Shown here: one piece after another, positions 1-64,000 of the stretch | How positions within the stretch are numbered: position 1 is the stretch's first letter | Layout: each line of letters starts with the position of its first letter | NCBI GenBank assembly: GCA_034387635.1 | Contig: JAOANU010000008.1 | Coordinates: 558,001 to 622,000 of the forward strand | Source of the DNA: Rhodosporidiobolus odoratus | Lineage: Eukaryota > Basidiomycota > Microbotryomycetes > Sporidiobolales > Sporidiobolaceae | Length of the DNA: 64,000 bases | Reading direction: 5' to 3' | Program-made: the position numbers and the translations under genes | Notes under the pieces: generated by a model | What the model saw: only the letters and a program-made list of their open reading frames with translations | What the model was told of the DNA's origin: nothing | Databases searched by the model: none

Positions 1-1448
1 ACGATCAACGGCCCTAAATACTCCACGTATTCCAACGCCTACTCTCAATACCTCGGCAGACCTATCCCGACTCCTCCTCCCGAGCCCAACTCCGCAGAGT
101 CTCATCACCTTTTACAGCTCCTACACTGCTCAAGAGGCTCCGGCTGCAGGCTCAGAAGGGTCAGAGCATCGCAAGAACTGACGTACGTGTATACACGCCC
201 TGTAGCACCTCACACCGGATTATTACGCCGTCCCATAATCATATTTGGACGTAAGATCGACCTGGTCAACTGGCGATATGCTCATTTCACCGCTGCTGGG
301 CATGGTTTGTGGCGCAATCTTGACGCTCCCGGCCGCTTCGATGATGCACCGCGCGAAGGAGTCGTCTTCAGTTGCATCGTCTGAGTCGCACGTTTGTCGC
401 CCTTCCCGTCAGCGCTTTTTCTCGGCGGCGTTCTCTCGGTGACTTCGGCTAGTCAGGCTAATCGTTGCTTGGAGAGAGCGACAGCGACAAGAGGCCCGAC
501 GTAGCTGCGGTGCAGCCGTGAACACGAGTAGCGCCTGACAGTCGCTGCTCAACGAACAGAACATTGCGGGTACACATCGAGTCAACTAATGCTAACGTGC
601 GCAAAGCTGAGTGCCTGACACTTGTCACTGCAGCCCGAGTCTGTCATTTTCGAGGACAGCCAGTGCAGCCTAAGCCTCGCACGCGCTGCAAGACGACTTA
701 CGGAGGAAAGGCAGAACAAGAAAACCCGGAGCTGAATTGCGATATTCTCGTCACACCGGCGATATCCTGCCGTCCTGCATACCTACCTAGTCGGCTTTAC
801 TCAGGTAAAGGCGCATTTTCGAAGATGGCGATCGCTGTTCCAGCGGAGTAAAGTGCAATGACGTGAAAAGGATCTTCAGAATCTGGCAAGCGGGCAAGCC
901 GCAAATTTTCCTTGTTGCCCTGCCTCTACAGCTCGGGAGATGTAGAGCAGTCTGTCGTGGCAGGCGTAGGGGACTCCGTTTCCTCGACTCCTCAAGGGAC
1001 TAGTCGGTCACGAAGGTACTCCACGCAGAAAAGGATACCGAGAAGAGCTGCCACAGCAACAGGACGATAAGGGCTGAAGAACGGAGGTCGCGCAAAGAGG
1101 ATGGGACTAATTTTGATGCTATGGGCCGGGGGACCAGTCCTTGTAGCGGGTCAGGCAGACCCCGAGAAGGGCGAGACGAAGGACGAAACGGCCTGAGCGG
1201 TTCAGGCTTGCAGCTGGCTGAAGACTTGGTCGGCGGGAAATCAAGCATTCATCGATCAAGTCCCGGCGACGTATGGCGGAGCATAGCGGGAGTAGCGGAT
1301 AGTAGAGGCGAAAGAGATGAAGACGAGGAGCGCTCTTCCTTTTGACCTCGACAACTTCGCTCGATCCGCTTCAAACCGATACAGGTGTGCCGTACCGCGC
1401 CCAGCATATATAGCGCACCGACCGAGCGCCACGCTACGCGTCCCAACT
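1..1448. other. No supported gene upstream of the OPT transporter
   Basis: Both strands hold only short open frames (95 codons or fewer) with no recognisable motif and no convincing splice-linked exons. The last few hundred bases are presumably the promoter and 5' leader of the transporter that starts at 1449. I see no repeat or RNA gene here. Confidence 0.5.
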
Positions 1449-4281
1449 ATGCCGTCGCTGCCCTCTTCATCCGGCCGACCTTCCCTGGACAACCTCCTCA
1501 ATTCGCGGAGTGGACGTGTGTACCATGCTGCAAGACAGGAGGAGGACACACCTGAGCTGACAGTACGCCGTCCGTCCGTTCTGGACCCGTGCAGATTCCG
1601 CTAACCCCTTTGCACCCCATACAGTTTCGAGCGGTAGTAGCCGGTCTGGCCATCGGTATCCTCCTTGCCCTTACCAACATGTACTTTGGGCTACAGACAG
1701 GCTGGATCAGCATGATGAGCTTGCAGGTGCGCCGTCTATCTTGGGATTTTGTCCGGAACGCCCTGCTGATTCCCATCCCTTCCAGGCATCGCTGCTTGGC
1801 TTCGCCATCTTCAAGGTGCTACCGCAGAGTCCTTGGTTCTCTGCTCGGCCACTTACCATCCACGAGAATGTATGATCTTGCCGCTCCAACTCTCGGCCGG
1901 CGGCTCAACGGCTTCACTATTGCAGATCGTCCTCCAAACCACCGCCGTTGCGACTGGCACCCTTCCTCTCGCTGCTGGCTTCGTCGGCATAATTCCCGCC
2001 CTCGCTCAGCTCTCTCCTGAGACTGACGACTCCCAGCCACTCGTTCTCTCCGGACGACAACTCCTAGCCTGGAGTTTCGGGGTAGCCTTTTTCGGCGTCT
2101 TCCTGGCCGTTCCGTTACGGCGACAGGTCGTGGTCAAGGAAAAGCTTGTCTTCCCGAGCGGGACAGCTACAGCGCAGGTTATTGGCGTACTGCACTCGCG
2201 ACCATTGCTGTCGTCCTCGGGTGAACAGGGAGACCGGACTGAAGCAGAGGCGAGCATGTTGAGACGAAGACGGGCAACGGCACCGCTGGAGGAGGTTGCT
2301 GAGGAAGAAGAAGCAATGCTCCGACATGCAGTTGACGATGAGATTGACGATGAGGCGATACTTGGAGCTGGGGGGACAGTAAGCAAGGCCTACGGGACGG
2401 AACAGGTTGTGGACAGAAAAGCTTGGTCAGCCTTGATGGTCAGCTTCGCTATCTCAGCGGCTTATACTGTGAGTCGTTTGGCTCCCTTTGGCTTTTTACA
2501 ATCGCTCATTTCCGCCTGCTTCGGAACCGTGTAGCTGCTCAGTAATGCCCTTCCCGTCATCTACGCCATTCCGGTCTTCGACGTCTTTGTCCCCGGTGCA
2601 GCACACGATTGGCTCTGGTGGTTCTCTCCCTCGTTCTCCTACATCGGACAAGGTATCATCATGGGCTTTCCGACAGTGCTTGGCATGAACCTCGTACGTC
2701 ATTTGATCGCCTCTTTTCCCCACAGCTACTGACGCTCGCCTACCGTAGGGCATGCTCACCGGGTGGCTCTTCCTCTCGCCCCTGGCCCACAACGAAGGTT
2801 GGGCACCAGGTCCCGTCTCTTCCACTACCTCCGGCGCCCGAGGCTGGATACTTTGGCCCGCCCTCGCCATCATGAGCGCCGAATCGATCCTTAGCGTCTC
2901 GCTCGTCGCCGCCGACCTTCTTCAGCCCTATTTCGCACGAGCGGCTGAGAAAGCTCGAGCTGGGGCGCTCTTTGTCAGTGAGGAAAGGCGGGACTCGGAC
3001 GATGAGTCCAGCGATGAGTGCGAAGAACCTCGAGGAAAGGCCGTTCCGAGTAAGGCGGAGGAGGAACCCTCGATGCAGGTCGTACTGGCGGGAATGGCTT
3101 TAAGCTGCATTGCCTGTATCGTTCTCGTCGCCATGGTGTTTGGCGAAGAGGGCATCCGGTGGTGGGCGACCGTTGTAGCGCTGTTCTTGGCGAGCGTCTT
3201 TGCGGTTCTTGGGTATGCTTATTTCCCCCTCTCTCCTTCAGATCAGTCGCCATGTCTCTCTCGCTTCTGACTAGCGAAGAGTTGATCCCTCTCCCTCCAG
3301 CGTTCGTGCGCTCGGCACGACAGACCTCAACCCCGTTTCGGCTATCGGCAAGATCTCGCAGCTCGTCTTCGCCGTCATTCAGCCCGGCAACGTAGTTGCG
3401 AACCTCGTCGCAGGCGGCATCGCCGAAGCGGGCGCGCAACAGGCAGGCGACCTTATGCAGGATCTCAAGACTGGGTACTTGTGGGGTGCTAGCCCAAAGG
3501 CGCAATTCCAGGGTCAGGTGCGGATTTTCGCTTTATCCCGTTCAATGAGAAGAGACGCTGGATTTCGCTGTCGAACTCTGCAGATCATCGGCTCGTTCGC
3601 CTCCGTCTTCGTCTCAACGGCTGTCTATTGCCTCTATCGGCGCGTGTACGAGCTGCCGAGTACCAGCTTCCCCGTTCCCACTGCTGCAATCTGGTTCGTC
3701 CGCTTCCTTCTATCTCTCCCTTCTCCGCTTACCTGTCTTTCCTTTCACAGGCTCAATCTCGCCCGTCTCGTCAACCAAGGCGAGCTACCGCCTCGTAGCA
3801 AAGAAGCGATGCTCCTCTTCGGGGGACTGTTCGTCTTGCTAGCCGCTCTGAAGGCAATTGCGAAGGTCCGCAGCGAAAGAGGCGCCGACGAAGCCAAACG
3901 ATTGGCCTGGACGAGCTGGATACCGTCGGGGTATGTCCTCCTTCTTTCCCCCAGATGCTCTCGCACACAAGCTTCGTGCTGACGATGCCGCTGGCATGCA
4001 GAATCGCTTTCTCCATCGGCTTCCTCAATACTCCTTCTTTCTCCCTCGCTCGCTTGATAGGCGGCATCGTCTCCCTCATCTACAGCTCGCGACGATCCAC
4101 ATCGGGCGGCGGCGCCTCGCACCTGGAGCATTTCGGGCTCGTCATCGTCGCTTCCGGCTTTGTGCTCGGGGAAGGATTGGCAAGCGTCGTTGGATTGTTA
4201 ATGAAGAGCGCAGGGAGCGGCGGACCGGTTAGCTGTTGGGGCTGTGATGTGGGTGGGGGAGGGTATTGCGGAGGATGTTGA
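1449..4281 (+). CDS. OPT family oligopeptide/metal-chelate transporter (YGL114W-like clade)
   Basis: Multi-exon gene for a polytopic membrane transporter of the OPT superfamily, expected to move small peptides or metal chelates across the plasma or an internal membrane. The N-terminus (MPSLPSSSGR...) leads through ...TPELT, across a 62-bp intron, into the first membrane segment FRAVVAGLAIGILLALTN, then MYFGLQTGWISMMSLQ, the family hallmark. Later exons carry KLVFPSGTATAQVI, the loop with NPVSAIGKISQL and the NVVANLVAGGIAEAGAQQAGD block, all typical of fungal OPT proteins. A charged loop of about 70 residues (RRRR...EEVAEEEEAMLRH) follows the third conserved block, and a second acidic loop (SEERRDSDDESSDECEE) lies mid-protein; both are probably cytosolic. 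I count about nine exons with GTATG/GTGCG donors. The tail ends in an odd Gly/Cys-rich stretch (CWGCDVGGGGYCGGC). The start was chosen because the first intron then joins in frame. Substrate unknown. Confidence 0.87.
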
Positions 4282-4620
4282 GAGCGTGAAGTAGACTTAT
4301 GAATGGCATGTTGTAACTGCATTCTCCATATTTCCTGACCCTCCGAACGCAATTCGTACCAGCTGGAGAAAGATAGGAAGCAGCTTGTCGACTGTCTAAG
4401 TCGATTGCCTCCTCCATCATGGCCGACGTGACGCACTATGCGTCATGTCGGCCAATCTACATCTTCACCAGCCGTCTTCTTCCTCACTCAGATTCGCCCA
4501 TCCCGCCCTGCGCTTCGCGGTCCGACGATGCTGTCCTAGCGAATGCTGCGCACACCCATACCCGTCTACATGAGGGTTGAACGTATCCGGTTCCTGCGGA
4601 ACAGGTGAACGTTGCGAGGA
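4282..4620. other. Convergent intergenic spacer
   Basis: Lies between the 3' ends of the OPT gene (+) and the unknown gene on the minus strand. I see no gene; it should hold the 3' UTRs of both. Confidence 0.5.
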
Positions 4621-5872
4621 TCAGTACTCTGAGCCAGCAGGACTGAGAAAGAAAAGAAGACTATCGCGTAGACACACATGTTCTCGCATTCGCTGTACGA
4701 GATTCCGATGAAACGTCAGAATGGGTTCAATAGACGGCACAGACGGGTGGAAAAGGAGGACCAGACGCACCCTAAGCATGGAATATACATGAGCCAAAGC
4801 CAGGACCCAGTGCCTCCACACATCGTCTGCAGCAAGGTGGGGGTTACGAGCAGCATCAAACATCACGAACGATCCTGTGCCAGTATAACCGGCAATGTAC
4901 TCCACCAGCTTTTCAAGTCGGATTGGGACGTCCTTCTTTACGTGTTTTGCGATGTCGATGAAGTCGTCCGGTGCGAGATGGATGGGAATTCGCGAATCGA
5001 ACTGCAGATGTATGAGTCTCTTCACGTTGTATAGATCGGGCGGGATGTCGGGTTGAAGCGGCCAGTTGCGCGGATTGTTCCGCCGCTGCGCATCCACCTG
5101 TATGAGCACCCTAAGGATCTCGAACGCTGGTTTGAAGACTCGAAGATGGGGATGGCCCCGGCCTGGCGGCGATGCGACTTCCTCTGATACGTCTTGGATG
5201 GTACACATTTGGTGCATGAGAGGGTCGAGATTCGGATTATACGGCGAGGGATTATGAGCGAGGATTTCAGGCAGCTGTGGGCTGTTGATGTGTAAAGTGA
5301 GGGGGACATTAATGCAGTCGTCGGGGTGGCTGTAAAGCGGGCGAGTCAGTAAAGGATGAGGATGTGGATCCAGATAACAGAGCAGTCTCACCTCGACCCC
5401 GCGTCGGCGGGAACCGTGACGTAGACATGAGCTGGAGACGGCAGGAGTCGGTGGTCGAGCTGTAGGAACTATGGTCACCAACCGAGCTCCCAGCGCAAAG
5501 GAGGTGGTATTACTCACCGGAAAGGGAGCCGGTTCAAGATGGTCTCGTATCTGACAGCGTGCGACGTACGGATCAAGCTGTGTCTCCAAGTAGCATTCGA
5601 GTCTGTAGAAAGGGTAGGTCATGGCTGGACTCGAAGAAAAATGGAAGCCGGAACGACTAGACGAACCGTCTTATCTCTGACTTTGCGACCTCCTCTACGT
5701 TATTACCGTTTAAGCGCGACCTCCTGAGCGCATCTTGCGCCAGGCAGGCCGCAGCAAAGTCTCCACAGAAAACGAGCTGATACCGTTTGTTCAGTTGCTC
5801 ATGCGCTTGTTGAGCTGCGCGTTGGACTTGGCTAACGGCACGATAAGCTTGATCGTATGTCACTGTAGTCAT
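4621..5872 (-). CDS. Uncharacterised protein, about five exons
   Basis: I do not recognise this protein. The model starts at MTTVTYDQAYRAVSQ and joins ...VAKSEIRR to LECYLETQLDPYVARCQ by a GTTCGT...CTACAG intron. It continues through two more short introns (each starting GTGAG) to HPDDCINVPLTLHINSPQL and a block of about 130 residues rich in Ile/Leu, Pro and Arg (PPDLYNVKRLIHLQFDSR). A last intron (GTGCGTCT...GTACAG) leads to a short final exon ending FFLSPAGSEY. The region LAPDDFIDIAKHVKKDVPIRLEK resembles an alpha-helical scaffold more than an enzyme. No signal peptide or membrane span is evident. An upstream in-frame Met at 6100 would add 76 low-complexity residues, and I prefer 5872. Real splice junctions and a consistent frame across five exons support a gene; function unknown. 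Confidence 0.6.
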
Positions 5873-6621
5873 ACTACTTGGCACCTGAGGTTGAGTGGCG
5901 GAGTGCGCGAGCGGCAGAGGCAGAATGTGTGCTGGTCTGCCAGTGGAGAAGGAGAGGGTGGAACTCGGTCGCGGTGTGAGGCAGATAGACGCGCTCGATA
6001 AGCCAGTACGCGGCGGAGGTGCAAATCCCGGCAAGGTGCAACTTGGTACAACGGAAGAGCTGCTGAAAGCACCGTTCCGCCAGACGTTCCGCGGGGGCAA
6101 ACGGAAGCGTCACCGCCTCAGAGGCCTAGTTTTTCAAGGATACCGAGGCTGTCATACGCGAGATGGGCGCAGCGCATCTTGGAGAAGAGGTCGAGTCTGC
6201 AGCATATGCCGTGGCGGAGCGTTATTGTTCGGTTCACATTTGGTTATTGTGCTGGTCAGAATCAGATGGCGGGGGACGGTCCGAGGGTGTGTGCGGACCA
6301 GGCATGGCTGTGAAGAGCGACGTTAGCAGGCACTGCATCCGGCTCGGTGGCACATCGGGCGCGGTTCTGCAACGAGGGAACTTCGAACTTCGCTGGAGGA
6401 TGATGGAATGATGGTCGGAAAGGACGAACTCAGAGCGTACGGCGCTTGAAAAGCCAGGTCGGGTATATCTGGTCGGCAGTATCGTGTCACAGGTCATCCG
6501 AGTACTGTCGGTATAGCGAGTAGAGGTGAAGGACCCGACAACGACTTCTCCCAACTTTCCATCGTCTGCCTTCCTGTACAGCACGCTTCGACTCTCTCGC
6601 TGCATAGTGCAAGCTTGAGCA
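5873..6621. other. Divergent intergenic region
   Basis: Lies between the minus-strand unknown gene and MGS1. It should hold both promoters. Short frames are present on both strands with no recognisable product. Confidence 0.45.
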
Positions 6622-9023
6622 ATGTCTACTCTGGGTGAGTCACTCTGCGCTCGTTTCCTTCTATGTCCCGGCATGTGGCTGACATCGTCTCTCGTTTTCA
6701 TCGCTCACTGGCAGTCGAGTGGTCAGTCCATATCCGTCCAAGCAAATCTACCTGAACACCCGCCCGTCGCTCGCGATTCTTATAGTGCTGCAGAAGCTGA
6801 CTAGGAAACGTCGCGCAACAGTCCTATCTGCGCTTCTTTCGTGCGCGAGGTCGACATCAACCTTCATCTCGACTTTTGCTCCGGGCCCAGCACCTCCACT
6901 GCGCCAGCAGCGTGCACGCCGACTTCTCAGTCGGCAAGTTTCAACTACACAAGTACGCCGGCGAGCTCACAGGCCTCCGGAAAGGCCCATAGCGCGTCAA
7001 ATGGACCGGCAAGCAAGAAGCGAAAGATCGTCAACAGCTCGAACACCACCGTCTCTTCCCCTTCTAGCTCTGCATCCTCGTCGAAGAGGCCGCGGGCTAC
7101 GCCGACTCGGGCTTCCACCACATCCTCCCATCTCGAAGCCGCAAAGCCACTGGCAGAGCTCGTCCGCCCTCGAGTGCTCGAAGACTTCATCGGCCAGGAG
7201 CATCTCATTGGGGAGGGCGCCCTTCTGCGTAGCTTGATTGACGCGGACAAAGTCGGCTCATGCTTGTTCTGGGGACCACCGGTTCGTGTCTTTGCCTCGC
7301 CTTTTATTCCCGCTGTTTTTGACCGACAATGCTCTTGTAGGGCACCGGCAAGACCACCATTGCTCGAGTCATCGCTAAGACGACCTCTTCGGTTTTCAAA
7401 GAGATGTCAGCAACGAGCGCAACGACTGCCGACTTACGCGCCGTCTTTACAGAAGCTGAATCGGTGCTCAAATTGACCGGGCGAAAAACCCTTCTCTTCA
7501 TCGACGAGATCCAACGCTTCAACAAGGCGCAGCAGGACGCTTTCCTTCCTGTGGTAGAAGCAGGAACCCTCAGTCTTATCGCTTCGACCACTGAAAACCC
7601 TTCGTTCCGAGTCAACACAGCCTTGCTGTCCCGATGTCGAGTATTCGTCCTCTACAAGCTCTCGACAGATGACCTCGTTCGAGTTCTCCTCCGCGCGCTT
7701 CGCCTTCTCTACAAGGATACGCACGACGAGCCACTGTCTTCCGCCTTCACCTCGCCTTCTGCCTCTTCGAAGTCCCCACCACACATCGCGACCACGCCCT
7801 CGGGAGGCGCTACTCTTCCCACATCGTCCGCTCCGTCCTCCTCTATACCTGAACCTACTGCATCTGCCGCATCTCTCGAAGGCTCCTTTACTACTAAGCC
7901 TGACCCTCTCGCGTCTGACCCAATATTAGCACATACCGGCGCACTCGACCTACCTCTCCTCCGGTTTCTCGCCGCCGCCGCCGACGGAGACGCCCGAGTC
8001 GCCCTCTCCTCTCTCGACCTTGCACTGTCGGCGATCAAGGCGACCCCTTCCGGCCAACCGCTCGACAAAGAAGAGCTCAAGCAAAGCCTACGAAAAGCTC
8101 ATTTGCAGTACGACCGCAACGGCGAGAATCACTACGATACGATTAGCGCTTTGCACAAGTCGGTCAGGGGGAGCGATGCGAATGCTGCGCTGTATTGGTT
8201 GGCTCGGATGCTGGAGGGTGGGGAGGATCCGTTGTATGTGGCTAGGAGATGCGTTAGGATGGTAAACTTTCTTATGCCCTTATCGCCCTGCGCGGACTCA
8301 TGTCTGTTTAACTCTACAGGCAAGCGAAGACGTTGGACTTGCCAACCCTCAGGCTCTGCCTCAAGCTCTCGCTGCATATCAAGCTACACAGCTGATCGGT
8401 ATGCCAGAATGCGACGCAAGTCTCTTGTGCTCCATCTGCTGCTTCTCTCCTGACTTACCGATTTCGACATGCAGTGCATTCTCGCCCAATGCGTCGTCAT
8501 GCTCGCCGAGTCGCCCAAGAGCGTTCGCACTTACAAAGCCTATGGCGCGGCGAAACATCTGGTGAAAGAGACGGAGAACTACCCTGTCCCGCTGCATATC
8601 CGGAATGCTCCGACGGGGTTGATGAAAAGCCTCGGGTATGGTAGGGGTTACCGGTTCGTTCCCGACTTTCCCCCTCTTGCGCCCGTCGGAAGGACTTGGC
8701 GCTAAGCTGGTTTGACCTCATTACCCCTCGGAAGGTACGAACCCGGCTACGCTCACCCAGTCTACCAACCTTTCATTCCGCCTGAGCTGATCGGCCAGAC
8801 AAACTTTCTCAGAGGAGACACGTCGATTAAAGGGAAACTCGTGGACGAAGCGGCCTTGAGGGAATGGGAGTGGAAGAAACAGGGCGGAGCGAAATGGGAG
8901 GGAAGGGAGGAGATGGTGAGGAAGTTGAAGGAGTTGGAGGAGATGGATCGGGTTGAGGCAGAGGCGGAGGTGGTGAATAGCAGCGGCGGGAAGTCGAAGG
9001 TCAAGAACGAAGCCAAGGTGTAG
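6622..9023 (+). CDS. MGS1: MGS1/WRNIP1-family AAA+ ATPase with UBZ zinc finger
   Basis: DNA-dependent AAA+ ATPase of the Mgs1/WRNIP1/RarA family, which acts in the nucleus at stalled replication forks and binds ubiquitinated PCNA through an N-terminal UBZ finger. Exon 1 is 6622-6634, exon 2 is a 7-nt microexon at 6715-6721, and exon 3 starts at 6822. Joined, they read VECPICASFVREVDINLHLDF-C, a complete C-x2-C...H-x3-C UBZ4 finger. After a Ser/Thr-rich linker with a KKRK nuclear signal come the family block RPRVLEDFIGQEHLIGEG, Walker A GPPGTGKTT (split by an intron after GPP), Walker B LLFIDEIQRFNKAQQ and sensor 1 STTENPSFRVN. An Ala/Ser/Pro-rich insert of about 60 residues follows, then the C-terminal MgsA/RarA tetramerisation block with IGMPECD...CILAQCVVMLAESPKSV. 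That last junction uses a GC-AG intron (8416-8474). About 650 residues, close to fungal homologues. The end is Lys/Glu-rich. Confidence 0.93.
6715..6721 (+). other. 7-nt microexon of MGS1
   Basis: TCGAGTG is flanked by GGCAG on the left and GTCAGT on the right. Only by including it do exon 1 (ATGTCTACTCTGG) and exon 3 (TCCTATCTGCGC...) join in one frame, and the join creates the first Cys of the UBZ finger (VECPIC). Confidence 0.85.
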
Positions 9024-9593
9024 CTTCACGACGAGCGGGATGGACTTAGGAATACTTGACCTTCCCAAACGAGCCTTCCTGAGCTTACTCGGTAATCTGC
9101 CGCGCTCAGCCGCACTTACGGCTCGAGAAGCCTGTCCTCGTCACACCAAACAACAGCGCAAGGGTGAATCTGCAAGACCTCCCCTGCTCGTATCCCCTAC
9201 ATCCTCGGAAAGACTACGCTTCTCTCTGCTTTCGACGCCCTCGGGATTCACTTTGGTTCGAGACGGAAGCTGGGAACGCGATTGATCAGGCCAACTAAGA
9301 AGGCAACAACAAAAAATGGACAATGTACGAGCGAAATACGAAATACGCATTGGGAGAATAAGTATAAACAGAGGAAAGACGAAAGAATGCGAGAATGATG
9401 GCGAGAGGAGCGGAGCCACCAGACCGGAGAGACAAAACTGTTACCCAACTCCGGAGAACCGAAACACAGAGACGCAGACGCAGACGCATGAGATCCTGAA
9501 GCACACTCACCGACACCCTCATCGACACCCACATCCGCCGGCCCACGCCGAACCCACCTGCGCGGACCCCATTTTGCGCCATCATCACACACC
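9024..9593. other. Convergent intergenic spacer
   Basis: Lies between the 3' ends of MGS1 (+) and the Ser/Pro-rich gene (-). It holds short frames only and a CACCC/GACAC-rich stretch near 9500-9540. If the minus gene splices at the GTAAGG donor overlapping its stop, its last exon would lie in here. Confidence 0.4.
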
Positions 9594-11448
9594 TTACCTC
9601 GCCATCCCGACCCAGCTGCTCCTCCATCCGGTCCACATCTCACCCACCGCCGCTGCAGCACCCGCAAACCCAAGGTCAGGCCTGACCTCCTCTGCCTCTG
9701 CCTGCTCACGAGGCCTAACAATCTCGGGGACGTCCTTGAGGTACTGAGAGTGGAAGTGATCGTAGTCGTCGTCTACGAGGGGAGAAGTGGGGACAGAGGC
9801 AAGTGCAGGAGCAGGGGCGGGGGACGGGGAGCGAAGGTAGTTGAGGATTGAAGAGACCGGTCGAGCGACGTAGGAAGCTCGGAGAGTCGAAGTCGAAGTC
9901 CAAGTCGTAGGAGGCGAGGAAGGAGGAAGAGTCGGCGGAGGAGGGGGAGGAGAAAGAGGACGACAGAAGAGAGAGAGATCCGATGGGGAGGTCGAGTAGT
10001 AGGCATCAAAACTGAAGGACGGGATGCCGTCGTCGTCGACGCCGCCTAGGCTGATGTCGCCATTTGACGGAGAAGCTGAGAGACTGACGTCGGGCGAGCT
10101 GCTGGTGTAGGGTGAGAGGTCGAACGTCGAGACCGAGGGAGAGCTCGTGAAGGGGGACGAAGGGAAGGCGTCCACCGGGCGAGCGATGGGGATGGCACCC
10201 GAGAAGGAAGGGGCGCGAGAGATAGTCGGCTTCGGGAACGAAGTGAGCGGCGGACCCTCGAGAGTAGGCGGAATCTGAGAGGCGTCGGCACCGGGACCGG
10301 GGCGGAAGAACTCAAGGACGTCGCCCTTGAATCTTTGGCCGAGCTTGAAGAGGGAGTTGTAGTAGTCCTTGTTGAGGTGTTGATCGTCGACGGCGCGAAG
10401 GTCGATGCGGGAAGGAGGCGGAGGAAGAGCTCCAAAGGCCGGAGCAACGGGACTGAACGAGGGAGTCGGCGCAGAAGACGCAGCGAGGGAAGAAAGGGGG
10501 CCATCGCCGGTGGGAATGTTGACCCGCGGAGGAGAGGGAGGGAGAGCATGGAAAGGCGGAACGACGTCAGGACGCGAGGGCACGGTCGTTGGAGGCACGG
10601 CGATGGTTGGCGCGCGGCGACGACCGGTCGTAAGGCTCGCTTGAGGCGCCGGGACGGTCGGAGCATTCACACGGGGCGGCGGGGGAGGAAGAGCGCCGAA
10701 AGTCGGAATGACAGGAGTCGTTGAGGGAGTGGTGGCAGGAGTCGAAGTAGCGGAAGAGGGGAAGCGACTCGCCAGGGAATGCAAGAAATGAGCCTTGCTA
10801 GGCTTTCGAGACGACTCATCGTCCGAGCCGAAGGTGGAGAAGACTGGTGAAGAAGATGGCGTTGTTGCTGGCGAAGAGGCGGGAGAGGCAGAGGGAGAGC
10901 CCGCAGTGTCCATAGACGACGTCGACGTTGACGACACATTACGGCCGAGCTTCAGGGGGCGCATGAAGGCAAGCTTCGACGGAGACTTGGGAAGAGGGGC
11001 AGGAGACGGTTTTCGCAACCATCTGGAAGGTGAATCGCCGTGAGACTCGGGTAGAACTAATATTGGTGGCGGCGGCGCCGGTGTGCGCCTTCCAGCCAGT
11101 AGCTTGAGGTCCTTGAGACGACGCCCATTCTCAGCGGGTTTGGCCGCCGGGGCTGCCGCCTTCTGCCCCTCCTCCTCCTCGAGTTTCGAATTTGCTTCCC
11201 GTTCCCGCTTCTTCGCAACCGCATCCAACTTCCACTGATGCCGTTGCTCGATACGTGCAGCACCGGTGCATACGAAGGATTCGCAGTCGCTGACCTCTTC
11301 TTCCTGTTTGCGGTCAAAAAGCAAAGGTCAGTCAACTGATCTCGATTTGGGAGGGAAACAAGCCAACACGTACGTCTTCGGACTCCTCTTTGGACTTGCC
11401 CTTGAGCGTCGTGACGAATGTCGAGAAGCCGGAGGCGAAACCCGACAT
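9594..11448 (-). CDS. Ser/Pro-rich protein with FFR motif, family member 1
   Basis: Exon 1 (11448-11374) encodes MSGFASGFSTFVTTLKGK and ends at a GTACGT donor. Exon 2 starts at 11303 with EEEVSDCESF. An N-terminal charged coiled-coil-like stretch (RIEQRHQWKLDAVAKKRERE) is followed by RLKDLKLLAGRRTP, then about 300 residues of Ser/Pro/Thr-rich low complexity with repeated FGALPPPPPR-like units. A short globular-looking segment (NSLFKLGQRFKGDVLEFFR) precedes more Ser/Pro-rich sequence. The same layout, including KIGRKFRGEILDFFR and IARPLDAFP, recurs in the gene at 52671-53925, and more distantly at 55568-56877. The stop is at 9594, but GTAAGG overlaps it, so a further small exon is possible. 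About 600 residues, no signal peptide or membrane span. Function unknown; probably a disordered scaffold or regulator. Confidence 0.72.
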
Positions 11449-12764
11449 GTCGGCTGAAGGAGAAGGGGAAGGCGCGAGGCGGCGGAAGGAAGGGGGTCAG
11501 GGGTCGCGAGGTCCGACGCGAGGTGATTCGAGCAGCGGGTCGAGCAGCGATGCCGCAGTGGCAGACCACGCACAATGGAGTGCACGAAGTGTGACGAAGC
11601 TGAGAGAAGGGAGCCTGGCATCGAGAGGTTGAGAACATGCCCGGCTGAAAAGCAAACTCCGAACGCTGTTCTCGTTCAACATGCTTGGCCGGGTTCGGAA
11701 TTAGCGGCCAGCGGTCGTTTGACGAGGCACTGGGTTCTAGAAAGTCTGCACGGCCTCGCGCCGCGGGATGGCCTGAGTAGAAAAAAGGTTGAGAGCCGGA
11801 TCTGCGCTCTGGATTTGATACAGCTCGGAGCCGAATTCATCTCGAGTACCCACTGGGACAGCAGTGTGGCTGCGAGAAGGCTTGAGGAAGGCGCGCGGTT
11901 AAACAGAACGTACCGGCGCCTGCGTAGCGGTGATCGACGTGTGTGCCGAAACTTGTGCGCATACCACTGTTCCGTCTGCACTGGGCGCCGCGCGATACCG
12001 AGTTGGAGAGCCCACATAACATAGCAGAGCGTAAGTGGAGCGAAGGGGGTGTTGAAGCAGGCGAACCGATTCTGGCGTGTAAAAACCGAGTTGGGCTAGT
12101 CCACTTCAGTTAGCCTAGAATGCTGAAACCCTCGACCCGAGTGATGGGAAAGAAACTGGTAGAGCAAGGGGGGAACACGCTGGCAAGCACGCCATCAACT
12201 GTGGTGATGGATAGGAAAACGGCGAAGGGAGAAAGTGCGAGGCGACGCCAACGGTGCAGGGGTGTCACTCACCGGAGCACGTCGGGAGAAACCGGCCTGC
12301 GGCTCTCCAAAATCGACCCGGCAACGTTAAGTGGGGGGTGACGAAAAATTCGACTTGCAATATCACCTCACTATGCTACACCACCACCTACCACCTTCGC
12401 CTGCAAGGCTCCGTCCTGCGTCTTTCCCCCCCTGCCCCGAGGTGCATGTTGCTGTGTTGATGAGGCATGTCGGACGCCGCAACCCCTCCCGTCCGAGGGT
12501 GACATGGACAGGTGGTCTATACTCTAGCGATAGAGTATTCTCAAAAGGCGGCCGTTGAGTCGTTCTGCGCCCGTTCAGGAAGCTACCGCGCTGTGAGATG
12601 TATAGTAGCGGGTAGCGCAGATGGAGCGGTGAATGATGAAGAAGAAAGAGAAGAAAGAAGCAAATCTCGCTTCTTCTACTCTGGAATCTACAGTAACCTC
12701 CTCCCCTGAACTAAGTATTCACCTCGCATCCTCTTACCGCATCATCACTTACTGGCCGCGCAAG
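11449..12764. other. Intergenic region, 1.3 kb, between divergent genes
   Basis: Lies between the minus-strand Ser/Pro-rich gene and DHODH. Several frames of 60-150 codons overlap on both strands, but none shows a recognisable motif or a linked exon. It should contain both promoters. Confidence 0.45.
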
Positions 12765-15145
12765 ATGCTTCGTACTGCTGGTTTGACCCACCGGATAGCA
12801 CCTCGGGTGCTTCAGGCTAGCCGGCGTCTCCAGTCGACTCTTCCTCCTCCGCCTCCCGTTAACCCACAACCTCTACCCCCGCCCGCTTCCGCTACCAACC
12901 TTCCCCTCCCTCCGCCTGGTTCAGCCCCCGCAGCACCTGAGCCCACAGCACCACTCCCTCCAGCTCGCCCCGCATCCGCAGGACCGGGAGCTGGTTCCAG
13001 GTTGCGCAACTTGCTCCTCTCGTCCGCCTTCTTCATCGGAACCAGCGCCTTCCTCTTCTACGCCTATGACACTCGCGCAGGCATTCACCGGTGCGTCTCA
13101 TACTCCTCCCCTTGCTTTCGCCCCGAGCTGATCATGGTTCGCCCGCCAGATGGTTCACTCTTCCTGCTTTCCTCGCCTTGACCCAGAACGATCCGGAAAA
13201 GGCTCACGAGCTCGCCGTCAAGGTTCTGGCAAGTGGCCTCGGTCCGGTAGACTGCGGGGTGGACGATGAGGTTCTGGCATTCGAGGTACTTCAGCCTTCG
13301 TTAGGGCCCTTTTCTCCCTTTTCCTCGGCACTGATGCTCCTCATTCTCCTTCCTGTCTAGCTATGGGGCAAGAAGTTCGACAACCCTGTCGGTATCGCGG
13401 CCGGCTTCGACAAGCACGCCGAAGCTATCGATGGGCTGTTCAAGCTCGGATTTGGTTACGTCGAGGTTGGAAGTATTACCCCGGAACCGCAAGTATGCTT
13501 GCTTTCCTTCCTGCCTTTCAGCCCGATCTCACTGTATACCTTTGTACAGCCCGGAAACCCCAAGCCTCGCCTGTTCCGCGTCCCCGAAACCGAATCCGTC
13601 GTCAACCGTTACGGCTTCAACTCGGAAGGCCATGTGACCGCTGTTGCCCGCCTTCGCGCTCGCGTGCGGAAATTTGTCCACGACTATGCCTCTATCCTCC
13701 CTGCCGAACTCTTCGCGTCGACTGCCTACGCCCACGATTCCGACCCCGTCTCTTCCTACCTCGCTTCTCCCGCTAGTGCCGGCGCTGCTCCGGCCGATGC
13801 CGTCGGTCTCCCCCGTTCCCTTGAGGAAGGTCGAGTTCTCGGTCTGAATCTCGGCAAGAACAAGGTCAGCGACCCTGACACGATTGAAGACTTCGTCAAA
13901 GGCATCGCTGCTCTTGGTCCTTACGCCGACGTCGTCGTTATCAACGTTTCGTCGCCCAACACGCCCGGCCTGCGTAATCTCCAACGCAAGGGCATGCTCT
14001 CCGAACTCCTCGAAGGGGTTGTGCAAGCCCGTAACCTCCTTCCCCTCACCGTCAAACCCCCCGTTCTCGTCAAAGTCGCCCCCGACCTCGACGACGAGCA
14101 GATCTCCGACATCGCTTTCGCCGCTACCTCCTCCGGCGTGGATGGTGTCATCGTCTCCAACACTACCATCTCCCGCCCCGCTTCGGCCGGTTCGAGCCCC
14201 GTCCTGAAGGAAACGGGCGGCCTCTCGGGACCTCCCGTCAAGCCCCTTGCCATTCGCGCTCTTTCTGCCCTGTACGAGCAGACGGACGGCAAGATTCCCC
14301 TTGTCGGGTGTGGCGGGATCTCGTCTGGACAGGACGCCCTCGACTATGCCAAGGCTGGTGCGAGTCTTGTGCAGCTTTACACTGGATTCGTGTACGGGGG
14401 GGTTGGACTGCCGCGGAAGATCAAGGATGAGCTGACGGAGCTTTTGAAGAAGGAAGGCAAGAGCTGGAAGGAGGTTATCGGTTCGGAAAGGGTGAAGAAG
14501 GTTGCTCCAGTACCGCAGCCGGCCCTTGCAGTCAAGGACAAGGCGGATGGATTGTCGGAGAAGCCCCAGCCGGCCACGCAGGAGGAGTTCGTTCGGAACC
14601 TGAACGAGGCTAAGGGTGAATTGGAGACGCTGCTGAAGGAGCTTGCCGAGGTCGAGAAGCTGCCGCCCACCGTTGGTGCTATTCCTCCCACTGCCGCTCC
14701 CACTGCCGGAATCCCTACGCCCGAGCCCGTTGCCGTTCCTGCCCCTGTCGCCGAGTCCCTCCCTCCCTCGACCGCCGCCTCATCTCCCCTCTCTACTCCG
14801 TCTTCCGCACCTTCTGCCACCCCCGCTCAACCCCTATCCGCCCCCACTCCTCCGATCGTAGCTACCGCTCCTCCCTCCGTCACCTCCGCCTTCCCCTCCA
14901 CTGCCCCTGCCCCTGCCCCATCCTCTTCCTCTTCCTCTTCGACTCCTCCAATCGTCGCCACCGCCCCTCCCCCCAAACTCGAAGAAACCCCCGTCGGCCA
15001 ATCCGTTCCCGCGTTGTTGAGCGTCGATGCTATTGCCGAGTTGCTGGATCCTGCTGCGGCGCAGGTTGGGGCTGGCGTGGCACCTACTAAGGAGAAGATC
15101 GAGGCCGAGAAGATTCAGAAGGAAGATAAGAAGAAGTGGGTTTGA
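12765..15145 (+). CDS. URA9: Dihydroorotate dehydrogenase (quinone), mitochondrial, class 2
   Basis: Fourth step of de novo pyrimidine synthesis: oxidises dihydroorotate to orotate with FMN and passes electrons to ubiquinone at the mitochondrial inner membrane. The N-terminus (MLRTAGLTHRIAPRVLQASR) is an Arg-rich, acid-free targeting sequence. A Pro/Ala-rich linker and one membrane helix (LLLSSAFFIGTSAFLFYAY) follow, typical of class 2 enzymes. The catalytic domain shows NPVGIAAGFDKHAEAIDGL, GFGYVEVGSITPEPQ, NRYGFNSEG, and VINVSSPNTPGLRNLQ, which holds the catalytic Ser of class 2. FMN phosphate-binding GCGGISSGQDALDYAKAGAS and QLYTGFVYGG close the barrel. At least three introns interrupt the 5' half. 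After the normal end (ELLKKEGKSWKEVIG) there is an extra tail of about 200 residues, with a charged helix followed by a Pro/Ala/Ser/Thr-rich stretch, which the family does not have. Confidence 0.95.
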
Positions 15146-15690
15146 GAGGTCAATGGCTGTAGTTGGGGGGGAGGGCGGGGAAAGGCGTAAAAGTAGAAGT
15201 GCATTGAGTTCACTCACCCACGGGGGCTTGGGCGAGCCTACCTACTGAGTCCGGCCTTCGCATGTGTTCCGCACTTCCCTACCGCCTGCGTACTTCTTAG
15301 CGCTGCGTGGTGCTCTCCCTCGAGGATATACAGTTGATATGAAGGATCTTCCTGTGCGTCTGCGCTTCCCCTGGGCCGGTCGCTCGACTTCAACTGATTG
15401 CCTCTTTTCACCTTTTTTCGCAGGGGTCGCTGGCTCTCGACCCTGATTGTGAAAGACGCGCCGCTGGTGTACTCGCGATCTCTGCAGAACTGCTCCTGCG
15501 GTGCCAAGGGAGAACGAGCCTTCCACTCTGCGCTCCTTCCCGTGTCCGGCGGCTGTCTTTCTGACCCCTCAAGTCCTTCTTTGCTATCCTGACCCGATCG
15601 GTTCCCTCACACGTTCGTATCGCATGATGGTCCATCGCGACGAGCGTTCATGCGCCGGCAAGCCTATGCATACCCTACCTTCACCGTGTG
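15146..15690. other. Intergenic spacer before repeat locus 1
   Basis: Lies between the DHODH stop and the left part of repeat locus 1. It contains only short overlapping frames with no recognisable product. Confidence 0.45.
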
Positions 15691-15779
15691 TCTTTCCTTC
15701 CCTTGTGTCCGCTCTCCAGCCGCCAGCGACCCCCTTCACACCCTTTTCTCTTATCATTGACAGGTTCGTCGCATTCTGC

Positions 15780-16657
15780 TCACTCGACGACTTTGAGCTT
15801 GATGTCTTCGCAGATGGGCGCGAGCATGCAGGCGAAGACGCCTGCGTACTTTTCGTCGTCGCCCGAGGTAGGGTGTTGGAGGTTGGCGAGCTGAGGGAAG
15901 GAGCCGTACTTGTTGCTACTGGCGGAAGGGACGCTCTCGACCATAGTGGCGGGAGACGAAGCTGAGGAGGTCGCAGGGGAGGCGAAGAGGGAGGACAGTG
16001 GGGAAGACCTGATGGAGGATGAGGCAGGCTAGTAGGAGTTAGGTGCGAGCGGAGGAGTCGAACCTTGCTGGTTGAGCCGACGACGGCGAGCGTCGGCGTG
16101 GCCGGGATTGGCGTACAGCGGCGGTTGAAGGGTTCCACGCTGGACGAAGGGCGTGGTTGTCGATGGGCTGGTTACCGTTGCTGATGGGAGCAGTGGCTTC
16201 CTTGGCGTTGACGAGAGAAGAAAGAGGAGTGTCGCCCATCTCGAGACGGCGAGCGCTTTCCGCAGTGATGGTTGCAGGGTTACGGAGAGGACGAGAGGCG
16301 GGGATGCGCGGACCTTCGACGACTTGACGGACGGGAACCAGAGCTTGGCGCGTCGAGCATGCGAGCGACTTCCGCGGTGACCTTCGAGGTGGGGAAATAG
16401 ACCTTGCTGACTTGGGCGATGACCTTGGCGATGCTGTTGCGCTTGTCCGACAAAGCGAGGACGGTAGTTATGATGCTGGTAGCTCCGGGAGCGAGGAAAA
16501 GGCGACTGTTGCGCGACTGTCAAGAAGTGATTGAGAAGGTCCGCCATGGGGTTTAGCGCGCATGGAAGGGATGGGAACTTACGAGCCTGGTTTTGAGGCC
16601 TACAGCGAAGGCCTTGGTAGTGTGAGCGTGAGTGGGGAGGGTAGCAGCGTCGGACAT
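15780..16657 (-). CDS. Module gene 1, locus 1 copy, unknown function, probably decayed
   Basis: Exon 1 (16657-16583) encodes MSDAATLPTHAHTTKAFAVG and ends at a GTAAGT donor. Exon 2 starts at 16516 with SRNSRLFLAPGATSIITTVL, then LSDKRNSIAKVIAQVSKVYF and PTSKVTAEVARMLDAP. After that the frame reaches a stop, while an intact-looking piece in another frame (SARRLEMGDTPLSSLVNAKE) and a last piece (NKYGSFPQLANLQ..., FACMLAPICEDIKLKVVE) match the locus 2 protein. So either further introns or frameshifts are present. The final TGA lies in a GTGAGC context and could instead be a donor. This is the only one of the three copies with an ATG start. The conserved core KYRSFPQLASLRR...LAPLCEDIKLKVV is of unknown function. 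Confidence 0.5.
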
Positions 16658-17336
16658 GGTGTGGTCAGGAGTGAAGACTCGAGTGAGGTGGTGAAGAAGC
16701 GGGGAGGAAGGAAGAGAAACAGCGGTACAGGCCGAGGGCGCCTCTTATACCCCCTCCAATGTTGCTACTAGGGGTAGAAGACAACGCGACGCGCATCCTC
16801 GATGGGAGGAGACTGAAGCGGCGCAAGCTGAAACCGGATAGAAAGGAAATCGACCTCGAACCCATCACCGCTTGCTCTCACGCCCTGACCCTGCTCGTCA
16901 TGCACGCCCGGGGTGCTCAAGGCCTTCTGAGCACCAGCAGCGGGCAGTAAGGACCGGCACAGACAGCCGAGAGTGCGCACGAGGCAACGCAGCCTTCCTC
17001 GGCGGTTGAAAGACGATCTACTTCTGCTTTCTCCCTCTCTGCTGAGTGCATGCTGGTGCTCAGCGCTTCTTGAATGGTAGTCAAGGCGCAGCGGAAAGTA
17101 CCTGGGGTCTGTTTGCGGATTGGGTTGATTGCATTCCGAGCGCCACTCCAACTCGGCTGTCGCGTTCTCCGTTTTGATTCGTCCTGACACCTCCTTGCTT
17201 ACGTAGCTCTCGAGCGTACACCTGGTATCAACCGTGTCACGCGTCCAAGAGGAGGCCTACCCTCCCTCCCTTCCTCTCTCTCTTCCATTTCACTCTCCTC
17301 GCCGTGCATCAACCTTGCGATTTTCTCAGCAACTAC
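16658..17336. promoter_or_regulatory. Shared divergent promoter of module locus 1
   Basis: 679 bp separate the two start codons; the matching distances are 680 bp in locus 2 and 679 bp in locus 3. A TATA box reading GGTATAAGAGG on the minus strand (TATAAG at 16743-16748) lies about 90 bp upstream of gene 1 and recurs at the same distance in the other loci. This is a promoter by position and motif only. Confidence 0.6.
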
Positions 17337-18094
17337 ATGCCTGGCTTCACTCTCTTCAGCAGCCTCGTCAACGCGGTCAGGAGGGCCTCTCTTCCTAAAA
17401 GCCATTCCCCGAACAAGCTGTATAGCGTGCGTTCTCCTTCCGTCTTCCCCTTGCGCAACTCGCCAGCTGACCTTTTTCCCTCCTCCTCTCCTCGGCAGTC
17501 CAAAAGAAAGCGCCTCTCAACTTCGAGTATCGACTCCTTTGGCCCCTCGGACGCTCAGGTCCTCGTTCACAACTACGAAGCTGACCTCAAGCAAGAAGAA
17601 GCTGCCGCCCTCGCGATGGAACAAGCCAGGGCCAACGAATGGGCTCAGCGGACTTCCCTTTCGGTTCGAACCATCGATCAGACTACTACGTACATGGGGT
17701 CTGAGGCGCAAAAGAGCCGGGAACGCCGTCGTGGCTTGAGACCTCTTCAGATGGTATGCGCGTTTGGTCTCATTCTTCCATTACCAGACCCTGGCAGACC
17801 TATATATGTACGCAGGCGTCTACCAGTACCTCCATCACGACTGCTGCATCCTGCCGCATGTCCGTCCACCCTGCCCGTGACCCTTCCCTCCGCCCCTTCA
17901 TTCCGAGCCGCGCCTCGTCCGACTCCACCCTCTCCTCCCTTTCTTCCTCCTCTTCGACTTCGTCTTCTACATCCGCATCTTCAGCGTCTACCACCCCTAC
18001 TGTCCCCTCGCCGCTCGGCGTCGACGACCTCCTCGCCAAAATCGCTCGCCTCGAAAAAAGCTTGGTTGAGCAAATCCACCCCGAGGTGATCTGA
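17337..18094 (+). CDS. Module gene 2, locus 1 copy, truncated at the C-terminus
   Basis: Three exons: 17337-17426, 17499-17753 and 17816-18094, all joined in phase 0, giving 207 residues. Exon 1 encodes MPGFTLFSSLVNAVRRASLP. Exon 2 opens with SKRKRLSTSSIDSF, a likely nuclear signal, and continues into an acidic helix (HNYEADLKQEEAAALAMEQA). Exon 3 is Ser-rich, then LGVDDLLAKIARLEKSLVEQ, a coiled-coil-like helix. Relative to locus 2, ATCTGA replaces ATCTTG, so translation stops at HPEVI and loses the last 18 or so residues. No family recognised. An upstream in-frame ATG at 17304 would add 11 residues (MHQPCDFLSNY). Function unknown. Confidence 0.65.
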
Positions 18095-18518
18095 GTCTTC
18101 GAGAAGCATTCTATGACTTGCGTCGAGAAGATCAAGCAGCTCGACGAAAGCTGCGTGGGCGAGGCCTGAAGGGGAGAAGTCGGAAGAAAGGCTTAGAAGG
18201 TTGTACGATATCTTTATCTTGTAGATGGCGTTCTTGCTGTTGTCATCTGTGCTATGCATACCTCAATTCAGCTCCTCGAAGTGTCAATAGAGAGACGGGA
18301 GTGCCGTATACCTTCGCAGCAAAGCCCGTCGCGGTGGAGAGGGGAACAAGGGCGTCGAGAGGAAAGAATGCCGAAAGCAACAGTTGAGAATGCCACCAAA
18401 TGGAACGGCTTAGTATCCCCACCTGTACAAACGCCAGAAAAAGCGGTCCGGACTGTCTCTCGGCGGCCATAAGAGAGAGGCTCACTTCTTCCCTTTCATT
18501 CTCACCACGTAAGCTGCA

Positions 18519-21500
18519 CTACCGAACCTTCATCCACCTTCCACCACAATACACGCAGCACGTTGCCGCTTTCAGCACCTCGTTGATAACCCCTGCATCT
18601 GGTATCTGCAGCAAAGCTTTGCGTTCGCAGGCTGTGCAAGTCCTCACTTTGACGGTGGAGACGAGGGCTAGGGTGATTGAGCAACGCTCTGCAAAGTGAA
18701 GGGAGGCGAAGGGTGTGAGCACAGTGCACAAGAGATGACCGGACGGAGCGGGAAGTTCGACGAGGAGAAGGGCGTACCCCATTGATGACCTTCGACGCAT
18801 CGAGCAAACCGCACGCTATCGAGCGGCACAACCGCTTTGCAGGCCGGACAAGTCTCGTCGGTGTGTTCGTATGCCTCACGAAGCGTGTCTGGCGGGAGTA
18901 CATCTTGCTCGGAAGGAATGTCGAGATCGGTTGCTGGCAGGAGTGAGGCTGAGGAGAGTAGTAGGCGGGAATGCAGTGATTTCTCCGATTCTGCGGCAGA
19001 TCCGGATAGTGAGTCAGGCGACGTGTCAGGTGAAGAGTCAGTGAGAAAGAAGTGCAAAACGAACCGCTGAGCGGGATAGTACCGATTATGGTAGCTATTC
19101 GAGACAGGACTTCCTTAATGAGCTGACGAGCGAGGCTAATATGCGTGACGAGGGTCGCATGCCGGTGACTTTCCGGTACATGCTGCTGATTCTGTTGTTG
19201 TGGTGAGTGAAGGGTCGCGCAATCAGCTTGAATTCCTCGAAAAAAGCTGACAATGGTTCGCACCGCGAGCAATCTTGCGATAACCTCCTTTACCCTCAAA
19301 CCTTCTAGCCCCTTTTCCCCGAAAAGCGCCGTCATGAGCTGCTCGGTGAGAGAGCTCTTCGTGTCGCCAACAGGCGGGGAAGGCGGTAGCGGAAGGCTTT
19401 GAAGATATTCGAGCAGACCGTCGAGCAAGGTGACATCGGAGACATGATTGACGAGGTGGTTGAGCAGAGGTTGTAGCCGCGAAAGGGGTAGCTGCACGCG
19501 AGCTGACCAATGAAACCGGGAGATCAGCGAGCCCGATGACAGAAGAATACTGAAGAAGCCGGGACGCACCGTTTAGGGGCGAACCAATCGTGTCCGACAA
19601 CTCTTTTGTAGTCTCCTGTGATGTCGATGCAATAGTCGCTAGGTTGGCGATCGTGAAATAGGTCCTCGTCCCCGTAGCCGTCCGCTGCGAGAATGAGCCC
19701 GGTCGCTCCGTTCTTTATGCGTAGAAAAGCGGTCACTCTCGGCGGGCAGGCGGGACAAGTGGACGGTACGCACTCGAAGATGTATGCCACATCCAGCTGC
19801 TCTTTCCCACTCTCGAGACCGACAAAGCCAAGCAACTTCGCCCCCTCCTTCCTCGTCACCTTCCCGCTTGCTTCGGTGGCGAAGCGGTCTTTCCTCATCC
19901 TTGAACGACCGAGAACAGTGTCGAAAAGCTTGCGCGACGTGGCGGTTAGGCTATCAGACTCCGTTGGTGCCAGGGTGGGAGACGGGTCGAGCGAAATGAG
20001 GTGGAATGAAGCCGAGGAGAGCGAGACGAGGAGGGCATTGCGGGCTGAAAGATACTGGAGGCCTGTCACAACCCCGCGTCAGCCCAAACAGGAGGTCAGT
20101 AGCGATGGAAGTATGTGGTAGCGTACCACTGCAAGGCGCCCAAGCCGTAGCTCCCATCCAATCCTCCGCGCCCTCTGTTCGAAGCTCGACCTCGTGCGTT
20201 CTTCCCGCTTTCCAACCGCCTTCAGTTTCGACGTCGTGGATAAGGTCGAGCACTTCGACCGTTCCTAACTTGGAGATGGCAAGCTGGCGCTATGTGATGG
20301 CAATCGAAAATGAAGATGAGAAGGTCACAAGGGGATAAGAGGAAAGCGTGGAATGTACCGTTGTTCCCCGCTCGATCCAGCAGAGCTGCGTTGCACCCCG
20401 CTTGTCCGCATCTGTCAGCAGTACCGTAGTTGACACCGTGATCTGCGGTTTGCCGCCCGTGGGAATAATCTGCGAGACCTGAACGCTCCATACCCGGCCG
20501 TCTGCATCGGCGAGAGCAAGGAGGGCTGACACTTCGAACGATTGCTCTGGGAGGGATAGTGGGATAAGTATACACTACGAGAGCTCGGGGACGCCTGCGC
20601 ACCTGTAGAGAAAGTCGACCTTGAGGACCAGGACATTACGTTGATCCAGCTGGCTTCGCCCGCAGGACGAAAGCGGCAGTGAAGTTCCATGGAGCAGTCG
20701 GAGTGGTAGCTGATGACAGGGCGATGTGAGTAATCTTGAGTATACCTAGGTAGGCTGCTGCGTACCGCCAAAGCGATACCTCGCCGCTTCGGTGACCCAA
20801 CGCAAGGAGGGAGTAGTCACCTATCAATTCAGGCACACCAGGGGACCATGCGAGAGCTTCGCAGCAAGAGAGATGTCAGTGATGCAATATGAGTGGAAAG
20901 CACATGGCAGCGCACCGGAAGTCTGGCATCGCCTGATCGAAGCGACCGCTTCTCGTCGCGCATGCGGAGTCTGTTCATCGTGTTTCTGGCCATCTGCAAT
21001 GCACGGAGTCAGAAAGGGACAAAGCAGAAACAGCGCACTCCGCGCACCGTCGGGTACGGTTCGTTTGACCAGTTCGGCAGTAAGATCATAAACCTGCACA
21101 GAACAACAAGATCAGTAGGTTGCGCACTATTGGAGACAGGGTCGCTTACTTCGTTCCACTCGCCCTTGTGCGCATCTTTTTCGGGCGCGAAGAGTAGAAC
21201 TTCGGCGTTTGTTGTGAGCGTAGCAAGGACGCAGCTGTCCCGGATCAAAAAGTGGGCTCGGGCACGGAGGTCAGAGCACAAGTGTACTTACCCGCCCAGG
21301 CTCGAAAGGCCGGAGGGAGACCACGACGCTGCACGCCACCAGGGTTCCACCGCACCAGGCACAACCAGCTCATACTCTGCGGAGCAGTACGCATAGATAG
21401 TCAGCGTGCAGCTATTTCCACCCAGTTAAAGATACGCACCATCTACCCACTGCGACCACTTGACGCAATTCTTCTTCTCGACGGGGATGACTGTACGAAG

Positions 21501-21834
21501 CAGCGGCAACTCTACCCTTTCTCGATCTTTCCCCTTGGGAGCTGCCGATTCTTTCTGTTTGCCCTTTCCCTTTGCCTGCGGCAGAGGCGCGGGTGCGCTG
21601 GTTCCGGTGGTCGGAGCTGCATTGGAAAAGCCGAGTGCGGGTGTCTGCAACATGAAGGATGAGCTCGCGAGGGCGCATGAGGTTGTAGCGAAATGAACGG
21701 ACGAGGAGGTTGATTTCGCCTCGTGTCACGATAGCATACTGGCCATCGCTTGAGAGTGTAAGAGCTGAAGGTGAAGGTGCCAAGGGCGCGTATGGTAGGC
21801 TGGATGTGCCGTACAGGACTGGGTTGGCTGCCAT
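18519..21834 (-). CDS. TFIIIC 90-kDa-like subunit (GTF3C4/Sfc9 type)
   Basis: Subunit of RNA polymerase III general factor TFIIIC, which recognises the A and B boxes of tRNA genes in the nucleus. Many exons. The N-terminal half is a WD-like propeller of the TFIIIC_delta type: SPSALTLSSDGQYAIVTRGE, VKWSQWV, WRAASWSPSGLSSLGGCVLA, SALAWSP..., YSLLALGHRSGEVSLWRY, ALLALADADGRVWSVQVSQ. The C-terminus is the zf-TFIIIC domain with CPACKAVVPLDSVRFARC, GHQW, RCSITLALVS, CTAC and a last CCVYCGGRW, so all metal-ligand pairs are present. A Lys-rich insert (KGKGKQKESAAPKGKDRER) sits in the first propeller part. Start placed at MAANPVLYG; a Met nine codons upstream is also possible. The 5' end faces the oxidoreductase gene across about 370 bp. 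Confidence 0.85.
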
Positions 21835-22208
21835 TTGATGAGGTTGGAGGCGTGGGAACAAGGTCGAGCTGTGCGTGCGCTGGACGGGCTACCGAGGGAG
21901 TGACTGATCTTACGATAGCTCTCGCTAAGTAGCCGACTTCAACTGAGTTGATCGACAGAAGTGATCTCGGCGAGAATCCATCTCAAGGGTATTTGGACAG
22001 GGGGAAGTCAAACAATTGCCCGAAGCCGACTTTTCAATTTCCCCGAAGCCTCTTGCTCCTCAATCTCATCCTCGATCGTACCGTAGACAAGTCATAGCTA
22101 CTCCCAGACCCCGCTGCTCTACCCACGTACCCTACGCAGCCACGCCCAAGCTCATTCCGTCTACCTCCTCGTCGCACACTCTCCCCCACCACACCGAAGA
22201 TACCCGCC
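21835..22208. promoter_or_regulatory. Divergent promoter region, TFIIIC subunit / oxidoreductase
   Basis: About 370 bp between two divergent start codons, with pyrimidine-rich stretches near 22080-22200 just upstream of the plus-strand start. No specific operator is recognised. Confidence 0.4.
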
Positions 22209-23911
22209 ATGTCAAACGCTCCCATCAAGGTTAGCCTATCTATCGAGCCCTGGAGAGCACATTCGCTGACGATGATCCTCTCAGGTTGCCATCGTCGGCG
22301 TCGGAATGAGCACCACCGGTTCGTTCCCTCCCGCGGTTTACCTGCTATGCCTTGCCTGCGTGATCGCTAACCCTTTGAGCCCGTCTAGTCTTTCATGCGC
22401 CGTTCATCCTTTCCATGCCCGATAAATTCGCACTCAGGGTCATTGTCGAACGCTCGGCGACCGCAGACAAGAGTGTGGCTCGCGACCGCTACCCTGGCGT
22501 AAAGGTTGTCAACTCGCTCGATGAGGCGCTCAAGGAGGACATCGACGTCGTCTGGATCCTGTCCATCAACGAGACGCACTACGACTTCGCCAAGGTGTGT
22601 TTTGCCGCCGACATCTCGCTTGTCCCCCTAGCTCTGGTTCTGCCCTTCCCAGTCGGAACTGATTTTGTACTGTCCCACGCAGACTGTACTGACCGCTGGG
22701 AAACATGCCATCGTCGAGAAGCCCATCACCTCCACATCCGCCGAAGCTCTCGAGCTTGCCGCCCTTGCAAAGGAGAAGAACCTCGTCTTGGCCGTGTACC
22801 AAAACCGTCGGTGGGACGCCGACTACCTCACCGTCAAGAAGCTTATGAAGGAAGGCGCGTTCGGAGAGCTGAGCGAGTTCAACAGCCACTTCGACAGGTA
22901 CAAGAATGTGCCAAATGCCAAAGTTTGGAAGGAAGCGCCGGTTCCAGGTGCTGGTGCCGCCTACGACCTTGGATCTCACCTGGTCCGCGCACTTGCTGCT
23001 CAACCATCAAAACGAGGCGTATTGACTCCGCCTTACATTTCGCAGATTGATCAGATTCTCGACCTCTTCGGCCCTCCCAAGAGCGTCACCGGTATCCTGC
23101 GCAACTCTCGCCTCCTCAACTCGTCTGACGTGCCCGACTCATTCCTCGTTCACCGTGCGTGCTCTCCGCTGTCTTTCATGGTGGCTGTCACTTAGCCTAT
23201 CTCGCCCTTGCAGTCCACTACGATCCTACCGATCAGCCTGGACGCAAGCTTCCTCTCGAAGCCATCGCTCGCGGTTCTATCTTGAGTCTCTTAGCACCGC
23301 AACAGCGATTCATCATCAAGGGTCTGTCGACGTTCCGCTCCCTACAGTTTTGTCTCTGGGTATTCGTGTCGTGGCTCACGCTTTTCTGCCTAACGCGTTC
23401 GGTTCCTCCGGAACAGGCACAACCGCATCCTACCTCAAGCACAGCGTCGATGTACAGGAACAGCAGCTAGTCGCGGGCGGTGCAGATGCGATCAACCAGC
23501 CGGACTTCGCTGTCGAGCCGGAGAGCGCTGCAGGCGTTCTGTACCGATTGGATGGCGGCGGTAAAGGGGAAACGTCCGTTCAGATTTCTCCATCGTTTTT
23601 CTTCAACGTCACGTAGGTAAAGCTGACAGAAATCTATCCGCAGGGTTATCTCCGAAAAGGGAGCATACAGTAAATGGTTCGAAAACGTCGCCGAGGTAAA
23701 CCTTCCTATGTCCCCGCCCCTTTCCTCGTTGCAGCCACCCCCCCTTGGCAGCGCACCCCAACAGGCTCGCTGACTTCATTGCGGCCCCCAGGCCCTCCTC
23801 GCCAAAGATCCCTCCAAGCTGATCGTCAAGCCCGAACAAGCCGCTCTTACCATCCGAATCATCGAACTCGCCGAACAATCCTCAAAGGAAGGTCGCACCA
23901 TCGCCCTCTGA
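22209..23911 (+). CDS. Gfo/Idh/MocA family NAD(P)-dependent oxidoreductase
   Basis: Soluble dehydrogenase acting on a sugar or polyol-type substrate; the substrate cannot be read from the sequence. Short exon 1 (MSNAPIK) is followed by VAIVGVGMS (Rossmann glycine motif), then VFHAPFILSMPDKFALR, DVVWILSINETHYDFAK, and TAGKHAIVEKPITSTSAEA, which holds the EKP motif with the catalytic Lys. The C-terminal domain shows NRRWDADYLTVKKLMKEGAF, GELSEFNSHFDRY, AAYDLGSHLIDQILDLFGPP and the last exon LIVKPEQAALTIRIIELAEQ. At least six introns. This resembles the fungal/bacterial YdgJ-like group. Close to usual family length (about 380-400 residues). Confidence 0.9.
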
Positions 23912-24225
23912 GAACCGTTAGCTCGTTTCCTGGCTCGCTTGTGAATATCGGATAGACCACCAAGACGGCGACAGGTAGAAGATGATAAAGCCTTAATATA
24001 GGCGAGTAGATTTTAGATGAGCCTGCAAAACAAAGTCGTGACATGTGCTACTGACAGAGACAAGGACAGCGGGCGGTGATAGAGAGCATGAACGCCAGGA
24101 GGGGAAGGAAGCATGCTACGAATGGCAAGAATGGGTGCAAAGGGAAAAATGCAAGTTTGACCAGGAGACAACGCAGAGAGAAGAAAATGAAAGAAAACCC
24201 CACGAAGAAACGGCACCAAGCAAGA
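23912..24225. other. Convergent intergenic spacer
   Basis: Lies between the oxidoreductase stop and the deubiquitinase stop. It is A/G-rich on the plus strand with no gene visible. Confidence 0.5.
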
Positions 24226-27200
24226 TCACTCAATCGACTCCAAGCCCTTAGCCTCCGCTTCCTGCCCATCAACCCTAATCTCGCTCACCGGTCCCTCCTC
24301 CAACGCCTCCGACGACCTGAACGGCACTTCCTCCGACCACGGCGCCTCAGGTGCGAACGTATCCCGATGGTTCACGGGTCCCGAGCTGAGCCACTCGTCG
24401 ATATCGTCGAGGTCAGCCCTGGGTGAAGGAGGGTTGGGTTGATCCGAGTCTGGAGGGGACGCGAGTTGGTTCGTCGAAGGGGCCGAGAACATGCCGGTGA
24501 ATCCTCCAGTTCCACCTCCGACGCTGCTACTCGTGCTACCGATTCCAGAGAACGCCCCGGGAAGACGAGCTTCATCATCCGTTCCGTTGAAGAGGTCTTC
24601 GTCCTCATCGGAATGGGGAGCATGCTGCGGGCGGTCGAGCGAAGAAATGGAGGCCGAGAGGTTGTCCCTCGAGGCGAGGGGAGAAATCTGGGCAGACGCG
24701 GGGGCGGAGCCAACGGCTGAGGCAGCGCGGGAAGCGACGGCGGATTCTACGAGTTCGCGGGATTTGGTACCGCCGATGGGGCGAGCGGTGCGGCGGCGGT
24801 AGAAGAGAAGGTAGGCGGCAGAAGAGGGCACGCGGTCGGGAGAGATCTCGGTGACTCGCGACTGTAGCGGGAAGAAGAACAGTGTCAGCGGCGAGGGGAT
24901 CTTGAAGGCAAAAAGGAAAGAGACGCACATCATCGAAATCGTACCACTTGGCATTTTCCGGGTTTTTCGCAAATGCCGTGTAATGCCCTCCACCCAATCC
25001 ACCAAAGTGATTCGACACAGCATAACAATCATAAACAAGCGTGTCGGGCTCGTCCACGATCGGCGTCTCTCCGCCTTCCGCCGCCTTCTGCCTCAACCTC
25101 TTCTCCACCCTATCCCCTTCGACAAACGGCTCGAGATCCAATCCTTCAAGAGGGAAATCGACAAAGTCGTCCAACTTGTCCCTCGAGTACCTCCCGCTCG
25201 AAAAGCGCTTCAGAGCAATGACGACCACGTCCGGGACCTTCCACAACTCGACCTTCTTGGTCGCCTGCTTGTGCTCCGTACACGACGAGCAGTACCACAT
25301 GTCATCTTCTCCCAACCGCTCTTCCTTGGTGAACTCGGTCAGGCAGTCTTGAAGGGTGATGGTCTTCTTCGCGCCCTTCTTTTCCCGCTTGGCGAGAATG
25401 GCGGGGTCGACGATAGACTCGCACGCGTTCCACTTGTTGTCTTCGGAGTTGAAGAAGTAGTCGTACGCTGGACGGTCCCAGGTAGAGATCAGCCACTGGC
25501 CGGTCTTGAATATTGGAAGCGGCGGAGAGTCGACGGGCGAAGCTAGAGATGCGGTAGCGGTAGGCGGGACGTCGGCCTTCTCTCCGTCCTTGACCTCGTC
25601 GACAGCCCCACTAGCCCCCGGCGAGAACATATCGACATCTTCCTCTTCCGCCTTCGCTTTCTCCAACGCCTGCTTCCTCTCAAACTCAGCAGATTTCCTC
25701 AAACTCGCCTTCCTCTCCTCGATAGTTTGCGTCAATTCGCCAAAGTCGACCTTGAGCGGCATTCGACCGTTAGGGTCGGGGCGTCTGACGATTTCGAGGC
25801 GGAAGGGAGCGCTACGACGGGGTCGAGGAGGAGATGGCGGAGCGGAAGGTGCGGAGGAGGCCTCGGCGGCCACGTCGGCGGAAGGACCACTGGCGAATGG
25901 CTCGCGGACGGCGGGAGCGGCGGGCGCGGACGGGTCGACATCCATCGCGGCGGCTGCCGGTGGAGAGGGTGCACTGGAAGGAGCAGCGGAGTCGGCAAAA
26001 ACGGAAGAAGGCGCAGTCGAAAAGGCTTGCTCGGAAGAAGAAGTCGACGATCCGGCGACGACGCGCGCTGGCTCTTGGTTGTCCATCTGCGGCGGAGCTA
26101 GCTCGACTGGAGCATCCTCGTCCATCTCCGCAATCCACGCCTCGATCGTCTCGAGCAGCTCGTCGCCCTTCTTCGTCACCCTCGCGTACTGCGTCGCAAC
26201 CTTCCTCAAGGCAGCTTTTTCGTCGCAAGCCTCTTCCTTCGTCAAGGTTACGATGAAAGGACTGCCGAAGAGATCACCATCGTCGCGTCGCGTGCCGAAG
26301 ATAGCTCGTGATGATGATGCAGAAGGAGGTGCGGCGTGGTGACGGTGGCCAACAACAAGGTGGACTGCTCCATCAGCAGCAGGCTCGATAGGCGGGAGCT
26401 TCTTGAAGAATTGGTTGCGGGGGCGAGGCTGAGGGTAGTGCACGGTGGACTCGTAGAATATGAGCTTGTCATTGTTCTGAACGTCGGTAATGGGCTCGTC
26501 GTCGTGCCATTCTTTCCAGAACTTGTGGCTGAATTCTTCGGTAACGATGAGCTAAGCCAGATTAGACCGTCAGAACCAGGAATACGAAAGAAGGTTAGAT
26601 GGGCAGACCTTTTTCGGGTCGATCTGCACAAAGCCGCCGACGAGGGCTTTCAGGGTCTTGATGGAACCGGATTTCGGGACCTCGAGTTCGACCTACGGAA
26701 AAGTCGTCAGTGGAGCCACAGGAAGACAAGCAGCGAAGACTGACAGAGAGCACCGGCCTCTTCGGATCGACCGGTACGACGTAGACGGTGCCGCTCCATT
26801 TCTTGGTGACAGGCAGGTTCGTTGTAACATACATGAAGGGGTCGAAGGTGATCGAAACCTACATGTCGAAGGGGAGAAGCTGTGAGCCTGTGTACGCTCG
26901 CAGAAGAGAAGGAGACGGAGAATAAGCCCACCTTCTCGCAATCCGGACACACCACCGTCGACCTATACTGCCCTTGAAACAAATCAACGATAACCGAATC
27001 ATTCCGACTCCTATACTGCTCCCAACAAGTCCTCGCCAACTCAACCAACTCCTTATCCCCTCCACCCGCCCAATCCGGCGCTTCAGTCGCCGGTTTCTTC
27101 TTGATCCTGTTCAGGTCTTCGTGCGTTCCGTCGAGAAGAAATGCGAGGAGTTCCTGCGAGTCTTGTTGACCGTAGCCGGAGAACTGAGGCGCAAACTTGG

Positions 27201-29078
27201 AGAGGGCTTGTTTGAATTCGCGGGGGGCGACGGAGGAACCTGAGGAAGCCCAGAGACGCTCGAGGAGGGCACCGAAGGCGATGGCGACGGCGCCGCCCAT
27301 GCCGAGGGGGTTGTCCTTGTTCAGCTCGTTGTGGTAGACGCCGGCTATGCAGGAGGTAAGCCATGGCGGGAAGTGCAATCGATAGTTGTGTAAAGGTGGG
27401 AGTAAGAGGAGAGGAAGTCAGTGAGTAGTGTAAGGACCTATATAGCATCAAACGAAGGGCAAGCTTACAAAGGAAGTACTCCTGCAGCTCCTTCGTATTG
27501 CTCATGCACTGAATCGCCGAGTTCATGAAGCAGGTACTGGCGGAAAAAAGGTCAGTCAGTCTGAACAATTGACAGGGGCCGCGAGGAGGCACCGTCGAAA
27601 ACAATAGGCAGACACACTTTCCCAGATTGCTCAACCCGGTCAACCCCCTCTGTCCCTTCTGACCTCCACCCAATCCCAGCGCTTGCGCCTTACTCCTCGT
27701 CAGCGCCCCCGTCAAACTATTCACAAACCCGCCTTCCTTCTTCCCCTCCTCCTTCTTCTCCTTCTTCGCGCCACTCGAAGAGATATGCAGCGCTGTTGAC
27801 CAGCCCCCAGCGAACAAACCTTTCTTCTTTCCTTCCTTGGCTGCTTCTCCCCCTTCTAACGCTGGCAGAGCCGCCGCATCCCCTTGTGGCACATCAGCAA
27901 GCGCAAGCGCAGCCCGCAAAGCCTCCTCGTCGACAATCCAATTCCCGAGCTTGTCCTGCTGTTCCACCGCCAACCTCGTCTCCGGATCGGTGAGCAAGGC
28001 ATCCGCGAGGGAGGCGTTGCTCGAAGGGGGAGTAACAAGCTCGACCCCCGACTCGCGGAGCTTGTCGTCAAACACCCAGGCGGGTCCTTCTTGGGCTGAG
28101 ACTGCGTCACCTACGGGGGGAAGCCTCCAGAGCCGAGTGGGGCGGGTGAGCTCGAAAGAAGTGGAGGCGAAGGTGAGGAGGTCAGAGAATGCAACGGCGG
28201 AAGAAAGGGCGGTCTGAGGTGCGCGATCGAGAGTGGGAAGGGGAGTAGATGAGGCAGATGAGGACGGAACCAGGAGGAAGAATTGGAAGGTGGGAGGGTA
28301 GAATTCGATGGATTCGGAGCCGAGGCCAGCGGTGGCAAGGACGGTGCGCTCGAGCTCGTGTGAAGGGTTGGCAAGGCCGTACCTATATAGCATCGAGTAA
28401 CTGTTAAGCTTGGCTGCTTTGGGAAAGGTGTGGAAGCGAGATAACCTACCATTCCTTAAGCATACCCCAAGCCTGCGCCGGTACGAGCTCTACATCCACG
28501 CCATCCTGCACAGGCGGCATCCTCCGCAACTGTCCATCCTGACCAAGCACCGCAGCGTTGTCAATCGGCCCCACCTCTTCCGGCAGCAATCCCGTGTCTT
28601 CTTCCTTACTGTCCTGCACCCCGCTGCATGCGACCTGCCACCTCCTGTACCAAGCCCTTGATACTAGGTACCACACATCGCCCTCTTCGAGCGGTGAGCG
28701 CTTGAGGTCGTTGATTACGGCGAGTTGCGAGTCCGGAGCAGGTCCATTGTAGCCGCTGGCCGTCCCCTGAAAGTCGGGCAGCTCGTCACCGTCTGCGTCC
28801 TGGAGTTGTTCGTAGGCGGGTGGCGAGTCTGCGAGTAGGTCGGGAGCGGTGAGAGTGAGGTCGGGGTCGTTGTCCTGTCCGGCGTCCGAAGGAGTCGAGG
28901 CGATGTTGAGCCTAGATGCGCCGATGGACCCTTCGTGGTCAGACTCGTCGTTTGGCATTTGGTCTTCCGAGTTTGCTCGTTTTAGTGGAGTCGAGGGAGG
29001 AGCAGGGGAGGAGAGAGGACGCTTTGACAAGCGGGTTGGGGAGGCAGAGGTGGGGGTTGAGGGTCTGCTAGGGCTCAT
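24226..29078 (-). CDS. UBP12: Ubiquitin carboxyl-terminal hydrolase, UBP12/USP15 type
   Basis: Cysteine protease that removes ubiquitin from proteins. The N-terminus is disordered (MSPSRPSTPTSASPTRLSK), followed by a DUSP domain (GDVWYLVSRAWYRRW, ...VELVPAQAWGMLKEW) and a ubiquitin-like region with FYPPTFQFFLLVPS. The catalytic core opens with [20 protein letters not shown], the Cys box, split by an intron. FKQALSKFAPQFSGYGQQDS and QELLAFLLDGTHEDLNR follow, then FQGQYRSTVVCPDC (zinc knuckle). A long Ala/Ser/Pro and acidic insert splits the core, as in UBP12/USP15, before LQDCLTEFTKEERLGEDDMW-YC. The His box is YDCYAVSNHFGGLGGGHYTA, ending YDFDDSRVTEISPD...AYLLFYRR. The C-terminal tail of about 150 residues is Ser/acidic. 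At least eight exons. Start chosen at 29078; an upstream Met at 29120 would add 14 residues. Confidence 0.93.
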
Positions 29079-29349
29079 GCAGGTGGTTCGATAGACTGTA
29101 GTGGTCAGGTGAGCATGCAATCAGCGCAGAAAACGAGAGAAGGGAAAGATGAAAATGATCAACTTCTAAATACTGACGACAACGTCTCGAACAACCTGAC
29201 AAGGCTACAGATACGCTGATCAGGTTCATACCCGCTTACTGAGCTGTCATATACCCACACTTGAGCTTCTCCTTGCCGTCGACGTCGTTCTCAACTTCCC
29301 CACCTTCAACCGTCTCGTGTACCTCGTTGTAGGCTCACCAGCGGGCGTA

Positions 29350-30937
29350 ATGGACCAGATAGACATTCCGCCAGTCACAAAAGCATACCTTATGTATGTC
29401 CACCTGTCCTCGTTCTGACCCTTGTGAGCTGACCTTTTCCTCCTTGGCTCCTTCGACTTGACAGCGCAGCAGTGGGTACCTCGGTGGCCGTAGTACGTCC
29501 TTCCTACGCTGCTCAGGCGAATCCATCCGACTAAGACCAAATACTTGACGCAGCAATGTAACTTTGTCACCCCACTGCAACTTTTCTTCACCTGGAGAAG
29601 CGCAATCGAAAATGGTCAGGTGCGTCTTGACCCTCTGTTGCTCGGGCGAGCAAAGACCTTTGCAGCCAAGGCCGACAATGTTTTGTGCCATAACCTTGCG
29701 TGTGTAGGTCTGGCGTTTAGCGACCTGCTTCCTTTATTGGGGTCCGCTCAGCCTCGACTTCTTTTTCCACCTCTTCTTCTTGTCAGTCCCTCCATTCCTC
29801 GCTGGCTCACCACGGACCTTCAATCACCCCCTCGGAATGATTCTGAATGTCAGACACTGAATCATCCCCATTTCTGCAGCATGCGCTACTCAAAAATGCT
29901 TGAAGAGAGCGCATTTCATGGCAAGAGAGCCGACTATGTATGGCTGCTATTCCAAAGCTGCACACTCCTTCTCGTGCGTCTCTCTACTGCTGCCGCTCTC
30001 ATCTCCGCGAGGTCATATTGGCGACGCAAACCTCCCGTCTTCTGTGCAGATCCTCGCCCCTCTTTCGCCATCTGCCTTCCTTTCCTCGCCACTCTCGTTC
30101 ACCGTACGTCCGTCGCCTCAAGTCACTCTCTCTCCTGCTCTGATTTTCCGCTTCTGAATTCAAATCGGATGCTTCCCTTCGTTTGCCTGTGACGTGCAGC
30201 TCGTCTACATCTGGTCCCGCCTAAACCCCCTGGTCCGCCTCTCCCTCTTCGGCATAATCACCATCACCGCCCCCTACCTTCCCTACGCACTTTGCCTCTT
30301 CAGTTGGGCGTTGTCCGGTGGTGGACCGGTAGGAGGCGGTGGGATTGGGACTTGGGGATTAGGGGTTATTGTCAGCGATTTGCTGGGCATTGCTGCGGGG
30401 CATTGGTGGCGAGTCTTTGTCTCCTTCTTTGCTGCTTCTTTCGTTTGAGGTGATCGATGTACTGAACTAACGATATACTGTACTGACTTGTGCTTGATAA
30501 TCCGTTCCCTCGCTGACCGTTTTTTTATGCGTCACTATCTACTCTTCGTGCCACCAGGTACTTCTGGACTGAGATCTGGCGTCGCGAGCGTGCGTCCGGG
30601 GGACGGAATTGGCTAGAAACACCTCGTTTCCTGTACGTCAGGCTCGTCCATCTCTTCTGACCTTCTCAGCTGACCTTCCACCGCTCTCCGTCCCTCGCCA
30701 CTCGCCCCATCATTTTCCTCCACTCCCTTAATCTCTGTATCACCCAACCTCTCTGTCCACCCTCTACTCGTCGCTTCCCCTCTCGCTTGCTACCGAAACA
30801 GCGTCAAGCTTCTCGACCCGCCTTCCCGCCTCGAAGAACTCGAAGCCGCCGACCGAGAACGCTTACAAGCTATGCGACAGCTGCAGGTCGATGCGCTGGC
30901 GAATGAACAGGAGGCGAGGGAGAGGAGAGATCAGTAG
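29350..30937 (+). CDS. Derlin (Der1/Dfm1 family), ER membrane protein
   Basis: Rhomboid-like pseudoprotease of the ER membrane that works in retrotranslocation during ER-associated degradation. Exon 1 reads MDQIDIPPVTKAYLI, the standard derlin start. Later exons give CNFVTPLQLFFTW, then QVWRLATCFLYWGPLSLDFF and FHLFFLMRYSKMLEESAF, the family core. Next come GKRADYVWLLFQSCTLLL and VYIWSRLNPLVRLSLFGIIT, then LGVIVSDLLGIAAGHWWYFW-TE. No catalytic Ser/His pair is present, as expected for derlins. The C-terminal exon is a charged helix (RLEELEAADRERLQAMRQLQ). I do not see a clear p97-binding SHP box at the end. Six to seven exons with introns of 60-200 bp. Divergent from UBP12 across about 270 bp. 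Confidence 0.92.
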
Positions 30938-31682
30938 CGATGTAGTCAGGCGAAGAGCCGATGTTTCCCGCAAGTACTCTCCTTCCATGCCATCTCTTCT
31001 TTCCTGCAGCGTGGGCTCATTCGCGCGTCGTCACCGGCTGTGTCCAGCTTATCCCGGGGAATGAGTCGTGTAGCGCACGCGCTGATGCACGCTCAGGGTG
31101 CTTCGAAGAAAACAGGCTCACTTTGAACGGGATTTCCGGCGTTTCCGTGTGCACCTTGGCATTTCCGCCGTGCGATTTCCGTGCAGACAAGAGCTGATAG
31201 AGGCCGGGGCGGTACTGAGGGTGATGAAGGGCGAAGAGGGAAAGAAGTGGCTTGTAGCGTACCTTAATTTCTGGTTTGGGCATTAAAAGCCAACCATCCA
31301 GACCAACCATGGCGTCGGGATCGGCTTCTCGGATCTTTGTCTGTGTCGATGGTCCAGATGGGCTAGAGATAGGCAGCAGGGTGCAACCAGGTGAGTTGAG
31401 GGAAAGCAGATCGTAAGTCAACACAAAGCTTTTCTCCGCGCTCTCTTCTCAGCTTGTCCAAGTACTCTCGCTCGCTATTTACCACGGACTGAAGGGGTAC
31501 AATAGCCTACTGCACCAGTCTACTACGCCAACAGCCCAGTGCCCTTGCGGCGCACGGGGCTCCCGCCTTTAACGAGTGCCCCCGATCATTGGTGAGCGCC
31601 CCACCAGCCGGCCATCTTCAAACCTCCCCGCCCTCGACTACAGCTCTGGGCACTCGCCAAGCCGCGGTCGGGCACTGTAACG
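30938..31682. other. Intergenic region with uncertain small frames
   Basis: 745 bp between derlin and the GPCR. A minus-strand frame at 31017-31424 (135 codons, starting MLTYDLLSLNSPGC) has a possible GTACGC donor after PKPEIK, and a plus-strand frame starting at about 31309 (MASGSASRIFVCV) overlaps it. Neither has recognisable similarity, so I do not call a gene. Promoter of the GPCR presumably lies in the right half. Confidence 0.4.
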
Positions 31683-33774
31683 ATGTCAAGCTTCGACTCG
31701 CTCCAATGGCAACCCCTTCCCTCCCTTCCCGGTATGGCCGCTGTCGCTTCAGCCGGTCTACTTTCCGTCGTCTCAGTCGTCTCCCTCTCGCTTTACATCT
31801 GCGTATTACTACGCCGGTACTACCGAACACCTATGATACAGCGGATGGAGATGAAGGAGGACAGCAGGGCGATAAAGTTCCTAACGAGCAGTCATGGGTT
31901 ATTGTTGGGAAATATGCTGGTCGGAGGTGCGTTCTTCTGCCTTGTTTACCGTGCAATTGCCACAGAAACGACCAGCTGATCACCCGAAGCCTCCACAGAC
32001 TTCCTACAGGCCATCGGCTTCATGCTCAACTTCGACGTTCGCCCTTTTTTTCCCCTTTCTCTCGATCGCTCTCCGCTCAACGTCTTTCTTACCCTTACAG
32101 TGGATCGGTCGAAATGCGTTCCCGACGGCCGCACACCCGACAGCAGTATGCACCGCTCAAGGTATCCTCATCCAATTGGGAGATTTGGGCAGCGCGTTTT
32201 CGTCACTGGTCATTTGCGTCAACCTGTTCCGTAAGTCTCGCATCCGGCTGCGCCCTCCGACCGGATCTCATGGTCGCTTGTCGCGTGCTGGCTAAGTCTT
32301 CGAATATCACTGAGCCGCTCTTCTCACTTCCGCCGTTCTTTCCTACGTAGTCATCCTCGTCTTTTCTATCCACCCTTCCACTCGCCTCCTGTGGGGCGTT
32401 ATGGCATTCGAGTGGGTCCTGATCACGGTCATGTCGGTGATCGGTCCGGTGGCGCTGGAGAAAACCGGAATCCCCTTCTGTGCGTTTCGTCGTTTCCATT
32501 TCAGCGACCTCACCGCGCCGCGCCTGAGGGTAGCGCTGATTGCGTGTCGCGACGTTGCACAGATGGTCCCAGCGGCGGTTGGTGCTGGATGTCGGCCTCG
32601 TACCAACTTCCTCGTCTTACGGTGCGTCCTGTCTTCTCCGTCTGAGCCTCTTCCCGCCCTCTGTTACTTACGATCGAGCACATATGGGCTGCAGCTACAC
32701 TATCTCTGGGTGTTCACCGTCGCCTTCCTTGATCTTCTTCTCTACAGCGTCATGGCTGTCAAGATTTGGCATCAGCGGCGGATTTTGGGGAATGAGCAGG
32801 TCAGCGGAACGGCGGGGGTTTGGAGGGTCATGATGTGCTACCCCCTGGTGTACTTGGCGACTATGTACGTCAAGCACTCCCCCTCCCCCTCGTTCGAGAG
32901 GACCACGTCCTGACTTGACTGGTCTTTCCGCAGTATGCCCCTTTCTTGCTACCGGATTGCTTCGATGGCCGGTCACCACTGGCCTCTTCAGTTCGTTACC
33001 TTCCACGTCCCTCACGTTCTTGCTGCTGATCGCGTTTCCTACCACAGCTACGCTCTCGCCGCTGGCACTATTTTCACCCTTTCTGGAACCGCAAACGTCA
33101 TAATCTACGCTCTCACTCGAAGCATTGTTTCATTCGAAAGCATCGGAAGCGCATTCAGGCGGGGAAGCGATGCTATCGCTGACCGGAGCAGGAGTGCGTT
33201 TGTGTCCTTTCTTCACCGGTTGCTGCCAGTCGAAAGCTGATCACCTTTACGAGCAGGCTGTGGTAACCGCCGAATTTCCGGCCTAACCTCCAACCTCCCT
33301 TCCTTCCCCTTCGGCAGCGGCAACCGCGAAAACAGCAACTCGAATTGGACGCACATTCAAACTGCTCAGTCCACCACCTTCGCCTTGAACGGCGTACGAA
33401 TCGATGTCGAAACCGATATTTTCTCGCCTGAATTGGCTTACTCTCCGAAATCGAATCCAACACCGGCTTTTAGCCATCCTTTCTCTCGGCCTACTGGTCC
33501 GGCATTGTCACTACCGCCCATGCGAAGCGTTGCAGGAGCGAGAGGGACAACACCGACTTACCCGGTTCAACTGCGGAGGAAATCGGTTGATGGGCTGCTG
33601 TTGCCGACCATGCTGAACGGGGAACGACCTTTTTCGATGTTGAGGAAGCTGGAAGAGAACGAAGAAGGGGCAGAGGGTGAGGAGGGGTTGTTTGTGGGGA
33701 GTGAGGACGGACGGAGCAGGAAGGGGAGTGAGGCGAGTGACAGTACTATGAACAAGGGGGTTCGGCTTGTATAG
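31683..33774 (+). CDS. G protein-coupled receptor, Git3/cAMP-receptor-like
   Basis: Seven-transmembrane receptor of the fungal Git3/Gpr1 and Dictyostelium cAR-related class, expected at the plasma membrane and coupled to a G-alpha/cAMP pathway. Helix 1 is AGLLSVVSVVSLSLYICVLL. Exon junctions then give GDFLQAIGFMLNFDWIGRN, GILIQLGDLGSAFSSLVICV-NLFLILVF, WVLITVMSVIGPVALEKTG, and the class motif GGWCWMSASYQLPRL in the second extracellular loop. HYLWVFTVAFLDLLLYSVMA follows, then the last helices with SYALAAGTIFTLSGTANVII. The cytosolic tail of about 190 residues is Ser-rich with RRKSVDG (possible PKA site) and an acidic patch. About eight exons. The ligand is unknown; sugars, amino acids or other nutrients are typical for the class. 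It is not a STE3 pheromone receptor. Confidence 0.83.
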
Positions 33775-34135
33775 TTCTTCGGGTTCGTGGTTTTCGTGCT
33801 TCTGGGCATCAGTCGGTAGTGTCAGTTATCGTTATTCGTGTCGTGCGCTGTTGTAATCGTAGTCGAGTGTTGGCATCTGTTTTCGCATGTGACGAGACGA
33901 GAGTCAGTCACCTCGAGCTCTTGGCTTGTCATCCTCCTATTGCGAGACCGACCGGCTGCTCAGCCTAGGTGGAAGCCACAAGGCTGGTGAAGGAACCTCG
34001 CACCCGCAAGGGCGTCAGCGCTTCAGCAGGCTCAAGCGCCAAAAGGGCATTTACCCGAATAGGCGACACTCTCAGAGACTCGGCCTGGACATGGACAATA
34101 TAGATGGACTTCACAGCATGTAGAGACTACAACAA
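33775..34135. other. Intergenic spacer
   Basis: Lies between the GPCR stop and the approximate left edge of repeat locus 2. No gene seen. Confidence 0.45.
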
Positions 34136-34235
34136 TATGACCCTGTTCAGGATAAAGATAAACCTCAACCTTGCGCCCTCTTTTCACCTTCGCCTCTCGC
34201 ACGCACGTCTTGCGTGCGCTACCAAGCTTCACCTC

Positions 34236-35047
34236 CTAAGAAGGCTCCTTAATCTTCTCGACGCAACCCATAATCTGCTTCTCGAGAACCAAGATCACCT
34301 CGGGATGGATTTGTTCGGCCATGCTTTTCTCGAGTCGGGCGAGTTTGGCAAGGAGGTCGTCGACGCCGAGCGGCGAGGGGACGGTAGGGGTGGTAGACGC
34401 TGAAGATGCGGAGGTAGAAGACGAAGTCGAAGAGGAGGAAGAAAGGGAGGAGAGGGTGGAGTCGGACGAGGCGCGGCTCGGAATGAAGGGGCGGAGGGAA
34501 GGGTCACGGGCAGGGTGGACGGACATGCGGCAGGATGCAGCAGTCGTGATGGAGGTACTGGTAAACGCCTGCGTACACATAGAGGTCTGTCAGGGTCTGG
34601 TAACGGAAGAATGAGACCAAACGCGCATACCATCTGAAGAGGCCTCAAGCCATGACGGCATTCCCGGCTCTTTTGCGCCTCAGATCCCATGTACGTAGTA
34701 GTCTGATCGATGGTTCGAACCGCAAGGCAAGTCCGCTGAGCCCATTCGTCGGCCCTGGCTTGTTCCATCGCGAGGGAAGCAGCTTCTTCTTGCTCGAGGT
34801 GGGCTTCGTAGTTGTGAACGAGGACTTGAGCGTCCGAGGGGCCAAAGGAGTCGATACTCGAAGTTGAGAGGCGCTTTCTTTTGGACTGCCGAGGATAGGA
34901 GGAGGGAAAAAGGTCAGCTGGCGAGTACCGCAAGGGGAAGACGGAAGGAGAACGCACGCTATACAGCTTGTTCGGGGAATGGCTTTTAGGAAGAGAGGCC
35001 CTCCTGACCGCGTTGACGAGGCTGCTGAAGAGAGTGAAGCCAGGCAT
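34236..35047 (-). CDS. Module gene 2, locus 2 copy (longest C-terminus)
   Basis: Same three-exon build as locus 1: MPGFTLFSSLVNAVRRASLP..., exon 2 SKRKRLSTSSIDSFGPSDAQ with the acidic helix (HLEQEEAASLAMEQARADEW), exon 3 Ser-rich. The frame stays open past HPEVI into LVLEKQIMGCVEKIKEPS, about 225 residues in all. The C-terminal helix LLAKLARLEKSMAEQIHPEV plus that extension looks like a coiled coil, so oligomerisation or pairing with another protein is plausible. The KRKR patch suggests nuclear location. No known family, no membrane span. An in-frame ATG at 35080 lies 11 codons upstream. This copy is the best reference for the intact protein. Confidence 0.65.
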
Positions 35048-35727
35048 GTAGTTGCTGAGAAAATCGCAAGGTTGATGCACGGCGAGGAGAGTGAAATGGA
35101 AGAGAGAGAGGAAGGGAGGGAGGGTAGGCCTCCTCTTGGACGCGTGACACGGTTGATACCAGGTGTACGCTCGAGAGCTACGTAAGCAAGGAGGTGTCAG
35201 GACGAATCAAAACGGAGAACGCGACAGCCGAGTTGGAGTGGCGCTCGGAATGTGATCAACCCAGTGCGCAAACAGACCCCCGGCACTCTCCGCTGCGCCC
35301 TGACTACCATACAGGAACGCGCTGAGCACCAGCATGCACTCAGCAGAGAGTGAGAAAGCAGAAGTAGATCGTCTTTCAACCGCCGAGCAAGGCTGCGTTG
35401 CCTCGTGCGCAATCTCGGCTGTCTGTGCCGGTCCTTACTGCCCGCTGATAGTGCTCAGAAGGCCTTGAGCACCCCGGGCGGGCATGACGAGCAGGGTCAG
35501 GGAGTGAGAGCGAGCGGTGACGGGTTCGAGGTCGATTTGCTTTCCATCCGGTTTCAGCTTGCGCCGCTTCAGTCTCCTCCCATCGAGGATGCGCGTCGCG
35601 TTGTCTTCTACCCCTGGTCTCGACATTGGGGGTGGTATAAGAGGCGCACTCAGCCTGTATCGCTGTCTCTCTTCCTTCCTCCCCGCTTCTTCACCACCTC
35701 ACTCGAGTCTTCACTCCTCACCACACC
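35048..35727. promoter_or_regulatory. Shared divergent promoter of module locus 2
   Basis: 680 bp between the two gene starts, highly similar to locus 1. A TATA box TATAAG at 35636-35641 (GGTATAAGAGG) lies about 90 bp before the gene 1 start position. Confidence 0.6.
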
Positions 35728-36478
35728 ACGTCTGGCGCTGCTACCTTCCTTGCTCTCGCTCACACTGTCAAGGCTCTCTCTGCAGGCATCAAGGCCAGAC
35801 TGGTATGTTCACTTTCCTTCCATGCTGCGCTGAACCCCCTGGCTGACCTTCTCAACCACTTCTTGGTAGTCGCGCAACAGTCCTATTATTCTCACGTCCG
35901 GCGCGACTAGCGTCGCTTGTACCGTTTTGACCTCGCCAGACAAGCGTGCCAGTGTGGCCAACGCCATCTCCCGGATCAGCAAGGTCTACCTCCCCGACTC
36001 GAAGGTCACCGCGGATATCGTCCGCAAGCTCAACATCTTCAAGCCTCATCCAACCCCCCAAGTCGGTCAGGAGCACCACAGCCATGGACGTCTTACTACC
36101 GAGAATTTGACCGCTCGCACCCAACTCCTACTCGCCTCCTCGACTTCCTCCGCCTCCTCCACCGCCACGTCGGTCGAAGGCGTGTCGCATCCCGAAACCA
36201 AGTACCGGTCGTTCCCTCAGCTCGCCAGTCTCAGACGCACCACCACGGACGGCAAAGAAGAGTACGCCGGTATCTTCGCCTTCGTGCTCGCCCCCCTGTG
36301 CGAAGACATCAAGCTCAAAGTCGTCGCCGGCGCCGCCCTTTCGCCAGCCGTCGACTCGAAAGAGCTTCAGCTAGCCCCTCTCCATCACTTCGCCTCCGTT
36401 AGCGACGACCTGTACGCAGACATCTTGGCCTTGATGCGTACGTCCGAGGTGTCGGATCCTGCAGCTCCCGCCTGCTAG
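35728..36478 (+). CDS. Module gene 1, locus 2 copy, long open frame but no ATG
   Basis: Exon 1 (35728-35802, 25 codons) and exon 2 (35870-36478) join in phase 0 to give 227 codons without a stop. Reading: TSGAATFLALAHTVKALSAG..., SRNSPIILTSGATSVACTVL, TSPDKRASVANAISRISKVY, LPDSKVTADIVRKL, a Ser-rich linker, then SHPETKYRSFPQLASLRRTT, GIFAFVLAPLCEDIKLKVV, and LHHFASVSDDLYADILALMR. The position that is ATG in locus 1 is ACG here, and no in-frame ATG occurs between the upstream stop (TAA at 35638) and exon 2. Translation from ACG, another upstream exon, or a dead gene are all possible. The long open frame argues the protein was under selection until recently. No family recognised. Confidence 0.5.
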
Positions 36479-36600
36479 GCACATTTGCCACCCGGTGAGT
36501 TCATCTCCGCTGCGGATGCGACCATTGCGAAGGAGGCTGCTGAGCGCCAGCAGATGGTGGAGTAACTCGAGATGCTCGACGACCAAGCAACTGGCCGCAG

Positions 36601-36996
36601 GTGATGTCTGGCAACAGGCGCTATGTATAGCTCGAGGGGGAAGAGCGAGAAAAGCCGAATTTTGTTGTTCTGGGTTCTCGGGGATTTGAGCTGTTTGTCG
36701 TATCGTTATTTCTCGCAATGTCAGTTGATCAGCATATGCTCGTCTCCGTTCAAAGAGGTACAAATAGACTTCACGGAGAGTGTGCAATTTGCGAGCATCC
36801 GGAAAAAGAGGGATACCCAGTAGAATTGGGAAGAGAGGACTCCTACGAAGCGACATCAGCCGGACAGAGCGCGAGACAGGCCGGAACAGAGCGAGGATAA
36901 CGGAAAAGAACAGCGCACTGCACTGCAAGCGATTCATCTCTCATCTCTCATTCCCACCCTACAGCCAATCAGCCGATTGAGCAGAGGCATCAAGCT
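36601..36996. other. Spacer right of repeat locus 2
   Basis: Short frames only; includes the 3' region of the minus-strand NASP gene. No gene seen. Confidence 0.45.
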
Positions 36997-38755
36997 TCAA
37001 AGGTCGAGCTTGACCTTCTTCGCCTCTCCCTGCCCATTCTCCTCCTCCCCTCCTTCCCCAATCTTCCTCTTCTCCCCCTCCCCCTGTCCCTCCAGGACTT
37101 CCTTCCCCTTCCCCTTCCCCTCTACCTCCGCTTCCGCCGGCGCTTCGACGGGTGCAGCGGGTCTCTTCTTCTTTTTGACCAACCCGGTCAAGTCGTTCAC
37201 TGTTCCGCTTGCGGTGGCGGAGGCGACGGCGGACATGGAGTCGCGAAGGAGGGCTTCAAGGGCTGAGTCGGAGGCGGTTGGGGTTGGGGCGGTGGGGATT
37301 GTACGGAGGTCTTCGATCTGCGTAGTGAACGGGAAAGAGAACGAGGGTGCATGGACAAAGCGGGCCGAGAAGGGAAATAGGGAGTCAGCGTTCAGCAAAG
37401 GGGGGGCGGGTCACACAAAGTGCGGAAAGTTGCGCCAAAGCACAAGAAGGATTGCAACAGGAGGAACGGGAAGAAAGAAGGACAAACCTTCATGTCGACA
37501 TCCCCCATCAACCCCTTAATATCCTCAATCTCCCTCTTGACCTTTTCCTCCCTGTTCCCCTCTTCGACCTTCTCCAACTCCTTCAGCTTCATCAGCAAAA
37601 CCTCTTTTGCCTTCTCAGCATGACTGACGGCGCGAGCGGTGGCGTTGGGGACAAAGTCGAGGGCGAGAGCGATGAGCATGTGTAGTTCGGAGAGGGCGCG
37701 GTCGTATGGTGGCAGGAAAGAAGAGAGGACGGTCAGGGAGGAGGAATATTCGGTTACGGCCGAGTCGAATTGTTCTGGTGAGGCACAGTAGAAGAAGAGT
37801 TAGGTGTGGTAATCTGTCAGGGGACACTGCCTAGCATGACTGGAGCAGTCAGATAGGGAACGAAGGAGGGAATCGCTGCGCACCAGATTCAGTGGCAACG
37901 TCGCCCAACAACCTGTGCACTTCCGCCAACTTTTCCTTCGCCTTTTTCTGTTCCTCTTCCAGCGTCGCCTTCGTTTCGGCAACCCCCAGTTCTGTTTCAA
38001 TCCTCTCGACCGCTCGGCTTAAAACCGTCCTCGCCATATCGAGCACCTGAAACGCCGACTCGAGGTCATCCTCCCGGTCTGCGCCCGGGGCTTCTTCGCC
38101 GCCGTCTTCTCCTTCGTCGTCGCCCTCTCCTTCTCGCTCTTCTTCGTCGTCTTCCTCGTCGCCACCAAAGTGGAAGGCGGCGTTACTCGATCCAGCAGCA
38201 GGGGCGGCAGCTGAGGCGGATGAAGCAGAGGCGGAGGGTCCAGCTGCGGCGGTGGACGGCCCGGCTTCTGCTAACGGACCGCGGGCACTATCAGCTCACA
38301 TGAACGCAGAGGCAGGTTGCAAGAAGTAGGACGGACCGCTGGGCTCAGGACCGGGTGCTCCACCTCCGAGAACAGCACTTTGGGCAACGGCGCTCGCCAG
38401 TAACGCCTTGCCGTAGAGGATCAGCGCGTCTGCGTTTTCTTCAGCAAGTTCTCCATGCCTTTCAGTCCTGCGCAACGGCCCAGAGCATGTCAGAGAAGAG
38501 GAAACGCGTGAGAAAGGGACAAAGTGTGAGCAGGACTGACGATTCTTCGACAGCTCTGGAGAGATGATCGCACGCGTCAGCGTACCTCTTGAGGGCCAGC
38601 GAGCGGATCCCAAGGGCCAGGTGGTCGCCCTGCGGTGTAGAAGCGGTTGTAGTGGTGCTGCTCGAGGCGAAGGGCGAAGTGGGGAGACGGCAACAGCGGT
38701 TAGCTCGACAGGTGGGCGTAGCAGTGGGCAGAGAGCGCAGTGCTTACACTGTCAT
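36997..38755 (-). CDS. NASP/Hif1-family histone chaperone (SHNi-TPR)
   Basis: Histone H3-H4 chaperone of the NASP/Sim3/Hif1 family, acting in the nucleus and cytosol in histone storage and deposition. The short first exon (MT) joins GDHLALGIRSLALKRYADAC-DHLSRAVEES, then ERHGELAEENADALILYGKA-LLASAVAQSAVLG, the first TPR. An acidic tract interrupting the TPRs (GGDEEDDEEEREGEGDDEGE) is a hallmark of the family. The SHNi-TPR part follows: ESAFQVLDMARTVLSRAVER, LAEVHRLLGDVATESGQFDS-AVTEYSSSL, ELHMLIALALDFVPNATARA-VSHAEKAKEVLL. The C-terminus has PPVE-like linkers with LVKKKKRPA and AKKVKLDL, likely nuclear signals. About six exons. Length near 450 residues, normal for the family. Divergent from eIF4E across about 310 bp. 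Confidence 0.88.
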
Positions 38756-39066
38756 GCTGATGAGTAGTTCTGCAGGGTGGGCGTTGTAAGAGACCAGTTG
38801 ACTTCGAGCTTCTCATCTCCTCTTCAAGTTCCGTTAACTTTGTTCCTTTCGACTTATCTCGCTAGTCTGATCCTTACAGAAACCAGTACACTCTCTACTC
38901 TGCATCAGCGATACCCACCTGAACCGCAACTCGCAATCTCGCATTTCCGTAGCCACCTTCAAAATCCCTTAAAACCTTCTCATCGTCGCATTCTACGTCG
39001 ACTGCACCCCGGAACACCTTTAGACCATTACACCATACCCCCAGATTTACCTCCGACCGTTGAACC
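38756..39066. promoter_or_regulatory. Divergent promoter region, NASP / eIF4E
   Basis: About 310 bp between two divergent starts; C/T-rich just before the eIF4E start. No specific motif recognised. Confidence 0.4.
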
Positions 39067-40540
39067 ATGTCCGCCCGCTCCTTCTCCACCGCCGCAGCCT
39101 CACCTTCTCCCTCTTCCTCCCGACCCTTCGCTTCTCCCTTTCAGCAACAAACCAGAGGCTCTTCCTCACTCGCATCTCCCTCTCTCTCCTTCTCATCTGC
39201 CGCAAAGTCAGCTCCTCCCGCCAAGACCCAGCTTCACCCCCTCAAGTACAGCTGGGACGTCTGGTTCTCCCAAAGGGCCGCCGGCACTAAGAACAAGAAG
39301 GACGAGACCAAAGCCGGAGCGGGAGGCAAGGAGAAGGATTCGAGGGAAGACTGGCAGGGCGGCGTCGTCAAGCTGGGAGGCTTCTCCAGCGTAAGTCCCG
39401 ACACCTCCGTTTCCTCGCCTGCGCTCGCTCTCGCCAGACTGCTTCTCTTGGTTCGACCTGCCTGCCCCGTTGCCTGAGGATCATACACATCGGGAAAAAG
39501 AAAGGATGCTGACGGCGTATGGCTCGGTTTGCGCTGCTATCTCACACCTCGCAGATCGAGTCCCTCCACCCTTTCCTCGCCCACCTCGTCCCGCCCTCCG
39601 CCCTTCCCTCCTCTCTTCACTCGAGCGCGACCATCTTCCGTCCGTCCGAGACCGCTCCGTCCCAGAGCAACTTGATCCATGACTACAACGTCTTCCGCTC
39701 TTCCATCGCTCCTGCTTGGGAAGACGCGGCCAACGTCAACGGTGGACGTTGGGTCATCCGTCTTCGTAAGGGTGTTGCGGATAGGGTGTGGGAAGAGGCA
39801 GTGTATGCTCTGGTCTCCGAGAGGATCGGCGCCGACAGCGGAAGTGAGAAGGTCAACGGTGTTGTGCTGAGTGTCAGGAAGGAGGAGGATATTCTCAGTA
39901 TCTGGGTGGCTCAGAGCTCGAGAGCGGAGAGGGACGCAATCCGGTTCGTCTCGCTCTCTCGTTTTTATCCGTAAGCAGCTGGACCCTGACTATCTTTCCC
40001 CCGGCGCCACCAACCTGAAGCGACTCAATCCGCCTGGCCCTCGAGCCTCTCCTCACCTCAACCTCTCTTTCCGCCCTCGCCATCGACTACAAGCCCCATC
40101 CCGTAACCTCCTCCTCTCTCGGTCTCTCGCACACCACTTCGACCCCCGGCTCCTCCCGCCTACACGACCTCTCCTCCCCCTCCTACCTGACTGGCGACTC
40201 TCCCTCCCCACGCCGTCGCTTCGGCTCACCCGCCCCCGGCTCAGGAGAGCGTGAGCCTGGTACTCCCCTGTCCAAGACTCGCTCGGCAGCTGGAGAGGGC
40301 CGAGGCTTTGGGAATTACATCTCCCGTACGGCTTCGGAAGGAGGGTTCGGCAGGGCTAGTTCCCCTTCCGCTTCCCCTGTCGGCGTTATTGGAAGTGGGA
40401 CTGGTGCGTTTGGACGACCGAGGTTGGGGCAGAGGAGTGAGAGTTTGAGGGGAGAGTTGAGGGCTTCTCCGAACGGCAGTGGCGAGGAGAAGGAGAGGAA
40501 TGGGTCGAGCGGTGGGGCGGGTAGCTGGGGAAGGGCTTAG
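39067..40540 (+). CDS. eIF4E-family cap-binding protein, divergent
   Basis: mRNA 5' cap-binding protein of the eIF4E family. The Ser-rich N-terminus leads to HPLKYSWDVWF, matching the HPL...W-x-x-W start of the eIF4E fold. DWQGGVVKL holds the Trp equivalent to human W56. The second exon has IESLHPFLAHL where eIF4E normally has VEDFWALYNHI, so the dorsal Trp (human W73) that contacts eIF4G is absent. About 20 extra residues follow before DYNVFRSSIAPAWEDAANVN, with the W102-equivalent cap Trp, then GGRWVIRLRKG. ILSIWVAQSS and DSIRLALEPLL...AIDYKPH match the C-terminal half. A Ser/Gly-rich tail of about 150 residues (SRTASEGGFGRASSPSAS) follows. Three exons or so. Cap binding looks preserved; normal eIF4G binding does not. 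It may act like 4EHP as a translational repressor. Confidence 0.82.
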
Positions 40541-40843
40541 GTAGGCTAGGTGGGTTTATGGAGGGACGGAGTAGACGAGGTCGGATAACTCAAAATGGAA
40601 AAGAGGGCTTTTCGTACCCAGTCCGACCGGTTCCTTGATCTTCGCAGCTGCGCAGTCGTTGAGCCGTATCGCTGGAGATGACCGTGGTATCTGCCCGGCA
40701 GAGGGTTGTTTGCGGACGTTAAGACGTCTTGCCTCGGCGATTCCACCTTCTGAGCAGTGTTGACTTCGGGACGGTCGGTTTTGTCCGGCGTGTGGGTATT
40801 GGCGTGCGGTTCCTGAGTACGTCTAATTTTTCTCCTGCACCAG

Positions 40844-42080
40844 TCAAACATCCTGCGAAGCGAGGGAGATCGGCGTGCTGGAGCTCCTTCGGGGCGAAGG
40901 GAGCGGAAAGGCGACAGGTCGGGGCTCGAGGTCTTCGCACAGGGGGGCGAGCATGAATGCGAAGATAACGGCGGACTCTTCTTCGCCGTCCGTGGTGGTT
41001 CGTCGGAGACTGGCAAGCTGAGGGAACGACCGGTACTTGGTTTCGGGATGAGACAAGCCTTCGACCGACGTGGCGGTGGAGGAGGCGGAGGAAGTCGCTG
41101 GAGAGGCGAAGAGGGAGGACGATTGGGAAGACCTGACGGAGGATGAGGCAGGCGAGTAGGAGTTGGGTGCGAGCGGAGGAGTCGAACCTTGCTGGTTGAG
41201 GCGTCGACATCGAGAGTCGGCATGGCCGGTGTTGGCGTACCCGAGGAATCCGGCGACGGAGCGCCGCTAGGGGGTGAGAGGAGGGCAGGTGACGAGGCTG
41301 GTCGGAGGCGAAGTAGACGAGGAGGTTGAGCTCGAAAGGGATAAGCCGAGGGTGGTTTGGCGACGAGGTGTGGGTGGGGGCGGACGACGCTTCGCTTGCG
41401 GGGTCAGCGCTCATAGAGCGTCTCATGTGCCTAGGATTGCGGGTGTCGCGGCCATCTACGATGTAAGAGACCGCAGCGCGCCTAGCGCAGCGAGGAGGGC
41501 GAGAGACGGCTCGGGGGCGGTCCATCGTTGCAGCGGCGGCGCTGGCGTTCCATCTCGGGAGGAGTGCATGGTTGAAGATGGATGGAAAGGTACCCTGGTC
41601 AACGGCGCAGGAGGAGGTAACCGCCTCAACTGGAGGACGAGGTTGAGGGGACCGAATTACAGCCGCTGCGGCCGCCAAAGGGTTCCACGCTGGAAGCAGG
41701 GCGCGTTTGTAGATGGGCTAGTTGCCGCTGTGGGCAGGAGCGGCGGCTTCCTCGGCGAGGACAAAAGGAGGACGACGAGTGTTGCCCCTTTGAGTGGGTC
41801 AGAGATGTCTGCGGCTGCGGCGGCGGAGATCCCGGTTGTAGGGTGATCCCGGGCGGGGTGACGCTGGTTGTGCACACCTTCGACGACTTGACAAACGGGC
41901 TTGGGCACGGGCGCGTCGGGCATACAAGCAACATCCGCGGTGACCTTCGAGGCGGGGAAATAGACCTTGCTGACTTGGGCAATGACCTTGGCGACGCTGT
42001 TGCGCTTGTCCGACAAAGCGAGGACGGCAGTTATGATGCTGGTAGCTCCGGGAGCGAGGAAAAGGCGACTGTTGCGCGAC
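40844..42080 (-). pseudogene. Module gene 1, locus 3, exon 2 remnant cut off by Crypton
   Basis: Exon 2 starts at 42080 and reads SRNSRLFLAPGATSIITAVL, LSDKRNSVAKVIAQVSKVYF, PASKVTADVACMPDAP, PVPKPVCQVVEGVHNQR, then stops after a Pro/Ala-rich stretch. In another frame near 41050 the conserved block SHPETKYRSFPQLASLRRTT and IFAFMLAPLCEDLEPR is still readable, then ends at SQDV. The frame changes, the extra internal sequence and the 3.75-kb insertion in intron 1 argue that this copy is dead. Exon 1 lies at 45901-45972 beyond the transposon. Confidence 0.7.
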
Positions 42081-42094
42081 TGTCAAGAAGTGAT

Positions 42095-42104
42095 TGAGAA
42101 GGTA
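42095..42104 (+). repeat. Left 10-bp direct repeat of Crypton (TTGAGAAGGT)
   Basis: Left copy of TTGAGAAGGT. The same 10 bp occur at 45849-45858 on the other side of the element. They occur once in locus 1 (16531-16540) and once in locus 2 (35846-35855, reverse complement), at the same place in gene 1 intron 1. Confidence 0.9.
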
Positions 42105-42128
42105 ACATTATCTACTCCCCCCCACATA

Positions 42129-42160
42129 GAGTCCGGACTCGGTCTTCTGGGCGAGTCCGG
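42129..42160. repeat. Left subterminal GAGTCCG cluster of Crypton
   Basis: GAGTCCGGACTC, a perfect 12-bp palindrome (42129-42140), is followed by CGAGTCCGG at 42152-42160. Related motifs lie near the right end. They are candidates for recombinase binding sites. Confidence 0.65.
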
Positions 42161-42849
42161 TTGCGTGTGGATAAGTCTGTCCGCTCTTCTCTTGCTCGTT
42201 GCCTCGCTTGTTCAGCCTCAATCTTTGCACATCTACACTATCAAAAAGCTCAAGAGAAGGTACACAGGCGTGGTAACCGCCGCATGTTGTTGCCCGTCTG
42301 CACCGCCTGACCTCACCGCTTTTGAGTTCACGCCGTCTCTCTCATTGACTGCAACTCGTGCTGAATTGGATACCCACTGCGGGTACTTCTGGGAGTCTTC
42401 AGGTACGTCTGACCTCTCACTATGCACTTCAAGCTCGCAACCAGCGCTTCGTCCTCGTCCTGCTCGCGCTGCCCTTCACGACCTCGTCATGGCACTCTGA
42501 CCTGACTTACGCCTGCAGACACGGTGTTAGTCCCTCTTTCAGCTCTGGAATGACCCCCTGCTGCTCATGTCAGCGCAGCGGAGGGCCGTCCCAGACCGAT
42601 CTCTCTGCCACCCATCCGCTCTTGACCTTGTTCCGCATCCTGCTATCCTTCAAAGCGGTATGCAGTGCAACTGTCGCCCGTAGCCGCACTAGAAGGTTTG
42701 GCATCAACTCCCGCAACAGTCTCATTACTGCAGGGGAATGAAGATTGGACCCGACAAAGAACAGAAAGCGACAGCGAGAAAGGATTGCAACGACAAATGC
42801 CCGCAGCTACAGAAGGAAGAAAACTCAAAGTGACAGAAAGAAGAGAAGA
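42161..42849. other. Crypton 3' region without a recognised gene
   Basis: About 690 bp between the left subterminal motifs and the recombinase stop. A plus-strand frame at 42358-42741 (128 codons) has no recognisable similarity. It probably holds the 3' UTR and element-specific non-coding DNA. Confidence 0.45.
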
Positions 42850-45677
42850 CTATACAGGAAGTGGGATGTCAAGCGAAAAGTCTGCTTTGAGTAGCTTGCG
42901 GAGAGCGTCGAGGCTTTTGTTCTTCTGTTGGTTCCGAAAAGTATCGAGGGCTTTGACCGCTACTTCCCCAGTAACCTTCTTCTTCTTCATGATCCACCTT
43001 ACCTTATCCACCACAGCTTTCTTCCTGTCCCATTGCTTCCTTAGCTTGTCCACCTTCCGCAACTTCTTCAACTCCTCGCTTCCCTCCGGGTAAGCCTCTT
43101 CAATACTCTTCTGCCCACCCACACCTTCTGTCCACTCCCGCCAGGTTTCATCAACAGTCTTGAGCGCCCCGTTGAGCTCAAGGGGAAGGGCATGGGCGAC
43201 AGGCGAGGATAAGGCGCAGGTCGAGGGAAAGGCTGCAGCGGAAGTGGAAGCTGTCGGGGTAGATGTGGACGGCGCAGGATCAGCGCCACCTGTCTCAGCA
43301 TGTAGTCGGACAGCGACGCGACCGTTGAGCACGTCCGAGAGGAGGTTGTGGCTGCTAGAACCGGATTTTTCGACTTTCTCAGAAAGTGTCGAGACGATAT
43401 TGATGAGCTGAAGAAGCTGCTGGCGTTGATGGTCGAAGCCAGTGTCGATGTGCTTGGTGAGGAGGGGAAGAACACGCTCAAGCTCAAGGGCAAAAGGGTC
43501 TTGCACCGTCGAAAGATGCTGCTTCATGTGCTGTTCGAAAGCGAGGAAGGCGGGGGAAGAGAAAAGAGGGTGCAGGAAGATAGGGTGCGTCGAATAGGTG
43601 GCACGGATGCAAGCTGCGTCTTGGATGATGACCGGGCGAAGGCGGAGCAGGAGTCTGAGGAAGTTGATTGCGGAGATGGTGGGGAGGGCACGATCGCCTT
43701 CTTCGAGGCGGTGGAGCCTACGGGCATCGGAAGTGGACAAGCAGAACAGGGACAGAGGGAAGAGAGGGAAGAGAGGGAAGAAAGGGAAGAAAGGGAAGAG
43801 AGACATATATTAGCACTTGTTTGCTTGACGGGCCAGGAAGAAGGAGGCGGGTAAAAGGAGGCAAAGGATAGGCCGGAATGTCCGTGAAAGTGGGAGGACA
43901 GGAGGTTGTTCAATACGCACCACTCATCCGCTTCCGGAAAGACTTGACGCAGCAACTCCTCGGGCACCTCGATATCGCGTTGCAAAAAGTACATTCCTCC
44001 TCTCGCATCAAATCCGGCATGAACTCGGATCACTTCTCTTGCTAGCCCCGTCAAGTAGCATCGATCAACCGCATCCACATTCCACCGGCCTGCTGATCGA
44101 ATGTCCGCCTTGGCTGCCCCTCCCAAGTCCGCCATCCTTGACCCGCTGCCTCGAAAGATGTGAGTGACGGCTTTGGTGGGAAGTTTTGTGGCTTTCTTGG
44201 CGCGTTGAACAGAGGCGTTGAACGTCTTATAGAGAAGGGGGTCGAAGGGATTAGTGCCGGAGAAAAGGAGCTTGAGAGTAAACCAATCTTCAGATGTGGC
44301 GAAAGAAGGGAATTGGGTGTTGTCGGGTGGACAGGACTCCTGGGAAACTTGGAAGCTGACGATACAAGCATGTCAGTGTACAAGACTCAATGACAGGGAC
44401 AGTGACCGTGACCGCACCGTTGAAAGAGATAGAGGCCCATAGCGCCAACCCCGCATACCTCCGCCTGTTCATGCCGAGTGAAAGCGGCGTACTCCGTCCT
44501 TCCGTCCTTGTTGGTCTTGCCGTTATCGAGAATGACTACGACGGCAAACGAGGGAGTGGGCCCTTCTTTGGGGAGATCAACGGCAAAAGTGTCGGCGAGC
44601 TCGATGGCGAGGATATTGCTTGACCGCAGCATACCGTAGTGACCGATACAGAAAGCGAGGCGGTCACGCAGACCTTCTGCTGTGTCGCGCTTCATGCAGG
44701 AAGTGAGGAGAGCGGAGAATTGTTCGGTTGTGGTGTAACCATCTTGTAGAGAGCCTGAAAATGAGCAGTGCTGATTAGTCCTACAACCTTCACGGTACAC
44801 AGAAGGAGCAGAGCACGTACCAATACCTCGATCTGTGAAAGCGTCGCGCTTCCGCTGATGCTTTGAGCGCTCATAACCCTCCTTGATCAACCTGACCGCC
44901 GGATGTTTTCCCGGATTCTCGAAGGTGTTCATGCCCAGAGCCTGCTGCTCTCGCCATAGATCGACGATGGCATATATAGTTTGCTCGACTACGGCGCCTG
45001 AGATGACCTTCTGGGCGATAGCTGCAATCAAAGCAAGAATGAGCGGAAATAGCGAGAAAACCCAGAGGAAAGGTAACACACGAGCAGCAATGCCATCTGT
45101 TCCTTCAGCAGCTGTGAACCATCCTCTGCGCCATCTTCGTCTTCCTCATCGCTATTGTTCCCTGGGGGAAGCGACGCCGACTTCTCCTTGCCCTTGCCCT
45201 TCCCTCCCTTGTTCGTCAAAGTCGATTTCTTCGACTTTGGGCCGCGCTTCTGCGGTGCACGCCCAATGACGACTTCCCGCAGGTAAGCTACAAGCTTCTC
45301 GCCAGTAACAACACGTCTAGGTCGAAAGCCGAGGCAGATCAGCTCGACAATCGGCTCACAGCAGGTATCAAAAACTCAACGCACCCGCTCATGCCCAGTC
45401 CCAAACCATCGCACCACTCCTGGAAAGCCTTCTGCTTCCGCTCATACGCCCTGATCGTGTTCGGGTTGCGAGCAGCCCTGCTTTCTTCGTACACCTGGCG
45501 AGGAAACCTCGGCCAACCGCAACTCTCCCTGAGCAGCCCTCGTAGCGGACGAGCGAGACGGTGAGGCTGTTGCTGAGGGTGCTGTGTACGGCGCTGCTCG
45601 CTTCCCTTTGCTCGAGCGTGAAGAAGAAGCGGGAGGCATGATGTGCGGAAGATGAGAAGAGGCGGGAAAGGGGGCAT
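42850..45677 (-). CDS. Crypton tyrosine recombinase with GCR1_C domain
   Basis: Site-specific recombinase that should excise and insert the element. N-terminal part: NPNTIRAYERKQKAFQEWCD, a core-binding helix bundle start, then VVTGEKLVAYLREVVIGRAP and a basic/acidic linker (KGGKGKGKEKSAS). The Ndc10-like catalytic region has LAFCIGHYGMLRSSNILAIE with the first catalytic Arg, AVTHIFRGSGSRMADLGG with the H-x-x-R pair, and AGRWNVDAVDRCYLTG with the Trp and nucleophilic Tyr. So R, H-x-x-R, W and Y are all kept. The C-terminal domain ALKTVDETWREWTEGVGG...RKQWDRKKAVVDKVRWI matches GCR1_C, the DNA-binding fold usual in fungal Cryptons. About seven exons. The first exon is unsure: the frame that leads into the core is open from ATG 45677, while ATG 45639 (MPPASSSRSSKGK) is in another frame. 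Looks intact. Confidence 0.88.
43748..43802 (+). repeat. Purine microsatellite-like tandem repeat in a Crypton intron
   Basis: Units of GGGAAGAGA / GGGAAGAAA are repeated about five to six times. On the gene strand this is a C/T tract just upstream of the exon encoding EEGDRALPTISAINFLRLL, so it forms an extended polypyrimidine region of the intron. Confidence 0.75.
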
Positions 45678-45786
45678 GCTTCTTATCCCTTTGACTGTTT
45701 CCCCTCTCTGGTATTGAAGGTAAGGTGTAGATGATAAGCGAAGTTATTCCATGCAGACTATATGATAAGTCAGATTATTCACCCGT

Positions 45787-45838
45787 GAGTCCGTCGGACT
45801 CGGCTGGACTCGCCCTGCCAAAAAAATTCCGAGTCCGG
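45787..45838. repeat. Right subterminal GAGTCCG cluster of Crypton
   Basis: GAGTCCGTCGGACTC (inverted repeat with a 1-nt centre, 45787-45801), GGACTCG (45806-45812) and CCGAGTCCGG (45829-45838). These mirror the motifs at the left end and lie within 75 bp of the element boundary. Confidence 0.65.
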
Positions 45839-45848
45839 ATTGACGGGT

Positions 45849-45858
45849 TTGAGAAGGT
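45849..45858 (+). repeat. Right 10-bp direct repeat of Crypton (TTGAGAAGGT)
   Basis: Second copy of the 10-bp repeat. It is followed by CCGCC as in the uninterrupted copy at 16531-16545, so the host sequence resumes here. Confidence 0.9.
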
Positions 45859-45900
45859 CCGCCACGGGGTTTAGCGCGCATGGACGGGATGGGAACATAC

Positions 45901-45972
45901 GAGCCTGGTTTTAAGACCTACAGCGAAGTCCTTGGCAGTGTGAGCGTGATTGAGGGTAGCAGCGCCAGATGT
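45901..45972 (-). pseudogene. Module gene 1, locus 3, exon 1 without ATG
   Basis: 24 codons matching exon 1 of locus 1 (SGAATLNHAHTAKDFAVGL), one codon shorter, followed by a GTATGT donor. The start position reads ACA instead of ATG. Exon 2 is 3.8 kb away, past the Crypton. Confidence 0.65.
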
Positions 45973-46651
45973 GGCGTGGTTAGGAGTGAAGACTCGAGTG
46001 AGGTGGTAAAGAAGCGGGGAGGAAGGAAGAGAGACATTGGTACGGGCTGACGGGGGCCTGTTATACCCCCACCATGTTTGATACGAGGGGTAGCAAACAA
46101 CGCGACGCGCATCCTAGATGGGAGTAGACTGAAGTGGCGCAAGCTGAAACCGGATGGAAAGCAAATCGACCTCGAACCCGTCACCGCTTGCTCTCACCCC
46201 CTGACCCTGCTTGTCATGCCCGCCCGGGGTGCTCAAGGCCCTCTGTACACCAGCAGCGGGCAGTGAGTACCGGCACAGACAGCCGAGAGTGCGCACGAGG
46301 CAACGCAGCCTTCTTTAGCGGTTGAAAGATGATCTACTTCTGCTTTCTCCCTCTCTGCTGAGTGCATGCTGGTGCTCAGCGCTTCTTGAATGGTAGCCAA
46401 GGCGCAGCGGAGAGTACCTGGGGTCTGTTTGCGGACTGGGTTGATCACATTCCGAGCGCCACTCCAACTTGGCTGTCGCGTTCTCCGTTTCGATCGTCCT
46501 GACACCTCTTTGCTTACGTAGCTGTAGCGTGTACTCCTGGTATGAACCATGGCACGCATCGAAGAGGAGCCCTACCCTCCCTCCGTTCCTCTCTCTCTTC
46601 CATTTCAATCTCCTCGCCGTGCATCAACCTTGCGACTTTCTCAGCAACTCC
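45973..46651. promoter_or_regulatory. Shared divergent promoter of module locus 3
   Basis: 679 bp between the gene 1 start position and the gene 2 ATG. The gene 1 TATA box has decayed to GGTATAACAGG (around 46062-46067, minus strand) but keeps its distance of about 90 bp. Confidence 0.55.
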
Positions 46652-47403
46652 ATGCCTGTCGTCACTCTCTCCAGCAACCTCGTCAACGAGGTCAGGGGGG
46701 CCTCTCTCCCTGGACGCCAATCCTCGAACGAGCTGTCTAGCGTGCGTTACCCTTCCGTCTCCCCCTTGCGCTACTCGCTAGCTGACCTTTTTCCCTCCTG
46801 CTCTCCCCGGCAGTATAACAGACTGCGCCTCTCAACTTCGAGTATCGACTCCTTCGGCCCCTCGGACGCTCAAGTCCTCGTTCACAACTACGAAGCTGAC
46901 CTCGAGCAAGAAGAAGCTGCCGCCCTCGCGATGGAACAAGCCAGGGCCGACGACTGGGCTCAGCGGACTTCCCTTTCGGTTCGAACCATCGATCAGACTA
47001 CTACGTACATGAGGTCTGAGGCGCAAAAGAGCCGGGAACGCCGTCGTGGCTTGAGGCCTCTTCAGATGGTATGCGCGTTTGGTCTCATTCTTCCGTTACC
47101 AGACCCTGACAGACCTCTATGTGTACGCAGGCGTTTACCAGTACCTCCATCACGACTGCTGCATCCTGCCGCATGTCCGTCCACCCTGCCCGTGACCCTT
47201 CCCTCCGCCCCTTCATTCCGAGCCGCGCCTCGTCCGACTCCACCCTCTCCTCCCTTTCTTCCTCCTCTTCGACTTCGTCTTCTACATCCGCATCTTCAGC
47301 GTCTACCACCCCTACTGTCCCCTCGCCGCTCGGCGTCGACGACCTGCTCGCAAAATCGCCCGACTCGAGACAAGCATGGCCGAGCAAATCCACCCCGAGG
47401 TGA
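46652..47403 (+). pseudogene. Module gene 2, locus 3 copy, frameshifted
   Basis: Exon 1 (MPVVTLSSNLVNEVRGASLP) and exon 2 (acidic helix DLEQEEAAALAMEQARADDW) follow the same plan as the other copies. The basic patch at the start of exon 2 is changed: SKRKRL has become YNRLRL, so the probable nuclear signal is lost. In exon 3 one C is missing in CTCGCAAAATCGCC (CTCGCCAAAATCGC in locus 1). The frame therefore leaves the coiled-coil helix and ends at SKSTPR. Without that deletion the frame would run on through the same helix as locus 2. The deleted base and the altered patch point to a decaying copy. Confidence 0.6.
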
Positions 47404-47645
47404 TCTTGGTTTTCGAGAAGCAGATTATGGGTTGCGTCGAGAAGATCAAGCAGCTCGACGATGGCTACGTTGGCGAGTGCTGAAGGGGAGAAGTCGGAAG
47501 AAAGGCTCTCAGTAGGTTGTACGATATTCTTATCGTGTATATGGCGTTCTTGCTGTTGTCATCTGTGCTATGCGAACATGAAACAAGCTCCTGAAGTGTC
47601 GTTAGAGAGAGAGAAAGGAAGCGCCGTTTGCCTTGGGAGCATGAG

Positions 47646-47856
47646 GAGCGCGGCGCCAGAACCGAAGGCCGATCTCGAGACCCCTCGATGGCTGCTGATG
47701 CCACTCCCCCTCTGAGCCCTCACGGGCGCGGGAAAAGCACCTGACACTTGACCCTTGACGTTACGAGTAAGGAAGCTGATGTTTGCCCTTTCGGCCGCAG
47801 CACACGGAGTTTGAGGACATCCGACGATGCATTCCCTTGGCGAGCATCAGCCCGAA
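47646..47856. other. Spacer between repeat locus 3 and WDR5
   Basis: No gene seen; contains the 3' end of the minus-strand WD40 gene. Confidence 0.45.
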
Positions 47857-49844
47857 TCATCTTTCTACATCCATCCCGCTCGTGCCGTTCCCATCCACAG
47901 CCGGGGGATCCAATGCAGCTTTCGATTGCGCATCGAGATAGGCGGTGCCGGCCGGTGTTAACCAGATTTTGATTGTCGGATCCTGCCAAACGAAGAGCAG
48001 GAAACAAGGTATATGTTGTAAGAGGGAGCACAGCGGTAGGTGGTGAGGCGGGAAGGAGGTGGAAGTGCGGGGTAAGAGCAGTCAGTGTCGCGTGGACGGA
48101 GGGAAACACGTAGAGAGGCAACGAGGACATGGACGTACCTTCTCAAGTGCGCCGGTGGCAAGGATGCCCGCCGACGCGTGGTGAGCGAGAGTCATCACAA
48201 CATCTGCGGCAATGCAAAGACTGAACATGCGCCTTCTCTTTCGCCCGATGCGTTAAACCCGTCGATCGATAGTGGTACTACCGACGCTCCACGTGACCTG
48301 TCGTGCGGCGGAAGAGAAGGGCTTACCTCGGTGAGCTTCCCACACCTCAACGACCTCTCGAGACTGAATGTCCCACTTCATTACTTTGTGATCTTCGCTT
48401 CCTGCGAGGAGATAGCGGCCTGAAGGGGTGAGGACGGAGGGTATGCAGAATCTGCGAAGGAAAGCGGCGTTCAGTAACGGACCGACGAGAGATCAAAAAA
48501 AGAAGGGTTCCAGTAAGGCGAATGAGGTCGCGACAGCTCAAGGTGGAAAAAGCAGCGGATAAAGGTATCGAAGAGACATAGCTACGCACTTTCGATTGAC
48601 GTGCCCCGAATAGGTCTTGACTACCTTGTCCGCTTGGATGTCCCACAGCCTGATAGTGGAGTCGAGGGTGGAAGTGAAGAGTAATATGGAATTCGGGGTG
48701 AAGCGCACATTTGCTCTGCAAAGTATTGGCAAGAACGCAATCAGGGGGGATCTAACAGCCACGAATGGGACAGGAAGAACTGACAGTGGTACGTTATCCT
48801 CATTGGCGAGGGTCTTGAGACATTGACCTGTCGAAGTATCCCAGATGCGACTGATGCCAGGAAAAAGAGGTTAGGACTATGGCAAGAAAGATGGAGGGCA
48901 GTGGAACCGGAAACACATGTAGCCGTCCCACGATCCCGACACAAGCATCGTTCCATCGCGGCTGAACTGGACAGCGCTGACTGGTTCTGAATGAGCAGGC
49001 AGTACCCGCATGCAACGACCTGAACAGAGAGACGAAGGGTCAGGTCAAGCTTGCTAGCTAGAAGCAGCGCTTGCTGGGAAGGGGAACAGCAGCAGTCAGC
49101 GCACCTTTCTGTACGTCCCACAGCCTGACCGTCTCATCCATTCCACCACTTGCAACCACATCCCCTCTCGGACTCCAAGCAATGCAGAAGACAGCGCTCA
49201 GATGTCCTTCAAGCACTCGCTTTGCCCCTTCCGTTCCTTTCTCCTCACCCCCGTCTGTCCCGGTCGAAGTATCATGTGCTGCGTCTGGTGGTACAGCTGA
49301 AAGATCCCAGATCCGAACGGTGCGGTCGTCGGAGGCGGAGGCGAGATGGGTAGAGTCGGCAGAGAAAGCCACGTCGGAAACGCCTTGGGCATGAGAGCGT
49401 AAGGTACGATGGAGGCTGAACGATGGTAGGGAGTACAGGTGAATTGGCGAGTCGGCCGCTGCAGCAGGGAAGGGAAAACACGCATCGGCTGGGGGAAGAA
49501 ATGCGAAGAGAACGAGAAAGCTCACAAGCAGAGACTAACCACCGCCCGTCTGGGCTGAATTTGACGGATGAGACGGATTTCTTGTGGCCAGATAGCGTGA
49601 ACCGCAAGCTATAAGAGCCATCGACACCGGTCTGTGCATCACCGCCTACTCCGTCTTCAGGCTGCGCGCCGTGCGTAGCTGGCGGTGTTGCTCTACCTGA
49701 GCCTGCCGCCCGAGAGGCCTGATCCTGCGTCGGCGAAACTGTGTTCGAGTAGGTGTTGACAGGAGAGTATTGATCCAGACGAGGTCGCTTGGCTGCCGGT
49801 TCTTCGAAGTCGACGATACTCGAGGGATGTCCTTGAGGCTCCAT
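47857..49844 (-). CDS. WDR5/Swd3 WD40 protein of the COMPASS (Set1) complex
   Basis: Seven-bladed propeller that holds the histone H3-K4 methyltransferase complex together in the nucleus. The N-terminal tail has [12 protein letters not shown] (likely nuclear signal) and a disordered stretch. The blades read [57 protein letters not shown], an insert of about 35 residues, [145 protein letters not shown], and [15 protein letters not shown]. The last blades with the E-D-N-x-P...YSGH spacing are diagnostic for WDR5. Acidic insert between blades 2 and 3 is unusual in length. About seven exons. An upstream Met at 49868 would add eight residues. The start lies about 105 bp from that of ataxin-10 on the other strand. 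Confidence 0.92.
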
Positions 49845-49948
49845 CAAAACCTTTCGACTGCTCTGCACAGCTTTTGCAGCGGTTCGAGGTGATTGGGAAG
49901 CGAGGCAAGAGGCGAAGCGAAGGTTGGCTTGAACGATTGTCGACTACA
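49845..49948. promoter_or_regulatory. Very short divergent promoter, WDR5 / ataxin-10
   Basis: Only about 100 bp separate the two start codons, the tightest divergent pair in the window. No TATA box is evident. Confidence 0.45.
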
Positions 49949-52228
49949 ATGGCAGAATCCACTCCACCGACTGCTGAACAGCTCGTAAAGTACCTTGAGA
50001 GCTACAGTGTCTCAGCGGGCTCGCCAGAGGACCTTGTTCAGCTTTTGCGGCCACCTCGCCTCGGATTACGCTCGTCGCCGAATCTTAGGTCCGTTCCGCC
50101 TCACCAAGCCGTGCAGGATTTAGCTGACTCGCTCGATCATGTAGAAGCGCGTATGGTTCAACGCCTGGCTTCTGGCTGGCCCTCGCAATGGTGTGGGAGG
50201 TTGAGACAGGACGCCTTGAAGCCGACGACAAAGCTGCCATCCCTTCCACCACTGCGTTGGCCGCTTTTCTGCTCAGCTTGTGCACTCAAGAGCAGCAGAA
50301 TCAGCTACAGGCCATGTGCGCTTCGTCCGTTGTTTCTCGAAGCTCGTCCTGATCTCTTTCTTCTCGCAGCGAGCATGTCGAGCCGAAACTTCGCCGCGTT
50401 CTGCTTACCGCTTCCTCTCTTTTCAATCTGGAAGACGCCACATGTGATGCGTTCAGCCCTCCTATGCGAGAGTACACTGACCTTTTCCTACCTGCAGATC
50501 AAGGCATGACCCGAATTTGCTGTCAAGCCCTCGCAAACCTGGTGACAGGCAATGAAGCAGCTGCAGCTGACTTATTTGTTCGAAGACTTAGTCTAGAAGC
50601 GGAAGACAGCCTGCTACAGTATGTCTTCCGCTTCCGATCGGTGCGACTTGCGCTTACCGTTCCTTCCGCAGGCGTCTTCTCGCTTCTCCCGATCAGGGTA
50701 CTCTGCAAGCCATCCTCATCTTCCTGCTCAATTCGGCACATGGTAACCGAGACCGAGCGTACGTTCGTTCTACGATACTGGCTACCTCCTATTTATCAGG
50801 GGGTCCTCCTTTTCCGTAGGCTCCTTCTCGGTAGCTCGAAGACCGGCGCGGCGCTCATCGACCGGTTAATGGTCCTCGTCGGCGCACTCTTCGACGACGA
50901 GACACCCGAAGCAATCGCGCAAGAGGAGTTCTCGTCGGACGTCTTTGCCTTGACGTGCGTCACCTCATATCTGCGGCCATTCCTTACCACGCTAAGCGGC
51001 TCTTCCTCGCAGCTTCGCCATCATGCAGCAGATTATCTCTCTTGGAGTATTCTCCGAGACCTACCAAGGGCACGCTCTGTGAACTTACCTCGCTCTCCCG
51101 TGCTAAAGAACGAAACTTACTCTTCTTGACTTGTGCAGCATGCCGGGATTCGCCATCGACCCATCTCTCGTCACTATGCTCAAGATGCTGGATGGCTTCC
51201 TCGCTCTCCCCGGTCGCGCTTCTTCGCCTCCCTCTCTCGCGCTCGTCCTCTTCCTTGTCGAGCTGCTCGCTCACCTTTCTGCCCATTTGATCAACAAGGG
51301 CGCGCAAAGAGTGAGGGATGCAGCCGATGCAGCGGCATTTCAGGGCGTCGTCCTCGTGCTACACTGTCTGTGCTCTATAGGACTAGCACTGGACTGGGAA
51401 GCCGAGCAAGAAGGGCTGCAGCAGAACAAGGTCGAGCACGCGCAAGGAGAGCTGGTGGAAGGCGTTGTGCAGGTCGTCGGTACGCGCCTCTCCGCTCCTT
51501 CGCTTCAGGTGAAGTATCTCGTCTGACCATTATCCCTGCAGACCTCTTGCGATTTTCGCAAACCCTCCTCCCTCCCCCCGGTTCTACTCGAGCAACTTCC
51601 GATTCTGCCCCTTCTCCTGCCACACTTTCCCCAAAGATCGTCGAGATCAATGACTCTTCCTCGTCTACTCCTACTACAATGTCAGATCCACCGCTCGCTA
51701 TCCCTGCTCTAGCCCAGCTCCAACGAACCTGCGCCCAATTCCTCGGGATCGTTTCGTTCTCTCCACCCGGGACTACAAAGACGAGCGGGGCGACTCGAAG
51801 AGCGCAAGATCGGACAAAGGAGGCGGGAGGGCTGGGGATCTTGTTGAGTATGTGTCAGATTGATGAACGGAATCCAAGTCCGTTTTTCTTCCTTTCCTGT
51901 CCCTTCTGTCTCTATTCCAAAGCGGCCAGAACATCTTTGCTTGACAAGTTGGCGGAGCGTACCCTGGAGCTCTGCTGCGACGAGTAATTCTGACTCTTGT
52001 TCTGTCGTCCAGCCATGCGTGAGCATGCCCTCTTCGCCGTTCGCAACCTTCTCAAGGGCAACCAAGAGAACCAGGACTTCGTGTACGTCTTCCTGTTACT
52101 TGCGTCTCTTGTTGCCGAAGTATCTGCTGATGGCTTCTACCTCACACAGAGAGGGCATCAAGCCCCAGTACATGGTCGGAAAGGGGGGCGAGCTGCTAGA
52201 TCTGCCGCCGGCGTTGAGAAAGGAATAG
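49949..52228 (+). CDS. Ataxin-10 homologue (Ctr86 type, armadillo-like)
   Basis: Helical-repeat protein of the ataxin-10 family; fungal members have roles in cytokinesis and growth. Opening exon MAESTPPTAEQLVKYLESYS. Later exons include ICCQALANLVTGNEAAAADL and the helical stretches EDSLLQRLLASPDQGTLQAI-type, VLCKPSS... and LIDRLMVLVGALFDDETPEA. The C-terminal ataxin-10 domain is clear: MREHALFAVRNLLKGNQENQ-DFV, then an intron, then EGIKPQYMVGKGGELLDLPP-ALRKE at the end. These match the family's conserved EHALFAIRNLLEGN...Q block. About eight to ten exons, several short, so individual junctions upstream of 51100 are less certain. No membrane span or signal. Confidence 0.82.
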
Positions 52229-52670
52229 AAGAGGGACCCAGCAATGCTTGCTCAGTCAAACCCCTCTCGGCTCGTTGCGACGCTGTAGGGTCGACTCGTG
52301 CTCTCCGAAGATCGCAGGCTCAATTATGAGGGAGGAACACAATATCAATCTCTGATGCAGTCACTTCGAAACTGAGAACGATCGAGAGAAGCAGCGCGTA
52401 GACTGGATGTACGAATGACAACAATGCCGAGCGAGACCCATGCACAATAAGACTGATATGACACGACGATGAGGAGAAGAAGAAGGAGACCTCCGTAAAA
52501 AACCGAAAACCCGACACACGAAACCCTGCTCGAGACGACCGCTCACCCACTCCTTCCCCTGCTCGCCGCCCCACGCCAGCCCACTTCCATGCCTTTTCGC
52601 CCCGTCGCGAGTCTCCCCTTCTGCTACGCGCTGACAAACTCCATCCACCTCAAACTTTTCCCTTCAAGCG
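52229..52670. other. Convergent intergenic spacer
   Basis: Lies between ataxin-10 (+) and the Ser-rich gene (-). No gene seen. Confidence 0.5.
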
Positions 52671-53925
52671 CTAAGCAGCAAGCCCCTCCTGCGCCTGCGC
52701 CGCCTGAAGAAGAGCGGCCATGGGCTCCGACTCCGACATGATGACAATCGGCTCATAGTCAACCTGGAGCTCCTCCCTCTCCTCCGGCGCCATCTGAAGC
52801 AGAGACTCGAGGTGCTGAATCTCGTGATCACGGTCGAGAATGATGAAGGCGGAGGTGTGTGGGTAAGCGGAAAACGGAGCCGGGTCTGCGAGGGAAAGGC
52901 ACCAAGAGGGGTTGCGAGAGCGAGTCATGTCGAGCCAAGAGATCGTCAGCTGCGTTTTCTTCGGCGGCAAGGGTGGGTGCTGAAGTAGAAGTCGCCCTTG
53001 GAAGGACTTGCAGTGTCACTGGGTGACGTCGCGCCGAGAGGTACGAGTTGCCGCTCCTCTTGCTGTGCTTGATGGAGGAGGTGCTTGAGGTGTTGCACCT
53101 CAGTGTCGCGGTCAACGTCGACGGCTCGGAAAGAACGCTCACCGCTGGCATGGAGCAAAGAAATGGAGAGAGGGTGGGTGAGTGAGTCGTGAGGGAGGAG
53201 GGTGTTGTTGCTGCAGTGGGAAGCAGCAGGAAGACCATCGCTGGGCGAATTGGCGAAAAGCCGTTCAGCAGACGGGGTGAGAGGGGGAGCCTCAATGCCG
53301 CTCCCGGTGTAACCGTCGACGTGAGGATGCGCAGCGCCATTAGAAAAGGATCCGCAGGCAGGATAGTAAGCCGTCAAGAAAAGCGAGGCAGGAAAGGCGT
53401 CGAGAGGACGAGCTATGACGGTCGCGCCGGTGAATGAGGTAGCGGAAGAGGAGGGCGCCGTCGAAGCAGTGAAGTGTGTGTGAGCGGGAGCGACGGAGGT
53501 TGAGGATGAAGAGGAGCGAAAGAAGTCAAGGATTTCGCCACGGAATTTTCGGCCAATCTTATGAAGAACTCGGTCGTGCTTCTCGTTCACGGGCTTGATC
53601 TGCGTCTTGCTGCCAGCGGTTGGGGTGAAAGGCTCGGGAGTGGGTCGTCTCGAGGGGAGCAGGCGAGGGCTCGGGCGCCGACGTTGCAGGCCTGCCCTGG
53701 TCAAGATCTCGAGATGGGACAATGGCGGCGGGCGCGTCTTCGAACGGGTGTTGGTACAGCGTACGCTTGCCGGCAAGTAACTTGAAGGGCTTCATACGGT
53801 GTCCGCGCTCGCGAGCCGCCTTCTTAGCCGCCGCCATCCTGCTTTCCTGTTCATCAATCTTTGCCTTTGCATCCCGCGCTTGCCGGTTTTCATCGGCGTT
53901 GAAAAGACTTTGATGAATTTGTTCA
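52671..53925 (-). CDS. Ser/Pro-rich protein with FFR motif, family member 2
   Basis: Same plan as the gene at 9594-11448. A charged helix (DENRQARDAKAKIDEQESRM-AAAKKAARERGH) leads to RMKPFKLLAGKR, which matches RLKDLKLLAGRR of member 1. A GTACGC...GGCAG intron of 73 bp then restores frame to RRRPSPRLLPSRRPTPEPFT and HDRVLHKIGRKFRGEILDFF-R. TGATVIARPLDAFPASLF also matches member 1. The C-terminal part has AVDVDRDTEVQHLKHLLHQA-QQEERQLV and, in a final exon, FIILDRDHEIQHLESLLQMA-PEEREELQV, so a short helical unit is present twice. The joint between these two parts changes frame and needs an intron I cannot place with confidence. The first exon and start are not resolved; the given right edge is only the first clearly coding base. 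Function unknown. Confidence 0.6.
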
Positions 53926-54241
53926 ACGGGTGCGGGGTCGGCAGTGGCAAATGCGGCTCAGATGCCTACTGGCTCATCTTGCTCTAAGTCAGCGGTCCGA
54001 CGAAGAAGATGAGAAGCAAGGAAGAACCCTTTGGGGCACGCACCTTTCTCTCATAGTACAGGCCATGGGACTGAGCAGCAAAGACGAAGGACGGAAGATC
54101 TTGCAGAACGATAGACATGCATATGTCGATGTCAAAGTGATGAACGTATTCCAGATGAGTTCGTTCAACATTGAGCCTTACGAGCATCCTAAGCGAGGTA
54201 AGCGACGGTCTCTGTCCATTCTGGCTTGCTAGGTCTCCGCC
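53926..54241. other. Upstream region of family member 2
   Basis: Should contain the missing first exon of the minus gene. A minus-strand frame (about 54118 leftward, MSIVLQDLPSFVFAAQSHGL) ends at a GTGCGT donor and could be it, but no phase into the next candidate acceptor stays open. Confidence 0.35.
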
Positions 54242-54781
54242 TCATCTTGAATATTTGAACGGTGGAGGGTGAACCACCTTCGTCTTCTTCGAGCTGCCTT
54301 CGTTTAATTTGTCTGGTCCACCGCTTCCGTCTGTCGCAGTGCTAGCTGCATGTCGAATCGTACTGCGTTTGGCCTTTGTCATCATCATTCTACGCAACGG
54401 CGACTTTGTCCATTCACCTGCAGCTGCAAGTGGGGTTACAAGCGTCACATCACCACGCGTCTCTAACGACTCGATTAAGTGGAAGGAGATCGACTCACAA
54501 GACTCTGCAGCGCCATGGCACTCTGTACGGCTCTGCGGGTGCCGAAACCGCTTCATATTTGCAGGTGGACGACGGGACACGGGCATTGACGGCATCACCA
54601 TGGGACGCTGAAGGAGTGAGAGAGTTTTGCTGCACGCATACGGCACGGTCAGTGTGTCTGCAGAGAGCGGCCCTTCTGTCAGTAGCACGTGCCGCAACCG
54701 CCCAACTGATGAAACCGGGTTAATACGCTTCGCTTCTTCCTCCGGTTCTGCTGTCTTCGATGACCTTACAGAGCTTGCCAT
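54242..54781 (-). CDS. Possible small hypothetical protein, 179 codons
   Basis: Open frame starting MASSVRSSKTAEPEEEAKRI and ending with a basic, Ser/Lys-rich tail (SKKTKVVHPPPFKYSR). No similarity to a known family is recognised, and there may be introns inside. The composition is less biased to C-ending codons than in neighbouring genes. It could equally be chance open sequence. Confidence 0.3.
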   Translation of the reverse strand: MASSVRSSKTAEPEEEAKRINPVSSVGRLRHVLLTEGPLSADTLTVPYACSKTLSLLQRPMVMPSMPVSRRPPANMKRFRHPQSRTECHGAAESCESISFHLIESLETRGDVTLVTPLAAAGEWTKSPLRRMMMTKAKRSTIRHAASTATDGSGGPDKLNEGSSKKTKVVHPPPFKYSR

Positions 54782-55567
54782 GCCACTTCAAGCAGCACAA
54801 CTAATGCTGTAGCGCCGCCCTGGCCTTCATTTAACTTCACCAAGGCGGCCTTTCGCTCTTTGAACTTGTCGACACATTCGCCTTATCCCCTTCCCCTCCT
54901 GCTGCTACCGCGCACCGAGTGTAACCAGAGTAGCAGGCGGGAGCGGAAGAGCTATGCCCTGTGGCGTAAGCTGGTTTCCCGCGTCTTGACCAGATATCGC
55001 TCATTTGTCTCTGCCCTCTGCCCTCAGCCAGATTCCTTCCAGCAGGCTTACCGACGTATACTACATCGTATTCTTTCGGCGGCTGACCGGTCGTACGCGT
55101 ACGGATTACTCCCGAGGCGCCGGGCAGAACATTGGTGGTCTAGAGCATTGCTAGCCGACTCAGAGCTGAACGACGTGATATTCAGGTGCTCGCAAGTGGA
55201 TGCGCTGAAAAATGGAAGATTGCTCTGCTCTTTCCCATACTCGCGGCTCTTCGCATACCGGTTCACCTGGCCCAGCTAACGTCATGCAGACTGCGCTGCT
55301 TCTGGGGCGAACTGGAGCGTTGAAGCTCGACGCGTCCCCCCCTTGCTCCCCCTGGCACACCTCCTTGCTTTCCCACCTCCTGGCCAACATCGCGTCTTCA
55401 CCCACGTCAAATACAGGCAGACATGGACCGCACAAGCCTAGAGCCAGACCTAGAGCTCAAGCTGGCTCTGCTGTCAGCAACCGCGCTCTCTCTGCCTTCT
55501 TTCCGCTCTCTTCTTCACCTCACGTCCCTTCCTCCACCTCATCGTCCGACCCCGTCACATCCTCAAG
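54782..55567. other. Intergenic region with unsupported frames
   Basis: Contains a plus-strand frame at 54860-55279 (139 codons, basic, with RYRSFVSALCPQPDSF) that lacks any recognised domain. The remaining part is C/T-rich and leads into family member 3. Confidence 0.35.
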
Positions 55568-56877
55568 ATGCCTCTCTTCTCTTCAGTCTTTTCCAAGTGC
55601 GATCAGTCTCAGTCTACTACCCCGAGTCAGAAGCGAGGCCTCTTCTGTCGCAAGGTGAGCAGCCCTTGCTTTCCTTGCTTCCTTCGCTACTTTCAAACTG
55701 ACCCCTGCTCAACCTCCCGCCATCGCAGCCTCGAGCGACTGATGCCTTCGTCGGTCTTACCCCCGCAGAAGCGCTGCAACAGCGCTACTACTACCAGTGC
55801 GAGCTCAAGGAAGCTGGACGCCTTGCTCGCGAACGTCAACTGTCGAAGGAAGGAGCATCCCCGTCGTCTCCTCGTTCGACCGCTCGTCAGTCGGGCTTCT
55901 ACAGACCCTCTGATGGCCCCAGTGTGGCTCCTCGGGCTCAGCTTCGCCCTCTCACGATTGTGAGGGCGCAACAGAAGCGCACCTCCGTCTTGGCGACTCG
56001 ACCTCCCTCTTTCTCCACCCCTCGTCCTCCCAGCCAGTCACTCGGTGACTCCGAGCCATGGGCTCCTCGGCCCATGTCGGTGGCCTCGCCCCGCGACTCG
56101 TCCCTTCGGCCACTCCGCCTCGGCCGCATCCCTTCCTCCGAGTCGACCTCTTCCTCCCTCGCGACCTGCGATTCGTTCACTTCGTCAAACACCGTCTCGA
56201 TCTGTTCGACCGCGCCCTCCTCTATCGACGCAGTCGAGGTCAGCTTGAAGGAGTCACAAGCCGAGTGCCCCGCTCCCACTCCTTCCCCATCCCTTCCTTC
56301 ACTCGACGCTCTTCCCATCCTCTCAAAAGTGTCGTCTCCCGTCCCTTCAAGGTCCGACTCCCCCATCCCTCGCGAGGCTTCTCCTTCGCCCACCGCCGGC
56401 CCCAAGGTTTCCTGGCCCGTCGGCCGCGACCTCAATTCGACCGTTTTCGTCGACTTTTACAACCCCACACCCGCCAACTCCTCCGCCTCCGCCTCTGCTC
56501 GCGCCACCGCTCCCCCACCTCGCAAGTCTTCCTCTTCCTCTACTTGCCGCGTCGACATCTCCTGGCCCATCACTCGTACCCTCGACATTGCCGCACACCT
56601 CCCCATCGTCTGCGAGATCTCCTCCGCTTCCGTCTCTCCCGGCCCGGAGTACCCTCTTCCTCTTCCCCCCTACGCCGACGCCATCTTCACCGAGATTCAA
56701 CACCTCAACGAGCTCATGCTCGACCCGGTGCTGCAGCTTATCCCGGGGTGGGTCGAAGAGACGGAGGCTAGGATTGAAGAGTTGTTGTTTGAGCTGCGAC
56801 GGACGACGCCGTTGGAGGCAGACTGGATTGCGGGGACGAAGGAGCGGGAGGAAAAGCAGGCTGGGCGGACTGCTTAG
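55568..56877 (+). CDS. Ser/Pro-rich protein, family member 3
   Basis: Exon 1 encodes MPLFSSVFSKCDQSQSTTPS and ends at FCRK with a GTGAGC donor. Exon 2 opens PRATDAFVGLTPAEALQQRY and continues with a charged helix (YYQCELKEAGRLARERQLSK), the same position and type as in members 1 and 2. A Ser/Pro-rich middle follows with GPKVSWPVGRDLNSTVFVDF and a second, similar VDISWPITRTLDIAAHL. The C-terminus FTEIQHLNELMLDPVLQLIP-GWVEETEARIEELLFELRR carries the E-[IV]-Q-H-L unit also seen twice in member 2. About 410 residues. It is 1.6 kb from member 2 and divergent from it. Unknown function. Confidence 0.68.
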
Positions 56878-58330
56878 AAGGATGCTCGGGGGGTGAGCGA
56901 GGTTGTTGGCCTTGAATGGGTTTAGGGATGAGTCGGGGAGGGAGCGCTGCCGGGTAAGGGAGACCATGAAGAAGAGGAGAGCGGAGGTATACGACTTCGA
57001 TGCGAGATAAGAGGGTGAATCGGGAGGGCAGCTAAGGTGGTTGGTATTCTTCGCCTGATTGTTTCTAGTCATTTTGTCCTTGTTGTGAGTTCCTTAAAAT
57101 AGCCGCCTTAATCAACGCCAGGTAGCTTAAGTAGTAATCAGCGCAATATCAAGCACGTGAACCTATCTTGGGCCGCGGCCTGCTCGCCAGAGCGCATCGA
57201 CGGCAGAGGAACACGAGTTGTTACAATTTGGCCGCTCGCAATACTGCGCTGCTAAACTCCACCGGTGTGCCGTAGGAGGCGAAGCGTGGCAGTACTACCA
57301 CAACGACAACCTGCTGCAGTCTTCGAGCATCAGAGACCAATCGCAGACGGCAGACAGATGGCACAGATGGCGCGGAAAAACTCACTGTAGCTACCTTCGT
57401 TTCTCAACCTATGCCAGCTTGTGTAGTATAGCTACTTTCGTCAGTTATAACTAGCCCTGACTCCGGCAGACGAGGTGAGCGCTCCAACGCAGGACAACCG
57501 GCGAAAACACTGACAGCCTTCGAAAAACCCGAAAGCGCTTCGTGGTCCACGGCGGTCGAGCGACAAGTGGAGGAGTCGTGGGCTTCATCAAGGAGTAGAG
57601 CCATGTGCACCGCGCACGGACGAGTGGATGCTTCGAGTGACTGGGAAATACCATCGTTCGTCAACGTTCCGACAGCGGTGGTCTCTTGAAGCACATCTTG
57701 GGCAGAACGGGGAGCTGCTTCAGTCTGCATGAACCCAAAACAGAGCATGGTGAGTGCAAAGCCGGCACGGCAGGGTGATTTGGCGTGCCCGGCAAGGACG
57801 AGAGGGTAAAGGGAAATCTCGAAGGTGAAAATGGGTTAATCATTCCTTATCGCGGTGTGCGTCTGCCGGTCCGTTCGTATGAGTAGCAGTAATGCAGACG
57901 CGCGAGTGCCTATCGCCCCAAAGCGCCTATGAACAGCAAGAATGGCGATTCGAGATCGAGATGAGGACGGCGAAAGAACTGGTGACGGGCGGCCCTGCTG
58001 GGGATGCTGTTGCACGAGGGCAGTGTGGGCGATACCTGTAGCATGCCCAGGTAGTCGTCATGTCTCTTGGCGGCAGTGAGCGAGCGTGTTGAGGTTGAAC
58101 CCGTTCAGCTGGCTTCTCTCTTTCTTTCTCTTCACACGTTGCTCGCTCCAGCTTCAAAGACCGCGATTCGTCGATGCACACAGCTCTCATGATCCATGCA
58201 GAGCAGTCTATCCAGTCTCACTTGCGACGGGGTCAAGGTCCGAGTCTTCCACCAACCCTGAGCTCGCCTTAGCCAGGCAACTCGTTAAACTACGAGAGCG
58301 CGCACCACCAGCAACAAAACGCCTGTGTTT
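56878..58330. other. Intergenic region, 1.45 kb
   Basis: No convincing gene. Minus-strand frames at 57404-57748 (114 codons) and 57927-58190 have no recognised motif or linked exons. T-rich patch near 57060-57110. Nothing repeat-like noticed. Confidence 0.45.
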
Positions 58331-59033
58331 TCAGAGGATAGGTGACTTCTCTCGACCGTCCACATCCACCGGTCGCGAGGACCGCTGCTCTTCGTCACTC
58401 TCAGCAACCTCGTTGCGCCGTCCCACGAGGCCCAACCGCCCCAAGATCCCTTCGTCTTCCTTCCTCTCTGGGCGGGAGGGGAACAGTGAAGGCGAGGCAG
58501 GAGGGCACGGATAAGAAGAGCAGCAAAGCGCAGGCGGAGGATGGTCGGGGGAAGATGGGATGTGCGTGAGGTTGGCGCGGTTCTTCACGCGTCGGACTGG
58601 CTCAAAGGGCGGACAACGGGTTCGTCCGAGCGTCTTCGTGACGCTCGCCAGGTCGGCGCTGGACCGCTTCAGTGCAATTCGCGGTGCGAGCAGAAGGTCT
58701 GCCGAGGGTCCTCGCTTGGGCGGCGCTGGCAAAGCCCGTCGTTCGAGCGTTTCCCCGCCAAATCGCTCGTAACTCGATTCGGACTACTCTTGTGAGCTGG
58801 AGCACCTCCCACTTTTGAGCGGGAGGAATAGCAGAGGGGCGCCTGATGATGATTATCTACCTCGTCTTGCGCTTCGTGCGCGAGGCAGGTGGAGCGGGAG
58901 CAAGCGAGTCCCTGCGACTCGCCCCGACTACTGACAAGGCGCCTCTGCCCATAGTTTGAACCGCAATGCATTTCCAATTCCTCTTTTGCCTGTTCCTTGC
59001 GCGGTTAGCGGCGTTCCCTCTGCGTGTTGGCAT
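58331..59033 (-). CDS. Possible two-exon basic protein, unknown
   Basis: Tentative model. Exon 1 starts MPTRRGNAANRARNRQKRNW and ends at ...RTKRKTR before a GTAGAT donor. After an intron ending ...AGAGTAG, exon 2 reads SESSYERFGGETLERRALPA, LAPRIALKRSSADLASVTKT, then FEPVRRVKNRANLTHIPSS and ends GREKSPIL. The product would be Arg/Lys/Pro-rich with a Cys-rich patch (PALCCSSYPCPP). I do not recognise it. It could be a nuclear protein or not a gene at all. Confidence 0.3.
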
Positions 59034-59270
59034 TCGCTGCTTCCGCTGCTGCTGATTTCGCGACGGCTGCAACCTCAGCAGTCGGCTTCCGCCTGCAATT
59101 CGCAGCTAAACAGATTGGCAGAGCTGATGGAGAACCAGCGCTTTCCTTTCACGAAAGGACCGAATTCCCCACGTGGTCAGTCTGCAGCTGTCCGTGGTGT
59201 CGGTGCATCAGGATCAGAGCAGCGCGTGCGAAGAGGATCCGTCTGCATGTTCAAGGCCTAAATCTACGAT

Positions 59271-60890
59271 TCACTCTCCCCGTACACCTGATGACCACCT
59301 CTGTACCCGCAGCACGTCCGCCACGAGATACAAACTCCCGGCGACGAGTGCCGTTCCCTCCGGTCCGCCCTCTCCCTCACTCTCCTTCATCAGCCTCAAC
59401 GCTCCTTCCGCATCTTGCGCCTGCAATACCTCGACGGCTTCCCTACTCTCTCTCCTCGCAACCTCTTGCACCCCCTCGGCTAGCTCTCCCGCGTCAACCG
59501 GTTTGACCCAATCCATGCCGGCGACGGGGGAGAACCCGACGCAGATGACCTTTTGTAAGCCAGTGTCGCGGTGCAGGAGCGGGGTGAGGACGTCGGTAGG
59601 GGCTCGAGGGGAAGAGAGGGCAAAAATGAGGGTAGTGGGTTTGAGGGAGGTGGGCAGGGAGATGAGGTAGGATGCGAGAAGAGCGGCGGAGGATGGGTTG
59701 TGGGCGCCGTCGAGGAGGAGACGTCGATGATGGGACGGCGATGATGACAACGTAGAGTCGGATATGAAGGAAGCAGGGTCGGACGACGCCGGAATAGCGG
59801 CAGGAAGGCTAATCCAGCTCAACCGCCCTTCCCAACGTGTCTTCTCAACTCCCTCTTGAATCGCTTCTGGAATACTTGACGTGGCGAGAGAAGGGCATAG
59901 CTGTTGTGCCCGCGGCGACTCTGCCATCAGGGATGCAGCCAGGACGGCAGTAGCAGCGTTTGAGCGTTGGTAATCTCCGGGTAGAGGTAGGCGGGCGAGT
60001 AGATCGGGTACGTAGGACGGAGAGTATTCGAATGAGGACGGAGGTGTGGGGTTGTGCTGGACGGGGTGGAGAGACAGGGAAACTAGGGGAGGGTAAGGGA
60101 GGTCTAGATTTCCGGAAGAGGACGGCGGCGGTGTGACGCAAGTAGGCGCTGATGGGTAATCTGGTGGCAGCACAGTGGCTGCGCCTGCATGGTGTAGAGG
60201 TGCATGTCGTCGTTTTGCCATCTTTCCGACTGCTTCGACCGCTTCAGGGTGCGCTTGCTGTGCGAGCACGACGTCGACCCCTTCCTTGATAATCCCTGCT
60301 TTCACCGTCGCGATTTCGCCCACCGCGTCTCCAAGGAACTTCTGGTGATCCAGCTCAATGGCGGTGACGACGCTCAACAAGGTTTTCTCCGCTGGAACGA
60401 CATTTGTCGCATCCTCCGCTCCGCCCATCCCCACTTCGACCACAGCCAGATCCAGCGGAGGTTGTGACCGCGCAAAGAGGGCAAAAGCCGTCGCAGTAAG
60501 GATCTCAAAGCTTGTCGCGCCGACGTCCTCCCGCGCAGAGACCTGCTCAATCTCTTGCTTCGTCTGCTTATACAGTCGCTCCGAAACAGGGTCGAGTGCG
60601 TGACGGGTCGAGGGAAGTCGGATGCAGTCCCACTCGTCGACGAGATGAGGCGAGTTGAAGCGGCCGACTCGCAGAGGTGGGTTTGTAGAGGAAAGAATGG
60701 AAGAAAGGTAGGCGGAAACGGAGCCTTTCCCGTTTGTACCGGCTATGTGGACGATGGGAGTAGCGAGGTGGGGAGATTGTAGAAGAGAGAGAAGGCGGGC
60801 AATGCGTTGGATCCCGAGCGAGATGCCGGGCATGGGAATTTGGGTGTGCGAGGAAGACGAGGCGGAAGGCGGTGTGAGCGAGGTCGACAT
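59271..60890 (-). CDS. FOL3: Dihydrofolate synthase / folylpolyglutamate synthase family
   Basis: Mur-ligase-type enzyme that joins glutamate to dihydropteroate, the step that makes dihydrofolate. A single uninterrupted frame of 539 codons, rare in this intron-rich window. Motifs: GISLGIQRIARLLSLLQSP, HIAGTNGKGSVSAYLSSIL (P-loop), VGRFNSPHLVDEWDCIRL, DVGATSFEILTATAFALFA, LDLAVVEVGMGGAEDATNVV, TAIELDHQKFLGDAVGEIAT-VKAGIIKEGVDVV, RWEGRLSWI and RRLLLDGAHNPSSAALLASY. The protein lacks a clear mitochondrial presequence (MSTSLTPPSASSSSHTQIP). The order and spacing, and the lack of a long insert before the C-terminal domain, favour Fol3 (dihydrofolate synthase) over Met7; this assignment is inference. 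A Pro/Ser-rich insert of about 40 residues lies between the two domains. Confidence 0.9.
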   Translation of the reverse strand: MSTSLTPPSASSSSHTQIPMPGISLGIQRIARLLSLLQSPHLATPIVHIAGTNGKGSVSAYLSSILSSTNPPLRVGRFNSPHLVDEWDCIRLPSTRHALDPVSERLYKQTKQEIEQVSAREDVGATSFEILTATAFALFARSQPPLDLAVVEVGMGGAEDATNVVPAEKTLLSVVTAIELDHQKFLGDAVGEIATVKAGIIKEGVDVVLAQQAHPEAVEAVGKMAKRRHAPLHHAGAATVLPPDYPSAPTCVTPPPSSSGNLDLPYPPLVSLSLHPVQHNPTPPSSFEYSPSYVPDLLARLPLPGDYQRSNAATAVLAASLMAESPRAQQLCPSLATSSIPEAIQEGVEKTRWEGRLSWISLPAAIPASSDPASFISDSTLSSSPSHHRRLLLDGAHNPSSAALLASYLISLPTSLKPTTLIFALSSPRAPTDVLTPLLHRDTGLQKVICVGFSPVAGMDWVKPVDAGELAEGVQEVARRESREAVEVLQAQDAEGALRLMKESEGEGGPEGTALVAGSLYLVADVLRVQRWSSGVRGE

Positions 60891-61457
60891 CGGTGGGCCG
60901 GCGGCTGCGCACTCCTAAGGTCAGTATAATGACAGTGTACGTGCTGCAGCGTATTTGATTGCGCATTGATGGGTGTGGCAGTTCGACACCGGCTCCTGAA
61001 CGAAATCACTTCTGCGGCCACTCAGGCTCATGCGCTTCGCGTTGGATCAGCGGACACAACGCACCTGATAGTCAACACCCTACAGCAGTCACGCTACTGT
61101 ATCGTATAGTCTTCGAGGCAGTTGGTGACCGTTTAAACTTGATATGAGCGTCTCGGCGGGACGGAGTATCAATGGCGAAGGAGGCGGATAACGCGGCGTA
61201 CAGCGATAGCCGAGATCGTCTGACGGCGATGTGTGCTCGTGCAAAGGGATCCGTGCAAGTCGAGCAAGGAAAGGGGAAAACAATCTCTCCGCCTGCCTTG
61301 CGACGCTCATCGTTCGACCAAAGTATCAAGTAACCGTCCGTTCCTTCGTTCGCAGGACATGTTAGACTTGCCTCTTGCAGTGCAAATCCGGAGGGAAAGG
61401 CTGAGGAGGGTATAGAAAAAAATGCAACGACGACGAAATCTCCTTCTCCTCTATCTA
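60891..61457. other. Intergenic spacer, tandem minus-strand genes
   Basis: Lies between the PMT2 stop and the FOL3 start; it should hold the FOL3 promoter. Only short frames without motifs. Confidence 0.5.
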
Positions 61458-64000
61458 CTACTCATCCTCATCTTCAACATCATCCTCCATTCCCAACGCA
61501 ATATCCGCCTCATCCTCCCTAGCTTTCCTCGCCGCCTCCTTCACCTTCCTCCTCACCTCCCTCTCCAACTCCTCTTCCTCCTCCCTCCTCTGTTCCTCCT
61601 CCACTTCTTCCACCGGCTCAACCTCGAGATCCTCCAAATCCGCATCTTCCGGTTCCGGCCGGCCTGCTTCAGCCTCTTCACCAGCCTCCTTTCCCTCATC
61701 CTTCTCGCTATCGGCCTGAGGAGCCGCCTTCCCTCCACCGCCTTCTTCCGCTTGCACAATCGCCAAAACCGGCAACCCACTCGTCCCCTCGGCCGCCTGA
61801 GGAATCGCCACTCCCAGCCCCTCATCCCCCTCCGCCGGCGGAAGAGCCGGTTGATCCGCCACCACAGCCGTGGTACCTCCTTCTTCCTTTTTCTCGTGAA
61901 CGTCTTCTGCCTCCTCAGCCTCATTTTCGCTGACGTCGACGAAGAGAGGTTTGTCGTCTCCCGCGGCGTCGGGGAGGTGTGCGGCATTGTTGTGGGCGAT
62001 TGGTTCGGGGATGGCAGAGGATGCGGGAGCTTTATCGACGGGGGCGAAAGCTTGACGGCCGGGTTGGACTTGGGCTGCGATCGAAGTGGTGGAGGAGGCG
62101 GAGGGGTGAAGGTCTCTGAGGGAGGTGGTGTGGGGCTCGTAATCCGCTTTCTGCAAAGTGTCGTCGCTGGGGTCAGTAAGACATTCCGAGCGAGGAGAAA
62201 GGTCTGACTGAGGACAGGCGCACCCTGACATGGAAATCAGCGCAACTAAAGTCCCAGTTCTTGCCCCATTTCTTCGCGGCCTCACATTGCCCTCGAGTCC
62301 ACACTCCGGCGTAAGCGAGGGGTGACAAGTACCACCAGGCGTACACGGCTACTACGACAAGTGCGGTGACGACTTGCAAGCGAACGCGGGGGCGAAGGAA
62401 GGACGTGCCGAGGTCGAAAGTGGTGGCGGTGAGGAGGAGCTGGCGATCAGATCATGGGAGGAAGGGTCAGCTGCAAGGCACGGGGCGGACATAGAAAAAA
62501 GACAGCAACGCACAGCAAAGTACAAAGCCGGGAAATAGTGATGCAAGAACAGCTGCCTTCCCATGAGGAAGAACGGGAAGTAGTGCAAGAACCACCCGGT
62601 GACAAGGAAGGTGCAGACTCGGTCGTAGAAGACGACTTGAGCTGTCGGGCAGGAACTATCAGTGCTGCGCGGTGGACGAAAAGAAGGAAAGAAAGGGGAA
62701 TGACGAAACCCACAGTGAGCAAAGTCCTTGTAGCCCCTCTGCGCTCGCAGAATCAGAAGTCCTCGAGCGGCGACGTATGCGACCACCGACAACGTCGAGA
62801 GAGCCCAAACAAAGGGATTACCTATGAGGTAGATCTGGCGGTGATCCTTGACCCAGCTGCCAAAGCACGCGAGTCAGTCAATACGATGAGGAGCAAGAAC
62901 ACAGTGAAAGGGACGTACAAGTTGATACCCCTCAGCAAGACTGGCCAGCTATGTGGCCTCGAGTCGTAGGCATGGCGATCCGTCAGACCCTGGTTGGTCT
63001 GCCACATGACGGCTTGAAGCTCGAAGAATTTGGAGAGAAAACCAGGTCGGCGGTAGTTGAGCTTGGGAGAGGTCGAAGGGACTGCGCGGCGAGAGAGGAA
63101 ATCAGCACCCTGGCGAAAACAGGAAAAGGCAAGGGAAGGGGGAAGGAAAGAACGTACGCATAGGGTGCGTATTGGTCTCTACATACCAGATCGAGTTTTC
63201 ATGACTCGGGTTCTTGTTACAAGTAACCTCCTGTTGCTCAAATCCCCAATCCGGCAACTTGACCTTGTGCGAGAACAAATAACAGCCCGTCAAGAGATGC
63301 CTGAGCCTGAACCGGGTCCTGAGGGTCTGAAGCGTCTTCTTAGCTTGTCGACCCTGGGATTCGGCATGATCGAATTCGATAACCCAGTGATCGTTAGCGT
63401 CGCCGTCGAACCCTTCGAAACCGTAAGCGGAGACTTCGTTCTGGTAATCGACTTCAGAAACCGGCGGGCGGATGTCGTGCGAGTGAAGCTTTTTGTGAGT
63501 AGACGGGTGGTGGAAGAGGATTGTTTGGTGGTCCTTGATTGGGGTTGGCGGGGCGTGCTGCTGCGGGTCAGGGATGTCGGGGTTCTTCGTCGAGTTGTAT
63601 ACGAGCCAGAGGTTGTTGTCGTCGCGGTGGGGGTACAGAGTGATCTGTTGCTCTGCAGAAAGAGGAAAGTTAGGCGGGCCGCGATAGCGGCGAACAGGGG
63701 AAGCGCACGTTTCGAGCCTCCAGGGTAGGTAGATGGATGCGAGTGAAGGTAGCCACCCTGGGTGTGCAGGTGACGCAGAGTGATGGAGGAACCGACCATG
63801 ACATCTAGAGAAGCGTCAAGGAGGGTCAGTCAACCGCCGGCAAATTTAGGCGAACCTTCTCAGTTCCGGAGCAAGAATCGAGTAGTGGCCTGACGGACCT
63901 GCAAACGTATCCTCCATCCCATGCCCCTTCAACGTGTGCTGAAACTCTGAACTCATGAACCCGTCCCCTTCGCCCGAGTTGTCCAGAATCCGGAAATGGA
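61458..64000 (-). CDS. PMT2: Protein O-mannosyltransferase, PMT2 family (5' part outside window)
   Basis: ER-membrane enzyme that moves mannose from dolichyl-phosphate-mannose to Ser/Thr of secreted proteins. The window holds the lumenal MIR domain and the C-terminal membrane half. From right to left: LDNSGEGDGFMSSEFQHTL, VGSSITLRHLHTQGGYLHSH, ITLYPHRDDNNLW, HWVIEFDHAE, TGCYLFSHKVKLPDWGFEQQ and EVTCNKNP, typical MIR blocks. Then FFELQAVMWQTNQGLTDRHA-YDSRPHSWPVLLRGIN, HRQIYLIGNPFVWALST, and FLHYFPFFLMGRQLFLHHYF-PALYFAV, which is the PMT2 signature, then WWYLSPLAYAGVW. At least six introns. After the family's normal end the frame runs on for about 230 residues of Ala/Glu/Pro-rich sequence, ending in a charged helix and DIALGMEDDVEDEDE. 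That tail is not usual in PMTs. Confidence 0.93.

Follow-up and report, generated by a model that had tools for sequence, protein, structure and literature searches.

It has been difficult to determine where a Crypton recombines with the chromosome of its host, since obvious repeats are absent from the ends of these elements and published direct repeats measure only 4-6 bp. The window analyzed here, a stretch of 64,000 nucleotides of Rhodosporidiobolus odoratus DNA, raised this question through a host repeat that was found interrupted at one locus (locus 3) and continuous at two sister loci. Self-comparison of the window by BLAST matched the left part of the repeat at locus 3 (41876..42103) to its paralogue at 16312-16540 (91.7% over 230 bp) and the right part (45849..47610) to 16531-18295 (91.4%). 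The break fell exactly at a 10-mer, and the two matching segments overlapped at 16531-16540 only. This 10-mer, TTGAGAAGGT, was located at 16531-16540 (+), 35846-35855 (-), 42094-42103 (+), and 45849-45858 (+); window hits at 48137 and 52046, followed by A and T, respectively, and not by C, look unrelated to the insertion site. The two copies at locus 3 form the left direct repeat (attL core) and the right direct repeat (attR core), the latter being followed by a host C that completes the full motif TTGAGAAGGTC. The same full motif constitutes the empty target site in sister repeat 1 (16531..16541, + strand) and in the more diverged sister repeat 2 (35845..35855, - strand). Compared with the occupied locus, the first was identical in 70/70 left and 65/70 right positions (10-mer counted in each side), the second in 54/70 and 35/70 (ungapped); both empty sites are paralogues within the same window and not alleles of locus 3. 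The original prediction of an unbroken host repeat at the sister loci, TTGAGAAGGT on both sides at locus 3, and about 3.74 kb of new sequence was borne out, with 3745 bp between the repeats (42104..45848); its start of the region at 42095 was off by one, the left repeat starting at 42094. The insertion at locus 3 was confirmed as real.

The original prediction had proposed to search for other copies with the same flanking repeat and had regarded quite different ends in these as evidence to the contrary. Seven more near-identical copies were found, all with the same ends and repeats, so that the prediction withstood this check. This family A thus comprises 8 full copies on five contigs of the assembly (99-100% identity), and a sister family B is present in 4 copies. 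Since TTGAGAAGGT stands on both sides of 8/8 full-length A copies, the repeats at locus 3 are not due to chance. The flanks of the A copies were otherwise unrelated, with 17-32 of 100 bases alike in pairs (six copies compared). A query of the element only, without the core, yielded the 8 full copies as well as 4 additional left ends, and 12/12 adjoin TTGAGAAGGT. Patterns containing the core, which by construction cannot detect ends without it, retrieved 12 left ends and, on the right, 14 (8 from A, 4 from B, a truncated and a diverged one), and the reversed controls retrieved 0. We are aware of the fact that all copy and junction data come from one assembly, and that polishing could have introduced the indels in repeats. 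An assembly artefact at locus 3 is nevertheless extremely improbable, given that eight copies, their junctions exact to the base, lie on five contigs in different flanks and that R. odoratus has a related protein.

The element carries one recognized gene, a recombinase on the - strand with six predicted exons. Exon 4 (44418..44754) encodes HYGMLRSSN with the catalytic R and NGKTN with the K, while exon 5 (43921..44355) encodes THIFRGSGSR (HxxR), AGRW (W), and RCYLTGL (Y). The motif columns are conserved in those homologues that cover them. Exon 6 (42850..43717) contains the C-terminal GCR1_C domain (PF12550, E=2.2e-11) and is 92% identical to residues 439-726 of P0001. Exon 3 lies at 44821..45021. 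Exon 2 (45082..45316) has a frame-breaking indel private to the window copy, and exon 1 (45385..45639) a frame break common to five other copies, seen against L002 and P0001; an intron within exon 1 was considered and abandoned after comparison with P0001. The catalytic residues and the GCR1_C domain, predicted to be kept, are encoded, but spread over a broken frame in the window copy. Pfam recognized the recombinase as NDC10_II (6e-46), and Phage_integrase reached only 0.089. Searching the PDB with the sequence of the exon that bears the catalytic residues gave 0 matches up to E=1. The closest relative was the R. odoratus protein JCM11641_007367 (71% identical over the query), which is annotated without the stretch holding the first catalytic Arg, followed by two partial Sporobolomyces johnsonii recombinases (60% and 51%). 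The likeness to all three concerns the recombinase, as compared at the protein level, and the best match makes a red yeast of the Sporidiobolales the probable host.

Judged by its tyrosine recombinase and GCR1_C domain, the element is a CryptonF, complete from end to end and placed at a pre-existing TTGAGAAGGT(C), in agreement with the predicted Crypton. DIRS/Ngaro tyrosine-recombinase (YR) retrotransposons possess a reverse transcriptase, and their terminal repeats are split or inverted; Starships are large cargo elements with a DUF3435 captain. Among the Pfam matches of the exons, which were recombinase domains only, no reverse transcriptase was found, and no split or inverted terminal repeats were seen at the ends. 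Long terminal repeats were likewise not found, the ends not being alike beyond core and half-sites. Membership in the Starships was not indicated either: the element has 3745 bp, no recognized cargo gene, and only NDC10_II and GCR1_C above the Pfam cutoff. The lengths of DDE target-site duplications include 10 bp, so that a cut-and-paste DDE-type element producing the repeat by staggered cuts might be considered. Such an origin is next to impossible, as the duplicated sequence is constant across loci, terminal inverted repeats were not seen, and the sole recognized gene is a tyrosine recombinase. The element shares with described CryptonF elements, the Cryptons of fungi and oomycetes, the tyrosine recombinase with GCR1_C, the lack of long terminal repeats, low copy number, and short direct repeats presumed to be the substrate of recombination (PMC3212892). 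It differs in that the direct repeats reported there are 4 or 6 bp long (Kojima and Jurka, 2011, PMC3212892, citing Goodwin et al., 2003), whereas here they amount to 10 bp in family A and at least 11 bp in family B and coincide with a motif abundant genome-wide, and in that the crossover was localized through mismatched targets. We regard the 10-bp repeat of family A as a variant within CryptonF.

The original prediction had further seen an element caught in the act and possibly active. This was not supported: together with one other, the window copy is the most diverged among the eight A copies, with 7-10 substitutions from each of the others, and its recombinase frame is broken. As assembled, the recombinase genes of 12/12 A and B copies are disrupted, for the most part by short deletions or tandem duplications that differ from one another, and these reflect either real decay or assembly error. 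Therefore, no copy can be assumed to be autonomous now.

Where the strands are exchanged was deduced from the ends. In 12/12 A and B copies the left end was TTGAGAAGGTAACATT and the right end TTGAGAAGGT or TTGAGAAGGC. Inside the left end, a subterminal palindrome GAGTCCGGACTC (42129..42140) was found at the same offset in family B (identical in L010, one mismatch in L012), with a second half-site GAGTCCGG at 42153..42160 (+). The right end holds a cluster of GAGTCC/GGACTC half-sites (45787..45841), the last of which, GAGTCCGGATT, starts at 45831. At this last half-site, AGTCCGGACT was present in 13/14 right ends found, with the window copy as the sole exception. Family A has 10 bp of sequence common to both sides, family B 11 bp or more. 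The B copies L011 and L012 carry TTGAGAAGGT at the left and TTGAGAAGGC+C at the right, from which we infer that they inserted into TTGAGAAGGCC targets, TTGAGAAGGCC being a natural variant of the host motif. These two targets place the strand exchange inside TTGAGAAGG. A truncated B copy on contig C7 has TTGAGAAGGTT at its right end instead of TTGAGAAGGTC. The identical 10-mer on both sides of every A copy might also mean that TTGAGAAGGT belongs to the element at both ends as a long terminal direct repeat, the true target being shorter or arbitrary. This is very improbable, as the complete TTGAGAAGGTC is already there in the empty paralogue, and the right repeat of L011 and L012 ends in C where the base of the element is T.

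Taken together, insertion at a TTGAGAAGGTC that was already there, a single core at each junction, and constant ends with subterminal GAGTCCGGACTC palindromes very probably reflect a DNA transposon of the CryptonF type, whose tyrosine recombinase inserts it site-specifically into a single motif of the host. The element would exit as a circle bearing one TTGAGAAGGT. The recombinase, bound to the subterminal sites, would pair the core of the circle with a chromosomal TTGAGAAGG, and exchange of strands within these 9 bp would insert the circle. The base 10 of the element would be kept at the left junction and that of the host at the right junction. Each insertion would turn one target into two, which makes tandem insertion possible. 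On contig C15 two A copies were found head-to-tail with one core in common, and the sequence of this junction is what a circle junction would have. Another Crypton-like family on contig C2 is also arranged in tandem, with about 3 bp in common at its junctions, and does not use the A/B target site; the site preference is thus not general to the Cryptons of this genome.

How common is the target? TTGAGAAGGTC was counted 1361 times in the genome and the reversed pattern 16 times, and the core of the element matches the commonest form of this genome-wide motif, so that the element would never be short of targets. Varied singly at 4 of 11 positions, the motif gave variant versus control counts of 626/50 (position 1), 56/33 (position 3), 543/38 (position 4), and 399/50 (position 10). 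Hardly any variation is seen at position 3, and position 4 accepts other bases. The extended motif CCRRNTTGVGAAGGTCA, with CCRR to the left and A to the right, was found 181 times versus 0 in the control. With such variation by position the motif behaves like a protein-binding site, and (C)(C)RRN-TTGVGAAGGTC-A probably serves an abundant DNA-binding factor of the host as binding site. CCAAGTTGAGAAGGTCA was named as bait sequence for this putative factor.

Alternatively, the 1361-fold motif may be a scar of past Crypton traffic, with insertions and decayed elements leaving TTGAGAAGGTC behind. Insertion does double the site, and on contig C1 consecutive sites less than 5 kb apart formed 13 pairs in the same orientation and 3 not, compared to 16 versus 31 for sites farther apart (sites listed for the first 1.05 Mb, the list being taken as complete to there). 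Among the close pairs in like orientation, however, at least one (C1:7028/10695) is a tandem duplicate whose flanks are nearly identical. Moreover, the strong difference between positions 3 and 4 is unlike neutral decay, and the CCRR and A extensions are not element ends, although the right end CGGGN resembles the left extension. Within 150 bp of the motif no 8-mer was common to more than 5 of 28 sampled loci, and shared sequence around the sites was rejected on this sample. Only 12 left and 14 right element ends were found, and non-autonomous A/B derivatives were on this account rejected as motif source. We consider the scar explanation unlikely.

Further candidates for the nature of the motif were also dismissed. 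Coding sequence was rejected since 19/30 sampled sites lay outside predicted coding segments (crude codon model; three of the 30 were tandem duplicates). A domesticated Crypton as host factor was rejected since a GCR1_C profile search of the genome gave at least 14 places, all belonging to A (8), B (4), or the C2 family (2), and no separate host gene. Pfam matches were obtained for 3/20 ORFs near motif sites and for 1/10 window ORFs, too few for placement relative to genes, and the averaged profile over 24 motif sites did not decide between a promoter and a terminator position.

A more speculative possibility is that the core evolved as a copy of the site of the host protein, whose occupancy might keep the sites open or steer the docking of the element, and that the host disables the copies, the genes of 12/12 A and B copies being broken. 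If true, recombinase and host factor would read the same 11-17 bp word, and the host regulatory network would serve as a landing grid. Among known systems, Tardis, a Starship of Aspergillus fumigatus, comes closest: in this YR element the direct repeat of 9-11 bp is conserved, its 10-mer is strongly over-represented in the host, and the authors suggest a transcription-factor site (PMC12153272). The motif differs (CTACGGAGTA in Tardis), and in contrast to the far larger, cargo-carrying Starships with their different captain, a small basidiomycete CryptonF with GCR1_C is described here. A repetitive target for a Crypton group is also known from CryptonV, which inserts into microsatellites and was described from cnidarians, going by the title of the Repbase report cited in PMC8869645; the target here is a motif of 11-17 bp dispersed through a fungal genome.

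As judged from sequence comparison, the element and its relatives have inserted repeatedly into one host motif, which shows where a Crypton recombines. The original prediction had noticed neither the over-representation of the 10-mer in the host nor the sister family, the tandem pair, and the two copies that localize the crossover. Between them, 12 copies, a single close empty site, the tandem junction, and two targets with a mismatch locate the core TTGAGAAGG, give its polarity, and point to palindromes as candidate binding sites. These suffice for the design of an attP/attB assay with TTGAGAAGG (wild type), TTGCGAAGG, and C10 as forms. The Crypton also exposed a genome-wide motif of a red yeast, of which no description was found among the open-access literature matches listed, judged by title. 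Considered alongside Tardis in Aspergillus, the present case suggests that fungal YR elements of different kinds have come to use abundant host motifs as targets, and these target sites can hence be used to discover host regulatory sequences.

Self-alignment of the window revealed three members of one host repeat family, spanning about 16.3-18.3 kb, 34.2-36.0 kb and 41.9-47.6 kb. An interruption divides the last of them into two halves, which overlap the first copy at the 10-mer TTGAGAAGGT only. This 10-mer was present where the original prediction had placed it, as a direct repeat on both sides of the inserted element (42104-45848), except that the left repeat occupies 42094-42103, one base earlier than claimed. 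With the 10-mer counted in, the first copy is identical to the occupied locus at 70/70 and 65/70 positions beside the site, so that this paralogue, although not an allele, is a suitable proxy for the empty site. More divergence was seen in the second copy (54/70 and 35/70, ungapped). The window holds a true, well-defined CryptonF insertion.

Using the element without its repeats as query, a search of its own genome (24.8 Mb, 45 contigs) yielded 19 matches. Eight of these were full-length copies, 99-100% identical; the others comprised 4 left ends, 1 right end and shorter matches. The original prediction had suggested looking for further copies with the same flanking repeat; TTGAGAAGGT stood on both sides of all eight full-length copies (family A). 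Their flanks, compared for the six copies other than a tandem pair, agreed in 17-32 of 100 bases between any two. The aligned copies showed 17 substitution columns; the window copy and the copy L002 were the most diverged, with 7-10 substitutions from any other copy, and the remaining six were 0-4 substitutions apart. On contig C15 two copies lie head to tail with one TTGAGAAGGT in common (C15:481119-488618), reflecting either insertion into the repeat of a resident copy or insertion of a dimer circle.

A sister family, B, resembles family A at the protein level and shares its left 66 bp at 88% (85% in the diverged copy L012). Among its copies, three are 99.3-99.7% alike, one stands at 81%, and one on contig C7 is truncated. 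Its left repeats were TTGAGAAGGT in 4/4 cases, its right repeats TTGAGAAGGT in two and TTGAGAAGGC (+C) in two. Since TTGAGAAGGCC is a natural variant in the genome, base 10 of the core would in the simplest reading be derived from the element at the left junction and from the host at the right, which would place strand exchange within TTGAGAAGG. In all four family B cases the two host bases preceding the core were the element's own (GA, GA, GA, AG), so that identity there reaches 11 bp or more; in family A the base preceding the core agreed at 1 of 7 independent sites. Core-containing patterns identified 12 left and 14 right ends in the genome, and the reversed controls none.

Both families carry the palindrome GAGTCCGGACTC 25 nt past the left core, with one mismatch in L012. 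Their right ends hold a cluster of GAGTCC half-sites, the last one near the core, and 7-8 such half-sites were counted in each of three elements examined (the window copy, L010 and L012, the latter two of family B), versus a density of 0.28 per kb elsewhere in the window. Palindrome and half-sites are the best candidates for arm sites of the recombinase. A third Crypton-like family with GCR1_C, present as two tandem units of 4883 bp (C2:338000-351400), has one GAGTCC half-site and no core of the TTGAGAAGGT type; its junctions have about 3 bp in common (outer junctions about AAT). A diverged element, L013 (C1:346711-349316), ends on the right like family A (about 82%) and weakly matches the N-terminus of the recombinase. 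On its left it is similar to host sequence flanking another site (L043, 74%), in part twice over.

The element gene comprises six exons on the minus strand. A 726-residue protein joined from L002 served as query and matched NDC10_II (6e-46) and GCR1_C. Its closest relative was an R. odoratus protein (71% over the whole query), followed by two partial Sporobolomyces johnsonii proteins (60% and 51%). These matches point to Sporidiobolales as the order of the host. In the R. odoratus protein the stretch bearing the first catalytic Arg is missing, probably due to an annotation gap, and the catalytic motifs are kept in those homologues that cover them. The original prediction had regarded the element as possibly active; this was not supported, as all 12 recombinase genes of both families are disrupted. 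Measured against the reference proteins P0001 and P0002, 8/8 family A and 4/4 family B copies carried one or more frame shifts or stops each, family B frames being assessed across the part covered by the partial P0002. Six family A copies share one exon-1 frame shift, and all eight also carry a private one. Of the family B genes, three are frame-shifted and the fourth, that of L012, is interrupted by a stop in the C-terminal part. Loss of a single base and tandem duplication of 1-8 bp account for many of the lesions. In family A, 16 indel runs compare with the 17 substitution columns, an about equal frequency, and differing recombinase indels separate copies 99% or more alike (within family A and among three family B copies). 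The lesions may stem from decay, from attack by the host, from selection favouring inert copies or from an unpolished assembly.

The Crypton repeat is a motif of the host genome. TTGAGAAGGT occurs 1703 times versus 72 for the reversed pattern, and the 11-mer TTGAGAAGGTC 1361 times versus 16. Allowing up to one mismatch, the 11-mer gave 4009 sites versus 578 for the control, about 3400 above it. Single-position variation, covering positions 1, 3, 4 and 10, gave 626 (control 50), 56 (control 33), 543 (control 38) and 399 (control 50) sites, respectively. Because strict and tolerant positions adjoin, the motif is probably a protein-binding site rather than a set of decaying scars. Flanks were inspected in a non-random sample of 25 sites (the first 30 on contig C1, less two that are tandem duplicates and three that lack C at position 11): C stood at -5 in 13 and at -4 in 14, a purine at -3 in 19 and at -2 in 22, and A at +12 in 17. 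The extended motif CCRRNTTGVGAAGGTCA occurs 181 times (control 0); in the window it and its variants lie at 3858, 9058, 15253, 16531, 20316, 30659, 35845, 39844 and 45849. Some close motif pairs may nevertheless be old insertions, with older or non-autonomous elements between the sites: in C1:1-1053693, TTGAGAAGGTC sites less than 5 kb apart had the same orientation in 13 cases versus 3 opposite, and sites farther apart in 16 versus 31, although at least one close same-orientation pair on C1 is a tandem duplicate. Outside predicted coding segments fell 19 of 30 sampled motif sites. The window also contains a host gene, a long, open dihydroorotate dehydrogenase ORF (13499-15145, plus strand; Pfam DHO_dh 1.2e-71) with a frame unbroken across the domain. 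At C29:51392-60012, six TTAAGAAGGTC sites in one orientation, spaced by about 1722 bp, suggest a tandem repeat array.

One account gives Crypton repeats of 4 or 6 bp, with 6 bp for most fungal CryptonF, reports that a circle intermediate has been proposed and derives Gcr1, Cbf2, Msn1 and Hot1 from CryptonF (PMC3212892). CryptonV families specific for microsatellites are cited in PMC8869645. A term search found neither "transpos" nor "Crypton" in the main text on Sporidiobolales genomes (PMC12093110), and titles and abstract beginnings, with subscription literature mostly outside the scope, yielded no Crypton with such a target. An over-represented host motif as repeat has a precedent in a different tyrosine recombinase element: 19/20 Starships have repeats of 2-12 bp, and Tardis of Aspergillus fumigatus has one of 9-11 bp, whose 10-mer is over-represented in that genome and may be a transcription-factor site (PMC12153272). 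The repeat of the CryptonF described here is longer than the published Crypton repeats found (PMC3212892), and it is a motif of the host genome.
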